64,000 nt of DNA from Deltaproteobacteria bacterium HGW-Deltaproteobacteria-6 (lineage in GTDB: Bacteria; Desulfobacterota; Syntrophia; Syntrophales; Smithellaceae), in assembly GCA_002840435.1 (NCBI GenBank), contig PHAT01000003.1:248001-312000 (forward strand), in the 5' to 3' direction. The notes under the pieces were generated by a model that was not told the DNA's origin, did not search any database, and saw only the letters and a list, made by a program, of their open reading frames with translations. Both the position numbers and the translations under genes were made by a program. Shown piece after piece: positions 1 to 64,000 of this stretch (positions are counted from its first letter, which is position 1; every line of letters begins with the position of its first letter).

Positions 1-1396
1 AGAAGGTCAAGGTCAGCTTGTTGATGAGCAGGTAATCGTTCTGAACTTTGTTCGTCTCTAAGGCGCCTTTATAATAGTCGCCAACCCACCAGTAACCGCC
101 GCCCAGCATATAGGACAGGTTGTTGGTGATCTTGTAAGTTGCGGTCAAGTCAAATTCGTAACCGTACTCTTTGCTGTACCAAGCGGTAATTGCCGGATTT
201 TCAATTGCTCTCGCCCAGGAAATAGCCATGTTGATGTCCAGTTTATCCATCGGACGCACACCGCCGTTTAACGAAGCGAACCAGGCATTGGTCATGCCGG
301 CGTCATTGGTTGATAATGTTCCGGTATCCTTGACATTGGGGTTCTGGCTTGCGTTATGACCGGTAAGTTTGCCGGCCCAGTAATAACGATCAAAATTAAA
401 CATGATCAAGCAGGGGTTCCAGTCAGTTCCGCCGTTGCCGCTGCCTTCTCTGATCGCCGGAGTTGTTTTGTCGTCGCCAGCCGCTTTGGCTAAGGTCACA
501 TTGACATAAGCCATACCGAAATCAGCACCGACTTTCAAATAAGCGGACAACATATTGTAATCGACGTTTTCACCAACCGCACCCTGGTCATATTTTGCAT
601 GCGTTCCAAAAACATAAATAACTTCAGCTTCAGCACTGACCGGACCGAATTTCACTTTGGCATAGGGCAATGCAGCGGTGAACTGCTGACTGTACTGGTA
701 ACCAAGAGCAGCAGGAAGTCCTTTAAAATAAGCGTTGCGATAATGCTTGAACAACAGACCGGCTGCGCCCTGTTTGAACGTATAATTGACAAACGCGGCA
801 TACATATCGACGTCGTTGTCCGCCATATTGCCCAAACCTGCTGTATTAGCAGGGGCTTTTCCGGTTATGCTGGCTTCCTTATACTTCAGGATATAACCTC
901 CGGCAACCAATCCACCTTTGGCAAACAAGTACGTGATTTTCGGCTGCGGCTGCATGGTATCGCCAAACACGGTTCCCCAAGCGCCATCATCCTGATAACC
1001 AACTCTGAAAATACCGATGGGAGAAACATACTGAACGTAAAGCAGATCAAAAGCGATGTTCTCATTTTCGAGCGTGCTTCCAGATGAGTTGACGTCACTG
1101 TTGTTTGCGGCAGCGGGATAGTTGCCAGCTGCTCTGGTTGCTCCCCACGATCTTTCCATGATGTCCGCACGGGTAACCAGCTTCAGGCCCGGAGAAACAA
1201 TAAACTCTGTACCCAGACGCAGTCTCTGATAATACATTGCGGCGCTGGGACCAACACCGTCACGCAAATCGGTTGCTTTCTGGTATATACCAGCCGCATA
1301 ATACTCACCGTTGAATTTTACATCAACGGCCATCGCTGACGTGCTGAAGGCTACGATCAACCCCAGTGACAGCAAAACTAACCAAAATCTCTTCAT
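1..1396 (-). CDS. Outer-membrane porin-like beta-barrel protein (3' end at or just past the window edge)
   Basis: Reads on the minus strand from an ATG at 1396 with a strong ribosome site (AGGAGG, 6 bases upstream). The first 23 residues are a signal peptide ending in AMA, followed by VDVKFNGEYYAAG, a typical first strand of a large porin. The rest alternates short aromatic-rich beta strands with Gly/Asn/Asp loops and has no cytoplasmic-enzyme motif. The last complete codons read KLTLTF. A C-terminal Phe is the usual barrel signal, and base 1 would make the next codon begin with T, so the stop may lie immediately outside. The substrate cannot be told. The barrel call is confident; the family is not. 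Confidence 0.8.
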   Translation of the reverse strand, partial: MKRFWLVLLSLGLIVAFSTSAMAVDVKFNGEYYAAGIYQKATDLRDGVGPSAAMYYQRLRLGTEFIVSPGLKLVTRADIMERSWGATRAAGNYPAAANNSDVNSSGSTLENENIAFDLLYVQYVSPIGIFRVGYQDDGAWGTVFGDTMQPQPKITYLFAKGGLVAGGYILKYKEASITGKAPANTAGLGNMADNDVDMYAAFVNYTFKQGAAGLLFKHYRNAYFKGLPAALGYQYSQQFTAALPYAKVKFGPVSAEAEVIYVFGTHAKYDQGAVGENVDYNMLSAYLKVGADFGMAYVNVTLAKAAGDDKTTPAIREGSGNGGTDWNPCLIMFNFDRYYWAGKLTGHNASQNPNVKDTGTLSTNDAGMTNAWFASLNGGVRPMDKLDINMAISWARAIENPAITAWYSKEYGYEFDLTATYKITNNLSYMLGGGYWWVGDYYKGALETNKVQNDYLLINKLTLTF

Positions 1397-1530
1397 TTTT
1401 TCCTCCTAAAATTCATTAGAGTCAAAAAGTTTCCGCCTTCTTCTCAAAACGGGCATTTCTTGAAAAAGGCGCCTCTATTCCGTCGCATATTCTGCTTTCA
1501 AGCATTACGAAACGCAAAATACACGTCGCG

Positions 1531-1560
1531 AACCTAGCATCAGCTCGTTCTCATTGTCAA
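1531..1560 (-). promoter_or_regulatory. Possible sigma-70 promoter of the porin gene
   Basis: On the minus strand TTGACA (1560-1555) is followed after 18 bases by TAGGTT (1536-1531), about 135 bases before the porin start. The -10 is poor, so this is a weak candidate. Confidence 0.3.
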
Positions 1561-1885
1561 GATTTATTTCCTGACAATAAGCACTCGCACTGCTCGCTTG
1601 TCTTACCAGCAACACCGGTGCCAAATTTTCAAAATAGCTTCGTAAAAATCAACGAAAAGGGAATATCACTGTTTAAAATATCGATTAAAACATCCTCTTT
1701 CAAAAAAAGTAATATTATCTATCGGAAATAACTAATAGAAAATAGAGCTATCCTCAGTCATTGCAGAATTATAATAGTTGCATGGCCTGTCATATATTTT
1801 ACCATAGCAGTTGCATCAATTATCAAAAATCGAGGCTAAAATAGTATCCCCAAGTTCATTCCGTGTTGTTTTTGACACATCTTCA

Positions 1886-2101
1886 CGGTTCAGGGTTCAC
1901 GGTTCAATGGTTCAGCGGTTAATCGCGTTACAATGATGGACTTTGTTTCTCCTATTAACAAACGGGTGCATGGCTCCGGGTAAATTGCCATCAATGACAT
2001 AGCGACGCTATGTCTGCGCAAGCGGGAAGCAAGGCAACAATTACTTTTTCGATCAACCAAGTACATCCATCCTTTGCTATTGAACCGTAAACCCTGAACC
2101 G
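1886..2101. repeat. Inverted-repeat pair of 23 bp bounding about 170 bp
   Basis: The left arm at 1886-1908 and the right arm at 2079-2101 are reverse complements with one mismatch in 23 bases; both are built from GGTTCA units. A second perfect arm pair, GACATAGC-GAC-GCTATGTC, sits inside at 1996-2014. There is no open reading frame and no obvious target duplication. It resembles a small non-autonomous palindromic element. GGTTCA-type tracts recur near 3079, 4840 and 19616. Confidence 0.55.
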
Positions 2102-2207
2102 CTGAATCTTTAATCCTCTTTTCATTTCATTTTCATATAGGAAATCTGACAATATTCTGATATTAAGTAACATATACACTATTTGCCATGAAAACGGATA
2201 TGATATC

Positions 2208-2888
2208 ATGCATAAACCAGAGCTTAGACCCGGAATGCCGTTGGACATTATCTTTGAAAATGAAATTGATAATAAAAACGCTCATTACATGAAAGCGGTT
2301 GTCTACGATTGCGAAAGTAAATTTATTACGGTTTCACAGACATCACCCGCACTTACCACGCATTTTTTGAAACGGCGGGTTTTAACCACTTTCTTAGCCC
2401 ATTCCAAAAACCGGTTGCTGCGCTTCGGTTTTTCCGGACTCCTGTATGACCTGCTTGCCAATTACACCATCTCATCAGGACAAACTGCTGAAGCACTTGT
2501 CATAAAAAAACTTAATGATCTGGAGCCAGTCGATTTTCGGATGTATTTCCGCGTCACCCCCCCGTCGCAAACAGATCTGCGCTTGTATCTAAAAGAAGAA
2601 AAGGTCAACCTGCTGGACGTTTCCATCGGCGGCGCAAAATTTATTTATTCAAAAAATTACCTCTTCCGCCCCAACGACCCTGTGAAATTCAAACTGCTTA
2701 TCGGCAACTCGGTTTTTGATATCGATGCCCTTGTCCGCAGTGTCCGGCCACCGGATATTCACACCGGCAACAAGAACATTCAGTACGTCAGCGTGGAATT
2801 TCGTATTGATGATCAGAAAATGGAAGTTTCTCTGGGCCAGGCCATCCTGAATATCGAAAGAAGCCTGCTCAGCAAAGGGGCGATATAA
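2208..2888 (+). CDS. PilZ-domain protein (probable c-di-GMP receptor)
   Basis: A 226-residue soluble protein. The C-terminal half carries the PilZ signature: RMYFR (RxxxR, residues 111-115) followed by DVSIGG (D/NxSxxG, about 137-142), the two elements that bind cyclic di-GMP. The N-terminal hundred residues look like a YcgR-N-type beta barrel, but I cannot assign it firmly. No catalytic or DNA-binding motif is visible, so it probably passes a c-di-GMP signal to a partner such as motor, pilus or exopolysaccharide machinery. It stands alone behind a long spacer. No good Shine-Dalgarno is seen at the ATG; the frame opens with MHKPELRPGM. Confidence 0.8.
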   Translation: MHKPELRPGMPLDIIFENEIDNKNAHYMKAVVYDCESKFITVSQTSPALTTHFLKRRVLTTFLAHSKNRLLRFGFSGLLYDLLANYTISSGQTAEALVIKKLNDLEPVDFRMYFRVTPPSQTDLRLYLKEEKVNLLDVSIGGAKFIYSKNYLFRPNDPVKFKLLIGNSVFDIDALVRSVRPPDIHTGNKNIQYVSVEFRIDDQKMEVSLGQAILNIERSLLSKGAI

Positions 2889-2915
2889 ATAAAAATTTAA
2901 ACGGAGGATGAAACT

Positions 2916-3020
2916 ATGTCAAAATCCAAAGATGTGAAGAAAGATGCCAAAAAAAAGCCGGTTAAATCAGCCAAAGAAAAGAAGGAAGCCAAGAAGCTGA
3001 AAAAAGCGGGAAAAGAATAA
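2916..3020 (+). CDS. Tiny lysine-rich protein (34 aa)
   Basis: The frame starts MSKSKDVKKDAKKKP and ends KKAGKE, with more than a third lysine. It has a good ribosome site (GGAGG at 2903-2907, 8 bases before the ATG) and follows the PilZ gene by 27 bases, so it is probably cotranscribed. From memory, similar short K-rich proteins (xSKSxDVKKxxKKKPxKTxKEK) occur in several proteobacteria without known function; a nucleic-acid-binding role would be a guess. It is too short for most gene callers. Confidence 0.7.
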   Translation: MSKSKDVKKDAKKKPVKSAKEKKEAKKLKKAGKE

Positions 3021-3054
3021 GAGAAACAGGATCGAGGTTCGAACCCTGAAGGGC

Positions 3055-3078
3055 ACTTGCGCCCCGCGGGGCGCAAGT
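3055..3078. repeat. Perfect 24-bp GC-rich palindrome
   Basis: Positions 3055-3078 are a perfect palindrome centred on CCCCGCGGGG with flanks ACTTGCG/CGCAAGT. It lies 35 bases after the lysine-rich gene and could act as a 3' hairpin. No T-run follows, so it is not a normal intrinsic terminator. It is followed by GGTTCAATGGTTCA, the motif also seen in the repeat at 1886-1908. Confidence 0.6.
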
Positions 3079-3225
3079 GGTTCAATGGTTCACGGTCAGG
3101 GGTAATGGGTTAGGGATAGCGGAAAACGCGTCCAGCCGGTAACCTTTACCCCATGACCCATTAACACTTACCCGTAATAACCTATGCCATTCCCTTTACC
3201 TCATTACCTTACTTAAGGATATCTC

Positions 3226-4836
3226 ATGAAAATTAAATTTCTCGGAGCCGCAAGAACGGTCACCGGTTCATGCTTTATTATTGAAACGGATCAGGCGCGA
3301 TTTGCCGTTGATTGCGGCATGCATCAAGGTTCCGACACGATTGAAAGACGCAACCTGGATACCACCCCTTATGATCCTGCGCGGATTGATTTTTTTATCA
3401 TCACCCATGCGCATATTGACCATTCGGGACTGCTGCCCCGCATGGTGCAGCATGGATTTTCCGGGCCCATTTACGCCACTGAACCAACCGGTGATCTGCT
3501 CAACATACTGCTTCTGGACAGCGCGCACATTCAGGAAGTGGAAGCCGCCGGAAAAAACAAAAGATATGCCCGCACGGGAATGAAAACCGATGCAGTGCCA
3601 CTTTACACAGTCAAAGACGCCGAAGCGGTAACCCCGCACATTAAAACCCGTAAATATGACGAAACATTCAGCCCAGGCCCCGGTATCAGCGTCCGATTTC
3701 AGGACGCCGGCCATATTCTGGGGGCAGCCATGGTGGAATTGTTCATTGAAGAAAACGGCGAAACCTCAAAACTGGTTTTCTCCGGCGATATCGGCCGTCC
3801 CCGACAACTTTTAATGAAAGATCCCTGTCCGGTGCGTGAGGCGGATTATCTGTTCATGGAATCAACCTATGGCAACCGCAACCATAAAGGCGAACAGGAA
3901 AGTCTTGAAGAACTCGCCTCCGCCATCCGCTACAGTTATAAAAATGGTGAAAAGGTAGTCATCCCCGCTTTTGCAGTGGAGAGAACACAGGAAATTCTTT
4001 ACTCGCTTCATCTTCTCTTACGCGACGGCAAATTACCCAAGGACATGCCGGTCTATCTGGACAGCCCGCTGGCCATCAAGGCGACGGAAATTTTTCACCA
4101 TTACCATTCCTATCTGGACGGGGAAACGCAAATCCTTTTGAAGAACGGTGAAGATCCACTGCGCCTGCCCAACCTGAAATTATCCGTCACAACCGAAGAG
4201 TCCGTCCGGATCAACGAAACACGGGAACCGGCCATTGTGATTTCCGCAAGCGGCATGGCCAATGCGGGAAGAATCAAACATCATTTGCGGCATAATTTGT
4301 GGCGATCCGGCGCCAGCATTGTGTTTGTCGGCTTCCAAGCGGAAGGCACCCCGGGCCGTAAAATTGTTGACGGCGCGAAGAAGATACGCATTTTCAATGA
4401 AGACATCGCCGTTGCGGCCAAAGTATTCACCATCAATGGTTTTTCCGCTCACGCTGGACAGGATCAGTTGCTGGATTGGCTTAAAGGGTTTCAAAACAAA
4501 GGGATGCAGGTCTTTCTGGTGCACGGTGAATCTTCCGCACAGGATAATCTGGCGTCCTTAATCCGGGAAAAATTCGGCTTTTCCGTAACCATACCGGATT
4601 ATCTGGAAGAAATCCGGTTGAAACCAGGCAGACCAATCGAAGAAATCAAGCCGTCTGTCGCAGCAGTTGCCCAGATTAATCTGTCACCGCTTTTAGCCGA
4701 CTTGAAAATAAAGCTCGACGATGTGGGTGGGAAAATGGGGAAATTTCAAACCCTGTCGTCCTCTCAACAAGCTGAGATTGCCGATTTGCTCAAACAGGCA
4801 ACTTTGAATATTGATAAGATAAAAGACAGGTCTTAA
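3226..4836 (+). CDS. MBL-fold beta-CASP metallo-hydrolase (probable RNase)
   Basis: A 536-residue member of the RNA-processing metallo-beta-lactamase superfamily. Zinc-site motifs appear in order: VDCG near residue 28, HAHIDH at 61-66, GH at about 162-163 and SGDIGR with Asp 188. The beta-CASP insert and motifs follow (LDSPLA near 285, IFHHYH after it, FSAHAGQ near 405). This architecture belongs to CPSF/YSH1-like nucleases in bacteria and archaea; the substrate in bacteria is usually unknown. It is cytoplasmic, with no signal sequence. It appears to be monocistronic, ending at a hairpin at 4859-4889. Confidence 0.88.
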   Translation: MKIKFLGAARTVTGSCFIIETDQARFAVDCGMHQGSDTIERRNLDTTPYDPARIDFFIITHAHIDHSGLLPRMVQHGFSGPIYATEPTGDLLNILLLDSAHIQEVEAAGKNKRYARTGMKTDAVPLYTVKDAEAVTPHIKTRKYDETFSPGPGISVRFQDAGHILGAAMVELFIEENGETSKLVFSGDIGRPRQLLMKDPCPVREADYLFMESTYGNRNHKGEQESLEELASAIRYSYKNGEKVVIPAFAVERTQEILYSLHLLLRDGKLPKDMPVYLDSPLAIKATEIFHHYHSYLDGETQILLKNGEDPLRLPNLKLSVTTEESVRINETREPAIVISASGMANAGRIKHHLRHNLWRSGASIVFVGFQAEGTPGRKIVDGAKKIRIFNEDIAVAAKVFTINGFSAHAGQDQLLDWLKGFQNKGMQVFLVHGESSAQDNLASLIREKFGFSVTIPDYLEEIRLKPGRPIEEIKPSVAAVAQINLSPLLADLKIKLDDVGGKMGKFQTLSSSQQAEIADLLKQATLNIDKIKDRS

Positions 4837-4858
4837 GGGGTTCAAAGGTTCAGTGTAT

Positions 4859-4889
4859 CGCCCCCCTTTGCTAAAGAGGGGGGCGACTT
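4859..4889 (+). terminator. GC-rich hairpin between convergent genes
   Basis: CGCCCCCCTTT (4859-4869) pairs with AAAGAGGGGGGCG (4873-4885) with one bulge, followed by a short ACTTTTA tract. It lies 22 bases after the beta-CASP stop, so it is a plausible terminator for that gene. The T-tract is weak. Confidence 0.5.
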
Positions 4890-4986
4890 TTATGCAGAAG
4901 AATTTGCCGAATAATCCCCTCTCTCTCCCCCTTTGAAAAAAGGGAAAAACAACCGCTTGTGCCCGGAAGGGGTATGAACCTGCCTG

Positions 4987-6189
4987 TCAAGTGGCGCTTC
5001 CTAAATCCTTGCCGAAAATCCAGAAGTAAATCGTACCCATAAGCCCGCAGGCGAAAGCCATCAGAAAATTGACCTGCGGGGAAATCTCCCACAAAAATGC
5101 GCCCCCAAAAGCCGCCGCCGAGACAATAATATCCCTGCTCAGATAATATAGTCCGAACATGCCCGCCTTTTTCCCCTCCGGCGCCAGATCCATAATCAAT
5201 GCTTTGCGCGTGGGCTCTCCGAATTCTTTCAATCCCCGGACGATAAAAGCCAACACCATCATCCAGAAGCTTTGAGCAAATAAAATGATCAGTGGAAAAA
5301 GGGTAAAATTAAAAAAGGTGATCACAACGAACGGTTTTTTTGTAGAACGGTCAGCCAACCAGGCAACCGGAATATAGATTAAAACGGCGGTAAGCATCTC
5401 AACGGCCGTGAGCAGTCCGAACTGCGTGGCGGTAACACCATTGTATTTGATACACCAGACGACAACAAACGCATAAGGAATCTGCTCGGCGAATCGAATG
5501 AGAATGTCCGAAACCAGCAGGTTGCGCAGAGGCGGGCTCATATGCCGCCAGAGACGCGACGGCCGTTTTTCCGCCCTTCCTTTTGAAGGCGCATCAGCGA
5601 TCATTTTTTGCTGAAGAAGGATGGAGACAATGCCCAGCAAAAAAGCCCCTGCAAAAGCCAGCCTTACGCCGCTTTTTTCGCCGTAAATGCCGATGAGCAG
5701 GCCGCCGAAAATCGGCCCCAGCGCCATCGGCACTCTTCTGACCAGAGAGTGGAGCGTAACGCCCATCGTCCGCTTGTCCTGCGGCAAAACATCAGAGACC
5801 AGGCTCATGGTGGCGGGAAGTGAGATGGCCGACCAGGCCAGAAAAAAGAAAGCGCCGATAATCACCGCCTGCCAGTAGGGAAAGATAATAACAATGGCGT
5901 AACCGATAAGCGAGATCAGGTTGAAGATCAGCAAGGCTTTTTTATGCCCCAGACGGTCGCTCAGGTAACCACCTGGAAAAGAATATAAAGCACCGACCAG
6001 ATTGGTGAGGCCCCCGAGAATCCCGATGGTCATAGCGCCGCCGCCCAACGCCATGAGATAAATCGGCAGGAAACGTTCGGCCATTCTTTCCCCTAAGCCC
6101 ACAAGAACTACCATGAGCAAGAGCGCCACAATGCTCTTGTTCAGGCCGAAAAAACCGGTGATTTTCTGACGCCAGGACGAAGATGTCAT
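4987..6189 (-). CDS. MFS transporter
   Basis: A 400-residue, very hydrophobic protein with about twelve predicted membrane helices. The major-facilitator loop motif GYLSDRLGHKK lies between helices 2 and 3, and a related GLKEFGEPTRK stretch lies in the second half. It probably exports or imports a small molecule using the proton gradient; the substrate cannot be read from sequence. The start at 6189 has a good site (AAGAGGAAG). It is the second gene of a two-gene unit, 12 bases after the unrecognised 741-residue protein, so the two may act together. Confidence 0.85.
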   Translation of the reverse strand: MTSSSWRQKITGFFGLNKSIVALLLMVVLVGLGERMAERFLPIYLMALGGGAMTIGILGGLTNLVGALYSFPGGYLSDRLGHKKALLIFNLISLIGYAIVIIFPYWQAVIIGAFFFLAWSAISLPATMSLVSDVLPQDKRTMGVTLHSLVRRVPMALGPIFGGLLIGIYGEKSGVRLAFAGAFLLGIVSILLQQKMIADAPSKGRAEKRPSRLWRHMSPPLRNLLVSDILIRFAEQIPYAFVVVWCIKYNGVTATQFGLLTAVEMLTAVLIYIPVAWLADRSTKKPFVVITFFNFTLFPLIILFAQSFWMMVLAFIVRGLKEFGEPTRKALIMDLAPEGKKAGMFGLYYLSRDIIVSAAAFGGAFLWEISPQVNFLMAFACGLMGTIYFWIFGKDLGSAT

Positions 6190-6201
6190 GCTCGCTTCCT
6201 C

Positions 6202-8427
6202 TTAAAAATTCAACGTCATCAGATTGGTCCAGGCAATTTTATCGGAAGCACCGGCCCTGCCTTTCCTGTCCCCCGCTTCGCTTTCCATCACGGAATCCAT
6301 GACCCGCAAACAATTATTCATGTGCCCGATAAATTCATCCGCCGAAATCATTTCACCGTAGGTTCGGGTAAAGGAGTAAATGCACACATCGTCTTGACCT
6401 GCCTTTTCGGCAATTTCACGAGCAAGCTGTATATTGTGCCTGGCGGTCTTCATTGCGGTCGTCGTGCGCACCGGCAGAAAATCCCACAACGAGACGGCAT
6501 TGCAAAAATAAATCGTCGGCCGGTAGCTTTGCAGGGAAATGGCGTCGTCATGAATCTTCAGCTTGGCGATCATCAGTTTTTCCGTTACATCATTGAGCGC
6601 GTCTTCAGGCAGATCACTCCTTCGGAATCCGATCTGCCAGTGAACATTGACGGCTGTCTCCCGGCCGATTCGCGATGGTCCCGCAATCGGCTTTCGCGGA
6701 TTGACAAAAATCTGCTCGTCATTTTTCAAAACGGCGGCAAGCATCCGGACGCTGTTTAACAAATAAGAAGAGCGGATGCCGGAGGGTGAAACCGCGATGG
6801 CGTTTTCAAAAAGATCCTCCGCCGCGTCCAGGCATTCATAAACCAGATGTTTCAAGTCGCTAAGCCTCTCTTTATCGGCGCTAATCGAGCGATCCGCACG
6901 GGCGTGGCGTAAAGCATTCATGGCCTGCGCCATGTAAACAACGGCATATTCACAGTAAAAATCCTCCGACTCGCAGGCGCAGTTGGCCTCGATGAAGCGG
7001 GCTTCCTTCTTTGCCTGCCGGAATAACCCGGCGGCGGCTTCATACGCGGGCGCGGAAAGCGCGATATTGCGCAAAAGGACCATCCGGAGCGTTCGCGCAA
7101 TTAAATCGGCCGGATTAATCGACAAAACGACCCGCAATATCTCGATGGCCTCAGCAAACCGCCGTCGGTAATAAAGGGTCTTGGCAATTTCCAGCCCCAG
7201 AAGAGAATTGTGTGGGAATTTGAAAAAAGTGGTTACCGCGTTGGGTTCATCCCGTTTCTCATGAGGTGCGGATTCGTCCGGCAGCCGCCAGAGCAGAAGG
7301 TTTAGTTTTTTCACAGTAGCCGGATTGTTCTGCAGGATGGGATCGTCCAGCAGATCCGAAACGAAGTCGAAATATAAGGTGCTCCAGAAAGCTTCAATCC
7401 ACCAGATCGACAGGGACTCACCATTGAACAGCGTTGTTTCCGTGGGCGCCGCGCAAAGAACAACACGGATGTCATTGACCAGCACACACTGGCGCGCCAC
7501 ATCCGACAGGCGGATCACCGGATCGTCGGGAAGCTTGGCGTTCAAGAGCGGCAGGAGATGATTGTCGATGCTGGCGTATTCCCCGACGACAACTGCAATG
7601 GACAGAAAGCGGTTTTTGGTGGAATAAGCGGACAACGCCCAGCGGATCGCCATTTGATGAGCCAGCGAAACGGCGCTCCTAAGGCACTGCTGGTAGGCGA
7701 CCAGATCGCCTTCGGACGTCTCCTTGGGAAAATCCACATACAGCGTGGTGATATCATGCGCCCTTACTTTACCCCAGCGTCCGTAGGAAAACTGGCTGAT
7801 GGACTGGTCGATGTAAGTCTTGACGGTCTTCTTCAGCCATCCCAGTATCTCGTGATCAATGACATCGCCCCGGCTGTAGAGCGCAAAACCGATACGCGCG
7901 CCTTCCCGGTAATTTTCGGTCTGTCTGCCCTCCCGGCAGACCGCGAGCAGTGTTTCGAAATGCCAGTCGGCTGCAATCTCCGGACGCTCGTGACCGAGCC
8001 AGAAGGCCAGGCTTCTTAAAACATTTTGTTTGTAAGCGGTATCCACCGGCTCCTTTCTGAGACGGGTCAGCATGGAATTAGTGACTTTGGGCAGCGCGAT
8101 CTGTTTTTCAGCCAGCAGCTTGTTAATACGCTCAGTCATCGCGCGAAGCGAGATGTTGAGTTTCAACAGGTCGTCTTTCTTGTCCAGCAGTTCTTCAAAG
8201 TCCATGTGTTTGGGCAGTTTGAAAGCATGCCTGTGAATCATCTGCCGGATGACAAAATCCTCCAGAGACGGAACATCCGGCGCCTCAATCAGGCCCGAAC
8301 GGGCGGCATAATTGACAAACGTGTCCATGATCAGGGCATTGTCGCTGTTTTGAGAAAACGCCGTCCAGGCTTCCGGTGTCGGGAAAGCGGCCAGAAGCGC
8401 GCTCGCGGCTTTATCTTTTGCTTGCAT
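6202..8427 (-). CDS. Unrecognised 741-aa protein, partly TPR-like
   Basis: I do not recognise this protein. It has no signal peptide or membrane helix and is mostly alpha-helical. Around residues 410-470 the pattern LGLEIAKTLYYRRRFAEAIEILRVVLSINP is a good TPR-type helix pair, and the region after it (about 480-590) also looks like helical repeats. A central part (about 215-350) is richer in beta strand. No Walker, protease or DNA-binding motif is visible. AGAGG lies 7 bases before the ATG. It is cotranscribed with the downstream MFS transporter and divergent from the aldehyde/alcohol dehydrogenase gene, sharing its regulatory spacer. A scaffold or sensor role is only a guess. Confidence 0.6.
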   Translation of the reverse strand: MQAKDKAASALLAAFPTPEAWTAFSQNSDNALIMDTFVNYAARSGLIEAPDVPSLEDFVIRQMIHRHAFKLPKHMDFEELLDKKDDLLKLNISLRAMTERINKLLAEKQIALPKVTNSMLTRLRKEPVDTAYKQNVLRSLAFWLGHERPEIAADWHFETLLAVCREGRQTENYREGARIGFALYSRGDVIDHEILGWLKKTVKTYIDQSISQFSYGRWGKVRAHDITTLYVDFPKETSEGDLVAYQQCLRSAVSLAHQMAIRWALSAYSTKNRFLSIAVVVGEYASIDNHLLPLLNAKLPDDPVIRLSDVARQCVLVNDIRVVLCAAPTETTLFNGESLSIWWIEAFWSTLYFDFVSDLLDDPILQNNPATVKKLNLLLWRLPDESAPHEKRDEPNAVTTFFKFPHNSLLGLEIAKTLYYRRRFAEAIEILRVVLSINPADLIARTLRMVLLRNIALSAPAYEAAAGLFRQAKKEARFIEANCACESEDFYCEYAVVYMAQAMNALRHARADRSISADKERLSDLKHLVYECLDAAEDLFENAIAVSPSGIRSSYLLNSVRMLAAVLKNDEQIFVNPRKPIAGPSRIGRETAVNVHWQIGFRRSDLPEDALNDVTEKLMIAKLKIHDDAISLQSYRPTIYFCNAVSLWDFLPVRTTTAMKTARHNIQLAREIAEKAGQDDVCIYSFTRTYGEMISADEFIGHMNNCLRVMDSVMESEAGDRKGRAGASDKIAWTNLMTLNF

Positions 8428-8509
8428 TATGATAACCTCTTAAACAATATAAAAAATACCGGCGCTGTCATGGCCCACCCTTCTCTCTTACGTCCAGCGG
8501 AAACAGGAA

Positions 8510-8547
8510 AGTGTTTTACCGTAAAACGGTATTATTAGTAAAACACT
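8510..8547. promoter_or_regulatory. Operator-like triple half-site
   Basis: AGTGTTTTAC (8510-8519) and GTAAAACACT (8538-8547) are perfect reverse complements. A third half-site GTAAAAC (8521-8527) makes the inner palindrome GTTTTAC-C-GTAAAAC. The group ends 8 bases before the -35 of the aldehyde/alcohol dehydrogenase gene and lies about 85 bases from the divergent 741-residue gene, so one regulator could control both. The cognate regulator is not in the window as far as I can tell. Confidence 0.6.
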
Positions 8548-8555
8548 ACTTAATA

Positions 8556-8584
8556 TTGACAGTCATTTTATGGCAACGTATACA
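8556..8584 (+). promoter_or_regulatory. Sigma-70 promoter of the aldehyde/alcohol dehydrogenase gene
   Basis: TTGACA (8556-8561), a 17-base spacer, then TATACA (8579-8584) is close to consensus. The start codon is at 8702, leaving a leader of about 110 bases. Confidence 0.65.
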
Positions 8585-8701
8585 GCCATACTGATCATGG
8601 ATAGTCAAGAAAATATCCGTTTGAGACTGAGCAGATTTCATTTGTTGTCGCCGACGGATGCTGACCAATGGAAAATCAATTGAAACAAGGGAGGGTTGGA
8701 A

Positions 8702-11362
8702 ATGGATCATTACAAACTGTTTATTGACGGGGAATTTGTCGAAGCGGCCAGCGGAGAGGTCTTTGAAACGATTGATCCGGGAACAGGTGCTCCTTTTGCC
8801 ACAGTGGCCAAGGCGGGCCGGGCGGATGTAGAGGCGGCGATTGCCGCGGCAAGAAGGTCTTTTGACAGCGGCATCTGGAGCAATCTCAGTCCCGCTGCCC
8901 GGGCGGACAAAATCTATGATTTTGCCGACCAGGTCGCCCAGCAGGCCCTGCGCCTGGCCGTAACGGAATCCCAGGATGCCGGGCACGTCATCAAACTCTC
9001 CAAGTTCTGGGGCATGCTCGGTTCCGGAATGCTCCGCAACCTGGGCTATTATGCCAGCCGTGATTTCCCCTGGCAGGAGGAGATTCCCTATTCCGGCAAT
9101 GTCTTCGCCCCGGGCCGGGAGTGGATCCGCCGTGAACCCATCGGCGTCTGCGTGGGCATCGTCCCCTGGAATTTCCCCGCCAGCATGGCCTTCTGGAAGA
9201 TCGGCCTCGCGATCATTATGGGCAACAGCATTGTCCTGAAACCGGCAACCTCCACGCCCCTCACGGCGCTGATCATCGCCGAGGCGGCCAAGGCAGCAGG
9301 CATTCCCAAGGGCGTCATCAACGTTCTCCCCGGTCCCGGCGGGTCGCTGGGCAAGTTCCTTTGCACGCATCCCGATGTTGACAAAATAGCCATTACGGGC
9401 AGCACGGAGGTCGGACGGGAAATTATGAAAATGGCGTCTGATTCGGTAAAGAAAGTCACTTTGGAGCTGGGTGGAAAGTCGGCTAACATCATCCTTGATG
9501 ACGCCGATATCGATCTGGCGGTCAACGGCGCCTGCTTCGGCACCTTCTTCCATCAGGGACAGGTCTGCGAATCGGGAACCCGTGTGCTGGTCCCGGCAAA
9601 GATCTATGATGAGTTTGTCGAAAAGATGAAAAAGAGAGCGGAACAAATCCGGGTGGGCTACCAGTTGATGCCCGACAGCCACATGGGGCCGCTGGCCAAT
9701 GCCGCGCAGTTGGCAACCGTGGAAAGCTACGTCAAACTGGGGCAGGAAGAAGGCGCCATGCTCCTGACCGGCGGGAAGCGTGTGGTGATGCCGGGTCTGG
9801 AAGGCGGATACTATTATGCCCCCACCATTTTTACCGATGTCAAGAATTCCATGCGCATCGCCCAGGAAGAAATCTTTGGACCGGTCTGCTGCGTCATCAA
9901 ATACGACAGCGATGAAGAAGCAGTGGCCATTGCCAACGATTCCGTTTACGGTCTGGGAGGCGGCGTCTTCTCCCGCAGCAATGCCCGGGCCGTTCGGGTA
10001 GCCGAAAAGATCCGGACAGGGACGGTCTGGATCAACAACTATCATATCTTCGCTGATTTCTGTCCGTTCGGCGGCTACAAACAATCCGGTGTGGGAAGAG
10101 AACTGGGGGCGGCGGGGCTCGCCGAATACACCCAGGTCAAGCGCATTCATGTGAATTCATTCCCCGCAGTGGAGAGCAACTTTACCATGTCCTGCCTCTC
10201 CGACCAAATCAAGCTGGCCTTCGTCCAGTATAACTGTCCGACCAACGTCATCTCCGGTCACGGAACGCTTTCCGCCATCTACAAAGAGATGGTTAACCTT
10301 GGCTGCAAGCGGGCCATGATCATGACGGATCCGGGCGTCAAGCAGGCGGGGCTTGCTCAGAAGGTTCAGGATGCCCTGGTGGAATTCTGCGTGGGTGTTT
10401 TCGACGATATCGCCCAGGATACGGATCTGGAAATAGTGGATGCCGCAACAGCCATGGCGCGTGAACTCAAAGCGGATTGTATCGTCAGCGTCGGCGGCGG
10501 GAGTGTCATTGATACGGCCAAAGCGGTTTGTGTAACCCTGAAAAACGGCGGCAAGTGCAATGATCACATTGCTCTGAACCGCCTCCAGGGGCCGCAGACG
10601 CCGCATATCGTCATTCCCACCACCTCGGGAACAGGAAGTGAAGTAACAAACATCGCGGTCATCAAGAGCAAGCAGGCCGGAAGGAAGGTCTTCCTGGCCG
10701 ATCCCCGGATTATCCCCAATACAGCGATCCTCGATCCCCAGTTCACACTGACTCTGCCTCCGGGACTGACGGTAACAACCGCCATGGACGCCATGACCCA
10801 TGCCGTGGAAGCCCTGACGAGCATCATGGCCCAGCCCATCTGTGACGGACAAGCGCTTCAGGCCATCCGCCTGATCCGGGAGAATCTGCCAAAGGTTGTG
10901 GCCAACCCCAAAGACGAAACGGCCAGAAACAAGCTTCAGATTGCCGCCACCATGGCCGGCTGGGCATTCACCATTGCCCAGGTCGGGCTGGCTCACGGCA
11001 TGGCCCATACCATGGGAATTCTCTATAATGTCCCTCACGGCGCGGCCTGCGGTATCGTCCTGCCCGCAGTCATGCGCTACAATATCGACTTCGCCGCCGA
11101 AAAGCTTACGATGGTCGCTCAGGCGATGGGGGTCAACACCGCCGGGATGGATGATAAAGCGGCAGCAGGTGCAGCGGCGGATGCCATTGAGAAGCTGATG
11201 AAAGAGACGGGCCACCCCCTGCGGCTGCGCGACGTCAAAGTGCCCGAAGACGGCCTGGACATGGCCGCCTTCCATGCCATCTGTGATACGGCAACCCTCT
11301 TCAACGCTCGACCCGTTTCAGACCCCGGTGAGGTAGCGGCACTGTATAAGCAGGTGTACTAA
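8702..11362 (+). CDS. Aldehyde dehydrogenase / iron-containing alcohol dehydrogenase fusion
   Basis: An 886-residue fusion. Residues 1-490 are a classical NAD(P) aldehyde dehydrogenase: PWNFP (155-159), TGSTEVG, ELGGKS with general-base Glu 255, GQVCESGTR with catalytic Cys 289, and EEIFGPV. Residues 500-886 are an iron-dependent alcohol dehydrogenase: GGGSVIDTAK near 600, and metal ligands Asp 696, His 700, His 765 or 769, and His 779. It resembles AdhE in outline, but the first half is the non-acylating family, so the expected chemistry is alcohol to aldehyde to free acid rather than to acyl-CoA. The chosen ATG has GGGAGGG 6 bases upstream; an in-frame TTG lies two codons earlier. It is transcribed alone from the 8556 promoter to the 11396 terminator. 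Confidence 0.88.
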   Translation: MDHYKLFIDGEFVEAASGEVFETIDPGTGAPFATVAKAGRADVEAAIAAARRSFDSGIWSNLSPAARADKIYDFADQVAQQALRLAVTESQDAGHVIKLSKFWGMLGSGMLRNLGYYASRDFPWQEEIPYSGNVFAPGREWIRREPIGVCVGIVPWNFPASMAFWKIGLAIIMGNSIVLKPATSTPLTALIIAEAAKAAGIPKGVINVLPGPGGSLGKFLCTHPDVDKIAITGSTEVGREIMKMASDSVKKVTLELGGKSANIILDDADIDLAVNGACFGTFFHQGQVCESGTRVLVPAKIYDEFVEKMKKRAEQIRVGYQLMPDSHMGPLANAAQLATVESYVKLGQEEGAMLLTGGKRVVMPGLEGGYYYAPTIFTDVKNSMRIAQEEIFGPVCCVIKYDSDEEAVAIANDSVYGLGGGVFSRSNARAVRVAEKIRTGTVWINNYHIFADFCPFGGYKQSGVGRELGAAGLAEYTQVKRIHVNSFPAVESNFTMSCLSDQIKLAFVQYNCPTNVISGHGTLSAIYKEMVNLGCKRAMIMTDPGVKQAGLAQKVQDALVEFCVGVFDDIAQDTDLEIVDAATAMARELKADCIVSVGGGSVIDTAKAVCVTLKNGGKCNDHIALNRLQGPQTPHIVIPTTSGTGSEVTNIAVIKSKQAGRKVFLADPRIIPNTAILDPQFTLTLPPGLTVTTAMDAMTHAVEALTSIMAQPICDGQALQAIRLIRENLPKVVANPKDETARNKLQIAATMAGWAFTIAQVGLAHGMAHTMGILYNVPHGAACGIVLPAVMRYNIDFAAEKLTMVAQAMGVNTAGMDDKAAAGAAADAIEKLMKETGHPLRLRDVKVPEDGLDMAAFHAICDTATLFNARPVSDPGEVAALYKQVY

Positions 11363-11395
11363 AGAAGGAGAACAGGCTGTAGCCATCAAGTATAG

Positions 11396-11438
11396 GGAAC
11401 GGTTGTCCGGAATGTGCGGACAACCGTTCCTTTGTTTG
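11396..11438 (+). terminator. Strong intrinsic terminator after the dehydrogenase fusion
   Basis: A perfect 14-bp stem (11396-11409 with 11417-11430) and 7-base loop, followed by TTTGTTTG. It begins 33 bases after the stop codon and probably also serves the convergent TfoX-like gene. Confidence 0.8.
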
Positions 11439-11448
11439 TGTATGTAAC

Positions 11449-11778
11449 TTACTTCGGCGGCAGGCTCCGTACGAAAGATACGGATCTTTCCAGCCAATCC
11501 CTGAGATCGTCGTCATCGTCCAGGGCTTCGGCTAAAACCATCACCCAGCCGGTCAGCGCTTTGCCGGTCAGATCAAACTTTCTGGCATGAGGCATCTTGA
11601 GCATCTCTTTGTATTTGTCTGCGCCGACGCGGACAATCAGGTCATCCTTGATAATGCCGCAAACCATGTTGCCGAAAAGCAAAAAGCACAATCCACCGAA
11701 CATTTTCTTCTCGTCAAATCCCGGCTCTTCCTCCAATATCTCCCGGACTCTCTGCGCCAGACCGCTATCGTATGCCAT
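11449..11778 (-). CDS. TfoX N-terminal-domain protein
   Basis: A 109-residue cytoplasmic protein matching the TfoX/Sxy N-terminal domain: EEEPGFDEKKMFGGLCFLL, then GNMVCGI and the later LTGW. Standalone copies of this domain are common in bacteria outside the competence systems of Haemophilus and Vibrio, and their role is unclear. The ATG at 11778 has AAGG 7 bases upstream; a GTG one codon earlier is possible. It is convergent with the dehydrogenase fusion. A role in competence is not supported by any neighbour. Confidence 0.78.
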   Translation of the reverse strand: MAYDSGLAQRVREILEEEPGFDEKKMFGGLCFLLFGNMVCGIIKDDLIVRVGADKYKEMLKMPHARKFDLTGKALTGWVMVLAEALDDDDDLRDWLERSVSFVRSLPPK

Positions 11779-11965
11779 CACTCACCTTCCCCGCGGCTTC
11801 TAAAATTTAACTATTGAATGCTGATAAAAACATGATGAGAGCCGCCAACTGTTTTATTTTCTGCAATGTCGAAAAAATTCCCATATGCGGAAAACAAGGA
11901 CACCTGACGAAATCAGGAAGTAAACAAGTCAACTTTGTCTGGAATAAACCAGGATTCCTTTGCTT

Positions 11966-12403
11966 TTAATTCGGACAAAAACCATGCGACCACTCGCCGA
12001 TGCCGTTCCCTTTTTTGCAGATTTTTACAGACACGTTATTGGAGCAGGATATGCCGCCCTGCATCGAATCCTGATAATCCGTTCCCGTACACGTCCGTCC
12101 CTTGATGCGCGTAAAATAACTCGACCCCCAGGCTGTTACCTGGCAGCGCCCATCGATATAGGAAATCGGGTTCGCTCCGTTATTTCCCGAATGCCAGGCA
12201 TAGCTGCCCCCTCTGGTAATCTCGAATTCCTGGAAATTGGCCTTGCTGTCATAAGCGATGATCTTGCATTTAGAGTATTCCACATCCGCGGGAAAGGTGA
12301 CAATCCAGTCGAAAGCGGAAGCATGGGAAGCGGCCAGAAATATGAAGAAAAAAAGAGAAAGGATCAAAGGACTTTTTTTGAAGCAGGAAATTGCTGTTGA
12401 CAT
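11966..12403 (-). CDS. Secreted cysteine-rich hypothetical protein
   Basis: A 145-residue protein with a clear signal peptide (SPLILSLFFFIFLAASHASA, cleavage before FDW). The mature part has six cysteines (SKCK, GRCQ, RTCT, ISCS, KICK, GFCP), enough for three disulfides, so it is likely a small periplasmic or exported stable fold. I do not recognise the family. I chose the ATG at 12403 because AAGGAGG lies 7 bases upstream; the longer frame to 12445 has no such site. It follows the 63-residue gene by 38 bases and is probably in the same transcript. Confidence 0.65.
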   Translation of the reverse strand: MSTAISCFKKSPLILSLFFFIFLAASHASAFDWIVTFPADVEYSKCKIIAYDSKANFQEFEITRGGSYAWHSGNNGANPISYIDGRCQVTAWGSSYFTRIKGRTCTGTDYQDSMQGGISCSNNVSVKICKKGNGIGEWSHGFCPN

Positions 12404-12441
12404 CAGGTGCCTCCTTAAATTTATTGTTGGACTGAGGTTTT

Positions 12442-12633
12442 TCATGCCACTGCCTGTTTCTTTTTATAAACATTCAACCCCACCTTGATTTCATCCTTCT
12501 CCGGAATGGAAATATTGCCTTCCGTTGAAGCAATAATGATGGTCTTTCCCGATGCCGACGGACCGAACTCTTTGGCGATATCAACCTTGATCGTCAGAAT
12601 ATTGCCTTCCAGTTTCATATCTATGTTTTTCAT
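12442..12633 (-). CDS. Small conserved hypothetical protein (63 aa)
   Basis: Begins MKNIDMKLEGNILTIKVD and contains FGPSASGKTIIIASTEGN, ending VGLNVYKKKQAVA. From memory this matches a short, widespread proteobacterial protein family of unknown function (pattern KIDGNxLTIxVDLxxxFGPSxSGKTxxIASTEGN). GKT here is not a Walker motif in a usual P-loop context. The ATG at 12633 is preceded by AAGGAGGAA; upstream in-frame methionines lack a site. It probably leads a two-gene unit with the secreted Cys-rich protein. Confidence 0.7.
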   Translation of the reverse strand: MKNIDMKLEGNILTIKVDIAKEFGPSASGKTIIIASTEGNISIPEKDEIKVGLNVYKKKQAVA

Positions 12634-12938
12634 TTCTTCCTCCTTATGTGTTAAAAAAACCGTATCATTCCGATTTTTTAACAGCCATATTGATCTTTTT
12701 CTTTCTGGTGTTTTTTCTGATATTACTTTACCTGGACACCAATGCACGCATAGAACGACGCCTGATAAAGTATTCCCCGTGTTAATAAATATTTATTCGT
12801 AAATTGCCGGTCATCTTACAACTTTGAAGAATCATTGCAAGAAAAAATCTAAACACGGCCTGATATGAACACCTAAAAGAAAAAGGGGTTGCAAAATTCG
12901 CAACCCCTTTTGATTAATGATTAGAATTCAAATCTGGA
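12634..12938. other. Intergenic spacer (305 bp)
   Basis: Holds the terminator at 12881-12911 and a 14-bp perfect AT palindrome AATAAATATTTATT at 12784-12797, which lies about 150 bases upstream of the 63-residue gene. I saw no coding frame. Confidence 0.5.
12881..12911 (-). terminator. Intrinsic terminator after the acyl-CoA dehydrogenase gene
   Basis: AAAAGGGGTTGC (12881-12892) pairs perfectly with GCAACCCCTTTT (12900-12911) around a 7-base loop. The stem carries A and T tracts on both sides, so it can work in either direction. It lies 27 bases after the acyl-CoA dehydrogenase stop on the minus strand. Confidence 0.8.
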
Positions 12939-14801
12939 CTAGACGGTGAATCCCAGATCCGTCATTTCAATGGCACTCTTGTCGCCGTCTTTGATGGCCT
13001 GGCAGCGCGCTTTGACGGTGGTCAGGTTTTCGTTGGCGAAGAATTTAGCCGACGCAACCTTGCCCGCATAGAAGGCCGCATCCGGATCTTCTCTCTGGAG
13101 ACCCTTCTGCTTGCCGATGGTGGTGAGGCCTTTTGCTTCATACATGGCGTTCAGTTTTTCTTGAGCAATGCAGCCCGCGTCGAGCAGGAAGTAGCCGACA
13201 GCCACATCGCCCATGATTTCCAGGAACTTGCAGGCGTTGTAAATAGGCGCCAGGAAATCGCCTGCTTTGCCGGCGTTGGCGAAGAACATGGTCACATCAA
13301 ACAGTGCGTTGGAAGCTTCTTCCAGATAAGCAGCGGTTTTAGCAAATTCCGGAATGGCTTTGGCCTTGGCAATGCCCTTCCCGATCAATCCGGCCATATT
13401 CATGACATTTGCGCCTTTGCGCTGGCCGAGTTTGCGGCCTACCAGGTCAAGCGCCTGAATGCCGTTGGTGCCTTCATAAATGGTGGCGATTTTTTCGTCG
13501 CGGGTGAACTGTTCCACCGGATATTCGGAGCAGTAGCCGTAGCCGCCGTAAACGTCCATCGCCATCGAACAGATGAGGAAACCTTTATCCGTGCAATAGG
13601 CTTTCATGATCGGGGTGAGAAGTTCAATATAGCCTTCCCAGTCCGCTTTCTCCTGTTCCGTTTTGGAAATCTTGCTCATATCCATGCAGTACGCGATAAA
13701 GATCATCATGGAGCGCATGCCTTCGACATGGGATTTCATCCACATCAGCTTTTTGCGGATATCAGGATGGCTGATGATGGAAACGGCTTTGGCGGCCGGA
13801 TTCTTCATTTCCCAGACAGGAACACTCTGAATACGTTCTTTGGCATAAGCCACCGCGTGCTGGAATGCCGCCGAACCCAGACAGACGCCCTGCATACCGA
13901 TACCCAGACGGGCTTCGTTCATCATCATGAACATGACCTTCATGCCGGAGCGTTCTTCACCGAGCAGTTCACCGATGCACTGTCCGTCTTCACCGAAATT
14001 CAGCGTGGAGGTTGCCGACCCTTTAATGCCCATTTTGTGCTCGATACCGCCGCACTTTACATCATTGGGTTCGCCAAGGGATCCGTCGTCATTGACGCGG
14101 ATTTTAGGAACGATAAAAATGGAGATGCCTTTGGTGCCGGCCGGATCGCCTTCAATGCGGGCCAGAACGGGATGAATGATGTTGGGGACCAGATCATTTT
14201 CACCGGAAGAAATGAATATTTTGGTGCCGGTGATGAGGAATTTCCCATCGGGAAGACGCTTGGCGGTGGTTTTTAAAGCGCCGACGTCAGAGCCTGCGCC
14301 CGGTTCGGTCAGGCACATCGTGCCTCCCCATTCGCCGGCAAACATTTTCATCATGTATTTCTGTTTCTGTTCATCGGTGCCGTAAGTATTGATCATGTTG
14401 GCGGCGCCGTGGGTCAGTCCGCCGTACATACCGAAAGCGTAGTTGGCGGCGCTCATCATTTCATAGCAGGCCCAGCCGGCCATGTGGGGAAGCCCCTGAC
14501 CGCCGACATCGGGAGAATCCATCGGGTTGATCCAGCCGGCTTCTCTGTATATCTTCCACGCTTCATGGAAGCATTTGGGAACGTTGACGACACCGTTTTT
14601 ATATGTACAACCTTCGTGATCGCTGTCCTTGAGAGTCGGGAAGATGACGTTGACAGCCATCTTTTCGGCTTCATTCAAAATCATCAGAATATCATCTTTG
14701 GAATACCCTCCGTATTCTTCAGACGCAAAAATTTTGTCCATCCCGTATTGCTCAAAAATTGCAAACTGCTGATCGCGAGTGTTTACCAATAAATTGCCCA
14801 T
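12939..14801 (-). CDS. Acyl-CoA dehydrogenase, long (620-aa) type
   Basis: An FAD enzyme that oxidises an acyl-CoA to the 2,3-enoyl-CoA in beta-oxidation. The N-terminal helical domain is followed by CLTEPGAGSDVGALKT (FAD/substrate loop), then the C-terminal helical domain with EYPVEQFTRDEKIATIYEGTNGIQ, whose Glu is the usual catalytic base position. The extra C-terminal segment of about 150 residues is typical of the 600-residue subfamily rather than 380-residue short-chain enzymes. Substrate chain length cannot be told. The start has AGAAGGGAG upstream. It has its own promoter and palindrome at 14901-14946 and follows the acyl-CoA synthetase gene by 221 bases, so the two are probably co-regulated. 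Confidence 0.9.
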   Translation of the reverse strand: MGNLLVNTRDQQFAIFEQYGMDKIFASEEYGGYSKDDILMILNEAEKMAVNVIFPTLKDSDHEGCTYKNGVVNVPKCFHEAWKIYREAGWINPMDSPDVGGQGLPHMAGWACYEMMSAANYAFGMYGGLTHGAANMINTYGTDEQKQKYMMKMFAGEWGGTMCLTEPGAGSDVGALKTTAKRLPDGKFLITGTKIFISSGENDLVPNIIHPVLARIEGDPAGTKGISIFIVPKIRVNDDGSLGEPNDVKCGGIEHKMGIKGSATSTLNFGEDGQCIGELLGEERSGMKVMFMMMNEARLGIGMQGVCLGSAAFQHAVAYAKERIQSVPVWEMKNPAAKAVSIISHPDIRKKLMWMKSHVEGMRSMMIFIAYCMDMSKISKTEQEKADWEGYIELLTPIMKAYCTDKGFLICSMAMDVYGGYGYCSEYPVEQFTRDEKIATIYEGTNGIQALDLVGRKLGQRKGANVMNMAGLIGKGIAKAKAIPEFAKTAAYLEEASNALFDVTMFFANAGKAGDFLAPIYNACKFLEIMGDVAVGYFLLDAGCIAQEKLNAMYEAKGLTTIGKQKGLQREDPDAAFYAGKVASAKFFANENLTTVKARCQAIKDGDKSAIEMTDLGFTV

Positions 14802-14900
14802 AATTAACTCCCTTCTTTTATGTTTTGATATTTCAAACGATTAAATCGTCCGTTTACTCTGCTGATCCCAAGCTTAAAGAGGTATTGCAGCACTAGCTGA

Positions 14901-14946
14901 GTACTCCAGTACGATGACTATAATTCCAATCGTGACCGAAAGTCAA
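14901..14946 (-). promoter_or_regulatory. Promoter with operator-like palindrome for the acyl-CoA dehydrogenase gene
   Basis: On the minus strand TTGACT (14946-14941), an 18-base spacer, then TATAGT (14922-14917). Immediately downstream, where transcription should begin, lies the palindrome GTACT-GG-AGTAC (14912-14901). A repressor bound there would block initiation. It does not match the GGTAA-N5-TTACC site before the tetR gene, so a different regulator is likely. Confidence 0.55.
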
Positions 14947-15022
14947 TAAAAATAATAAAAAATGAGCCATGCCGGCATTTCTTTTTCATCCCGGGAAACA
15001 AGATGGATGCTACAGAACGATT

Positions 15023-17206
15023 CTATTTGTTATCACGCTGATATTCATAATATTCTGCTATTTTAGCCAGCGCAGAGACCGCCTTGGGAAGGCCTTCGTA
15101 AACCGGAATACCGGCCGACATCAAAATGTTTTCGAAGACGGGAATCCATTTCCTGATTTCACCGGAAGGTTCATATTGACGCCAGACCACAACCATAGGC
15201 TTTCCATGAATATATTTTCTCCCTTCAGTTGCCAGGTAAGAGGCAATGGTCTCAATATAAGCGCCTCCCGGCGCCTTGTTGAACAGCCAGTCAAAGGGAA
15301 CGGAAATGATGAAATTATCAATTTCGCCGCTTTTTGCAACAAGATCGAGCACTTCATTCATCAAAGGCAAATTGACAAAGGCGATGGCCGCGTCAATCGG
15401 ATTGCGGATCATGGCCCCGGCGGGTGGGATCAGTTTTCTCAATTTGCGGGTCAGGGCTTCGGAAAGAGCGGGAAGCGTCAGGTTTGCCCTGGCACAACTG
15501 TCCGCGACAGAGACGCCGATGCCTCCGCCGAAGCCAAGGACGGCCGTTTTCCTCCCGCGGATTTTTCCCAGACGATGAAACGCCTGAGCAACATCAGCCA
15601 TTTCTTCCAGAGAGTCTACCTGTGTGGCGCCCGTTTGCCGGAAAAAAGCCTTCCATATCTTCTCTCCGCCGGCCAGAGAACCGGTATGCGAAGCCACCGC
15701 CCGGGCTCCCGAATCCGTCAGACCGCTCTTATAGATGATCACGGGCTTCCGGCGGTTGATTTTCGTTACGATATCGCGCAGAAGCTGTCCGTCTTTTACA
15801 CCTTCGAGATACATGGTGATGATTTCAGTTTCTTCATCACGAGCGAGATAATCCAGGAAATCAGTGCTGTCCAGGACCAGCGCATTGCCGTAGCTGACGG
15901 ACTTGCTGAAATGAATTTTATAATGATCGGTCAGATAATTTGAAAAATCCTGGGCATTGCCACCACTCTGGCTGATCAGGGAAACAGGTCCGCTCTCCGC
16001 AGATGCGGTTTCCCAGGTCAGCATCCTGTTTTTTGGAACGTAGAAGCCCATGCAATTCGGCCCGATCACGTGCAGTCCGCCCTCGCGGGCAATCGTTTCA
16101 ATTTCCTGCTGCAGCCGGATGCCTTCCTCTTCACCCGTTTCCTTGAAGCCGGAACTGAAAATATGAATATTCTTGTTACCGGTGGCGATACATTCTTTCA
16201 GAATCTCCGCAACGCGCGGCCCGGGAATGGAGATAATGACCAGGTCAACCGGTTCCGGGAGCGATGTCAGGTTGGGATACGCCTTTAAACCGTCGATTTC
16301 ATCCAGTTTCGGATTGACGGGATACAGCCTTCCCTGATAACCGAAATTTCTCATGCAACCAAACATCCCGGAAAATCCACTTGCCTCAGGACGGGTGGCG
16401 CCCACCACGGCAACGGATTTTGCATGGGTCATTGCATCGAGGGCTGAACGAATTTCAGCGGACCGCTTGCGCATCGCGCCTTCGTTATAACTTCTCGCGG
16501 CAGGTGCAGTCTCACCGTCATCAAGCACAACCAGAGCGTCCACGGCATGGACGCGACCATCCGGCATAATGATCAGGGGGTTGATGTCCACTTCTTTTAT
16601 TTCCGGATGCTCCATCCCCAGCCGGGACAGCCCTGAAAGCACCCGCAGCAACTGCTCCCGGTCCGCAGGCGCTTCACCCCGGAAATTCTCCAGAAGCTTG
16701 ACGGCTTTTATCTCACCTGGCATGGCCCGCGCCTGGATCTCATTTACCGGGGCGATGCGAAAGGTCACATCACTTAAGGCTTCCGTGAACACACCGCCCA
16801 GACCAAACATGACCACCGGCCCGAACTGGGCATCGCGGAACAGCCCGGCGACGAATTCCCGGTTGCCCTGAATAAAAAGTGAAATCAGGCAGCCCTCCCA
16901 GTCCGCACCTGCGGACTTTCTGATGGCGCGGAAAGCCTCGCGGACCTCTTTAGCGGATTTAAGATTGGTTTTCACCAGCCCCCGTTCGGTTTTGTGCGTA
17001 AGTTTTGCGCCGTGGCCTTTCGCAACCACGGGAAACCCCATTTTTCGGGCCTCCGAAACGGCATCATTCACATTGAGGACAATCCTGTCTTTAACAACCG
17101 GCACACCATAACACTCCAGCAGCTTTTTGGATTCCGCCTCGGTCATGGACAACCGCCCTTCCGCTCTCACCCGCTTGATCAGTCTGTCTGTGTTCATCGC
17201 TGTCAT
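15023..17206 (-). CDS. Acyl-CoA synthetase (ADP-forming), single-chain, ATP-grasp first
   Basis: A 727-residue fused enzyme of the acetate--CoA ligase (ADP-forming) family, interconverting acyl-CoA + ADP + Pi with acid + CoA + ATP. Residues about 15-230 are the ATP-grasp (beta) part, with MGFPVVAKGHG, GLGGVFTE and EVDINPL. From about 250 comes the alpha part: CoA-binding Rossmann fold (SVAVVGATRP), GPNCMG, and SHTGSLAGG holding the phosphorylated histidine. The beta-then-alpha order is less usual than alpha-then-beta. In anaerobes such enzymes make ATP from acyl-CoA. It starts 1 base after the tetR stop (GAGGAAAG site), so it is cotranscribed with and probably controlled by that regulator. 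Confidence 0.87.
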   Translation of the reverse strand: MTAMNTDRLIKRVRAEGRLSMTEAESKKLLECYGVPVVKDRIVLNVNDAVSEARKMGFPVVAKGHGAKLTHKTERGLVKTNLKSAKEVREAFRAIRKSAGADWEGCLISLFIQGNREFVAGLFRDAQFGPVVMFGLGGVFTEALSDVTFRIAPVNEIQARAMPGEIKAVKLLENFRGEAPADREQLLRVLSGLSRLGMEHPEIKEVDINPLIIMPDGRVHAVDALVVLDDGETAPAARSYNEGAMRKRSAEIRSALDAMTHAKSVAVVGATRPEASGFSGMFGCMRNFGYQGRLYPVNPKLDEIDGLKAYPNLTSLPEPVDLVIISIPGPRVAEILKECIATGNKNIHIFSSGFKETGEEEGIRLQQEIETIAREGGLHVIGPNCMGFYVPKNRMLTWETASAESGPVSLISQSGGNAQDFSNYLTDHYKIHFSKSVSYGNALVLDSTDFLDYLARDEETEIITMYLEGVKDGQLLRDIVTKINRRKPVIIYKSGLTDSGARAVASHTGSLAGGEKIWKAFFRQTGATQVDSLEEMADVAQAFHRLGKIRGRKTAVLGFGGGIGVSVADSCARANLTLPALSEALTRKLRKLIPPAGAMIRNPIDAAIAFVNLPLMNEVLDLVAKSGEIDNFIISVPFDWLFNKAPGGAYIETIASYLATEGRKYIHGKPMVVVWRQYEPSGEIRKWIPVFENILMSAGIPVYEGLPKAVSALAKIAEYYEYQRDNK

Positions 17207-17207
17207 T

Positions 17208-17888
17208 TTATCTTTCCTCAGTTTTTATAGTCATTGCCTCCGCGATCAGCCTTTCGGCCAGACGGAGTGTATTTTCTGTCAGGCGTTTCGTCTTGCGATC
17301 ATAAAACTTGGCATCTTCCAGTTGAATAATACCGACCAGCGAACCCCAGATCACATCGGCCATTTCGTAGACATTCACCTTTTTTATGTAACCCATCTCC
17401 ATGCCGCGAGTCAGTAATTTCCTGCAGATGATAAAGTTGGTGCGCCCCTGATCATTCAAAGCGCTGCGGACTTCCGGCCTTAATTCGCCCATCAGTCCCT
17501 GCTGCTGAAACAGCTGCATGATCCGGAAGGTCGAAGGCAATATTTCGTAGGCATGATAAAAAGCATTGAAAATTGCCGTGATCAGACTGGTTCCGTTACC
17601 GATTTTCCCTGTCAGAAGATTGTTTTCGACTTTTAACAGTTGTTGCCGGATATCATCAACCAATGGCAGCATCAGTGTAAAAAAGAGATCGTCTTTAGCC
17701 TTGAAATAAAGGTAGATGGTGGGCTTGGTGACTTCGGCGGCAAGCGCGATCTCATCCATGGTCGCCTTCAAATAGCCCTTGGATGTAAAGACCTTTTTGG
17801 CGGCGTCCAGAATGCTCTGAATCCGTAAGGCTTTTTCCCGGTCGCGCCGAAGCTGACAGACCATTTTGTGTTGATCCTGTGGAATCAC
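17208..17888 (-). CDS. TetR-family transcriptional regulator
   Basis: A 226-residue protein. The N-terminal helix-turn-helix (about residues 22-68) has the TetR pattern ILDAAKKVFTSKGYLKATMDEIALAAEVTKPTIYLYFKAKDDLF. The C-terminal two thirds are the helical ligand and dimer domain. It is first in a unit with the ADP-forming acyl-CoA synthetase (1 base apart), so an acyl-CoA ligand, as in FadR-type TetR proteins, is plausible but inferred. A palindrome overlapping its own -10 suggests autorepression. Confidence 0.88.
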   Translation of the reverse strand: MIPQDQHKMVCQLRRDREKALRIQSILDAAKKVFTSKGYLKATMDEIALAAEVTKPTIYLYFKAKDDLFFTLMLPLVDDIRQQLLKVENNLLTGKIGNGTSLITAIFNAFYHAYEILPSTFRIMQLFQQQGLMGELRPEVRSALNDQGRTNFIICRKLLTRGMEMGYIKKVNVYEMADVIWGSLVGIIQLEDAKFYDRKTKRLTENTLRLAERLIAEAMTIKTEER

Positions 17889-17955
17889 TCGCTAAACTCC
17901 CCGGACAGTCAGATGCCTTTCGCTGATCACGTATGGTTAAATACATTTTACTGAC

Positions 17956-17991
17956 GGTAATGTAGTTACCAAAAGGAAAGGCAATTGTCAA
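17956..17991 (-). promoter_or_regulatory. tetR promoter with overlapping operator
   Basis: On the minus strand TTGACA (17991-17986), a 17-base spacer, then TAACTA (17968-17963). The palindrome GGTAA-CTACA-TTACC (17970-17956) covers the -10, the expected place for a TetR operator that represses its own operon. Confidence 0.6.
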
Positions 17992-18062
17992 TAGGCGCAA
18001 AACACCGGGAAAAATAATATTTTATTGACTCTCAGCATGATTCTTCCTATACTTCCTTCCGC

Positions 18063-18171
18063 TTAGGGGCCGTTAAAAAATAATTGTTACATTTCCATCC
18101 ATTTTCATTACGGCCCCTTATGCCGGTTATGAATTAAAATGTTACAGTTATTATTGAACAACGGCTTAAAC
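18063..18171 (+). repeat. Dispersed two-hairpin repeat, copy 1 (short form)
   Basis: Begins TTAGGGGCCGTTAA and ends GAACAACGGCTTAAA. The arm GGGGCCGTTA pairs with TTACGGCCCC, then follows a conserved CTTATGCCGGTTATG and TGTTACAG. It is the same element as at 37794 and 58202 but lacks the internal CCACCC-atgc-GGGTGG hairpin. It lies 71 bases upstream of the NfeD/SPFH pair in the same orientation. Confidence 0.8.
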
Positions 18172-18242
18172 GGATTATCCTGTTAAATATCTACCTGAAA
18201 ACGGCGGGACGTAAAATTTAAGCCCGCAGAAAGGCAGGGGAC

Positions 18243-18686
18243 ATGCTTGATTGGTCTTTTTCACCCAGCCTGGTCTGGGCAGTAATTGGTCTGCTTCTTC
18301 TGATCGCAGAATTAGCGACGGTCAGTTTTATCCTGTGCTTTATCGGTCTTGGCGCGCTGATCGTTGCGTTCACCACCTGGATCGGCGTCACATCATCTTT
18401 CAGCAGCCAGTTGATTGTCTTTTCGGCATCATCGCTGCTGCTGCTCCTTCTGTTGCGCAAAACGGCAAAAAAACTCTTTGCAGGAAATGCCGACTTACCA
18501 CCGGATTATGCGGGACAAAAGGTGGAAGTGGTCAAACCGATACCGGCAGGCAGCGAAGGAACCATTCGATACCGCGGCTCGGACTGGATTGCCTTTTCCG
18601 ACGCGCCCCAGACCATTCCCGCAGGCGCTTTCGTCCAAATTGAAGCCATTGAAGGCATTCGCGTCAAGGTCAAACCTATTGCTTAA
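18243..18686 (+). CDS. NfeD-like membrane protein
   Basis: A 147-residue protein with two to three N-terminal membrane helices (residues about 8-75) and a C-terminal OB-fold beta domain (about 85-145, YAGQKVEVVKPIPAGSEGTIRYRG), as in the short NfeD type. NfeD proteins pair with SPFH/stomatin proteins and support their membrane-domain assembly. The next gene, 20 bases on, is exactly such a partner. AGGGG lies 6 bases before the ATG. Confidence 0.82.
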   Translation: MLDWSFSPSLVWAVIGLLLLIAELATVSFILCFIGLGALIVAFTTWIGVTSSFSSQLIVFSASSLLLLLLLRKTAKKLFAGNADLPPDYAGQKVEVVKPIPAGSEGTIRYRGSDWIAFSDAPQTIPAGAFVQIEAIEGIRVKVKPIA

Positions 18687-18706
18687 TATTAAAAGGAGGA
18701 AAAATC

Positions 18707-19615
18707 ATGGAAGTTGTTCTGATTGTATTAGCGTTACTGGCCGTGATTATTATTGCCAAGGGAGTTTGCATCGTCCCGCAGCAAAGCGCTTACGTCATTG
18801 AGCGACTGGGGAAATTCGACCGGGTGCTCAACGCCGGCATCAGCTATATTATTCCTTTCATTGACCGGAAGGCATACGTGCATACGCTTAAAGAACAGGC
18901 CATGGATATTCCCGAACAGATATGCATCACACGCGATAACGTCCAGGTCGGCGTAGACGGCGTCATCTTTATTCAGGTCTTTGATCCGCAAATGGCGTCT
19001 TACGGCATCAGCAATTATCTGTTCTCTATTACCCAGCTTGCCCAGACGACAATGAGAAGCGAAGTCGGCAAGATCGATCTGGATAAAACCTTCGAAGAAC
19101 GAACCACCATTAATTCAGCTATTGTCTCGGCAATCAATGACGCGTCCAGAACGTGGGGTGTTAAAATCCTGCGCTACGAAATCAAAAACATCCGGCCTCC
19201 GGAGAATGTTCTGAACGCCATGGAAAAACAAATGCAGGCCGAACGGGAAAAACGTGCGGTTATTCTGCAATCGGAAGGTGAAAAGCAGTCGGCGGTCAAC
19301 GTGGCTGAAGGCCAGAAGCAGAAAGTCGTGCTGGAATCGGAAGCGGTGCGTCAAAAGCAGATCAATGAGGCGAACGGCCAGGCGGAGGCCATCCGGGCGA
19401 TCGCCGACGCGACGGCGGACGGTTTGAAAGCGGTGGCGGGCGCGGTGCAGGCGCAGGGCGGCATGGAAGCGGTGCAACTGCGCGTAGCGGAAAAACTGGT
19501 CGAGCAATTCGGCCATCTGGCCAAACAGGGAAACACGCTGATTCTGCCGGCCAACTTCGGGGACGTTTCATCCTTAATCGCTACAGCCATGAGCGTGGTC
19601 AAGCAGACAAAATAA
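18707..19615 (+). CDS. SPFH/Band 7 (stomatin-like) membrane protein
   Basis: A 302-residue protein: one N-terminal membrane helix (3-22), then the SPFH domain (QQSAYVIERLGKFDRVLNAG) through about residue 180, then a long coiled coil rich in Glu/Gln/Ala (190-265) and a short Gly-rich end. Such proteins form large ring-like membrane assemblies and scaffold proteases or lipid domains (QmcA/HflC relatives). It is in an operon with the NfeD partner and has a strong AAAGGAGGAAAAA site. It ends near the hairpin at 19644. Confidence 0.88.
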   Translation: MEVVLIVLALLAVIIIAKGVCIVPQQSAYVIERLGKFDRVLNAGISYIIPFIDRKAYVHTLKEQAMDIPEQICITRDNVQVGVDGVIFIQVFDPQMASYGISNYLFSITQLAQTTMRSEVGKIDLDKTFEERTTINSAIVSAINDASRTWGVKILRYEIKNIRPPENVLNAMEKQMQAEREKRAVILQSEGEKQSAVNVAEGQKQKVVLESEAVRQKQINEANGQAEAIRAIADATADGLKAVAGAVQAQGGMEAVQLRVAEKLVEQFGHLAKQGNTLILPANFGDVSSLIATAMSVVKQTK

Positions 19616-19643
19616 GAGGTTCAAAGTTCAAAGTTCAAGTCTG

Positions 19644-19682
19644 AAGGCTGAAGTGCGGCAAACCATCCGTGCTTCAGCCTTT
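19644..19682 (+). terminator. Hairpin after the SPFH gene
   Basis: AAGGCTGAAG (19644-19653) pairs with CTTCAGCCTT (19672-19681); the stem extends with GCGG/CCG pairs inside. A weak TTTCATT follows. The GTTCAAAGTTCAAAGTTCAA-type tract just before it is the recurrent intergenic motif of this window. Confidence 0.55.
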
Positions 19683-19723
19683 CATTCATGTAGAATATTG
19701 AACTGGGGAAAACAAATACCTGC

Positions 19724-20764
19724 TTACGGCCGGCCTGATTCAATCCGTTCCAATGCCCAGATGCACATGGATTGAACCCGTTTGTCGGGATTTTCCTTCA
19801 AGGCGCGTTTCAGGTCTGCAAGATAGGCGGGATCCAAGCTGTTGCCCATTGCGCGTGCTGCGTTCATCTGCCAGCGCCAGAGCTGATCAGCGGACATGTA
19901 AAACATGTGCGGCCGGATTTTCTCTTCAAAGTAAGCTTTGTCCATATGCAGCAGGCAGGAAAGGTCAAAGGCATCAGCCTTTGCCCCGACGCGGGGATTG
20001 GTGGGTTTTGCTTCCGTTATCCAGGGCTCATTGCGTGGACAGACATTCTGGCAGCGGTCGCAACCATAGACATACAGTCCCATCGGTTCGCGAAGTGAAA
20101 GCGGTGTCAGGCCCTCGCCATAATAGGTCAGATACGAGATGCATTTCTGCGGATCAATTTTCCCGCCGCCTTTGAGGGCACGGGTCGGACAAGCCGCTAT
20201 ACAGGCGCTGCGGCACCAGTCCGGACAGCCGATGCCGATGGTCGGTTCATCGGGGCGGAATTCCGCATCGACCACAAGGGCGATGGGAGAAACAAAGGAA
20301 CTGCCCCGGGCCTTGCGGCCGGAATAGAAAAAGCAGTTTTTACCGAGTGTCCCCAGTCCGGCGCGCGCCGCGGCCAGCCGATGCGGCAGATTGAAGGGCA
20401 CTTTGGATTCAATGTTGTTCGATTGAAGAAACTTCCGGAACGCTTTCACTTTTAAGGCCAGTCCGTCCTTGGTCATCCGGTCGTCGTCGAGATAGCATCG
20501 CCCGAAGTGCCGTTCCATTTGCCGAGGGAAAGATTCTTCAAAATATGAGGACAGCAGGACAATAATGGATTTTGCCCGGGGAAGAATGTTTTTTGGATCG
20601 CATCCGGCAAGCAGTTTGATACCTTTCTGACTCGCCCAGTCGTATTCCTTCTGATGGGCCAGCAGATAGTCCTGCTGAGAGGCAAACGGCGAAGCGTCCG
20701 TAAAACCGATATCGGCAAACCCCAGGCGTTCAGCTTCCGCGATGATGTCTTCTTTGGTCAGCAT
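19724..20764 (-). CDS. QueG-like epoxyqueuosine reductase family protein
   Basis: A 346-residue protein with the layout of QueG, which reduces epoxyqueuosine to queuosine in tRNA using cobalamin and two 4Fe-4S clusters. The second cluster region is standard: KCISYLTYYGE, then YGCDRCQNVCPRNEPW. The first reads CPDWCRSACIAACP, spaced CxxxCxxxCxxxC instead of the usual CxxCxxCxxxCP. That one-residue shift makes me cautious about exact function. The C-terminal part looks HEAT-like. AGGGGT lies before the ATG. It is 5 bases downstream of the PH-domain gene and probably cotranscribed. Confidence 0.72.
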   Translation of the reverse strand: MLTKEDIIAEAERLGFADIGFTDASPFASQQDYLLAHQKEYDWASQKGIKLLAGCDPKNILPRAKSIIVLLSSYFEESFPRQMERHFGRCYLDDDRMTKDGLALKVKAFRKFLQSNNIESKVPFNLPHRLAAARAGLGTLGKNCFFYSGRKARGSSFVSPIALVVDAEFRPDEPTIGIGCPDWCRSACIAACPTRALKGGGKIDPQKCISYLTYYGEGLTPLSLREPMGLYVYGCDRCQNVCPRNEPWITEAKPTNPRVGAKADAFDLSCLLHMDKAYFEEKIRPHMFYMSADQLWRWQMNAARAMGNSLDPAYLADLKRALKENPDKRVQSMCIWALERIESGRP

Positions 20765-20769
20765 CGGTT

Positions 20770-21141
20770 TTACCCCTGCTGTTCCAGAAATTTCCTGCGA
20801 AACGTCAGAGGATCCCGAATGGCGGCAAACGGCTCTCTGGTGCTGCCCGTACCCATAATGATGACTGTTCCATATCCCAGAATGCGCCCCAGGATACTCT
20901 GGTTGACATTGATGGATTCAATCTTGGAAAGATTCATTTCAAAGGTATTGCGGGAAATAAATCCGGTCTTGATCATCAGGCGTTTATTGGTGATGGCAAA
21001 CTCGCTCGTAAAATAAGCGATGAGCGGAGCAATAAATAATGTCAGAATGCCTTTTAAAGACACGAAAGTAATCCAGTGTAATTTTGTTTCATAAACGACC
21101 TGCTCGCCGGTAATCAGGTTATCCGCGACGTAACTGCCCAT
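20770..21141 (-). CDS. Bacterial PH-domain membrane protein (YdbT/bPH2 type)
   Basis: A 123-residue protein with one or two hydrophobic segments (about 26-48) followed by the bacterial PH pattern FAITNKRLMIKTGFISRNTFEMNLSKIESI and GTVIIMGTGSTREPF. Such proteins sit on the inner face of the membrane; their role is unknown. It is first in the pair with the QueG-like gene. AGGGAG lies 7 bases before the ATG. Confidence 0.82.
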   Translation of the reverse strand: MGSYVADNLITGEQVVYETKLHWITFVSLKGILTLFIAPLIAYFTSEFAITNKRLMIKTGFISRNTFEMNLSKIESINVNQSILGRILGYGTVIIMGTGSTREPFAAIRDPLTFRRKFLEQQG

Positions 21142-21202
21142 TGCTGTTTTCTCCCTTGCTGGTTTAGCCCGCTCCTTGAATAGATTGAATATTTTTGCGA
21201 AA

Positions 21203-22027
21203 TCAACGCCATGTAATCAGCGCCTCATTGCGCAGGGGTACCCGGTGATAGCTGTATTGCGGATATCCCAGCATCACGGCTCCGTAACATTGGTGGCCGG
21301 CAGGTATTTTTAATGCCTTGATCAGGGGCTCGTGCAGACCGGCTGCTCCTGTAAAATAACCGGCCCAGCAGGTTCCCAATCCTCTGGTATAAGCATAGAG
21401 TTCCAGATAGGCCAGGGCAATCGCGCAGTCCGCTTCGGGGAAAGACAAATCAGAGGGGCTGTGCACCACAATCAAGTGCGGCGCCCCCCGCATGATACGG
21501 TCCCGCCCATTGTCCCAGGCGTTGACCACGCGCTGAAAACGCCTGACCGCCGGCTCGTCCGTGGTCACAGGAATCATCATTTTCATAAAATCAATCACCA
21601 TTGCCGCCAGCTGATGTATTTCATCAGGATTTTGAAAGACCATCCAATGAACCTGCTGCTTGTTGCTGCCGGTCGGCGCGTAGCGCGCCGTATCGATCAG
21701 CTCGGCAAGAATTTTATGGGAAACGGGTGTTTTTTTATACTGACGAATGGAACGCCGGGCCAGCAGAAGATGCTTCAATTGAGCCGCCTGGGGAAGAAGG
21801 TCTCTTTTAATCGGCGGGCAGGAGGCAAGCGGCATGGTGGCAAGCGCTATCGCCCCGTGAGGACAGACCGCCACGCAGTGTCCGCAATTAATGCAGAATT
21901 CTTCACCATTGGCAAGGAGTGACGGGAACGATTTCTTATCAGCCTGGATAATAATCTGCGCAGGACATTCCGCCGCACAGATACCGTCACGCTTACACTT
22001 TTTCGGATCAATGGAAAAAAGCGACAT
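21203..22027 (-). CDS. Ferredoxin-nitroreductase fusion
   Basis: A 274-residue protein. Residues 1-62 form a two-cluster ferredoxin domain and residues about 85-274 form an FMN-dependent nitroreductase fold (RRSIRQYKKTPV, APTGSNKQQVHW, and the GLGTCWAGYF loop). The second cluster is canonical, CINCGHCVAVCP. The first reads CKRDGICAAECP, with Asp where the second Cys normally stands, so it may hold a 3Fe-4S or Asp-ligated cluster. It is likely an oxidoreductase of anaerobic metabolism whose substrate is unknown. AAAGGGGAG precedes the ATG. Confidence 0.83.
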   Translation of the reverse strand: MSLFSIDPKKCKRDGICAAECPAQIIIQADKKSFPSLLANGEEFCINCGHCVAVCPHGAIALATMPLASCPPIKRDLLPQAAQLKHLLLARRSIRQYKKTPVSHKILAELIDTARYAPTGSNKQQVHWMVFQNPDEIHQLAAMVIDFMKMMIPVTTDEPAVRRFQRVVNAWDNGRDRIMRGAPHLIVVHSPSDLSFPEADCAIALAYLELYAYTRGLGTCWAGYFTGAAGLHEPLIKALKIPAGHQCYGAVMLGYPQYSYHRVPLRNEALITWR

Positions 22028-22197
22028 GGCAACTCCCCTTTCCTCAAAGGTTTGAATACATCAGACGCAGTGCGCCAACCGGATCATTGATAAACCATTA
22101 ATATAATTATTGCAATGACTTTCTGCCAATCTGATTGTTGTGATATTTTGTTTTTTATTTATAATGCAAATCCGGATTGAAAAAGGTAAGAAATATT

Positions 22198-24585
22198 ATG
22201 GCTAAACTGACTTTGGATGAATGGATCGCCCGCCTGAAGAAAAACAAAAGCTTCAAGTCCAACGCGGCGGCGATTATCGACATTCCCGCAAAAGCAGGGG
22301 AATGGGAAGACTACCCCGCGTGGGTCAATCCCCGGTTGCTTTCCGTATTGCAGGCGCGCGGCATGGAGAAACTCTATAAGCATCAGGCACAGGCCGTACG
22401 CTTTATCCGTAGCGGCCAGGATGTGGTGCTGGTCACCCCGACGGCCAGCGGCAAAACCCTTTGTTACAATCTGCCTGTTCTGCAGAGTATTCTCGATGAA
22501 CCGGAAACCCGCGCTCTGTATCTTTTTCCCACCAAGGCACTGGCTCAGGATCAGATGCATGAAATTCACAGTCTGATCACCGATCTCGCGGCCGACATCA
22601 AGACCTTTACCTATGACGGAGACACGCCGGATGACGCGCGCCAGGCCATTCGCAGGCAGGGGCACATTGTGGTCACCAATCCCGACATGCTGCATGCGGG
22701 GATTCTGCCGCATCACACCAAATGGCAGAAACTTTTCATGAATTTGAAATACATCGTCATCGACGAACTGCATATTTACCGCGGAATTTTCGGTTCGCAC
22801 TTTGCCAACGTCATCCGCAGGCTCGTCCGGATCTGCCGTTTCTACGGCGCCAATCCCGTGTTTGTCTGCTGTTCGGCGACGGTAGCCAACCCGCGCGAAC
22901 ACGCGGAAAAAATTCTGGAACGCCAGGTGGCGCTCCTCGACAAAAGCGGCGCGCCCACGGCGGCCAAAACATTTGTCTTATATAATCCGCCCATCGTCAA
23001 CCGCGAACTGGGCATAAGGCAGAGCGCCATGACGCCGGCGCGCAAGATCGCATCCGACCTCATCGACAACCATATTCAGACCATTGTCTTTGCCACCAGC
23101 CGCCTCAATGTCGAAATACTGACCAAATACTTGAAGGATAAATTTGTAAAAACAAAACCTCTGGACGATCACTTTGTCACCGGCTACCGCGGCGGCTATC
23201 TGCCCAATCTGCGCCGGGAGATTGAAAGCGGCCTGCGTTCACGCGAGGTGATGGGCGTGATCAGCACCAATGCCCTGGAGCTGGGCATTGATATCGGCAA
23301 TCTGGAAGCCTGTATCATGGCGGGCTATCCGGGATCGATTGCCAGCACGTGGCAGCAGGCGGGGCGCGCAGGCCGTCGCACGGGACGGTCTCTGGCGATC
23401 CTCATTGCCAGGAGCAATCCGCTTGATCAGTTCATTATGGAAAATCCCGATTATTTCTTTGCGCTTTCCCCCGAACATTGCCGCATCAATCCCGACAACC
23501 TACTCATCCTGCTGCACCATATTAAAAGCGCGGCGTTTGAGCTGCCCTTTGAAAAAGGAGAAAAATTCGGCGGCGAAAACCTGGAAGAGTTTCTGGAGTA
23601 TCTGGAAGAAAAAGGCGTGCTGCATCGTACCTCCGACCGCTGGCACTGGGCAGCGGAAAGCTATCCGGCGGATGAAGTGAGCCTGCGGGCGATCAATCCG
23701 GAAAATGTGGTCGTGGTGGATGTAAGCGACGCAGGCAACCACAAAGTCATAGCCGAGGTCGACTGGGACAGCGCCTTCACCGCCGTACATGATGAAGCCA
23801 TTTATATGCTGGCCTCCGAGCAGTATCATGTGGACAAGCTCGATCTGGAGCGCAAGAAAGCCTACGTCCGGAAAGTCGATGCCGATTACTACACCGACGC
23901 CATGACCTACACCAATGTGCGGGTCATCGACTCTTTTGAAAATCATACCGAAGCAGGCGCCATCGTGGAGCATGGCGAAGTACAGGTGGTGCGCAAAGTT
24001 GTGGGCTATAAAAAAATCAAATTCTACACGTCGGAGAATCTGGGCTACGGCGATGTGAATCTGCCGGAAAAAGACATGCACACCACAAGCTACTGGTTCA
24101 CCATTCCGCGGGACCAATTGCGCAAACTGGAATTCACCCCTGCGGAAATTATTGACGGCCTGTCGGCGCTGGCTTATACCCTGCAACACCTGTCGGCCAT
24201 GTTTCTGATGGCGGACACGCACGACATTGACCGGTCGCTGGGGGATAAAAGCGGTGAGTGGTTTGTGAGCCAGGGGAAAACCGGACGGGTGATCACATCG
24301 TTTAATGCCGGCCGTCCGGAAATGACGGATAACAAAACCGGCGCGCGCATTGATGAATTCGATCCGACGATTTTCATCTTTGATGCCTATCCGGGCGGCA
24401 TCGGCTTTTCCGAACTGCTCTACCGCGAACACGCCAATCTGCTTCTGGCCGCCGGAAGTCTGATTGAAAAATGTCCCTGCGCCTATGGCTGCCCGTCGTG
24501 CGTCGGCCCGACGCTGGAAGTCGGCAAAACTGCCAAAGAAATCGTCCCGAAGATTATTGAGCTGTTGTTACCGGTTAAGAGGTAA
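22198..24585 (+). CDS. mrfA: DEAD-box helicase with C-terminal Zn-binding region (MrfA-type)
   Basis: A 795-residue superfamily 2 helicase. Motif I is TPTASGKT, motif II is IDELH, motif III is SAT and motif VI is QQAGRAGRR. The C-terminal part is the DUF1998/MZB region with four cysteines in CPCAYGCPSC. This is the YprA/MrfA architecture, a helicase of a mitomycin C repair pathway in Bacillus. The next gene is a YprB/MrfB-type nuclease, which strongly supports the pairing. I chose the ATG at 22198 (AAGGTAAG upstream); an in-frame TTG lies seven codons earlier. Confidence 0.85.
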   Translation: MAKLTLDEWIARLKKNKSFKSNAAAIIDIPAKAGEWEDYPAWVNPRLLSVLQARGMEKLYKHQAQAVRFIRSGQDVVLVTPTASGKTLCYNLPVLQSILDEPETRALYLFPTKALAQDQMHEIHSLITDLAADIKTFTYDGDTPDDARQAIRRQGHIVVTNPDMLHAGILPHHTKWQKLFMNLKYIVIDELHIYRGIFGSHFANVIRRLVRICRFYGANPVFVCCSATVANPREHAEKILERQVALLDKSGAPTAAKTFVLYNPPIVNRELGIRQSAMTPARKIASDLIDNHIQTIVFATSRLNVEILTKYLKDKFVKTKPLDDHFVTGYRGGYLPNLRREIESGLRSREVMGVISTNALELGIDIGNLEACIMAGYPGSIASTWQQAGRAGRRTGRSLAILIARSNPLDQFIMENPDYFFALSPEHCRINPDNLLILLHHIKSAAFELPFEKGEKFGGENLEEFLEYLEEKGVLHRTSDRWHWAAESYPADEVSLRAINPENVVVVDVSDAGNHKVIAEVDWDSAFTAVHDEAIYMLASEQYHVDKLDLERKKAYVRKVDADYYTDAMTYTNVRVIDSFENHTEAGAIVEHGEVQVVRKVVGYKKIKFYTSENLGYGDVNLPEKDMHTTSYWFTIPRDQLRKLEFTPAEIIDGLSALAYTLQHLSAMFLMADTHDIDRSLGDKSGEWFVSQGKTGRVITSFNAGRPEMTDNKTGARIDEFDPTIFIFDAYPGGIGFSELLYREHANLLLAAGSLIEKCPCAYGCPSCVGPTLEVGKTAKEIVPKIIELLLPVKR

Positions 24586-24654
24586 GGCGTCAGTGGTGAG
24601 AAAAAAAGACTATGTCACTTCGAACGAACGCGAGAAGTCTTGAAAAGCTGCCCT

Positions 24655-25986
24655 ATGAAATCGATTGATAAATTAAAACGTCTGACCGGCGAAGATGTTG
24701 CGCCGCCCAAGAAAGATCCGGCACAGACCGCTCCTGGATCATCAGAGCGGCAATCGCAGCTGGATGACCTGCGCCGCAGGATTGACAGCGTTGTCACCCG
24801 CGCGGCGGCGCGAGGCAAAGCGGCGCAGGATGAAGCTCGGGCGCGCGGCAATCGGGAACTGATCGATATTTTGGAAGGTTCGGAAATCGAAAATGAACAT
24901 GGCCGTTTTTTTCTGGTCAGTGACGTGGTGCGAGACAGCAGCCGTCACGGCCACCGTAACATTCGCGAGGCGTTTGATTTTGACATGTCCGCGGCAGCCA
25001 TGCTGGCCAACAATCCTTTAATCAGCGGATACGACTCATCGGACGCCCTGTTTCTGGATACGGAAACCACGGGTCTGGCCGGCGGTACCGGCACCATGGC
25101 TTTTCTCATCGGTCTGGGCTGGTTCGAGGAAGGCCATTTTCAGGTTCGGCAGATCCTGGCCCGTGATTTTGGCGAAGAGAAAGCGGCTCTGACCTATCTG
25201 AAAGAGGTTTCCGCACGAAAGAAATTCCTGGTCACCTTCAACGGCAAGGCCTTCGATGTCAACCTGCTCTCCACCCGCTTCATCATGAACAGGATGCCAA
25301 GCGACCTGGCGGGCCTGCCTCACCTGGATTTACTGCATCCGTCGCGCCGGATTCTCGGACACCGTCTGGAAAACTGCCGCCTGGTCACACTCGAAGAGCA
25401 AGTCCTCGGCGTCCACCGTGAAGGGGATATCCCCGGATGGGAAATTCCGCAGCGCTACTTCGACTGGCTGCGTAAACGGGATCCCCGTTTGCTTTCCAAC
25501 ATCTTTGAACACAACCGTCTGGACGTGATTTCCATGGCGACACTCACCGCCCATCTGGTGGAAATTCTAAACGCCCAGGCTCTGGCTCAGCATCCGCACG
25601 CCGACGACTACCTTGCTGCGGCCCGCCTGCATCTGAAGCACGCGAATGCTTCAGGCGCGCAGAAAATATTGAACATCTTTCAGGAGGACACCTGTCCCGA
25701 ATTTTCTCTTCAGTCGAATAAGAAGCTGGCCCAATTATACAAACGTACCGGGAGAATAGATGAAGCAGCACGCCTCTGGCAGCAGATGTGCTCCTGTGAG
25801 CCTGTCGAATTTTACGCCGTTTCAGAGCTGGCCAAATACCTGGAACACCGCGAAAGGGATTATCATCAGGCTAAAGCCCTTATTGAAAACGCACTGACGG
25901 ATAACCATAATTTTTCAGAAGATGAAAGAAACTCTCTGTCGCATCGTTTGCAACGCTTGAACGCAAAGCTGATGAACCCCCGGTAA
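24655..25986 (+). CDS. mrfB: RNase H-like exonuclease with TPR tail (MrfB/YprB-type)
   Basis: About 443 residues. The N-terminal hundred residues are charged and possibly disordered. The central exonuclease fold carries the DEDD-type acidic motifs FLDTETTG, FNGKAFD and EHNRLDVIS. The C-terminal 120 residues are helical and TPR-like. It matches YprB/MrfB, the partner nuclease of the MrfA helicase, and lies 69 bases downstream of it. The pair probably excises DNA damage without UvrABC. The start is uncertain: ATG at 24655 lacks a good site, and an in-frame TTG at 24640 is possible. Confidence 0.82.
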   Translation: MKSIDKLKRLTGEDVAPPKKDPAQTAPGSSERQSQLDDLRRRIDSVVTRAAARGKAAQDEARARGNRELIDILEGSEIENEHGRFFLVSDVVRDSSRHGHRNIREAFDFDMSAAAMLANNPLISGYDSSDALFLDTETTGLAGGTGTMAFLIGLGWFEEGHFQVRQILARDFGEEKAALTYLKEVSARKKFLVTFNGKAFDVNLLSTRFIMNRMPSDLAGLPHLDLLHPSRRILGHRLENCRLVTLEEQVLGVHREGDIPGWEIPQRYFDWLRKRDPRLLSNIFEHNRLDVISMATLTAHLVEILNAQALAQHPHADDYLAAARLHLKHANASGAQKILNIFQEDTCPEFSLQSNKKLAQLYKRTGRIDEAARLWQQMCSCEPVEFYAVSELAKYLEHRERDYHQAKALIENALTDNHNFSEDERNSLSHRLQRLNAKLMNPR

Positions 25987-26166
25987 TCTCTTCTCATTAT
26001 ACTTGCACTTATTCCCCGTCTCCTATATGAAACCAGGGCCTGAAAGGCAATATAGTGACTATCGGAAAGAGCTATAAGCCTGCTCGACAGACAATAGTCA
26101 AAAAGGCTGCAATCCGAGCAAACTCACCATATTTTCAACAATACATTCTTTTTAAAAGGAGTTAAC

Positions 26167-26712
26167 ATGTTTCGTCAGGTAATGTTGGCGATTATCGTAG
26201 TTTCTGCGTTGTCGGCAGCTGCGTACGCTCAGCAGGCAACTGAGCGGCCTCCCGGCAGTGCGCCTGCCCAGGCAGCGGTTCAGGCAACAACCAGCGTAGT
26301 CACCCAGGCCGCAGTGCAGAAAGGCGTATTCAACTGCGCCGGACGCATCAACCAGGTCGTCAATTTTCTTGGCTTCACCGAGCAGGCCGGAGCCGTGCTG
26401 ATGATTCCGCCCGCGCAGCCCGACTCGCGGCTGATTCCGCTGGCCATGGAAATTCCTGTCGAGGGAGGGGTTGCCTACGTTTCCGCCAGCTTCGCCCCCA
26501 ATCAGGCCAATGGCTGCGGCGCGACATACGATTCCGTCGTTTACTGGCCGCAATCATGCGCTAAAGTTAAAGAAAATCAGTTTAAAACGCTGAAAGAGAC
26601 CGGAAAGATAAGAAAAGCAATTGCCATCCTGGATGGCGGGGAAGGGATCAAGATTTTTCTGATGCCGGCAGGCATTGGCTGTGTATCTATCAAGAAGGAC
26701 GTGGTGCAGTAG
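26167..26712 (+). CDS. Secreted hypothetical protein (181 aa)
   Basis: Has a signal peptide (MFRQVMLAIIVVSALSAAAYA, cleavage before QQA), an Ala/Pro/Gln/Thr-rich linker (22-50) and a globular part with four cysteines (FNCAG, NGCGA, QSCAK, GCVS). I do not recognise the family. AAAGGAG lies 6 bases before the ATG. It is monocistronic between the mrfAB pair and the hybrid kinase. The four cysteines suggest disulfides in the periplasm. Confidence 0.65.
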   Translation: MFRQVMLAIIVVSALSAAAYAQQATERPPGSAPAQAAVQATTSVVTQAAVQKGVFNCAGRINQVVNFLGFTEQAGAVLMIPPAQPDSRLIPLAMEIPVEGGVAYVSASFAPNQANGCGATYDSVVYWPQSCAKVKENQFKTLKETGKIRKAIAILDGGEGIKIFLMPAGIGCVSIKKDVVQ

Positions 26713-26773
26713 GCGCCTATCCATGCCCCCTCGGGCGAGATTCTTTCGGAACATTTCTTTACGGGAATCCCCC

Positions 26774-26802
26774 GAGAAGCCGTATGAAGCAAGACGGCTC
26801 TC
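26774..26802 (+). other. Hairpin downstream of the secreted protein gene
   Basis: GAGAAGCCGT (26774-26783) pairs with ACGGCTCTC (26794-26802) with one bulge. There is no T-run. The GCCGTATGAAGC core recalls group II intron domain V, but the match is too short to call. Confidence 0.3.
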
Positions 26803-26882
26803 CACTTAATAATCCGCTCCCGGTTGTTTAATGAACCCGGACCGCCTCACCAGAGCCCGGGCAGGAAGGTGATTCAGAGAGA

Positions 26883-29543
26883 ATGATCATTTTAAAAAAG
26901 GCTTTCCTGAGATGCATGATGGCGATCCTGGCTTTGTCGATTGGACTCGTCTTTGCGCCGTTGGTTGCCGCGGGTGATCTGGTCATTTCCCGCGCCACGC
27001 TGGAAGATGCGACCGGCACCCTGACGATCGCCGATGTGGCAGGGCGTGAGTTTACGCCGACCGGACCCACGCTGTCCACGGGCTTCACGCATTCCGTGCA
27101 CTGGCTGCGCCTGCGGGTGAAGGCGCCTGCCAAAGGCAGCGAGGTCGTGCTGTTCATTCGCCAGCCCTGGCTCAACGAAGTCCGTTTGTATGAGGCCGAT
27201 GCAGGCGCTCCGCAGGGGTGGAAAACCCGCGCAACGGGAATCAACCATCCATACAAGGAGCGGGATCGCGCCACAAGTACCCTGGGGTTTGTCGTCCATA
27301 TCACGGGCCCTGAGGCGACCTACTATGTTCGCCTCAATAGCTACCCCCCGTCACAGTTGAGTGTAGCAGCCCTGGAACCGGACGAGGCGGAGCGGCTGGA
27401 CCACCGGGTGGATTTGCTGGCGGTCCTTTTAGTGACCCCCATGCTGTTGCTGCTGCTCTGGGCGCTCCACTGCTATTATCTGGACCGGCTGCCGATCCTG
27501 GGCCTCTTTGCCATTTATCAAGCCGTGTACACCCTTTACGGCATCACCATTTCCGGCTATTTGGCCCCCTTAGTTCCGGCAGCCATTCCTCAACTGACGG
27601 CCTGGATCGGCACTGTCAGCTACTGCGGCGTCAACTTCACCACCGTGCTTTTCTGCCGGGCGTTGTTCAAACCCTATGAGCCGCAGCCTTTACTGATGCG
27701 CGGTCTCAACCTGTTCCTGCTGGCCTTTCCCCTGCAACTGGCGGCAATGGCCCTGGGGTACGCCTCCATTGCCATGATTGCCAACGGCCTGTTGTTCAGG
27801 ATTATCTGGCCGTATTTTGTCATCATGGCCTTTACCCTCCACAGGGAACAGTTGCCGAGCCGGCGTGTGCTGCAAATCTTCTTTGCCGCGATGACGCTGG
27901 TTTTATACCTGTTCTGGATTTTCAGCAGCGGCGGTCAGGCAAGCGCAACCAGCACCATGGGCCGGCAGCTGTTGATCGCCAATGGACTGATCGTCGGCGG
28001 CTTTTTTGCCATGATCTTGAACGCTCGTTCGCGCCGGCTGGTGCTGGAGGCGCAGCAGTCCGCAATCGAGCTTAAGGCCAGATCCGAATTTCTCGCTCTG
28101 GTCAGCCATGAGATCCGGACCCCCCTTAACGCCCTGGTCGGATTCAGCACCCTGGCCCGCCAGGCAACGGACCCCCTGAAACTTGGCCAGTATCACGCCA
28201 TCCTTGAACAATCGTCGCGCTCACTTCTGGATCTGGTCAACAATATCCTGGACATGAGTAAGATTGAGGCAGGGAGGATGGAGATGGAAACCGTGCCGTT
28301 CAACCTGCGACAACTTGTCACGGGTCTGGAAGAGCCGTACAGAACGCTTGCAGGCCAGAAAAATCTGACCTTTGAAATCGTTATCGCGGAAAATGTGCCG
28401 GTCTGGGTTCTCGGGGATCCGGTCCGACTGCGTCAGATTCTCGTCAATCTGTTGTCCAATGCCGTCAAGTTTACCCAAAGCGGTTCGGTCACCTGCACCG
28501 TCTGCTTGTCCGGTCCCGCCGTCGCCGGAAATCCGCTGGTCCGCTTTGAGGTCCGGGATACCGGTATCGGCATTCCGGAAAATAACCGCGCCCAACTCTT
28601 CCAGCCCTTCCGCCAGCTGGATCCGACGATCAGCCGTACCTTCGGCGGCACCGGCCTGGGGCTCGCCATCGTCCGGAGTCTGACGGAATTGATGAAGGGC
28701 AACATCACCTTGGACAGCCGGGAAGGAATCGGCTCCTGCTTCACCATTGAATTGCCGCTTCACGAAACCCAGGCAGCGCCGGATGACCCTGCTCCGGCCA
28801 AGGTCATGGCAATGACTCCCGGATCAATCCTGGTGGTTGAAGACAACACCTATAACCTCCGTCTGCTGGAGGATATCCTGACGGCCTGCGGGCATCAGGT
28901 GACCCTGGCGGAAAGCGGCTTCCAGGCCCTTCAGCTGACGCAACAGCGGCGATTCAGCATGATCCTGATGGACATCCGTATGCCCGGAATCGACGGCATC
29001 GAAGTGGCCCGGCAGATCCGGCTCCGGGAACAGAAATTATCGGAACCGCCCGTACCGATTGTCGCCATCACGGCAGATACCGATGCCGCCACCCGGGAGA
29101 CCTGCCTGAATGCCGGCATCAACGCGGTGCTGACCAAACCGGTCATCCCCGAGCAGTTGGCCAGAGTCATCGCCGCATACGGCGGACCGGCCCTGACCGC
29201 GTCATGCGGAAAGGAACCGCTGCTGAACATGAAGACCTGCGGCGATCTGGGCGACAATCCTGGGCGCGTCCGCCAATACCGCGCGATGCTGCTTGGGGAT
29301 ATTGATGAGGAACTGCTTTGTCTGCAAACCGCCCTGGAATGTGACAATCGCCTGGAGCTTGCCCGGGCTGCCCACACCCTGAAAGGACTGTGCGGATATC
29401 TGGCAAACCGGGAACCGGCCGATCTGGCAGCCTGGCTGCAGCAAAATGCCCGGGCTGCCCGCCCGGAACAGCTGCGGTCGGTGATAAAACATTTACAGAC
29501 CGTCATGAAGGATGCCTCCCCTTCCGACAAGGGAGAGGATTGA
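26883..29543 (+). CDS. 7TM-DISM hybrid histidine kinase with receiver and Hpt domains
   Basis: An 886-residue sensor. In order: signal or first helix (1-30), a periplasmic 7TMR-DISMED2-like beta domain (30-165, with the typical HSVHWLRLRV), about seven membrane helices (178-385), HisKA (SHEIRTPLNAL, His 409), HATPase (NLLSNAVKF, DTGIGIPE, GGTGLGLAIV), a receiver (VVEDN, Asp 697) and an Hpt domain (AAHTLKGLCG, His 831). This is a full phosphorelay in one chain, ready to pass phosphate to a separate regulator. The sigma-54 regulator 66 bases downstream is the obvious recipient. DISM sensors typically bind carbohydrate-like ligands; the ligand here is unknown. Confidence 0.9.
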   Translation: MIILKKAFLRCMMAILALSIGLVFAPLVAAGDLVISRATLEDATGTLTIADVAGREFTPTGPTLSTGFTHSVHWLRLRVKAPAKGSEVVLFIRQPWLNEVRLYEADAGAPQGWKTRATGINHPYKERDRATSTLGFVVHITGPEATYYVRLNSYPPSQLSVAALEPDEAERLDHRVDLLAVLLVTPMLLLLLWALHCYYLDRLPILGLFAIYQAVYTLYGITISGYLAPLVPAAIPQLTAWIGTVSYCGVNFTTVLFCRALFKPYEPQPLLMRGLNLFLLAFPLQLAAMALGYASIAMIANGLLFRIIWPYFVIMAFTLHREQLPSRRVLQIFFAAMTLVLYLFWIFSSGGQASATSTMGRQLLIANGLIVGGFFAMILNARSRRLVLEAQQSAIELKARSEFLALVSHEIRTPLNALVGFSTLARQATDPLKLGQYHAILEQSSRSLLDLVNNILDMSKIEAGRMEMETVPFNLRQLVTGLEEPYRTLAGQKNLTFEIVIAENVPVWVLGDPVRLRQILVNLLSNAVKFTQSGSVTCTVCLSGPAVAGNPLVRFEVRDTGIGIPENNRAQLFQPFRQLDPTISRTFGGTGLGLAIVRSLTELMKGNITLDSREGIGSCFTIELPLHETQAAPDDPAPAKVMAMTPGSILVVEDNTYNLRLLEDILTACGHQVTLAESGFQALQLTQQRRFSMILMDIRMPGIDGIEVARQIRLREQKLSEPPVPIVAITADTDAATRETCLNAGINAVLTKPVIPEQLARVIAAYGGPALTASCGKEPLLNMKTCGDLGDNPGRVRQYRAMLLGDIDEELLCLQTALECDNRLELARAAHTLKGLCGYLANREPADLAAWLQQNARAARPEQLRSVIKHLQTVMKDASPSDKGED

Positions 29544-29609
29544 CGGATCCGGCCTTACAGGATATGGATAAGACATAAGGAACGTTAAGTCACGGGTACA
29601 GGGGATGAT

Positions 29610-30962
<1,353 letters not shown>

Positions 30963-31008
30963 CTCCCATACCCGTGATGGGTGACAGGCAATCCCAGCTT
31001 CTTCCGCA

Positions 31009-31043
31009 TGTCCCATTTCGGACAACCTGTCCAATATCGGACA
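31009..31043. promoter_or_regulatory. Two tandem activator sites (TGTCC-N6-GGACA)
   Basis: TGTCC-CATTTC-GGACA at 31009-31024 and TGTCC-AATATC-GGACA at 31028-31043 are perfect 5-bp inverted repeats. Their centres are 19 bases apart and lie about 62-90 bases before the sigma-54 promoter, a normal enhancer position. They start 47 bases after the response-regulator gene. Confidence 0.75.
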
Positions 31044-31097
31044 CTTCCTTCCCGACATCTTTGATCATTAATTACCGTTATTACTGAAATTTTTGCT

Positions 31098-31114
31098 TTG
31101 GCACGTCCTATGCC
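31098..31114 (+). promoter_or_regulatory. Sigma-54 promoter
   Basis: TTGGCACGTCCTATGCC has GG and GC with exactly 10 bases between, as the -24/-12 class requires. The -24 half is perfect and the -12 half has ATGC instead of TTGC. It is 80 bases upstream of the small Os1348-like gene. Confidence 0.72.
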
Positions 31115-31151
31115 CTTCTATCCGGAACAGCAGGGTTAAATCCGGCACAAA

Positions 31152-31167
31152 TGTCCCGCTGGGGACA
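31152..31167. promoter_or_regulatory. Third TGTCC-N6-GGACA palindrome, downstream of the promoter
   Basis: TGTCC-CGCTGG-GGACA has the same half-sites and spacer as the two upstream sites but sits about 40 bases after the -12 element, in the leader of the small gene. It could allow a loop or feedback repression by the same regulator. Confidence 0.65.
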
Positions 31168-31194
31168 GGACTGTTATGATGATGAGGAAAATTC

Positions 31195-31413
31195 ATGTCG
31201 CAAGATTCCGTCGAGAAATTACTGGGCCGCCTTATTACGGATGACCGTTTCCGGACCGAGGCTGCCGCCTCGTTGGAAAAGCTTTGCCGCCAGGAGGGTT
31301 ATAACCTGACGGAGGGTGAATTGAACATGGTGGTGCGTCTCGACATGCATGCCTTTGAAAACCTCGCCGGAAAACTTGATCCCGGCCTGCGCAGGGCCGG
31401 TCGCACCTTATAA
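31195..31413 (+). CDS. Small Os1348/NHLP-clan-like protein (72 aa)
   Basis: The frame begins MSQDSVEKLLGRLITDDRF, then LTEGELNMVVRLDMHAFENLA and LDPGLRRAG. From memory this follows the Os1348-family pattern (MSQxxVExLLGRLxTDxxFR...LTxxELxALxxLDxxxLExLAxxLDPxLRR), a clan related to nitrile-hydratase-like leader peptides of RiPP systems. No double-Gly cleavage site or Cys-rich core follows, and no modification enzyme is nearby, so it is probably not itself a RiPP precursor. GAGG lies 7 bases before the ATG. It is first in the sigma-54-controlled unit, 89 bases before the YadA-like gene. Confidence 0.68.
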   Translation: MSQDSVEKLLGRLITDDRFRTEAAASLEKLCRQEGYNLTEGELNMVVRLDMHAFENLAGKLDPGLRRAGRTL

Positions 31414-31502
31414 GAGGTTTCCAGCTTCAGCCGACCATGCGAAACGATGCAGAACAAAATGTCACATTTAAATAATTTTTACATAAGAAAAGGGGATACT
31501 AG

Positions 31503-32732
31503 ATGATAAAAAAGAAAGTGATTCATAATGCGGCGGCTGCGGTTTTGGCGATGATTATGTTGGCGGGACCGTTTATGGCAACCCCCGCATTGGCTAATTC
31601 CACGACATACGGCAATAACGGCCAGGTTATCGTCGTCGATGCGGGGACCGACGCCGCCAGCCTCACCGCAGGGAGTGTTTCAATAAGCGGCGCCACTACT
31701 GCCATCACCGGCATCACCAGCATTAATGGCGGCGCTAACACCAACGCAACCAGCATCAATGCCGGCACGAGTTCAGGTGCGGTCACCATCGGCAATTCAA
31801 CGATCGGCACAACCAACACCGTCACGGCCATCAGCGGCAACAGCACACTGTCCATCGCCAATACCCAGGCCAGTCTGAAGGCTGGCGCGGTTTTAGGCAC
31901 CAATGGCACCACCGGCACGACGTCCGGCGCCAACTCCGGTGGAATGACGGTGTACAACACCGCACAAACCATTGGCGCTAACACAACCATCCAGACAGCC
32001 TTGTCGCCGACCGGTATTTTGAATGGAAAAACCTACCAGAACAAAGTAAATGGCAACTTGTTCGTGGACGGCAATGTCTACATTAACGGCACGTTGGACT
32101 ATGTATCCAGCAACTCGGCCAATACAACCGTTGTCGGGGCGACGGGCACCAGCAACCTGAGCAGCGCGCAAGGGACCACCGCCGGCACCGCCATTGTGAT
32201 GAAGGGCTCTGCCGGAACCCAGACAGTCGTCGATGCCAACGGTAAGCTGTCCAATATCGTGACGGCAGGCGCCGCCCAGTCCACCGCAGCACTGACCCTC
32301 ACCAACGGCGACGGCAACACCCATGGTATCGTGGTGACGGAAACTCAAACGACCATGTCGGGCGGACGAAATTCCACCTCAATGACTCTGCACGACGACG
32401 GCGCCACATTCGCGAACAGTACGAATGGCCAGCCGGTGCGGGTGCATGGAGTTGATGACGGCACGGCCCCATATGACGCCGTCAATGTTCGCCAACTGAG
32501 CGCAGGCCTGGCCATGGTAGCCGGTTTGGCCGCACTGCCCCAGGTGGACGCAGGCAAAAAATTCGCCATCGGCATCGGCACCGGTGGTTATATGTCAACG
32601 GTTTCCCTGGCCGGCGGCTTGAGCGCCCGCATCCGGGACAACTTTCTGGTCAAAGCCGGTGCAGCCTTTGTTCCTGACTATAGCGGCAATTCACACACTG
32701 TCTGGAACGCCGGCCTCCAATATTCCTTCTAG
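31503..32732 (+). CDS. YadA-like trimeric autotransporter / surface protein
   Basis: A 409-residue protein. It has a signal peptide (about 1-31, ending PALA), then a long low-complexity Ser/Thr/Asn/Gly/Ala passenger (35-315) full of SING, NAGTS and GNST turns typical of beta-helical heads. The C-terminal 95 residues form the anchor: VNVRQLSAGLAMVAGLAALP, then GKKFAIGIGTGGYMSTVSLA and the final GLQYSF, the membrane barrel of trimeric adhesins. The passenger is short and lacks classical stalk repeats. AGGGGAT lies before the ATG. It is downstream of the Os1348-like gene and ends at a strong terminator. Attachment or cell contact is the likely role. Confidence 0.83.
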   Translation: MIKKKVIHNAAAAVLAMIMLAGPFMATPALANSTTYGNNGQVIVVDAGTDAASLTAGSVSISGATTAITGITSINGGANTNATSINAGTSSGAVTIGNSTIGTTNTVTAISGNSTLSIANTQASLKAGAVLGTNGTTGTTSGANSGGMTVYNTAQTIGANTTIQTALSPTGILNGKTYQNKVNGNLFVDGNVYINGTLDYVSSNSANTTVVGATGTSNLSSAQGTTAGTAIVMKGSAGTQTVVDANGKLSNIVTAGAAQSTAALTLTNGDGNTHGIVVTETQTTMSGGRNSTSMTLHDDGATFANSTNGQPVRVHGVDDGTAPYDAVNVRQLSAGLAMVAGLAALPQVDAGKKFAIGIGTGGYMSTVSLAGGLSARIRDNFLVKAGAAFVPDYSGNSHTVWNAGLQYSF

Positions 32733-32752
32733 CCCCTGATTTTTCAGCTATC

Positions 32753-32799
32753 AACAAAGGGCCGCTCTCCAATGGGAGCGGCCCTTTGTTATTTTTTTC
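32753..32799 (+). terminator. Strong intrinsic terminator after the YadA-like gene
   Basis: AACAAAGGGCCGCTC pairs with GAGCGGCCCTTTGTT (stem 32753-32790), followed by ATTTTTTT. It closes the sigma-54-controlled unit. Confidence 0.9.
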
Positions 32800-32908
32800 A
32801 ACCCGCCGGTTAATGATCTGAGAGAGACGGCAAAATCCGGTAACCGCCAAGTACCTGCCAGAAAGGCAAGCGATAAACTGCGGGATCCGGACGTCAGGGT
32901 AAATAACG

Positions 32909-33025
32909 ATGGCTTCAGAAAATACAGACTTTGCTATTTTGCATTTCCGCCGGGCGATTGACCTGAACCCTGATTACGAAACGACCCGCAAGGCATTAAA
33001 GATGGCGCAAGGCGGAAAGCGTTAG
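32909..33025 (+). pseudogene. TPR-protein C-terminal remnant (38 codons)
   Basis: Reads MASENTDFAILHFRRAIDLN then PDYETTRKALKMAQGGKR and stop. The A-x-x-HFRRAIDLNPDYETTRKAL part is one half of a TPR repeat plus tail, as at the end of larger TPR proteins. An in-frame stop lies directly upstream and only a weak ribosome site is seen, so it looks like a relic. The rest of 32800-33184 shows nothing else I can name. Confidence 0.5.
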
Positions 33026-33184
33026 GCCCTTTCCCTGCCGCAGCCGGCCTGCGATGGATATCTGCAAAACCGGTGTGGTGATAATCTGCCGCTGTGGATA
33101 CGGTTCTTTGCAGTGAGATGATTATTCTATGATATACCGGCCTGGCTTTTGGTTTTCATGATCACAAAATATCAAGGATTAAAT

Positions 33185-33616
33185 TTATTTAAACAATTTA
33201 AAAAAATACCCCCGGCCGCTTTTATGTTTTTTTAAAAATCTTAAAAGCTGTTCTTTTCCGTTGTCCTTAATATCGATAAATTCGACGCCCACCCGATAGA
33301 TGGATTCCGGGATATCACTGGATATGTCGTACCAGCGGGCTTCTCCGGTTGCTTCAAACAGCTGTTCATGCTCGATGAGTTCCATGCTCATGTATAAACG
33401 GTTCTTCCGTGCAAAAGGGTGTCCTGCCAGCAAATTGATGCCGGCAATCTCGATAGACTTCGTCTCGAGACAGATGCCGCCTTTCGAAATATTCCGGCTT
33501 TTAACATGGAGTGGCGGCGGACCCTCCGGCGCTCCCAAAACCGGTACGATCCCAATGGCAACGTCCAGAGGGCATTCAAGGCGCTGAAATTTTCTTTTTT
33601 CCAAGCCATCGCTCAT
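33185..33616 (-). CDS. PilZ-domain protein (single domain)
   Basis: A 143-residue protein, essentially one PilZ domain: KRKFQRLECP supplies RxxxR near residue 8 and SRNISKGGICLE supplies NxSxxG near 42. The remainder is the beta barrel and a basic C-terminal helix. It is expected to bind c-di-GMP and act on a partner. AGGAG lies 6 bases before the ATG. It is downstream, in the same direction, of the ZraSR-like pair but separated by 108 bases. Confidence 0.83.
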   Translation of the reverse strand: MSDGLEKRKFQRLECPLDVAIGIVPVLGAPEGPPPLHVKSRNISKGGICLETKSIEIAGINLLAGHPFARKNRLYMSMELIEHEQLFEATGEARWYDISSDIPESIYRVGVEFIDIKDNGKEQLLRFLKKHKSGRGYFFKLFK

Positions 33617-33724
33617 GGTCGACTCCTATAGAAAATTCAGGAAATACAACATTAAATTACTTTGTAATTGTATCCATTTACTGGCAAGTACGTAAGGATC
33701 CTTATTATTTTTGCCATTAAATTA

Positions 33725-35107
33725 TCATTTAGTTTCATACTTTTCCAGCTTCTTGCGCAATGTTTTGCGGGTAATGCCCAGGCGTCGCGCCGCTTCGCTT
33801 TTGTTGCCGCTGCAGTCGTTAAGCGCCTCCAGGATGCTTCTTTTTTCAACCTCTTCCAGCGGCAGGTTGCCGGAAGTCCCTGCCGATCGGTCGCAGACGC
33901 CGCTTTGAACCCTGCCGTTTGGATCTCCGTCATCCGCCATCAAAAGGGTTAACTCGTCTTCGTCCAGATAGGTATTTCGCGACAGCACCACAGCCCGTTC
34001 GATGGCATTCATCAGTTCCCGGACGTTGCCCGGCCATGGATATTGCACAAGCTTTGCCAGGGCCCGCGGCGTGAAGTTTTTCACGTTTTTGGAATTCTTC
34101 TCGGCAAATACCCGCAGAAAATGCTGTGCCAGAAGCGGAATGTCTTCCTTCCGGTCCCGAAGCGACGGCACATTTAAAGCCACCACATTGAGCCGGTAGA
34201 ACAAATCTTCACGAAAGCGCCCCTGCTGTATTTCTTTTTTCAGATCTTTATTGGAGGCGGCAATCACGCGGACATCGACTTTGAGCACTTCCTGCCCGCC
34301 CACGCGCGTCAGCTCCCGTTCCTGTATAACCCGCAAAAGTTTAACCTGCATCGCGGGTGACATCTCGCTTACCTCGTCCAGAAAAATGCTGCCGCCGTCG
34401 GCCTGCAGAAACTTCCCTTCCCGTTTGCGGTCCGCGCCGGTGAACGCGCCTTTTTCATGCCCGAACAATTCCGATTCCAGCAGCGTCTCGGTAAGCGCTG
34501 CGCAGTTGATCTTCACAAAAGGCTCGTTCTTGCGGTTGCTGTTGGCATGAATGGCGTTGGCGATCACTTCCTTGCCGGTCCCCGATTCCCCGGTAATTAA
34601 AACCGTCGCCTGCGTCGGGGCCACCTGTTCCACAATTTCCAAAAGTTTAATCATGGAAGGACTCCGGCCGATCATGTTTTGCCGGTCAAATTTTTCACCC
34701 AGTCTTTCCTTGAGATATTCATTTTCTTTTTTCAGCAAACTATGCTCGGTCGCCCGTTTCATCACGATTTGCAGTTCATCAAAATCCAGCGGCTTGGTCA
34801 GATAATCGTAAGCGCCTTTTTTCAGCGCGCTGACCGCAGTCTCCACGGACGCGTAAGCCGTCATGATAATTACCGGAATGGCGGGACTGATTTTTTTTAT
34901 TTGATCCAGCGCCTCAATACCCGAAACTTTCATCATGCGGATATCCATCAGGATCAGATCAAAAGACCGTCTGCGGACTTCGTCAATGGCGACGGAGCCG
35001 TCATCCGCGCAGGCCACATGATAGCCCCAGCCGCCCAGCAGTTTTTTCAGCATGACGCGGTGGGCCGGATCGTCATCCACAATTAAAATTTCCAGTCCTT
35101 TTTTCAT
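33725..35107 (-). CDS. Sigma-54-dependent response regulator (ZraR/NtrC type)
   Basis: A 460-residue activator: receiver (Asp 55), AAA+ domain with GESGTGKE (173-180), GAFTGA loop (220-225) and IFLDEVSEMSP, then a complete Fis HTH (GNKSEAARRLGITRKTLRKKLEKY). Its start overlaps the kinase stop by 4 bases. The divergent sigma-54 promoter at 36953 and the ZraP/Spy-like protein behind it reproduce the zraP-zraSR layout of enterobacteria, so zinc or envelope stress is the likely theme. I do not assign zraR because specificity cannot be read. Confidence 0.9.
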   Translation of the reverse strand: MKKGLEILIVDDDPAHRVMLKKLLGGWGYHVACADDGSVAIDEVRRRSFDLILMDIRMMKVSGIEALDQIKKISPAIPVIIMTAYASVETAVSALKKGAYDYLTKPLDFDELQIVMKRATEHSLLKKENEYLKERLGEKFDRQNMIGRSPSMIKLLEIVEQVAPTQATVLITGESGTGKEVIANAIHANSNRKNEPFVKINCAALTETLLESELFGHEKGAFTGADRKREGKFLQADGGSIFLDEVSEMSPAMQVKLLRVIQERELTRVGGQEVLKVDVRVIAASNKDLKKEIQQGRFREDLFYRLNVVALNVPSLRDRKEDIPLLAQHFLRVFAEKNSKNVKNFTPRALAKLVQYPWPGNVRELMNAIERAVVLSRNTYLDEDELTLLMADDGDPNGRVQSGVCDRSAGTSGNLPLEEVEKRSILEALNDCSGNKSEAARRLGITRKTLRKKLEKYETK

Positions 35108-36804
35108 TTTTTCATCCCCTCCTTGGCCGATAAAGGAAAGCGCAGCATGACTTTTGTGCCGACTCCCGCTTTGCTCTCCATTTGAATCAGGCCGCCGTGC
35201 GCGTCCATAATTTTTTGCACAACCGCCAGCCCAAGTCCCGTGCCCGCCGGTTTGGACGTAAAATACGGATCGTAAATCCGCGGCAGGTCCTCTTCTTTGA
35301 TGCCTGAACCGGTATCGGAAACCGTCACGTCCATCAAATCTTTTTGCGCCGACAGCTCCACTGATAGTCTGCCGCCTGCCGGCATGGCCGACAAGGCATT
35401 GAGAAAGATATTGAGCAGCACCTGCTTTACCCTGTCCGGATCAATATCCGCCTGCGGCAAGGTTTCGCCGGCTTTAATGTCAATCTCGACCGCATTCTTC
35501 CGGGCTTCAGTCTCAACCAGCCTGACCGTATGCCGCACGAGCTCCGCCAGGTTCGCCGGTTCTCTTTTTAAGGCGAGCGGCCGGGCAAATTCAATGAGCT
35601 GACTGATGACCCGGTTCAGTCTTTCGGTTTCGGCAATCATAATGTCCGCCGTCTCTTCGTCTTCTTTATTGCCGGAAAGCCTTTGTTTGAAATAAACCGC
35701 AAAGCCTTTGATAGAACTGAGCGGATTACGGATTTCATGCGCCACGCCCGCCGCGAGCGATCCGATGGCGTTCAAGTGCCGGCTGCGGGCGACTTCCTGC
35801 TCCAGTTGCCTGATCATTGTCACGTTGCGGGCCAGCAGGATTTTCCCCTCCTGAACATCATCGTCGGCAAAGGCCGCCGCTACAACTTCCCACATCCGGT
35901 CACCGTCTTTTTCCGATGAAAGAACGATGTCCTCTTCCATAAGGCCGGTTTGTTCATTAATTCCGCCCAGCACCCTGGAAAATGCCGCAGGCAGCAAATG
36001 CCCCGCTTCTTTTCCTAACGCGTCGGAACAGGAAACGGTGAGAAACCCGCTTGCCTGCTCATTGCAGGCAATAATTCTGCCGGTCTTGTCCACCGCCAGA
36101 AGTCCAATGGGCATGTGTTTCACCAACGCTTCTGAAAAAACGGTCATGCGTGAGAGTGAAGAACGCGCCAGACGATACGCCTGCACCAGGAAAAGCGACA
36201 CAATAGCCAGCGACCCGATCAGAATTAAAATCAGCGCCCTCGTTACCGTCCGAACCGTATCTTCGCGCGATGCCTTTTCGATTTTCCCCATGTGAAAACC
36301 GACGAAAACAATCGCTGGACGGCGCTCTCCTTTTCCACCGTTTCCCTGCCCGGGGGAAAATCCCCGGTAAACCTCAAAAGTATCGGCCCCCTCGGGATTG
36401 GCCGTCTGCCGCCAGCGAATTTCCAGGTTCCCGGCGATCTTTTTCATATCCAGATCCAACCCGTAAGATCTTCCCAGCATGGAAGGATCGCTGTCGGCCA
36501 GAATCTGTCCCTTGCTGTCCGTCACAATCATATAATCAATATCCGGCTGCTGCGCGGTTTCCATGAGCAATTTCTGAAGAAAAAACATATCCTCATCCCG
36601 GTCCAAACGGTCGGTAAGCCCTGCCTCAAAGGACCGGATCAGCGTCGCGCCTTTTTCGACAAAAAGCGTTACCGCCTGATTTTTTCCCTGCTGGAACTGC
36701 ATGAAAATCATCAGACTCAGAATGACGGCTAAAACAGCAATCGCGCTGATCGCCACCCAGACGGAGATGTCAAAACGGAACTTTTTCTTAGCCTTATCTG
36801 CCAT
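35104..36804 (-). CDS. Sensor histidine kinase (ZraS-like)
   Basis: About 566 residues: helix 1 (about 15-35), a periplasmic sensor of roughly 150 residues (DIDYMIVTDSKGQILADSDPS looks like a Cache/PDC fold), helix 2 (about 190-212), a PAS domain (AVDKTGRIIACNEQASGFL), HisKA with AHEIRNPLSSIK (His about 356) and HATPase (DTGSGIKEEDL, GTGLGLAVV). It makes a kinase-regulator pair with the gene it overlaps. I prefer the ATG at 36804 because GGAG lies 8 bases upstream; an ATG five codons earlier has no site. Divergent from the ZraP-like gene. Confidence 0.88.
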   Translation of the reverse strand: MADKAKKKFRFDISVWVAISAIAVLAVILSLMIFMQFQQGKNQAVTLFVEKGATLIRSFEAGLTDRLDRDEDMFFLQKLLMETAQQPDIDYMIVTDSKGQILADSDPSMLGRSYGLDLDMKKIAGNLEIRWRQTANPEGADTFEVYRGFSPGQGNGGKGERRPAIVFVGFHMGKIEKASREDTVRTVTRALILILIGSLAIVSLFLVQAYRLARSSLSRMTVFSEALVKHMPIGLLAVDKTGRIIACNEQASGFLTVSCSDALGKEAGHLLPAAFSRVLGGINEQTGLMEEDIVLSSEKDGDRMWEVVAAAFADDDVQEGKILLARNVTMIRQLEQEVARSRHLNAIGSLAAGVAHEIRNPLSSIKGFAVYFKQRLSGNKEDEETADIMIAETERLNRVISQLIEFARPLALKREPANLAELVRHTVRLVETEARKNAVEIDIKAGETLPQADIDPDRVKQVLLNIFLNALSAMPAGGRLSVELSAQKDLMDVTVSDTGSGIKEEDLPRIYDPYFTSKPAGTGLGLAVVQKIMDAHGGLIQMESKAGVGTKVMLRFPLSAKEGMKK

Positions 36805-36952
36805 GTTTTTTCGCTCCATTCATAAATTGGTTACATTCTGACCATCTGGATACATCAAATGGATATATATTATCCACGCAACGTGTGTAAAACGCAAACA
36901 ATATTTCCTTTGCATGGCAACTATTATATTAATTACATATACTTACATACAA

Positions 36953-36968
36953 TGGCACAGGCCTTGCT
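36953..36968 (+). promoter_or_regulatory. Consensus sigma-54 promoter
   Basis: TGGCACAGGCCTTGCT matches the -24/-12 consensus TGGCAC-N5-TTGCT at every fixed position. It is 52 bases before the 61-residue gene that precedes the ZraP-like gene, in the spacer divergent from the ZraSR-like pair. Upstream, TGGATA occurs twice in direct repeat (near 36847 and 36859), the second copy forming GGATA-TATAT-TATCC; this may be the activator site, but weakly. Confidence 0.85.
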
Positions 36969-37019
36969 CAGAACCAAGGCAAAAGAGATTCAGGAAACCG
37001 CTCCACCGGGAGATTGATT

Positions 37020-37205
37020 ATGAAAAAAATAGCCTTGATATTGTTGAGCGTCGTCGCAGGATTGCTATTGGGTCGTTACGATTCGCTTGTTCCGAAAAAG
37101 TTGCTGCTGGATTATTTACTGGCTGCATGCATGACCTTCGGATTGAGCAAATTAACAAACAATAATGTGGGTAATTTAATAACTGTACAAGAAATATTTC
37201 AATAA
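37020..37205 (+). CDS. Small signal-peptide-like protein (61 aa), possible degenerate paralog
   Basis: Begins MKKIALILLSVVAGLLLGRY and continues for 41 residues without a known motif. Its start region (GGAGATTGATTATGAA) is almost identical to that of the ZraP-like gene 208 bases on, and the N-terminal hydrophobic stretch is similar too, so a duplicated and decayed first copy is likely. It may instead be a real small membrane protein. It is the first gene behind the sigma-54 promoter. Confidence 0.5.
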   Translation: MKKIALILLSVVAGLLLGRYDSLVPKKLLLDYLLAACMTFGLSKLTNNNVGNLITVQEIFQ

Positions 37206-37227
37206 GACTCTGGAAAGGAGATTGATT

Positions 37228-37740
37228 ATGAAGAAGTTAACATTAACACTAATGGCCGTTGTCGTGAGCCTGCTTTTAACGTCTCAGGTTTTCGCCTGGG
37301 GACCAGGCTTTGGTCCCGGCAGAGGGAACGGGTATTGTCGCGATGCAGGTTTCGAGAAGCTCAATTTAACTGCCGAACAGAAAGCCCGGATTGAAGCTCT
37401 GCAAGATGCCAACTACAAGGCAACAAAATCAGTACGGGAACAGATGTTTGATAAGTCCGTTCAATTACGCAGGCTCTGGCTTGCGGCCAATCCTGATAAG
37501 GAAAAGATTACTGCCACTCAGAAAGAAGTTCGAGCATTGCGTGATGACATGCAGGATAAAGCAACAGCCATGAGATTGGAAATCCGCAAGATTCTGACGC
37601 CGGAGCAGAATGAAAAATTGGCGAATTCCCGCTGGGGCAGAGGCCCCGGATTCGGCCCCCGCGGCGGCATGAGAGGCCAGGGTGAATTTGGACCCGGCCA
37701 TGGACCCGGACCCGGTTTAGGAATGGGTATGTGTCAATAG
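37228..37740 (+). CDS. ZraP/Spy/CpxP-family periplasmic protein
   Basis: A 170-residue protein with a signal peptide (MKKLTLTLMAVVVSLLLTSQ, then VFA and cleavage before WGP). The Gly/Pro-rich N-terminus with a single early Cys leads into the helical LTXXQ core: LNLTAEQKARIEALQDAN and later ILTPEQNEKL. The tail is Gly/His/Pro/Met-rich (GPGHGPGPGLGMGMC), which could bind metal. These are stress-induced periplasmic chaperones; ZraP also binds zinc. Divergence from a ZraSR-like pair and a consensus sigma-54 promoter support the ZraP comparison. The ATG at 37228 has AAAGGAG 7 bases upstream. Confidence 0.82.
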   Translation: MKKLTLTLMAVVVSLLLTSQVFAWGPGFGPGRGNGYCRDAGFEKLNLTAEQKARIEALQDANYKATKSVREQMFDKSVQLRRLWLAANPDKEKITATQKEVRALRDDMQDKATAMRLEIRKILTPEQNEKLANSRWGRGPGFGPRGGMRGQGEFGPGHGPGPGLGMGMCQ

Positions 37741-37762
37741 CCAATGCACCATTCCTCCTTTG

Positions 37763-37791
37763 AAAGGGGAGCCCAAAGCTCCCCTTTTTTT
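37763..37791 (+). terminator. Intrinsic terminator after the ZraP-like gene
   Basis: AAAGGGGAGC pairs with GCTCCCCTTT around a 5-base loop and runs into seven T. It ends 3 bases before the second dispersed repeat. Confidence 0.88.
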
Positions 37792-37793
37792 AG

Positions 37794-37922
37794 TTAGGGG
37801 CCGTTAAGAAATAACCACCCATGCGGGTGGCAAGACTGTTACATTTCTATCCATTACGTTACGGCCCCTTATGCCGGTTATGGTATTATATGTTACAGTA
37901 ATTACAAAACGACGGCTTAAAC
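37794..37922 (+). repeat. Dispersed two-hairpin repeat, copy 2 (long form)
   Basis: Same element as at 18063 and 58202. Order: TTAGGGGCCGTTAAGAAATA, hairpin CCACCC-atgc-GGGTGG, TGTTACATTTC, GTTACGGCCCCTTATGCCGG, TATGTTACAG, then ACGACGGCTTAAAC. It lies 133 bases before the ABC export operon in the same orientation. Confidence 0.85.
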
Positions 37923-38055
37923 TCCAATCCCGCAAGCCAGTGCCGTCGATATTTTTTAGTAAATTTAATGGTCATGGTGGCAATTGTTTATTATTTTTTA
38001 ATGAGTATTATAGGTATGCTGGAATATTATAAATTGGCACAGGGAGGAGAAGAAA

Positions 38056-38760
38056 ATGGGTTTGATTAAAGCACGGGGCATCACCAAGGATTATCAGACG
38101 GAAGACGTGGTGGTTCACGCGCTTCAGGAGTTGGATTTTGAAATAGAACCCGCCTCGTTTGTTTCTTTTGTAGGACCTTCGGGAAGCGGCAAGACGACCA
38201 TTCTCAATCTCATTGGCTGCCTGGATAAGCCAACGGCGGGAAACCTCTGTATTGCCGATACTCAGGTCGCAGGTCTTGGACGCAAAGAGAGTGCGGCTTT
38301 CCGGGGTAAGCATCTCGGTTTTATCTTTCAGGATTTTAATCTGATTCCCGTGCTGACGGTTTATGAAAATATCGAATATCCCCTGATCATGGTCCAAAAC
38401 ATTGCACAACAGGAGCGCAAAGAAAGAATCGCCCGCCTGCTGGCTGCTGTGGATATGACAGACCAGGCTCACAAGTATCCCCATCAGATTTCCGGCGGGC
38501 AGAAACAGCGCGTGGCTGTTGCCCGCGCACTGGTGACCAATCCCGCCCTAGTTCTTGCCGACGAACCCACGGCTAATCTGGATTCTCACACGGCCTATGC
38601 CGTCATCGGTCTGATGAAGAAAATGCGCAATGATTTTGGAACAACCTTTATCTTCTCCACCCATGACACGAAGATTGTCGGCGAGGCGGAAGTCATCTTC
38701 CGTTTGGAAGACGGGCGTCTGACCGGAAAAGAGATCAAGGGGGGACAAAGCCATGTTTAA
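38056..38760 (+). CDS. ABC transporter ATP-binding protein (LolD/MacB type)
   Basis: A 234-residue ATPase: Walker A GPSGSGKT near residue 36, signature SGGQKQR near 145, Walker B LVLADEP and the D-loop TANLD. The length and sequence fit the LolD/MacB/FtsE class that works with FtsX-fold permeases by mechanotransmission rather than classical transport. GGGAGGAGAAG precedes the ATG. It overlaps the permease gene by 8 bases and leads a four-gene unit. Confidence 0.9.
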
Positions 38761-39991
38761 CCTTTTTAAAATCGCTGTCCGCAATCTTATCCGCTATAAA
38801 AGACGAACTTTGCTGACGGCATCGCTGATCACAATCGGCGTTGTTTTCGTCATTGTTTTTGTCTCCGTCACCGGCTCTTTCAAGGCCATGATGATCGGGC
38901 AGATCACCGATTCCATGCTTGGGCATCTCCAGATCCACAGCAAAGGATATGTTGCTTCTATTGATAATCTGCCCCTGAATATGAACATGAAACCACAAGC
39001 CTATTCAAAAGTGGCTGCAACGCTCAAGACGGAACCGGCTGTGGAGTCTTTTTCACCCCGACTTAAATTCGGCGGCATGTTCAGCAACTTTGTAGAGACG
39101 ACCAACATTCGCTTGAATGGTATAAATCCCGATCAGGAATTTCGCACCGTCCCTTTACTAACATCACGCATATCGCAAGGCAAAAAAACCCTCGGCCGGG
39201 GTGAAATACTGGTTCCCATACTTCTCGCCAAAGGTTTGAAGGTCAAACTGGGCGACACCATTGTCATTATCGCGACAAACTCGGATGGTTCCGTCAATGG
39301 CAAGCAGTTTAGGGTTTCCGGCATCCTGGAGAGCGCCACCGGCCCCGGCGGACGCGATGGGTATATTCACATTGAGGATGCCGCCGAAGTCCTCCGCATG
39401 CCGGAAGCGGAGGTAAGCGAAGTGGCTGTCCGTTTGAAGAATTTCAGTCTGCTGCCTAAGACGGTTAAACACCTGGAGAATAAACTGGCCGGTGAAGTCA
39501 ACAAAGAAAAGAAGCCTGCTTTTGAAGTTCATGCCTGGGAAAAGCTTTCGCCTTTCTTTCATATTGCCCGCATGATCGACGTCATGACTTTCTTTATCAA
39601 GATCATGCTCATTGCCATCGTTCTCATCAGCATCATGAATGTCATGATTATGGCCGTCTATGAGCGGATCCGGGAAATCGGCACGATCGCTGCCATCGGC
39701 ACCCTGCCGGGCCGAATCCGTTCCATGTTTATCATCGAGGGCTTCTGCCTCGGTATCATCGGCGCCGTTATTGGTGACCTTCTGGGGTGCGCTATTATTT
39801 TTATCATTAATCTGCTCCACATCCGCATTGACTTTGCCCAGCAGGAAGGCCTCCTTCTGCAGCCGTACGTCCAGCCATCCGACCTGGTGGTTGTATCGAT
39901 CATCGTCATCGCCGTGGCTGCGGCAGCCAGTCTGCAACCCGCCATTAAGGCATCTAAAATGGAACCGATTGAGGCCTTGCGGCACGTCTAA
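38753..39991 (+). CDS. FtsX-fold ABC permease (LolCE/MacB type)
   Basis: A 412-residue protein. One N-terminal helix (about 17-40), a large periplasmic MacB-PCD-like domain (about 45-270) and three C-terminal helices (about 280-405), with the usual MNVMIMAVYERIREIGTIAA motif between. This is the permease of the ATPase it overlaps. With a LolA-like carrier and an outer-membrane barrel downstream, it probably extracts a lipid or lipoprotein from the inner membrane, though the true LolCDE of the cell may lie elsewhere. Confidence 0.88.
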   Translation: MFNLFKIAVRNLIRYKRRTLLTASLITIGVVFVIVFVSVTGSFKAMMIGQITDSMLGHLQIHSKGYVASIDNLPLNMNMKPQAYSKVAATLKTEPAVESFSPRLKFGGMFSNFVETTNIRLNGINPDQEFRTVPLLTSRISQGKKTLGRGEILVPILLAKGLKVKLGDTIVIIATNSDGSVNGKQFRVSGILESATGPGGRDGYIHIEDAAEVLRMPEAEVSEVAVRLKNFSLLPKTVKHLENKLAGEVNKEKKPAFEVHAWEKLSPFFHIARMIDVMTFFIKIMLIAIVLISIMNVMIMAVYERIREIGTIAAIGTLPGRIRSMFIIEGFCLGIIGAVIGDLLGCAIIFIINLLHIRIDFAQQEGLLLQPYVQPSDLVVVSIIVIAVAAAASLQPAIKASKMEPIEALRHV

Positions 39992-40007
39992 TTCAAAGGA
40001 GAATATC

Positions 40008-40739
40008 ATGAAAAAATTATTCTTGATTTGCCTGTTGATCGTATTGGTCGCCTGTCCCGCATTTGCCGTTGACGGCAGGAAGCTTCTGGAACAGGTGGAC
40101 CGCAACCTTTCTCCTGAATCCTACGAATCCTACCGGAAACTCATCAATATCGAACCGGATGGGAGGAAAAAAGAGTTCACGCTTTTCACCGTCAAAAAAG
40201 GCGTTGATAAAATTGCCTCTTTATTTCTGGCGCCGGCCAGTGAAAAAGGCAGAAGCACGCTGCGTGTCGGCGACAACATGTGGCTCAATATCCCCAATAT
40301 CGGCAAGCCGATCCGCATTACCAACCTCCAATCGGTAGTGGGAGGCGTATTCAACAACGCCGACATTCTGCAACTGGATTACGCTGCGGAATATGATGTG
40401 GAAAAGGTTGATGATACAGGCAAGGAGTATCTCCTCTATCTTAAGGCGAAGACGAAGAGTGTGGCCTACGACAGACTCAAGATCTGGGCGGATAAGGACA
40501 AAAAGCTGCCCGCAAAAATCGAATGTCTGACCGAGGCAAACATGCTGATCAAGACCCTCTATTTCAAGGATGTGAAAGATTTTGGAGGCGGTCTTGTCCG
40601 GCCGGCGGTGATCGAAACGGACAGTCCGCTCTATAAAGGCTACAAATCCGTTATGATTTTTGCCAAAGTCAAAAAGAAGAATTTCAAGGATGAAGTCTTT
40701 ACCCTGACCTTTATGTCCAATCTGGAATCGTTAAGATAA
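40008..40739 (+). CDS. LolA-like outer-membrane lipoprotein-sorting family protein
   Basis: A 243-residue protein with a signal peptide (MKKLFLICLLIVLVACPAFA, before VDG). The beta-rich mature part follows the LolA/LolB-like fold found in outer membrane lipoprotein-sorting proteins: YESYRKLINIEPDGRKKEFTL, GRSTLRVGDNMWLNIP, YDRLKIWADKDKKLPAKIE. Such proteins carry a hydrophobic cargo across the periplasm. I placed the start at 40008 (AAAGGAG upstream); the frame stays open far upstream inside the permease gene, but that is not coding. Its stop overlaps the next start (TAATG). Confidence 0.83.
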   Translation: MKKLFLICLLIVLVACPAFAVDGRKLLEQVDRNLSPESYESYRKLINIEPDGRKKEFTLFTVKKGVDKIASLFLAPASEKGRSTLRVGDNMWLNIPNIGKPIRITNLQSVVGGVFNNADILQLDYAAEYDVEKVDDTGKEYLLYLKAKTKSVAYDRLKIWADKDKKLPAKIECLTEANMLIKTLYFKDVKDFGGGLVRPAVIETDSPLYKGYKSVMIFAKVKKKNFKDEVFTLTFMSNLESLR

Positions 40740-42040
40740 TGAAATGGCGATGGATTATATTCATTTTTTCCATGTTCTGGATAGCTCCCGCATTGGCAGG
40801 CGCCGAGGAAACTTATATCTTCGATCCGTCGGAAACAGAGAAGAAACCGTACCACGTCGGCGGATACCTCGAATTCAAGCCCATCCTCTTCGGGCTTGAT
40901 CGGGATTCCGCCTTTTACAAACTACGTTTTTTCGACCATCCCCGGGATCAGAATCTATGGGAAGCCAACGGCAGGATTCAACTGGAAGGCAGTTATGAAA
41001 AAAGCATTTTCCGCGTCTATGCCAAAACCAATACGGAGCTGAAATCTTCCTATTCGGGTGAATCGGAAAGGTCGACGTTTTACGAACTCTATGGCTCCGT
41101 GAAGCCATTGACCAATCTGAAAATCGATGTGGGAAAAAAAACGATGAAATGGGGAAAAGGATATGCCTGGAGTCCTGTGGCTTTTGTGGACAAACCGAAA
41201 GACCCCGATGATCCTGAAACAGCGATGGAAGGTTATATCCTCGCTACGGCGGATTATATCAGAAGCTTCAATGGCCCGCTGAAAACCTTTTCTTTTACAC
41301 CCGTAATCTTCCCCGTTTATGATCATGTGAACGACGATTTTGGAAACAGCAACAAGCTGAATGTTGCCGGACGGTTTTATTTTCTTTTGTATGACACGGA
41401 CATTGATTTGATGTTCCTGACCGGAGGGAGCAGACCGGACCGATTCGGCGGAGATTTTTCACGCAACATCACCACCAATTTTGAAGTGCACGGTGAGTTG
41501 GCCTACTTTCGAAGTTTTCAAAAAAATGTATTGGACATTAACGGCAACCGCCATGTCGTGGAAGGCGACACCGTAAGTTATGTGATCGGCCTTCGTCACC
41601 TGACCTCATTTGATTTGACCACGATCATAGAGTATTATCATAATGGAACAGGCTTCAGCCTGAATGAGATGGAAAACTATTATCGTCTCATCAACCAAGG
41701 ATACAGCATTTACCGGACAACGGGCAACACCGCCATTTTAGACAACGCCCAACAAATGGCGGAGGGAGGTTATGGCCGTTCCAATGCCATGGCCAACTAT
41801 TTATATGTCCGTTTCAGCCAGAAGGAGCCCCTTGACATCCTCTATTTCACGCCGTCTCTCACCTGGATGATGAACACGGATGACCGGAGCTGGTCTTTGA
41901 CACCCGAACTGCTTTATACCGGTTTTACCAATTGGGAATTCCGCATCCGCTCAGGTATTATCGTTGGTGCCGGAAATTCAGATTTCGGCGAAAAGCAAAA
42001 CGATTATCGTATCGAACTGCGGGCAGGATATTACTTTTGA
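40739..42040 (+). CDS. Outer-membrane beta-barrel protein of the ABC/LolA-like unit
   Basis: A 433-residue protein with a signal peptide (ending PALAGAEE). The mature part alternates amphipathic strands (LEFKPILFG, IFRVYAKTNTEL, LKIDVGKKTMKWG, YRIELRAGYYF) and ends in Phe, a standard barrel end. KMKWGKGYAWSP-type sequence resembles long-chain lipid or porin-like barrels, but I cannot name the family. Start and stop overlap with the LolA-like gene, so production is coupled. It completes an inner-membrane to outer-membrane chain of four proteins. Confidence 0.78.
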   Translation: MKWRWIIFIFSMFWIAPALAGAEETYIFDPSETEKKPYHVGGYLEFKPILFGLDRDSAFYKLRFFDHPRDQNLWEANGRIQLEGSYEKSIFRVYAKTNTELKSSYSGESERSTFYELYGSVKPLTNLKIDVGKKTMKWGKGYAWSPVAFVDKPKDPDDPETAMEGYILATADYIRSFNGPLKTFSFTPVIFPVYDHVNDDFGNSNKLNVAGRFYFLLYDTDIDLMFLTGGSRPDRFGGDFSRNITTNFEVHGELAYFRSFQKNVLDINGNRHVVEGDTVSYVIGLRHLTSFDLTTIIEYYHNGTGFSLNEMENYYRLINQGYSIYRTTGNTAILDNAQQMAEGGYGRSNAMANYLYVRFSQKEPLDILYFTPSLTWMMNTDDRSWSLTPELLYTGFTNWEFRIRSGIIVGAGNSDFGEKQNDYRIELRAGYYF

Positions 42041-42102
42041 ATCATATCTCATCAATTCAATAACTCTTTTTCTCCCTTTCTTTAGCCGGAATAAAAAATA
42101 TT

Positions 42103-42131
42103 TTGACAACCATTAAGTTTTGCATTAATAG
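42103..42131 (+). promoter_or_regulatory. Promoter of the leu operon
   Basis: TTGACA (42103-42108), a 17-base spacer, then TAATAG (42126-42131), about 40 bases before the leader peptide. Confidence 0.65.
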
Positions 42132-42171
42132 AACCGATAGATTTAGCAAGTATTTTTTGAGGATAAGATAA

Positions 42172-42291
42172 ATGTTCGGTTTTACGGCCATAACGATTAC
42201 GGCAAGCGCGCTTCTGACCCTGCTTCTGGGCCTCGCCTTGTTGCGCCTGTTACTTAAGGCAGCCTGCCCGTCGTTTTTAGGTCGTCACTGA
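42172..42291 (+). CDS. leuL: Leucine-rich leader peptide of the leu operon (39 aa)
   Basis: Reads MFGFTAITITASALLTLLLG, then LALLRLLLKAACPSFLGRH. Twelve of 39 residues are Leu, eleven of them in one 15-residue stretch. GAGGATAAG lies before the ATG. A strong terminator follows 23 bases after the stop and leuA after that, so this is very probably an attenuation leader: leucine shortage stalls the ribosome on the Leu codons and lets transcription pass. CTGCCC (42264-42269) can pair with GGGCAG (42323-42328), consuming part of the terminator arm. It could be mistaken for a small membrane protein. Confidence 0.78.
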   Translation: MFGFTAITITASALLTLLLGLALLRLLLKAACPSFLGRH

Positions 42292-42313
42292 ATTTTTAAA
42301 AACTGATTACCTG

Positions 42314-42349
42314 AAAGGCCGTGGGCAGTAAATCCCACGGCCTTTTTTT
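42314..42349 (+). terminator. Attenuator terminator upstream of leuA
   Basis: AAAGGCCGTGGG (42314-42325) pairs with CCCACGGCCTTT (42334-42345) around an 8-base loop and runs into T7. It sits between the leader peptide and leuA. A further small hairpin with one G-T pair, ACCCTGC-tcat-GCGGGGT (42402-42419), lies just before leuA. About 120 bases separate the terminator from leuA. Confidence 0.88.
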
Positions 42350-42468
42350 CGTGAGGCTCCAATTGTGCAAACCGAGCGCTGCAGAATTGGGCAGCCGAAC
42401 AACCCTGCTCATGCGGGGTATTAAAATAGGGCGAAGTATTATTTTTTATATTTGAAAGGAGTCAAACC

Positions 42469-44031
<1,563 letters not shown>

Positions 44032-44081
44032 GTATACGTTTCAACTTCACTACGATATTATGACATTCAAGGAGATTTTTT

Positions 44082-45341
44082 GTGGGTAACACAATTACGG
44101 AGAAAATTTTAATGGCGCATACCGACCTTACGGAAATCGCACCGGGTCAGTTGATCAACGCGCGCGTGGATATCGCTTTAGGCAACGACATAACAGCGCC
44201 CATTGCCATCAGGGAATTCCGGGCAGCCGGCGGGAAGAAAGTATTTGACCGCGACAAGGTCGCCCTGGTTCTGGACCATTTTACCCCGAATAAAGACATC
44301 AGTTCCGCCCAGCAATGCAAGACGGTGCGTGAATTTGCGCTGGAGCACGGCGTCACGCATTTCTATGAAGGCGGCCAGGTGGGCGTGGAGCACGCGCTCC
44401 TGCCGGAGAAAGGCATCGTCCTCCCCGGCGATCTGGTAATCGGCGCGGACAGCCATACCTGCACGTATGGCGCACTCGGCGCTTTTGCCACAGGCGTCGG
44501 CAGCACGGATCTGGCGGCAGCCATGCTCACGGGCGAACTCTGGTTCAAAGTCCCGTCTTCCATCAAATTCATTGTTTACGGAAAACTCGCCAAATGGGTT
44601 TCGGGCAAGGATTTGATTCTGAATATTATCGGCCGCATTGGCGTCGACGGCGCGCTTTATCAGGCGATGGAATTTACCGGCGAGACGATCAGTCATCTGC
44701 CGATGGCCGACCGACTCTCCATGGCCAACATGGCCATCGAGGCCGGTGCGAAGAACGGCATCTTCCCTCCCGACGCGATTACCAGAGAATATGTGGAACC
44801 GAGAGCCAGACGGCCTTACAAATTTTACGAGTCCGATGCCGATGCGGCTTATTCGCAGATCATTGAAATAGACGCAAGCAAGCTTGAACCGCAGGTGGCC
44901 TTTCCGCATCTGCCCTCCAATGTCAAAGGCATCAGCCAGGCGGGCCAGGTGAAGATTGACCAGTCACTGATCGGCTCCTGCACCAACGGCCGGATTGAAG
45001 ATCTGCGCATCGCCGCGCAGATCTTGAAAAACCGCAAAGCGGCATCCGGTGTCCGGCTGATTGTGGTTCCGGCCACGCCGTTTATCTACAAGCAGGCGAT
45101 GCAGGAAGGACTGCTCGAAATCTTTCTGAACGCCGACGCGGTAATCAGTCCGCCCTCCTGCGGCGCGTGCCTGGGAGGACACCTGGGAATCCTGGCCGAA
45201 GGCGAAAGATCAGTAGCCACCACCAATCGCAATTTTGTGGGACGCATGGGGCATCCCAAGAGCGAAGTCTATCTGGCAAGCCCCGCCGTGGCCGCGGCGT
45301 CCGCCGTACTGGGCAGAATTGCGTCACCCGAAGACCTATAA
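44082..45341 (+). CDS. leuC: 3-isopropylmalate dehydratase large subunit (short type)
   Basis: A 419-residue aconitase-fold enzyme isomerising 2- to 3-isopropylmalate with LeuD. Fe-S ligands appear in [17 protein letters not shown] and [13 protein letters not shown]. The length matches the archaeal/delta-type LeuC of about 420 residues, shorter than the 466-residue enterobacterial form. GTG start at 44082 with AAGGAG upstream. Second in the leu operon. Confidence 0.93.
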
Positions 45342-45366
45342 TAAGAAGAAAGAGGATTGTTTCAAT

Positions 45367-45852
45367 ATGATATTTACCGGAAAAGTTTGGAAATTTGGCG
45401 ACAACATCGACACGGACGCGATCATTCCCGCGCGCTATCTGAATACGTCTGATTCAGCGGAGCTGGCTTTGCACTGCATGGAAGACGCGGACCCCGATTT
45501 TGTTAAAAAGATGAAAACCGGCGATATAATTCTCGGCGGCGAAAATTTCGGCTGCGGTTCCTCGCGGGAGCATGCACCCATCGCGATTAAAGCGGCGGGA
45601 ATTTCCTGCGTGGTCGCCAAAAGTTTCGCGCGTATTTTTTACCGCAACTCCTTTAATATGGGTTTGCCGATATTTGAATCCCGAGATCTTTTCGACGCAG
45701 TTGCCGAAGGCCAGTCCGTAACGCTCGACAGCGTCAGGGGTGTCATCACCATCAGCGGCGCCGATCAACAATTCAAAATCAGTTCAATACCGCCCTTCAT
45801 GGAACAGTTAATCGCCGACGGCGGCCTGATGAAACATATTGCAAAGAAATGA
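45367..45852 (+). CDS. leuD: 3-isopropylmalate dehydratase small subunit (short type)
   Basis: A 161-residue swivel-domain partner of Leu[20 protein letters not shown], then [15 protein letters not shown] and the conserved FARIFYRN. It is short like archaeal-type LeuD. I use the ATG at 45367, where the family N-terminus begins; the frame is open further upstream into leuC. Its stop is followed 7 bases later by leuB. Confidence 0.93.
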
Positions 45853-45859
45853 GGAAAGC

Positions 45860-46954
45860 ATGACGAACAAACCATTCAAGATCGCCGTATTCGCCGGAGA
45901 CGGCGTCGGTACCGAAATTATGCAGGAGGCCTTAAAGGTTTTAAGGATCATCGCCGATAAAAAAAATATTAACCTTGATCTGAAGGACGGATATATTGGC
46001 GGAAGCGCTTATGATATTTACGGAGTTCCCCTGCCGGATGAAAGTTTAAACCTGGCTCTGCAAAGCGACGCGGTCATGCTGGGCGCCGTGGGCGGCCCGA
46101 AATGGGAGGGGCTGGATTACAGCGTCCGGCCGGAGCGGGCGCTTCTGGGGTTAAGAGAAAAATTAGGCCTTTTTGCCAATCTGCGGCCGGTCGTTGTTTT
46201 TGACGAGTTGCTGGATGCCTCGCCGCTTAAAAAAGAGATCGTGCGGGGCATCGATATCATGATTTTACGGGAATTGACCGGGGATGTGTACTTTGGCCGG
46301 CCGCGCGGTGTGACCGTCGGGAAAGACGGCAAGCGCACAGGCGTTAACACCATGATTTACACGGAAGATGAAATTCGCCGCATTGCCGTGCGCGCTTTTG
46401 AACTGGCACGGGGACGCAAACGCCATCTTCTGTCGGTGGACAAAGCCAACGTGCTGGAAACCACCGAACTGTGGCGCACGGTCGTCACGGAAGCGGGACG
46501 CGATTACCCCGACGTAACCCTCAAGCACATGTACGTCGATAATTGCGCCATGCAACTTATCCGCAATCCGTCGCAGTTTGACGTGATTGTGACAACGAAT
46601 TTGTTCGGTGATATCCTAAGCGATGAAGCCGCCATGCTGACGGGTTCCATCGGCATGCTGCCGTCCGCGAGCCTGGGCCCAGACAAGGCTTTATATGAAC
46701 CGATTCATGGTTCCGCGCCGGATATCGCGGGGAAAAACATCGCCAATCCTCTGGCGACGATTCTATCGGTAGCCATGATGCTGAGGTATTCGATGAACCG
46801 GCCGGAAGAGGCGGCGTTAATTGAAAAAGCCGTGGCAAACGTTTTGAAAGACGGCTTCCGTACGCAGGATATTTATTCGGAAGGCAACAGGCTTGCGGGC
46901 ACCCGCGAAATGGGAGATGCCGTTGTCGAAAGAATTGTAAACCTGATATCTTAA
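45860..46954 (+). CDS. leuB: 3-isopropylmalate dehydrogenase
   Basis: A 364-residue NAD enzyme oxidising 3-isopropylmalate. Motifs: [15 protein letters not shown] at the start, [50 protein letters not shown] and [18 protein letters not shown]. Full length. The ATG at 45860 has GAGGAAAG upstream. It closes the leuACDB unit. Confidence 0.95.
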
Positions 46955-46981
46955 ACATCGGGAAAGGAGAATCAGGCAGCC

Positions 46982-47383
46982 GTGAAAGGAAAAATTCTGA
47001 TTGTTGACGACGAAGCGTCGGTGCGTGAATTATTCTCCGGTGTATTTACAGACGAGAACTATCAGGTCATCGCCGCTGAAGATGGTAATCAAGCGCTGGA
47101 TATCCTCAAGCGGGACGACATTGACGTTATTTTTCTGGACTTGAAACTCTTCGGCATGAACGGCATCGACCTGTGCCGCCAGATCCGCGAAACCAAACCC
47201 GTTTCATTAATTTTCGCCATCACCGGCTGGGCCCCTCTTTTTGAAATCGAGGAATGCCGTCAGGCGGGTTTTGATGATTATTTTGAAAAACCGCTGGATA
47301 TGGACATCCTGCTGGATGTCGTAGCGGATGCGTTTAAAAAACTGGACCGGTGGAAAAGACGCTACAACAGTATCCCGAAATAG
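46982..47383 (+). CDS. Single-domain response regulator
   Basis: A 133-residue CheY-like receiver: ILIVDDEAS at the start, phospho-acceptor Asp in IFLDLKLFG (about residue 52), the conserved Thr in AITGW and Lys in FEKPLD. It has no output domain and ends with a short basic tail. GTG start with AAAGGAG about 12 bases upstream. It follows leuB by 27 bases and precedes two genes ending in a hybrid kinase, so it may be a phosphorelay shuttle for that kinase. Confidence 0.87.
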   Translation: MKGKILIVDDEASVRELFSGVFTDENYQVIAAEDGNQALDILKRDDIDVIFLDLKLFGMNGIDLCRQIRETKPVSLIFAITGWAPLFEIEECRQAGFDDYFEKPLDMDILLDVVADAFKKLDRWKRRYNSIPK

Positions 47384-47412
47384 AAAACAACACGGACAGG
47401 GCTCTGCCATAA

Positions 47413-48033
47413 ATGCTCAATACCCTCAACATTCTGGAAAGGATAATTCTTAATCCCCCCACGGCTAAAATCTATGCCCGGCTCGGCTTTAAAGAAAAGA
47501 GCACCTCGCTTTTTTCTTCCCGGCGGCAGGAAACAGATCATTATATTCAAGAAGCTGTGTCGCTCATTTGCCTGCAAGGTTCATTTCTTCTGCTGCCCAT
47601 CCTTAAAAATGACGGCGGGAAAATCGATTTAGCCCCGGATTTATCCTTTCGCAGCGCCAAGCTGGCCCGCTTCCTCGGCGACTGCCGGGAAACCGCACTC
47701 ATGGGCGCTACAGCCGGCCCTTTCATCATGGAAGCCATCAGAGAAAAAACAAAACAGGACCAGATGACCGCCGCTGTCGTTTACGACGCCACGGCCAGTG
47801 AAATGGCGGATGCCGCGCTGGACTGGATCATGGACTACATTAACCGGCAGCTGCTGCGGGAAAGCAAACATCTTTTACCGCGGCGTTTTTCCGCGGGTTA
47901 CGCGGACTTTGCACTGGACAATCAAAAAGATATTCATAAAAAACTGCAACTGGAAAAAATCGGCGTCAGCCTTTCGCCCAGCTGCATACTGGTGCCCGAA
48001 AAATCCGTCACGGCCATCAGCGGCATCCGGTGA
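47413..48033 (+). CDS. Standalone MetH-activation-like (AdoMet-binding) domain protein
   Basis: A 206-residue protein resembling the C-terminal reactivation domain of cobalamin-dependent methionine synthase. LGDCRETALMGATAG, VVYDATASEMADAALDW, and near the end the characteristic RRFSAGYADFALDNQKDI followed by PSCILVPEKSVTAISG. In MetH this domain binds S-adenosylmethionine for reductive remethylation. Free-standing copies occur in anaerobes that use split methionine synthases or other corrinoid proteins. Genes of that type are not seen here. The ribosome site is weak. Confidence 0.72.
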   Translation: MLNTLNILERIILNPPTAKIYARLGFKEKSTSLFSSRRQETDHYIQEAVSLICLQGSFLLLPILKNDGGKIDLAPDLSFRSAKLARFLGDCRETALMGATAGPFIMEAIREKTKQDQMTAAVVYDATASEMADAALDWIMDYINRQLLRESKHLLPRRFSAGYADFALDNQKDIHKKLQLEKIGVSLSPSCILVPEKSVTAISGIR

Positions 48034-48090
48034 TTATCAGGTTTATTTGATATTGATTTTCTGTCCTTGACGTTCTAGGATTTCACTATT

Positions 48091-50427
48091 ATGAGAAATA
48101 ATAACCCGACAACTGGAAAAGCGGACAAAGCATTAAAAGATTCTTTAAAAAAGCTCAATGATGTTGAATCGATTATTAATCGCGGCCCGGTTATCTATTG
48201 CATCTGGCGGATCGCTGAAAACACGCCGGTAGAATTCATGTCCGGCAATATCTCTCAATGGGGATACACTCCTGATGACTTTCTCTCGGGTCGAATAACT
48301 CTGAGAAAAGTTATCCATCCCGACGACGTCGATCGCATTCATGCCAATGTTATTGCTCATCGGAGACAGGGAGCAAAAATATTCGACCAGAGTTACCGGA
48401 TACTCGACCATCAAGGAGAAATCCACCAGGTCGAAGATCAAACGGTTTTTATTTATGACGGGAATGGCATCATAACGCACGCGCAAGCGTCCATCAGCGA
48501 TGTCACCGAACGCTGTAAAACCGAGCAGGCCCTGCAGGAAACACAAAACAGCTATCAGGCCATTTTTGAAAACACGGGCACGGCCATGGGTATCGCCGAC
48601 CAGGACAGAAACATCATCCTGGGCAATAAAAAAATGGAAGAACTGACCGGGTATACAAAAGAAGAATTGACCGGCGAAAAAAAGCGATGGGACTATTTTA
48701 TCATTCCTTCAGACATCGAGCGGCTGAAAAACCAAAATATCAAAAGACTTGCTGATCCTGCCACGGCTTCCAAACACTATGAATGTTCGATCAACACCAA
48801 GAGCGGCAATATAAAAAATATTTATTTGACGGCGACAATAATACCCGGCACACAGAAAACACTGGTGTCCATGGTGGACATCACCGACCGGATAAAAGCG
48901 GAAGAGCAACTGCAGAAATCGGAAGAGCGCCTGCAGGAACTGCTCGCCAAATCATCCGATATGGTCGTCGTCCTGGATGACCAGGGACTCTTTAAATATG
49001 TTTCTCCAGCCTTCAAACCTATTCTGGGCTACAACCAGACTGATCTGATCGGCAAGAGCAGCTTCGATTTTATTCATCCCGACGACATGGAAATTGTCGG
49101 TATAGCCATCGGGGAAGTTTTTCTTAATCAGCAAAAAGGCATTCCCACGGAATTCCGATTCCGCCGCGCCGACGGCTCCTGGGCCTGTCTGGAAGCCCTT
49201 GGCAGCAATTGCCTGGATAATCCGGCCATCGGCGGCGTTATCATTAACGCCCGCGAGGTGTCGGAACGCAAACAACTGGAGGCGCAACTGATCCACTCGC
49301 AGAAGATGGAAGCCATCGGCCGGCTCTCGGGCGGCATCGCCCACGACTTCAACAATATCCTTATGGGTATTCAGGGATATATTTCCCTGCTGTTATACAG
49401 AATCGACTCGATGCATCCCGATTTTGAAAAAATGATTAACATTCAAACGCTGGTGCAAAGCGGCGCGGATTTAACCGGCAAGCTGCTGGGATTTGCCCGC
49501 GGCGGCCGGTATGAACTTAAAGCCACGGACATCAATGCCCTGATCGCTAAAACCGTCAATTTATTCGGCCGCACGAAAAAGGAAATTGCCCTGCATCACA
49601 AATACGAGAAAAATCCCTGGACGGTCGAGATTGACCGCGTGCAGATGGAACACGTCATCCTCAATCTGCTGGTCAACGCCTGGCAGGCCATGCCACAGGG
49701 TGGAGACATCTATGTGGAAACGCAAAATATCGCCGTCAGCCAATCATTATCTGCCGGAGATATCAAAGCAGGCGATTATGTAAAAATCACCATTGCCGAT
49801 ACCGGCATGGGTATGGACGAGGAAACAAAACAAAAAATATTCGAACCTTTTTTTACGACCAAGGAAAAACTCAGGGGCATGGGACTGGGACTGGCGTCCG
49901 CCTTCGGCATCATCAAGGAACACGGCGGCGCCATCACTGTGGCAAGCGAACCGCGGAAAGGCACGACCTTCACGATCTACCTGCCGACTTCCGGCAAGGA
50001 AGTGCCGAAAGAAACATTTACCGACAAAACAATCCTGACAGGAAACGAAGCGATACTGCTCATTGACGATGAAGCATCGATTGTCGAAGTGTGCCGTGAT
50101 ATTTTAGTCAGCCTGGGATATCAGATATTCACCGCCAAAAGCGGTCAGGAAGCCGTCAAGATTTATGCACGCAACAAGGATAAAATTGATCTGGTTATTT
50201 TAGATATGATCATGCCCGGATTGAACGGCGGCGAAACCTATAATCAGTTGAAGGCCATCAATCCGCAGGCGAAGGTTATTCTTTCCACCGGCTACAGTGG
50301 AAGCGAGCAGGCTCAGCGGATTCTGGACAAAGGCTGCCACGGGCTCATCCAAAAGCCGTTTCGCATGGAAGACCTTTCTCAGAAGATTAGAGAGGTTCTG
50401 GATCAGGGACAACCACTGCCGGTTTGA
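48091..50427 (+). CDS. PAS-rich cytoplasmic hybrid histidine kinase
   Basis: A 778-residue protein without membrane helices. Three PAS domains (about 25-145, 152-272, 282-398), HisKA with GGIAHDFNNILMGI (His 418), HATPase (NLLVNAWQAMPQGG, DTGMGMDEET, GMGLGLASAF) and a C-terminal receiver (LLIDDE, Asp 705). The HDFNNIL form is typical of NtrB-like soluble sensors. It probably reads an internal redox, gas or metabolite signal through the PAS domains. The receiver gene at 46982 is a possible partner. The ribosome site is weak. Confidence 0.88.
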   Translation: MRNNNPTTGKADKALKDSLKKLNDVESIINRGPVIYCIWRIAENTPVEFMSGNISQWGYTPDDFLSGRITLRKVIHPDDVDRIHANVIAHRRQGAKIFDQSYRILDHQGEIHQVEDQTVFIYDGNGIITHAQASISDVTERCKTEQALQETQNSYQAIFENTGTAMGIADQDRNIILGNKKMEELTGYTKEELTGEKKRWDYFIIPSDIERLKNQNIKRLADPATASKHYECSINTKSGNIKNIYLTATIIPGTQKTLVSMVDITDRIKAEEQLQKSEERLQELLAKSSDMVVVLDDQGLFKYVSPAFKPILGYNQTDLIGKSSFDFIHPDDMEIVGIAIGEVFLNQQKGIPTEFRFRRADGSWACLEALGSNCLDNPAIGGVIINAREVSERKQLEAQLIHSQKMEAIGRLSGGIAHDFNNILMGIQGYISLLLYRIDSMHPDFEKMINIQTLVQSGADLTGKLLGFARGGRYELKATDINALIAKTVNLFGRTKKEIALHHKYEKNPWTVEIDRVQMEHVILNLLVNAWQAMPQGGDIYVETQNIAVSQSLSAGDIKAGDYVKITIADTGMGMDEETKQKIFEPFFTTKEKLRGMGLGLASAFGIIKEHGGAITVASEPRKGTTFTIYLPTSGKEVPKETFTDKTILTGNEAILLIDDEASIVEVCRDILVSLGYQIFTAKSGQEAVKIYARNKDKIDLVILDMIMPGLNGGETYNQLKAINPQAKVILSTGYSGSEQAQRILDKGCHGLIQKPFRMEDLSQKIREVLDQGQPLPV

Positions 50428-50445
50428 ACGTAACATTTACCGGTG

Positions 50446-51684
50446 TCAGTCGGGAATCGTCTCTTTGCGTCTCTGCGCTCTTTTTTCCTGGCGCCGGCTG
50501 ATTCTTTTCTTGTATTCATTGATAAATTCCCTGGACGACAGATATTTATCGGCAAAAGAAACAATATAGGATTCCTTATATTTTGGCGGCACAATGGTCA
50601 AAGGCCACATGTGCTTTTTGATGATATCCTCTTCGATATCATTGATCGAAAAATGTTTTTTGGCGTTGGCCACGGCTATCGCCGGATGCGCCAGTCCGTG
50701 AAATTTTTCCCGGGGCAGATCCGGAACATCATGATTACGCCAGTCATACAGAAAGAAATCATGCAGCAGCGCACCGCGCGCCGTGGAACGGTAATCCAGT
50801 TTCAAGTATTTGCTGATCCGGTAAGACAAATAGGCCACGTCATGAACATGATGATATATGGAAGAGTTGTGATGGAAATAATCTTTGAGCTTTAGAAACT
50901 CCTCATGCTGGAGAATATCCTGCACGGTTTCATAATATTCTTTTTCAAACGGCCTGCGGCCCTCCAGTTCGAGAACGATTTTTTCATGAACGGGCTTCAG
51001 GAATGAATCAATCTTTATTTTAATGCGCCTGTTGATGTTCTGATTCACATACTTGTTCAAGTCCGGAAAGGCTTCACGCAAACGTTGAAATGATTGTAAA
51101 ATATCCTCAATTTCGATGCTGCTCAGATTGAAGTACTGGTCATAGAGATAGGCAACGCCTTTGCGGAAGGCAGCCAGGGACATAACGGAAAACGTGTAGT
51201 CTATCCAGAAATAGATCATGAAAACAATCGCCGCAATTTTGGCAACCCCCTCCTCCAGCAGCACGACCCGCCGAAATATTTCCGGATGAACAAATATTAA
51301 AAAGATCAGCGCCAGCAGTGTCCAGATGATTGAAAAGTGCAGGCACACATGACCATGAAGATTGAACCTGTTTTCCGAATAGTCCCACAGCGTCATTTTA
51401 AAGATCTTTTCAGACAGGAATCCGACCAGATATTCCATCAGCGTGATCGCCAGACCGAAGACAATAAACCGCGCTGCAAGGTGCCAGCCTTGAAAAAAAT
51501 GCTGCATGACAATGATTACGAAAGCGCCCAGACCGTAAATGGGAATAAAAGGACCAAACAGAAAGCCCGCATTAACAAACTTCCGCTGCGCAATGGACCG
51601 GTAAATAACCTCCAGTATCCATCCCATGAAGCAGTAAATCGCAAAAAGCACAATGTAATAAAAGAAGTCCAGGGTATTATCCAT
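50446..51684 (-). CDS. CmpB-type membrane domain fused to an HD domain
   Basis: A 412-residue protein. The N-terminal 185 residues hold about five or six membrane helices of the putative ABC-transporter type IV (CmpB/DUF1113) family: FMGWILEVIYRSIAQRKFVN, FLFGPFIPIYGLGA and LEYLVGFLSEKIF. A helical linker (190-275) leads to an HD domain with HHVHDVA, GALLHDFFLYDW, GLAHP and SFADKY, the metal-binding His/Asp set of HD hydrolases. It could be a membrane-tied phosphohydrolase, perhaps for a nucleotide, but the substrate is unknown. Convergent with the PAS kinase gene. Confidence 0.75.
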   Translation of the reverse strand: MDNTLDFFYYIVLFAIYCFMGWILEVIYRSIAQRKFVNAGFLFGPFIPIYGLGAFVIIVMQHFFQGWHLAARFIVFGLAITLMEYLVGFLSEKIFKMTLWDYSENRFNLHGHVCLHFSIIWTLLALIFLIFVHPEIFRRVVLLEEGVAKIAAIVFMIYFWIDYTFSVMSLAAFRKGVAYLYDQYFNLSSIEIEDILQSFQRLREAFPDLNKYVNQNINRRIKIKIDSFLKPVHEKIVLELEGRRPFEKEYYETVQDILQHEEFLKLKDYFHHNSSIYHHVHDVAYLSYRISKYLKLDYRSTARGALLHDFFLYDWRNHDVPDLPREKFHGLAHPAIAVANAKKHFSINDIEEDIIKKHMWPLTIVPPKYKESYIVSFADKYLSSREFINEYKKRISRRQEKRAQRRKETIPD

Positions 51685-51869
51685 ATGATGTCTTACGTTT
51701 TGCTCCTATTGCATTAAAAGTGATTCCGGAAAAACGGCGTCTTTGACACGACGCGATTCCAATCATTGTTTTACCTTCCGGAATGTTAATGTTCCTTCGT
51801 TTTTTACCACAACCATCAACCTTTGCAAGATATATGTAAAAAGGGTTATTCTGCAAAATCCGCAAAGCA

Positions 51870-51898
51870 TTGACTTAAAATTCATCCGCTGCTACATT
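51870..51898 (+). promoter_or_regulatory. Promoter of the DUF523-DUF1722 gene
   Basis: TTGACT (51870-51875), a 17-base spacer, then TACATT (51893-51898), 23 bases before the start codon. The leader is therefore very short. Confidence 0.5.
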
Positions 51899-51920
51899 CC
51901 CGGAACGGGGAGAAACTTTC

Positions 51921-52868
51921 ATGGAAAAAATAAAAATCGGCATCAGTTCATGTCTCCTGGGCAATCCTGTCCGTTATGACGGCGGACACAAACTTGACCG
52001 TTTTCTTCGCGACACCCTGGGACAGTATGTGGAGTATTTACCGGTCTGCCCGGAAGCTGAATGCGGCATGGGAATTCCCCGCGAAGCTATGCGGCTGGAA
52101 GGGAAGACGGATACTCCGCGTCTGGTCACGCGTAACACCCGGGAGGATAAAACCGAAATGATGCTTCGCTGGGCGAAAAAACGGATGGCCGAGCTTGCCG
52201 AAGAAGATCTTTGCGGTTTTATTTTCAAAAGTGATTCGCCATCCAGCGGGATGGAAAGGGTCAAAGTCTATGACGATCATGGCATACCCGCCAAAACCGG
52301 TGTAGGAATATTTGCGCGGATTTTCATGGAAACCTTTCCTCTGTTGCCGGCGGAGGAAGAAGGACGGCTCCACGACACGGACCTTCGTGAAAATTTCATC
52401 GAAAGAATTTTTACGCTCAAACGGTGGCGGGACATCCGGAACGAAAAACCCGGCCGGGGTGCCCTGGTGGACTTTCACACCCGCCACAAATTGTTGCTTT
52501 TATCACACAGCACAAAGCTCTATCAGACAATGGGAAAACTGGTCGCCTCACAAAAAAGCATCGGATTGCGGGATCTCTTCAGCCAATATGAAACTCTGCT
52601 GATGGAAACATTGAAGCTGAAAGCCACACCGAAAAAGAACGTAAATGTATTAGCGCACATGATGGGATATTTTAAAGAACAACTCTCCGCCGACGAAAAA
52701 AAGGAATTGCTGGAGGTCATTCACAACTATCAGCAGGGGCACGTACCGCTGATCGTTCCCGTCACGCTCATCAGCCACTACGTAAGAAAATATGATCAGT
52801 CTTATCTCCGGGGGCAAATCTATCTGAATCCGCATCCGCTGGAACTGCAACTGCGTAATCATGTGTGA
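51921..52868 (+). CDS. DUF523-DUF1722 protein (TudS/YbgA-like)
   Basis: A 315-residue protein. The N-terminal half is DUF523, the fold of thiouracil desulfidase TudS, with Cys 11 (SSCLLGNPVRYDGG) and Cys 43/Cys 48 (PVCPEAECGMGIPRE). At the third ligand position this protein reads SPSSG, where TudS-type proteins have SPSCG, so the expected Fe-S site lacks a Cys. The C-terminal half (about 190-310) is DUF1722, as in YbgA (LVDFHTRHKLLLLSHS, MGYFK, HYVRKY). The combined form is common in bacteria and its role is not settled. GGGGAGA precedes the ATG. Confidence 0.85.
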   Translation: MEKIKIGISSCLLGNPVRYDGGHKLDRFLRDTLGQYVEYLPVCPEAECGMGIPREAMRLEGKTDTPRLVTRNTREDKTEMMLRWAKKRMAELAEEDLCGFIFKSDSPSSGMERVKVYDDHGIPAKTGVGIFARIFMETFPLLPAEEEGRLHDTDLRENFIERIFTLKRWRDIRNEKPGRGALVDFHTRHKLLLLSHSTKLYQTMGKLVASQKSIGLRDLFSQYETLLMETLKLKATPKKNVNVLAHMMGYFKEQLSADEKKELLEVIHNYQQGHVPLIVPVTLISHYVRKYDQSYLRGQIYLNPHPLELQLRNHV

Positions 52869-52941
52869 AAAAATATTAAATTCACGGAAATTTCTCTGAG
52901 ATTGTTTCTATCAATTCAATAGCCCCGCACCGGCCGGTGTT

Positions 52942-53391
52942 TCACTTAAGCGCCGGTCTCTTGGGCAGCAGATGTATATATTTAATCTCCGCCTTGGTCT
53001 CTTCATACTGGAAGCCCAGCAAATCCCTCATGGAAATAATACCCACGACTCTTTTGCCGTCCACGATCGGAAGATGCCTGATTTTCTCTTTTTTCATGGT
53101 GTTGATGGCATAATCCAAATCGTCATCCGGTGTTGCTATGGCGACTTGTTTGGTCATGATATCCGCGATCTTTTTGTTTACAAAATCGCCACCGCTCACA
53201 AAGCACTTTCGCACAATGTCTCTTTCGGTAATAATGCCAACCAGCTCGTTCTTCTCATTGCAGACGGGAAGCGCACCTTTATTGTGTTCAGCAAGCTTTT
53301 GAATCGCTGCTGAGACGAATTCATCCGGCGCAACAGTGATTAATGACTGGCTTTTGAATCCCGTGACTTTCATCATATCCCGAATATTCAT
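52942..53391 (-). CDS. CBS-domain pair protein
   Basis: A 149-residue protein made of two CBS motifs (residues about 15-65 and 75-130): KGALPVCNEKNELVGIITERD and IRHLPIVDGKRVVGIISMRD are the typical beta-strand pairs. Such free Bateman modules sense adenine nucleotides or AdoMet and regulate a partner. AGGGAGG precedes the ATG. No partner gene is adjacent. Confidence 0.87.
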   Translation of the reverse strand: MNIRDMMKVTGFKSQSLITVAPDEFVSAAIQKLAEHNKGALPVCNEKNELVGIITERDIVRKCFVSGGDFVNKKIADIMTKQVAIATPDDDLDYAINTMKKEKIRHLPIVDGKRVVGIISMRDLLGFQYEETKAEIKYIHLLPKRPALK

Positions 53392-53672
53392 TGTATCGCC
53401 TCCCTTGTCAGATGAAAAAAGATACCTGCTCTTCTACAGGTTGAGATTTGTTTTCTCCCGATAAAATAATTCACTTCCGGAGAAAATAAAGAAAATCCAG
53501 CACGCTTGTTCTTTAACTGTAAATACGTGGGATCTAATATAATTTATATCTTATTGAAATCAAGTGTTTTCTTGAAGTCTGCTTTCTTGAAGTCAATGCC
53601 TGCCGCCTCAGAACTTCATTGCTTTTATTTCTTTAACACGTCCTGCCCGGATAACGTCAACCACCTTCACAT
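53392..53672. other. Intergenic spacer with no gene (part of 347 bp)
   Basis: The only structures I see are ACCTG/CAGGT (53424-53428 with 53437-53441) in the leader of the CBS gene and a short direct repeat TTCTTGAAGTC around 53571-53595. The open frame near 53506 has no ribosome site and no protein-like composition. Confidence 0.5.
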
Positions 53673-53704
53673 AAAAAAACCGGGAACGCGCGCGTTCCCG
53701 GTTT
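53673..53704 (-). terminator. Intrinsic terminator after htpX
   Basis: A perfect 22-bp palindrome with a CGCGCG core and arms CCGGGAA/TTCCCGG (53680-53701), preceded on the plus strand by a run of A, which on the minus strand is a T-run. It lies about 35 bases after the htpX stop. Confidence 0.85.
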
Positions 53705-53738
53705 ACTCCTGCAGCTGATGTTTCACTCTTTATCCTGT

Positions 53739-54635
53739 TTAATTCATCTGCCCCGCGGAACGCTTCAGCGCCGCGATGCGGTCTGCAAGCGGCGGATGGG
53801 TCATGAACAGGAGTTTAAAGCCGTTTGTTGACGGCTTGCCGGCGATGCCGAATGATTTCATCTGATCCGGCAGGGGTTCATATTCCTGAGCGCTGCGCTG
53901 CAGGCTTTCCAACGCGGCAATCATTTTGCCGGCGCCCGCCAGTTGCGCGCCGCCCGCGTCCGCTGCAAATTCCCTCTTCCGGCTGAACCACATCACAATG
54001 ACGCTGGCCAGGATTCCGAAAACGATTTCGGCGACAATGGTCGTGATAAAAAAACCAAGCCCATGGCCTTCTTCATTTTTCAAAATGACGCGATCCACAA
54101 AATACCCGACAACGCGTGCAATAAAGATGACAAACGTGTTGACGACGCCCTGAATCAGGCTGAGCGTAATCATATCGCCATTGGCGACATGGCTGATTTC
54201 GTGGCCCAGCACCGCTTCGACTTCATCGCGCTTCATGGTCTGCAGAAGACCGGTGCTGACCGCCACCAGGGCGTTGTTTTTACTCATGCCGGTGGCAAAG
54301 GCGTTGGGCGAATCCGATTCAAAAACGGCAACATCCGGCATGCCGATGCCCGCCTGGGAGGCCTGTTTTTGCACCGTGTTCATCAACCAGATTTCCATGT
54401 CGGAGCGCGGTTGCATAATCACCTGAGCGCCGGTGCTCCATTTGGCCATCCACTTGGAAATCGCCAGTGATATGAACGACCCGCCGAAACCAAACACACC
54501 CGCAAAAATCAGCAGATTCACGTAATTGATTCCGTTGGCTTCAAGAAACCGGTCGGCCCCGAGAATGCGAATAACAATGCTTAAAACCACCATCACGGCG
54601 ATGTTGGTCACGAGAAACAGAAATACTCTTTTCAT
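53739..54635 (-). CDS. htpX: HtpX-like M48 zinc metalloprotease
   Basis: A 298-residue inner-membrane protease: two N-terminal helices (about 4-22 and 38-60), the zinc motif HEISH at 145-149, two further helices (about 155-178, 190-215) and the downstream Glu ligand in [10 protein letters not shown]. It degrades misfolded membrane proteins under stress. The family is well recognised and full length. GGAGGAGGG precedes the ATG. It ends at a strong terminator. Confidence 0.93.
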
Positions 54636-54913
54636 ATGGATCCCTCCTCCATCTTTTCAATCAACCATCTCTCAGCTCGCTGTCGCGGCCTGAAATGAAC
54701 ACTTGTAGATCGCAGCAAGCTGCGGCTTATTAACGCTCATCCCGCGAAAGCGGAATTAACGATTAAATCAGAAGGTTTGCGGAAAATCCAAACCTTTAAA
54801 AAACATGCCTTATCTTAGTGTCAAGTCGCGGAATGTCAAGCCCTTATTGGGGCGGCAGGCGCAATATTGAAATTGTTATGATTCCGGCAAGTTACAAAAA
54901 GACTGGAATCGGT

Positions 54914-56260
54914 TCATCCATCAAAATACCGGTTGATCGACTCAAAAGCCACCCTGACCATTTTTTCAATATCCTCTTCTTCGACTACATAAGGAGGCAT
55001 AAAATAAATGACATTGCCCAGCGGCCGCAAAAGCACGCCTTTGGTGAGCGCAATCCGATAAATACCATAGCCCACGCGCTTCTGCCAGTCAAAGGCCGCT
55101 TTTGTTTTCTGATCCGCCACCAGTTCCAGCGCGCCGATCATGCCCAGCTGCCGGTATTCGCCCACACAGGGATGACCGTCAAACCATTTTGATACTTTTT
55201 CAGAGATCATCCGGGCTTTTACCTCATTTCGGGCGAGGATGTTTTCATCTTGAAAAATATGGAGCACTTCCCGGGCTACCGCGCAGGCCAGCGCATTGCC
55301 CGTGTAACTGTGCGAGTGCAGGAATGCCTTGAGTTCGGTGTAATCCGCATAAAAGGCTGAATAGATCTCATCCGTCGTCACCACCTGCGACAGCGGCAGA
55401 TAACCTCCCGTGATACCCTTGGACAAACACAGGATGTCCGGCGCAACCCCGGCATGTTCGCACGCGAACATTTTGCCCGTCCGGCCGAAGCCCACGGCAA
55501 TTTCATCGGCGATGAAGTGAATGTGATGTTTTGTGCAAAGGTCTCTGAGCTTTCTCAAGTAAACCGGCGGATAGATTTTCATCCCCGCCGCGCATTGTAC
55601 CAGCGGTTCGATGATGACGCCGCAGATTTCATCGGCATGATCCGTCACCATCCGTTCCATGGCTTCAAAACATTCCGCGGCGCACGTTCCGCGGGTTTTC
55701 CCGTAAGGACAGCGGTAGCAATCAGGCCCTGCGGCCCGGAAGGTATTCATCATCAGCGGTTTATAAATTTTACTATAGAGATCGAGATCGCCGACGGAAA
55801 GGGCGCCCAGCGTCTCGCCATGATAGGCGTCCGTGACGGCGGCAAATTTTGTTTTGCCCGTGCGTCCGGTCTGCTGATGATAATGGAAACTCATTTTCAG
55901 CGCCGCCTCCACCGCCGACGAGCCATTGTCGGCAAAAAAGACTTTGGATAATCCTTCCGGTGTAATGCGGACAATTTCTTCCGCCAGATCGACTGCGGGC
56001 TCATGGGAAAAATTGGCAAAGATGACATGTTCGAGCTTTTGAGCCTGAAGGCTCAGCGCTTTCCTGATTCTGTCATTTGCGTGACCGAAAAGATTCACCC
56101 ACCAGGACGAGACAGCATCCAGATAACTCTTTCCATCCACATCATACAGATAAGCGCCCTTCCCGCGTTCAATGATAATCGGGGGAAAGTCTTCGTAGTC
56201 TTTCATCTGCGAACAGGGATGCCAGATATATTGCAGATCTTTTTGCTGGAGGATGTTCAT
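54914..56260 (-). CDS. bioA: Adenosylmethionine-8-amino-7-oxononanoate aminotransferase
   Basis: A 448-residue PLP enzyme making 7,8-diaminopelargonate (DAPA) in biotin synthesis. IWHPCSQMKDYEDFPPI at the start, DAVSSWWVNLFGHAN, ADNGSSAVEAALKM, HFIADEIAVGFGRTG and CLSKGITGGYLPLS with the PLP lysine. Full length. It is last in bioDFA, 19 bases after bioF, with AAAGGA upstream. Downstream at 54772-54796, AAGGTTTG/CAAACCTT is a weak 3' hairpin. The spacer to htpX (54636-54913) shows nothing else. Confidence 0.95.
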   Translation of the reverse strand: MNILQQKDLQYIWHPCSQMKDYEDFPPIIIERGKGAYLYDVDGKSYLDAVSSWWVNLFGHANDRIRKALSLQAQKLEHVIFANFSHEPAVDLAEEIVRITPEGLSKVFFADNGSSAVEAALKMSFHYHQQTGRTGKTKFAAVTDAYHGETLGALSVGDLDLYSKIYKPLMMNTFRAAGPDCYRCPYGKTRGTCAAECFEAMERMVTDHADEICGVIIEPLVQCAAGMKIYPPVYLRKLRDLCTKHHIHFIADEIAVGFGRTGKMFACEHAGVAPDILCLSKGITGGYLPLSQVVTTDEIYSAFYADYTELKAFLHSHSYTGNALACAVAREVLHIFQDENILARNEVKARMISEKVSKWFDGHPCVGEYRQLGMIGALELVADQKTKAAFDWQKRVGYGIYRIALTKGVLLRPLGNVIYFMPPYVVEEEDIEKMVRVAFESINRYFDG

Positions 56261-56279
56261 GGTTTCTTATCCTTTCGAC

Positions 56280-57443
56280 CTAACGGATCACCCCTAACGC
56301 GCGTCCGGCGTGTTCAATTTCGGCAATCGCCCGGGAAAGGTCATCTTTGGTATGCGTCGCCATCAGGTTGATGCGCAGACGGCTGGTTCCGGCGGGAACA
56401 GTCGGCGGACGGATGGCGGAAGCAAAGATCCCCGCTTCCATCAGGCGGCAGCTCATGGCCATGGCCAGACCGGGAGGCCCCAGAATCATGGAAATAATCG
56501 GCGCCGGAGAATCCATCACGGCAAAACCTCTTTTTTGGAGTTCCCGACGAAGCCAGGCGGCATTGACAAGCAGATTCTCACGACTGTGCGATTCTTTCTG
56601 CACAATTTCAAGGGCGGCAAGCGACACGGCAATCGTCGCGGGTGACAAGGCGGTGGAAAATATAAAACTGCGGGCCCTGTTGGCCAGATAATCAATGAGA
56701 TCACGGCTGCCCGCGACAAACCCTCCCTCGGAAGCCAATGCCTTACTGAAGGTTCCCACGGAAACATCAATGCCGCAGGACAGGCCGAAATAGTCCGCCA
56801 CGCCTCCGCCGTTTTTGCCTAAAACACCCGTGGCATGGGCTTCATCAATCATCAGCAGCATCTTGTGGCGGCGGGCAATTTTCACCAGCTGTGGCAGTGG
56901 AGCAATATCGCCGTCAACGCTGAAAAGGCTGTCGCTGATAATTAAACCCTGTCTGTTTGGAAATTTAATTATTTTATTTTCCAGATCATCCGGATCGCAG
57001 TGCCCATAAACAACGATTTCGGCGCCGCTGAGCTTGCAGCCGTCAATAATGCTGGCATGATTGAGACGGTCCGAAAAGATCACCCAGTTTTTATCGGCGA
57101 TAGCCGAGATGGCGCCGACATTAGCCATGTAGCCGGTGTTGAAAATCAGCGCCGCTTCGGTTTTCTTAAAGGCGGCGATTTTCTCTTCCAGCTTTTTGTG
57201 AATTTCATAACTTCCGGTGATCAGGCGCGACCCGCCGGAACCTGTGCCATACTGTTCAATGGCATCATACGCGGCCTGTTTAAGGCGGTCATCCGTGCAA
57301 AGCCCCAGATAACTGTTGGAGGAGAGCATCAAAATGTCCCGGCCCGCAAGCAGGGCATGGGCGCTCTGCGGCGACTGCAGATACCTCATCTCTCTGTAAA
57401 GGCCGTCGGCCTTGATTTTCCGTAGTTTTTCTTCAAACATCAT
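56280..57443 (-). CDS. bioF: 8-amino-7-oxononanoate synthase
   Basis: A 387-residue PLP enzyme joining pimeloyl thioester and alanine. SSNSYLGLCTDDRLKQAA, YGTGSGGSRLITG, LIFNTGYMANVGAISAIA, MIDEAHATGVLGKNGGG, and GTFSKALASEGGFVAGS with the PLP lysine. Full length. Middle gene of bioDFA, 13 bases after bioD. Two Met codons lie at the start; either works. Confidence 0.94.
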   Translation of the reverse strand: MMFEEKLRKIKADGLYREMRYLQSPQSAHALLAGRDILMLSSNSYLGLCTDDRLKQAAYDAIEQYGTGSGGSRLITGSYEIHKKLEEKIAAFKKTEAALIFNTGYMANVGAISAIADKNWVIFSDRLNHASIIDGCKLSGAEIVVYGHCDPDDLENKIIKFPNRQGLIISDSLFSVDGDIAPLPQLVKIARRHKMLLMIDEAHATGVLGKNGGGVADYFGLSCGIDVSVGTFSKALASEGGFVAGSRDLIDYLANRARSFIFSTALSPATIAVSLAALEIVQKESHSRENLLVNAAWLRRELQKRGFAVMDSPAPIISMILGPPGLAMAMSCRLMEAGIFASAIRPPTVPAGTSRLRINLMATHTKDDLSRAIAEIEHAGRALGVIR

Positions 57444-57456
57444 TCTCTACAGTCCT

Positions 57457-58179
57457 TTATACGGGCTCCATCAAAGCGACCATGTCGTCAATATGAATAG
57501 ATTGTTCAAATGCATTCTGGAGATCTCCCGGTGCCAGTTTTTCAGTGTCCACCGCGGCAACGACGGGCAGCGTAAAGATCGCCTCCATACCGGAGAGTCT
57601 TTTAATCGTCTTAATATTATCCTCTTCGATCAGTGTTTGTCCCTCGCCGCTGATGATAATCCCTTTGATCGTCAGGCCGACGCTTTTGGCAAAGGCAAGC
57701 GTCAGCAGCGTGTGATTGATTGTTCCGAGTCCGGCGCGCGAAACGAGCAGGCAGGGAAAGCCCAATTCACGGATCAGGTCATACTGCATATAGCCTTCGT
57801 CGTTAAGCGGCACGGCCAGACCTCCCGCGCCTTCCGCCACAATGATGTCATAGTTGTCCTTCAATTCATTGAAGCGCTTTTGAATAAAAGTTGGATCAAT
57901 GCGCCGCCCCGCCAGACGTGCGGCCAGATGCGGCGCAACGGCATCGGCAAAGGCAAAAGGCGTCGTCCGGCAGGATTGCCCGGCAAACCCGGAAACAGCA
58001 GCGACAAAAGCCGCGTCAGCAGATACTTTGACGCCATTACTTTCCACCTCGCCGCTCGCCACCGGCTTGAAATATGCGGCACGGTATTTGTTTTTCAGCA
58101 GAAGATACAGCAGACCGGCCGAGATGATCGTCTTGCCCACACCTGTATCCGTGCCGATGATAAAGAGTCCTCTACTCAT
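57457..58179 (-). CDS. bioD: Dethiobiotin synthetase
   Basis: A 240-residue ATP-dependent carboxylase closing the ureido ring. GLFIIGTDTGVGKTIISAGL is the P-loop, FKPVASG follows, and VAEGAGGLAVPL is the conserved Glu/Gly loop. I use the ATG at 58179 because GAGG lies 8 bases upstream; an ATG five codons earlier lacks a site. It is first in bioDFA. The third dispersed repeat ends only 22 bases upstream, so its leader lies within that element. Confidence 0.94.
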   Translation of the reverse strand: MSRGLFIIGTDTGVGKTIISAGLLYLLLKNKYRAAYFKPVASGEVESNGVKVSADAAFVAAVSGFAGQSCRTTPFAFADAVAPHLAARLAGRRIDPTFIQKRFNELKDNYDIIVAEGAGGLAVPLNDEGYMQYDLIRELGFPCLLVSRAGLGTINHTLLTLAFAKSVGLTIKGIIISGEGQTLIEEDNIKTIKRLSGMEAIFTLPVVAAVDTEKLAPGDLQNAFEQSIHIDDMVALMEPV

Positions 58180-58201
58180 ATCACTAAACCTCATCGATCA
58201 G

Positions 58202-58326
58202 GCCGTTGTTCAATATTAACTGTAACATTTTAATATCATAACCGGCATAAGGAGCCGTAACGAAACAGAGAGAAATGTAACCGTCTTGCCACCCGCATGG
58301 GTGGTTATTTCTTAACGGCCCCTAAG
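58202..58326 (-). repeat. Dispersed two-hairpin repeat, copy 3 (long form)
   Basis: In reverse orientation it reads CTTAGGGGCCGTTAAGAAAT, then the CCACCC-atgc-GGGTGG hairpin, GGTTACATTTC, GTTACGGCTCCTTATGCCGG, GATATTAAAATGTTACAG and TTAATATTGAACAACGG. ATATTAA and TTAATAT flank the TGTTACAG loop as a second stem. It lies directly upstream of bioD in the same sense, between the divergent bio genes. The rest of the spacer (58327-58533) shows no recognisable biotin-repressor site. Confidence 0.85.
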
Positions 58327-58533
58327 TAACGCTGCCATATCAAAAGACGATACGCATAGCAACGAAGAAAGTAATGGCGCCGTCAGGGAGTAAGCGGCAC
58401 CTGCAAAATATTTTGTCGGGGCCTGTTCTTTTTTATCCGGAATTGTGATAAAGCGACCTCACTATCCGGAACATTTGGTAAAGACAGTGCTTCCTGATTA
58501 ATCTTATATCCGTCTGAACACAAAAGGCAGAAA

Positions 58534-59601
58534 GTGCAAACCATGGATTTGATCGATAACTTAAAAACCAAAGCTATCAAGGGAAAGGGGGCAGGCGTTT
58601 CCGAGGCCCAGGAACTTTTCATTGAAGGCTCTTCAAGCCCTTACCGCGTTTTCGCCGCGGCCTCCGAAATCCGGGAACACTTCAAAGGGAAAGAGATCAG
58701 TCTTTGCGGAATCAGCAATGCCAAGTCAGGCCGTTGTTCCGAAGACTGTAAATTCTGCGCGCAATCATCTCACTATTCAACCGATGTTCCTTCCTATCCG
58801 CTCAAACCCGCGCGAGACATTATCGCCGAGGCTGCGTTGGCCAAAAAAGACGGCGCTGCGTTCTTCGGGATTGTTACCAGCGGAAAACGCGTGAAAGCCA
58901 AAAAGGAATGGACGGAAATCTTTAAAGCCATCGCCGGTATGAACCAAATCGGCATGCACCCGTGCGCGTCTCTGGGCATTATTGATGCCGACATCGCCTG
59001 CCAACTCAAAGCCGCCGGCCTGTTTCGTTATCATCACAATCTGGAAACGGCGCGCAGCTATTTTAAAAATATCTGCACAACGCATGACTACGAAGAAAAT
59101 GTGGAAACGATTCGCGTCGCGAAAGCTGCCGGATTATCCGTCTGCGCCGGCGCCCTGATCGGCATGGGAGAGGGCGTCACGCACCGCATTGAACTGGCCG
59201 CGACCCTGCGCCAGTTGAATGTTGATTCGGTTCCCGTCAACATTCTCAATCCGATCAAGGGAACGCCCCTGGAACATTTACACCCTTTGCCGCCAATGGA
59301 AATTCTCATGACCATCGCGGTCTTTCGTTTTATGCTGCCGGATAAGGACATCAAACTGTGCGGCGGCAAGGAAAAGAATCTGCGGCAGCTGCTGCCGCTG
59401 GGTATTATCGCGGGAGCCAATTCCCTGATGACGGGCAATTATCTGACGACTACGGGACGGGACAGCCGGCTGGATCACGAAATGATTACCGATCTGGGGC
59501 TTGTTCCGACACGGGAGCGCGATGCCTGCCGCTGCAGCATGGAAGGGCAAAATGCCTGCTTGGCCGACACAACCGCAAAAAGAAAACCAGCAAGGAAATA
59601 A
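58534..59601 (+). CDS. bioB: Biotin synthase
   Basis: A 355-residue radical-SAM enzyme inserting sulfur into dethiobiotin. The cluster motif CSEDCKFC lies at residues 68-75, followed by the BioB pattern NHNLET-like RYHHNLETARSYF, GLIGMGE-like ALIGMGEGVTHR and VPVNILNPIKGTPLE. The C-terminus is Cys-rich (DACRCSMEGQNAC). I use the GTG at 58534 because AAGG lies 6 bases upstream; an ATG three codons later is possible. Divergent from bioDFA. Confidence 0.94.
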   Translation: MQTMDLIDNLKTKAIKGKGAGVSEAQELFIEGSSSPYRVFAAASEIREHFKGKEISLCGISNAKSGRCSEDCKFCAQSSHYSTDVPSYPLKPARDIIAEAALAKKDGAAFFGIVTSGKRVKAKKEWTEIFKAIAGMNQIGMHPCASLGIIDADIACQLKAAGLFRYHHNLETARSYFKNICTTHDYEENVETIRVAKAAGLSVCAGALIGMGEGVTHRIELAATLRQLNVDSVPVNILNPIKGTPLEHLHPLPPMEILMTIAVFRFMLPDKDIKLCGGKEKNLRQLLPLGIIAGANSLMTGNYLTTTGRDSRLDHEMITDLGLVPTRERDACRCSMEGQNACLADTTAKRKPARK

Positions 59602-59734
59602 CAATTCCTCCGTTGATGATGGAGAATGAAAAGCCTTTACAGATCTTGCCACACCTCTGACTGTCTGGTGTTGGTGCGTCATCAAAGTTGATGGTTACCG
59701 GCTGAAATATTCACAATCCCGAACTTACCCGTCC

Positions 59735-62617
59735 TCAGGGGAGCGCAAGGGGGAAATCCATCCCCTGGAGGCTTTTCTGGGGAATCTGCTCATAGCCCCA
59801 TTTTCTGTACGTCAGCTTCGGCAGGGTTTCTTCCACATAGGTGGCAAGACCGTTGACCGTCACCTTGCCCTCCCGGTCTTTGGCCGCGCCGCTCATCCCC
59901 TGGAGAATCGTATAGGTAAAAACACCGTGTCCTTCATAGCCTTCAAGGGCTGCCTTATCCTTGCTCGAAGCTACGATGGTAGAGCGTCCCGTAGCCTTGC
60001 TCAAACGGGCAACGGCTGTCTTCTCTACGATGTTGCGGGAAGCCACCGCCTCGGCAAAGGAGCCGCTGTTGCAGGTGTCCAGGAGCAGCAAAGACTTCAT
60101 GGCCTGGATGTGTGCAAGATTCTTCATCAGGTCATCTTTTGAAATTCCCTGCTGCCGGATGGCATCCTCGCCCGTAAAACGGAAATCGACCGGAAGAAAA
60201 TAATAGTTCCCGTCCTTCTCATAGGTAATCCCGTGACCGGCCAGGAACAGCACAAAAACATCGTCTCTTTTTGTCTTGCTTCCCACTTCCCGAAAGGCCT
60301 TTTCCACTCCCACGCGGGTTGCTGCGTCGTCGTATACGGTTTTAACCACGACCTTGCCGAAAAGACGTTTGCCGCCCGTCCGGATGCTTTTAACAAGATC
60401 GGCGGCGTCGGAAATGGGGTATTTGAGACGCAGATCACCATCCCGGTATTTGTTCACAGCAACAACCAACATGTAAAGATCGGGTCTTTCTTTATCGCCT
60501 GAATGGAAGGTGATATTGATTTCCGCCCGGTTTGACTCAATGGTATTGGCCTTGTTCTTTGCCATAAGCGCAATGAGATTTTTGCCCCTGTTCAGGGTGA
60601 CTATATGCTCAAATTCCATGCAGGCGGGTTTTGCAATTTTTCCCTTCACCTTAAGGCTGCGGCCACTGGTGTCCAATACTATCGGCATACCGGTCAGGTA
60701 TAACGTCACATCGCCAATGCCGCCCCCCTGGCTGCAGATTTCGCCTTTGACCGCCACATCCCGGCTGGACGTGCTGCCCGGGGCGCTGATCATGCGGACA
60801 ACCGGCGGCAGCGTATTGGTGCGAAGCAGGCGATTTACGTCCACGGCTCCGGCGTATTCGGAAATGTCCTTCCCCTGGAATTTTGCCATCACGAGGTCCG
60901 GGCGATAGAATTGGTCATAGAGCTTGTCCACACCGATAAATTGCGCCTCTTTGTCCTTCCCCTGGTTCAGATGATAGCCGATCAACTCCGCGCCGCCTTT
61001 CGAGGTATCGAAGAAGCCTTCGGGTGTCCACAGGACCCAGCGCTTTTGATCGTTGTGCGGGAAGAAGGCGAGAATTTCTTTTCCATCGGCCATTCGATAC
61101 CAGCGGATCGTCCCGTTGCCAAAGGCGGCCACAGCCAATCTGCCGTTGCCGGCAATATTCACTGCCCAGGTGGTGTCGGGAACGGAAACTTTCCACTTTT
61201 CCTTTCCTTCCCGGTCAAAGAGACTGAGGCTCCAGTCCGCGCCTAAAAGAAAACTGTCTCCATCCGGGGCAATGGCCAGGCTTCGGGATTTTTCGTATGG
61301 ATCCAGTTTTAAATCTTTTCCGTTCAATTCTGGTTCGTAGTTTTTCCAGCTCGTTATTCGGAGAGCCGGTGACTCCGTAACGGGCGGAAAGAGGCTTGTG
61401 TCCTGTGCAGAGGCTGATACCAGCCGTCTTGTGTTCACGTCAAACCGTGCGGGAGATTTACCCCACGCTTCATAACAAAACTGGATATAGGCGCCATCGG
61501 AGGAAATGAGAAGCTCATCGGAAGTGGCCCGGTAATCGGCAACAACGGGAGTAAGGTAAAGTTTCCGGTTGCCTGCGCGGTCATAGACGCCCCAGGCAGG
61601 GTCGGCACCACTGTAGATAAAACCTCCGTCTTTCAGCGGGCGGATATCCGTGATGGTATTGGCCGCTCCGGGGATGCTGGAACGTTTTCCGCGGCCCCCA
61701 TTTTCCCAAACAAAGACGGGGCATCCTTTACCATCATGATACCGGCCGCCGCCGTAAAGCACATCGCCGTCGGCTGACCAGGAAACCTTGCTGATATTGC
61801 CAACGTTAATCCCTTCTGTATCGGGTGAGTAGAGGTATGAAAGGTTGTGGCCGGACAAAACATCCACTTTTGTGGAATCACTGAATCCCACAGCGATCTT
61901 TTGTCCGTCCGGCGAAAAGCTGACGGAGCTTGTCTGACTGCCTCCCGGCGCTTTTTCTTTGGCGATCAACCGGAAATCGCGGCTGTAGAGGCGCAGATAT
62001 CCATCCCGGGAGGAGGTAACCAGCCGGCCGTCATGGGTAAAATCGGCGCTATCGCTCTGGCTGCCGTAATTTCTGTCCTCGCCTGCAAGGCCGAGGTCGT
62101 CTGTTCTGTATACACGGACACCGTTGTTTTTTTCTCCCAGACAAGCGGCAAGATAGCGGCCGTCACGTGAGTAGGCCAGGTGGAATATCACATTGGGCAG
62201 TCCGGAAATCCGCTTCAAAAGCCTGCCCGTGGCGCGGTCGAAAAGGTAAATCGTATCACCGGAATCACTGCCCAGTTCCGTCCATCCTCCGCAGGCAATC
62301 TGACGCCCGTCTGGCGAAATGGCCACGGCATAGAGCTTCCCTTCGTTCTCTTTGCCGATGGGCGGCCGGAGGACACGAACCAGACGGCCTGACGGCAGTT
62401 CCCAAAGGCGCACCGTCTTGTCTTCAGATGCGGTCACCAGCCAGCGGTTGGCGGCATCCACGTCGATTCTTTTTATGTTTCCCGCATGCATCCCCGTTTC
62501 CAGACGCAGGATGGGTTCTTGATGAGGCTCACCGGCCGTTGCCAGGCGATTACCGCCCCATAGAAGGAGCAGGCAGGAAAGTGCGGCCAGCATGGATGCA
62601 AGAAATGTTCTTCTCAT
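59735..62617 (-). CDS. Secreted WD40-caspase protein
   Basis: A 960-residue protein with a signal peptide or N-terminal anchor (MRRTFLASMLAALSCLLLLW). Residues about 40-560 are WD40 repeats (AVAISPDGRQIACGG, VSFSPDGQKIAVG, LVTASEDKTVRLWEL). A beta linker follows (590-720). The last 230 residues are a C14-type caspase fold: FVLFLAGHG with catalytic His 795 and SLLLLDTCNSG with catalytic Cys 849. Both catalytic residues are intact. The propeller probably selects a partner or substrate and the caspase cleaves it, in the periplasm or at the surface. AGGGAGGG precedes the ATG. Second in a unit with the 333-residue gene. Confidence 0.85.
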   Translation of the reverse strand: MRRTFLASMLAALSCLLLLWGGNRLATAGEPHQEPILRLETGMHAGNIKRIDVDAANRWLVTASEDKTVRLWELPSGRLVRVLRPPIGKENEGKLYAVAISPDGRQIACGGWTELGSDSGDTIYLFDRATGRLLKRISGLPNVIFHLAYSRDGRYLAACLGEKNNGVRVYRTDDLGLAGEDRNYGSQSDSADFTHDGRLVTSSRDGYLRLYSRDFRLIAKEKAPGGSQTSSVSFSPDGQKIAVGFSDSTKVDVLSGHNLSYLYSPDTEGINVGNISKVSWSADGDVLYGGGRYHDGKGCPVFVWENGGRGKRSSIPGAANTITDIRPLKDGGFIYSGADPAWGVYDRAGNRKLYLTPVVADYRATSDELLISSDGAYIQFCYEAWGKSPARFDVNTRRLVSASAQDTSLFPPVTESPALRITSWKNYEPELNGKDLKLDPYEKSRSLAIAPDGDSFLLGADWSLSLFDREGKEKWKVSVPDTTWAVNIAGNGRLAVAAFGNGTIRWYRMADGKEILAFFPHNDQKRWVLWTPEGFFDTSKGGAELIGYHLNQGKDKEAQFIGVDKLYDQFYRPDLVMAKFQGKDISEYAGAVDVNRLLRTNTLPPVVRMISAPGSTSSRDVAVKGEICSQGGGIGDVTLYLTGMPIVLDTSGRSLKVKGKIAKPACMEFEHIVTLNRGKNLIALMAKNKANTIESNRAEINITFHSGDKERPDLYMLVVAVNKYRDGDLRLKYPISDAADLVKSIRTGGKRLFGKVVVKTVYDDAATRVGVEKAFREVGSKTKRDDVFVLFLAGHGITYEKDGNYYFLPVDFRFTGEDAIRQQGISKDDLMKNLAHIQAMKSLLLLDTCNSGSFAEAVASRNIVEKTAVARLSKATGRSTIVASSKDKAALEGYEGHGVFTYTILQGMSGAAKDREGKVTVNGLATYVEETLPKLTYRKWGYEQIPQKSLQGMDFPLALP

Positions 62618-62643
62618 CGCCTTTTCCCTCCCTTAAGCATCTG

Positions 62644-63645
62644 TTAACAGATATCCTCCGCAAAGACCTTGTCCAGCCAGAAAAGGATCTCCGACGGCAG
62701 GGCGAGATAGGGTCGGACTTCACAGCCACTGCGCAAGATGACATCGTCCCTTGTTATCATGTCCCAGGGCGCAGCCATGGCCAGCGAGAGAATCCTCTCT
62801 TCCGGATCCGGATAAACAGGGAGGACCAGCCTTTCTTTTGCATAGGCAAGGTCCATGAAGCGTCTGGCCGAAGCCTTGTCCAGGTTTTCCGGCCCCGGCT
62901 CCACCACCGGAACATCCCAGGACCCGGCAAGGATGCGAAGCACGGTATTGCGGTCCATGAGTCCCTGCCCGATCGCGATTTCATGGACGAAGCCGCACCG
63001 CTCATCCGCCGCCTGTTTCAGCCTCCGGCAGGCCGCCTGAAGAACCGCAGACCGGATATCCCCGTCGACCAGGATGAGGTCATTAAGCTGCCCGCGTATG
63101 TCCTTCGCCGCTTCAATTTCCGCCGCGCGGACGCGCTCGGCGGCCCGGGCTTTCATCCAGTCATAGAGTGATTCCTTCAGCGCCAGCAGCTTTCCGATCC
63201 CCGCGTCTTCGGGCTCCTGCAGAAGACGCTCTACCGGCCAGCGCATATCCGCATCGTTTAAATCACGTCCGAAAAGCACCGTCTCGATAAGATACCAGGG
63301 ATAGAGGACCTGAGCAACGTCATCTGCAAACATCTGCCCTTCGGTCCGGATCTTGAGCGTAAGGACCTGCCGCAGGACGAAGCCGTCCGAAAGTGGTGCG
63401 AAGCGGGCCTTCCAGAAGAACCTCACGGAATCGATGTGGTCCCTGAAGATCAGCAAGTCCAACCCTTCGGATTGCATAAACCATCTGGAGTCCATGCCTT
63501 CGGGCCGATGTCCGGCGCAGATCTTCTCAAATTCGGCGGCCGTGAACGGAACACAGGCTGAGATATCCCGAAGCTCTTCCGGCTTGGGAAGAAGCGAAGT
63601 GAGCTCTTGCAGGATTATTTTCGAGTCGGACAAACTGTCATTCAT
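62644..63645 (-). CDS. Protein with MshEN-like C-terminal domain, partner of the caspase gene
   Basis: A 333-residue protein without signal sequence. The C-terminal 110 residues follow the MshEN/GspE N-terminal pattern: IAIGQGLMDRNTVLRILAG, VPVVEPGPENLDKASARRFM, LVLPVYPDPEERILSLAMAA, PWDMITRDDV, a fold that binds c-di-GMP in some pilus ATPases. No ATPase follows. An N-terminal segment, HRPEGMDSRWFMQ, recalls a small domain of unknown function often written PExMxDRWF; that is from memory. GAGG lies 7 bases before the ATG at 63645. It precedes the caspase gene by 26 bases. I do not know its function. Confidence 0.6.
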   Translation of the reverse strand: MNDSLSDSKIILQELTSLLPKPEELRDISACVPFTAAEFEKICAGHRPEGMDSRWFMQSEGLDLLIFRDHIDSVRFFWKARFAPLSDGFVLRQVLTLKIRTEGQMFADDVAQVLYPWYLIETVLFGRDLNDADMRWPVERLLQEPEDAGIGKLLALKESLYDWMKARAAERVRAAEIEAAKDIRGQLNDLILVDGDIRSAVLQAACRRLKQAADERCGFVHEIAIGQGLMDRNTVLRILAGSWDVPVVEPGPENLDKASARRFMDLAYAKERLVLPVYPDPEERILSLAMAAPWDMITRDDVILRSGCEVRPYLALPSEILFWLDKVFAEDIC

Positions 63646-63723
63646 CGTATTTCCTCGGAAAGCGATAGCTGATCGTCCTGTCTCATTCATCGGGACCCCA
63701 TATTGTTTGGCAACCCCCTTTTT

Positions 63724-63760
63724 AAGAAAAAAACCCCGCCTCTCTTCAGAAACAGGGTTT
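63724..63760 (-). terminator. Intrinsic terminator in the leader of the caspase unit
   Basis: On the minus strand AAACCCTG (63760-63753) pairs with CGGGGTTT (63738-63731), with one G-U pair, then a T-run (63733-63727). It lies about 80 bases before the 333-residue gene and overlaps the end of a nine-codon ORF, so it may be an attenuator or the end of a short RNA. Confidence 0.65.
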
Positions 63761-63775
63761 CAATAATTTCACCAT
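63746..63775 (-). CDS. Nine-codon leader ORF (MVKLLKPCF)
   Basis: On the minus strand AGAGGTGATGCC leads directly into ATG and then VKLLKPCF and stop. The last codons lie in the ascending arm of the terminator, so translation would disturb the hairpin. Whether the peptide is made is unknown. Leader peptide is the simplest reading. Confidence 0.4.
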   Translation of the reverse strand: MVKLLKPCF

Positions 63776-64000
63776 GGCATCACCTCTAAAAATGGTTAAA
63801 TTATTTATTAATTATTGACAATGCCTTAATCACTGCATTTTCATGTGCTCCCAAGCCATATAAAAGTCAAGAGGATGTTTCCATCAATCATCATTTAGAA
63901 AAAAGTGGATGTTCGTCCCAATTGCCGATTAGCATGATGACAAGAAGAAAGACATATTTCTCAAGTATGCAAAACCAGGATGAGCCGGGATAAAATATTG
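63776..64000. other. AT-rich end of window, no gene seen
   Basis: With the leader at 63646-63775 this makes a 355-bp stretch without a normal gene. I see AT-rich sequence and a minus-strand TTGACT at 63870 without a good -10. Nothing else is supported. Confidence 0.5.

Follow-up and report, generated by a model that had tools for sequence, protein, structure and literature searches.

Three exact copies of the palindrome TGTCC-N6-GGACA flank a single −24/−12 (sigma-54) promoter in the 64-kb stretch of DNA analyzed here (the window), two of them upstream and one downstream. This three-site observation is correct and lies far above chance. The recurrence of the layout in dozens of related regions suggests an activator that grips its promoter from both sides.

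Three palindromes around one promoter

The distal upstream palindrome (site 1) spans 31009..31024 and the proximal one (site 2) 31028..31043, 19 bp from site 1. The downstream palindrome (site 3) spans 31152..31167, in the expected 5′ untranslated region, and its position is conserved in related loci. A preliminary description of this DNA had reported three palindromes of the same architecture, the first two 19 bp apart, and a pattern search of the window returned exactly these copies (listed without strand). The promoter, TTTGGCACGTCCTATGCCC, lies on the plus strand at 31097..31115, with its GG at 31100-31101 and its GC at 31112-31113. It had been called a sigma-54 type promoter, and it is indeed a good match to the −24/−12 consensus; it is also kept in the orthologous locus from the same order. 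Site 3 begins 53 bp past the TGGC of the promoter, that is, downstream. Judged from the promoter position, transcription would start at about 31125, which would place the centers of sites 1, 2, and 3 at about −108, −89, and +35.

Sites 1–3 are the only exact copies in the window. Copies with up to two mismatches number 25 versus 23.2 expected, and degenerate copies in the window therefore carry no meaning. That chance-level frequency would suit a reading of the three sites as chance palindromes or as sites of an unrelated protein, which the shuffle controls, the conserved geometry, and the co-occurrence with the regulator described below make hardly credible. The whole genome (4,086,018 bases in 53 contigs) contains seven exact copies and one copy of a reversed control pattern, for about 3.9 exact copies expected by chance (our own estimate, 4.09e6/4^10). 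The other four copies are at background level: L001 and L006 look intragenic by eye, L002 forms the stem of a terminator-like hairpin, and L007 looks intergenic, with no strict −24/−12 site within 300 bp of L002 or L007. Sites 1–3 are therefore a local cluster. The genome-wide search near −24/−12 promoters proposed in the preliminary description thus returned only background outside this cluster; in this genome, the exact motif is the mark of one promoter and not of a wide regulon.

The adjacent gene (29610..30962, plus strand) encodes an NtrC-type response regulator of 450 aa, recognized by its residues and by Pfam models PF00072, PF00158, and PF25601. The aspartate predicted to be phosphorylated in its receiver domain (PF00072), D55, and the GAFTGA motif of its AAA+ domain (PF00158) are both invariant in the four aligned rows. 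A putative short C-terminal helix-turn-helix (HTH) closes the protein with RKIFY, the HTH-like end NKSAAARLLKTTRKIFY being followed directly by the stop codon. The Fis-type HTH model PF02954 gave no match in this regulator at E ≤ 0.001 and gave one in the paralog at 33725. Most regulators of the family terminate directly past the recognition helix, either with RKxFY or with RKxFYR plus one or two residues, and are shorter than this paralog (33725-35107, same window). On the plus strand, a hybrid histidine kinase (26883..29543) with a 7TMR-DISM sensor, HisKA, HATPase, receiver, and Hpt domains, assigned by Pfam, is the probable partner of the regulator; the kinase-regulator order is the same in the orthologous locus L040. 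The minus strand encodes another pair of kinase and NtrC-type regulator at 33185-36819, adjoined by a PilZ protein.

Beyond site 3, the plus strand encodes a small protein of 72 aa (31195..31413) belonging to the Os1348 family of the NHLP clan, with 55.6 bits for PF14407 (cut-off 48) and 61.5 bits for NF038399 (cut-off 40). No convincing solved structural relative was found by sequence (best E value 0.19). A crystal structure of Os1348 itself is mentioned in passages of PMC7726476. The next gene on the same strand (31503..32732, PF03895) encodes a YadA-anchored surface protein of the trimeric autotransporter type, probably a further product of the same transcript.

Distribution of the locus

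The small protein was found in 2 of 149 relatives, namely the window's own genome and G144, which belongs to another family of the same order and whose regulator and small protein are 91% and 79% identical to those of the window. The relaxed pattern of the upstream pair is likewise present in these two genomes only, among 159 relatives. Compared with the window, the G144 spacer keeps site 1 and the promoter, has one mismatch in site 2, and retains intact half-sites around a different center in site 3. The kinase, regulator, and small protein of the window (26883-31413) are similar to their counterparts in a genome from another family of the order. In the genomes searched from the window's own family and genus, by contrast, the top regulator hit shares 49% identity, and no copy of the small protein was found.

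At the level of the phylum, a PF14407 search gave matches in 12 of 395 genomes, two of them above the cut-off. In one matching genome, G485, palindromes precede three small-protein genes. With up to one mismatch, the site pair was found in three of the 395 genomes, once in the window's genome, once in G393, and seven times in G485, and the reversed control pair in none of the 395. G393 was located by the DNA pattern alone, and an orthologous regulator, 67% identical to that of the window, is encoded just upstream. With a profile built from four regulators, the same three genomes are the only ones among the 395 above 900 bits, followed by two matches at 549 and 564 bits and the next at 436; these bit scores, not the identities, are inflated because these three genomes supplied three of the four profile rows. 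Among the 395 genomes, a close regulator ortholog is confined to the three having the site pair.

Scanning genome contigs with the end of the regulator yielded two loci. L040 is most likely on the same contig as L009, the G144 locus, and L041 was rejected as a chance match within a short fragment of an unrelated protein. Because its patterns missed the helix itself, the scan is poor evidence of absence. A search of plasmids with the 29610 regulator at E ≤ 1e-100 gave no match. Judging from sequence comparisons, the segment 26883-31413 probably results from horizontal transfer.

G485 carries six promoters with the exact pair (L067-L070). A 3′ fragment of the regulator gene stands alone before three of these, the whole gene before one, and none before two. 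The promoter seems to have been copied along with the end of the regulator, in front of different genes. In L071 (G393) and in L068 and L069 (G485), the regulatory region is intact but only a short initial stretch of the small protein remains, for example MSQEG-stop. Elsewhere in G485 (C1:677181, L080), a single exact palindrome lies just 5′ of another MSQQAVEQ small-protein start; a strict −24/−12 site was not found within 300 bp of it, and it is perhaps a decayed promoter copy.

Such regulators are encoded at E ≤ 1e-145 in 40 of the 76 genomes of G393's family (54 genes). These 54 regulators, with the window, L040, and G485, make up the 57 loci compared below.

Spacing, recognition helix, and geometry

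We counted exact TGTCC-Nx-GGACA within 300 bp past the regulator stop codon in 51 of the 57 loci, the six others having been parsed later. Spacing N6 gave 42 sites in 17 loci, N7 19 sites in 10 loci, and N8 two sites in one locus; none was found in these 51 loci at spacings 0–5 or 9–20. The mean over 200 shuffles of this 51-locus set was 0.015 sites for N6 and 0.02 for N7. More distant members of the family show TGT[A/T]C-N7-G[A/T]ACA. Across many related loci, the half-sites are kept and the centers are free, in line with the earlier remark that these look like protein-binding sites.

A spacing could be assigned with up to one mismatch in 39 of the 57 loci: 17 N6, 19 N7, two N8, and a single N5 that is probably a chance match. 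The residue preceding xRK in the recognition helix is A or T in all 17 N6 loci and V or I in all 22 other labeled loci; it does not separate N7 from N8. An eighteenth A-type locus, L112, has no sites. Two loci that branch separately within the N6 clade have changed to spacing N7 and carry V or I: L118, in which all three sites are N7, and L135, in which the N7 sites are degenerate. On the regulator tree, a quick one built without the DNA-binding domain and with long branches flagged, spacing and helix residue go together in 2 of 2 independent pairs on supported branches and in 3 on all branches, too few for significance.

Upstream and downstream sites are usually alike in spacing. Since they are, and since the spacing tracks the recognition helix, it is very probable that the adjacent response regulator recognizes all three palindromes. 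The 29610 regulator had been singled out for binding assays from the outset, and the co-variation of site presence and spacing with its ortholog and recognition helix supports it as the likely binder. L147 may represent an intermediate between the classes, as it combines spacing 7 at site 2 with spacing 8 at site 3 in one promoter.

A strict −24/−12 promoter is present in 42 of the 57 loci. The downstream palindrome, searched 16–80 bp past the start of TGGC with scoring and threshold set after the sites were known, accompanies it in 40 loci (shuffled rate 4.8% per locus), including L085, where the match (at 31) is in the wrong place and the true copy (at 51) is degenerate. It was not found in the two other loci with the promoter, L088 and L128. 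The cluster, whose conservation in orthologous spacers had been proposed as a check, is conserved at related promoters; with the motif at background frequency elsewhere in the window's genome, the two refuting checks proposed at the start gave a divided result. Counted from TGGC, site 3 starts at 40–43 in 13 loci, at 50–53 in 26, and at 44–49 in none. These near and far classes differ by about 10 bp, roughly one helical turn, a phasing that rests on few events because the classes need only two changes on the tree. The interval between sites 1 and 2 is 19 or 20 bp in 41 of the 42 cases measured (searched over 18–21 only), and site 2 starts at −67 to −72 from TGGC in 42 of 45. Among the 15 loci lacking a strict promoter, five still have sites (L134, L135, L139, L146, and L159), L153 has degenerate upstream sites only, and no sites were found in nine (L112, L129, L137, L140, L141, L143, L144, L155, and L156).

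These distances bear on another reading, in which site 3 works at the RNA level, as a hairpin in the 5′ untranslated region. A 6-bp hairpin can form in the window and L009, and a longer one in L086. Folding is no better than in shuffled sequences for the window (z −1.0) and L009 (z −1.2), but L086 reaches z −2.6; the stretch folded for L108 missed most of site 3. The promoter sets the position of site 3, at two values about 10 bp apart, and the distance to the start codon is scattered (31–45 in most loci). Moreover, its spacing and half-sites change mostly together with those of the upstream DNA sites. A hairpin is therefore very improbable, and this reading was set aside after folding. Because site 3 mostly follows the upstream changes in half-site and spacing and keeps one of two distances from the promoter, we regard it as a probable DNA site of the same protein.

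Preservation was compared in 47 promoters, the 42 strict-promoter loci and five further G485 copies. The core is perfect (8 of 8) in 23 promoters at site 1, 37 at site 2, and 40 at site 3 (24, 37, and 40 when counted by hand after correction of the misfitted L114 and L147); site 1 was searched over fewer positions, and the ranges favor sites 2 and 3. No site stands out among the 22 N6 promoters, where 19, 19, and 20 promoters match at 10 of 10 positions for sites 1, 2, and 3. Among the 25 non-N6 promoters, perfect cores number 4, 17, and 20, a deficit confined to site 1 (p 0.001 and 0.004). Overall, site 3 is as well preserved as site 2, and it is better than both upstream sites in L134, L138, and L148.

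Site 3 might instead be an operator at which the regulator blocks polymerase, as a roadblock or shut-off, with sites 1 and 2 serving activation. Its position, about +25 or +35, is just beyond the expected end of the open complex. There is also a precedent, the related regulator FlbD being described in passages of PMC3930126 as both activating and repressing through ftr sites. A concentration-gated operator would be expected to be the poorest copy, which the counts above contradict, yet conservation alone is compatible with repression, and we consider the operator unlikely but worth keeping in mind. The negative feedback suggested in the preliminary description is conceivable but unsupported: the promoter lies 3′ of the regulator gene and is oriented away from it, and site 3 is no less conserved than site 2. 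It is because of this equal preservation that we prefer a role of site 3 in activation.

Many promoters also contain a box resembling the IHF consensus, YAANNNNYTGATW. The best match, with up to two mismatches, lies at −30 to −32 from TGGC in 34 of the 47 promoters. Anywhere in the 52 bp, a match with up to one mismatch is found in 19 of 47 promoters versus 7.6% of shuffles, and one with up to two mismatches in 41 of 47 but also in 49% of shuffles. With shuffled sequences reaching the looser score about half of the time, it is the constancy of the position that carries weight. Neither the window nor L040 contains a convincing box. This box is relevant to an activation mode in which the downstream dimer, close to the polymerase, would be the main activator without looping, the upstream sites being auxiliary. 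The few loci in which site 3 surpasses both upstream sites and the FleQ precedent (PMC6120874, in part) speak for it. However, the preservation of site 2 matches that of site 3 and its distance is almost constant, which, together with the fixed IHF-like box, suggests looping from upstream, so that we judge activation mainly by the downstream dimer to be improbable.

Proposed mechanism and known systems

From the observed sites, their geometry, conservation, and co-variation with the regulator, we infer that the regulator binds there, that a hexamer spans the promoter, and that site 3 aids activation. Our preferred mechanism, to which we lean somewhat, is that the palindromes are sites for dimers of the adjacent regulator and that two upstream dimers and one downstream dimer form one active hexamer that loops the promoter. 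Two dimers would sit side by side at about −108 and −89, and a third just past the start, at about +35, on a fixed helix face relative to the promoter. Upon phosphorylation, the three dimers would most likely join as one AAA+ hexamer holding the promoter in a closed loop; in many relatives, the bend would be aided by the IHF-like box lying between site 2 and the promoter. The hexamer would then activate the sigma-54 polymerase, and the small NHLP-type protein and the surface protein would be expressed. More tentatively, these loci may define an activator family whose enhancer obligatorily straddles the promoter, one hexamer looping the sigma-54 polymerase and the site spacing moving with the helix residue. 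The details of that generalization (a helical face fixed for the two upstream dimers and the single downstream dimer, spacing steps of 1 bp, and an unusually short recognition helix) are put forward just as tentatively.

In the N6 clade, the next gene seems in most cases to encode an exported protein (ten proteins scanned, signals called by hydrophobicity and by eye). Besides the YadA-anchored protein of the window, these include DUF3089 lipoproteins, a collagen-repeat protein, and a sensor-domain protein with a signal peptide. TAT-like signals are seen by eye, and the Pfam TAT model matched one of the ten, below its cut-off. The next gene encodes a flagellin-like protein with RCC1 repeats in L114 and what looks like a cytoplasmic signaling protein in L120; in the N7 group, many next genes look by eye like signaling genes. 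Control of the cell exterior would fit the view of sigma-54 expressed in the title of PMC3162934.

The linked change of spacing and recognition helix provides a natural series for the co-evolution of a dimeric activator and its sites. Textbooks describe sigma-54 activators as enhancer proteins that bind upstream, and downstream sites count as oddities. In the loci compared above, the downstream site is part of a rigid layout that recurs many times, and its role is therefore testable with a small set of promoter mutants.

FleQ of Pseudomonas aeruginosa, an activator of the NtrC family, resembles the present case in that its enhancer sites at flhA, fliE, and fliL lie downstream of the RpoN site. 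FleQ is not known to be phosphorylated. It is reported to use downstream enhancer sites (Jyot 2002). The sequence of the window has the same trait, a candidate activator site downstream of the RpoN site. The preliminary description had called such a site unusual for NtrC-type activators, which is partly right but overlooks FleQ. For flhA, fliE, and fliL, passages of PMC6120874 suggest downstream binding near the polymerase without looping; they name near binding and looping as two separate modes and report that no consistent consensus was obtained. By contrast, the putative sites described here are strict palindromes that flank one promoter at fixed distances in a whole regulator family.

Three putative activator sites per promoter, known here from sequence only, recall NorR at norVW of E. 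coli, where three essential enhancer sites are described as a scaffold for a higher-order oligomer (PMC2941729, in part). Our three-dimer proposal draws on this precedent of three sites assembling one hexamer by analogy. All three NorR sites are upstream, whereas one of ours is downstream. The NtrC-type response regulators of Desulfovibrio vulgaris are of the same class as the 29610 regulator, and their sites are described as mostly palindromic, with 4- to 6-bp inverted repeats 3–8 bp apart; the passages available of that work give no fixed downstream site or helix-tied spacing rule (PMC3333781). TGTCC and GGACA are absent from the main text of PMC4641369.

FlbD of Caulobacter, with its ftr sites, and FlrC of Vibrio are likewise sigma-54 activators. 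FlrC sites lie downstream of the transcription start. Both proteins control flagellar regulons, and the pair-plus-one layout does not appear in the passages on them (for FlbD, PMC3930126). A literature search with the motif as text, reaching neither figures, supplements, nor most subscription papers, gave no match. Downstream enhancers are already known from FleQ, and the fixed two-sided layout looks like a new variant.
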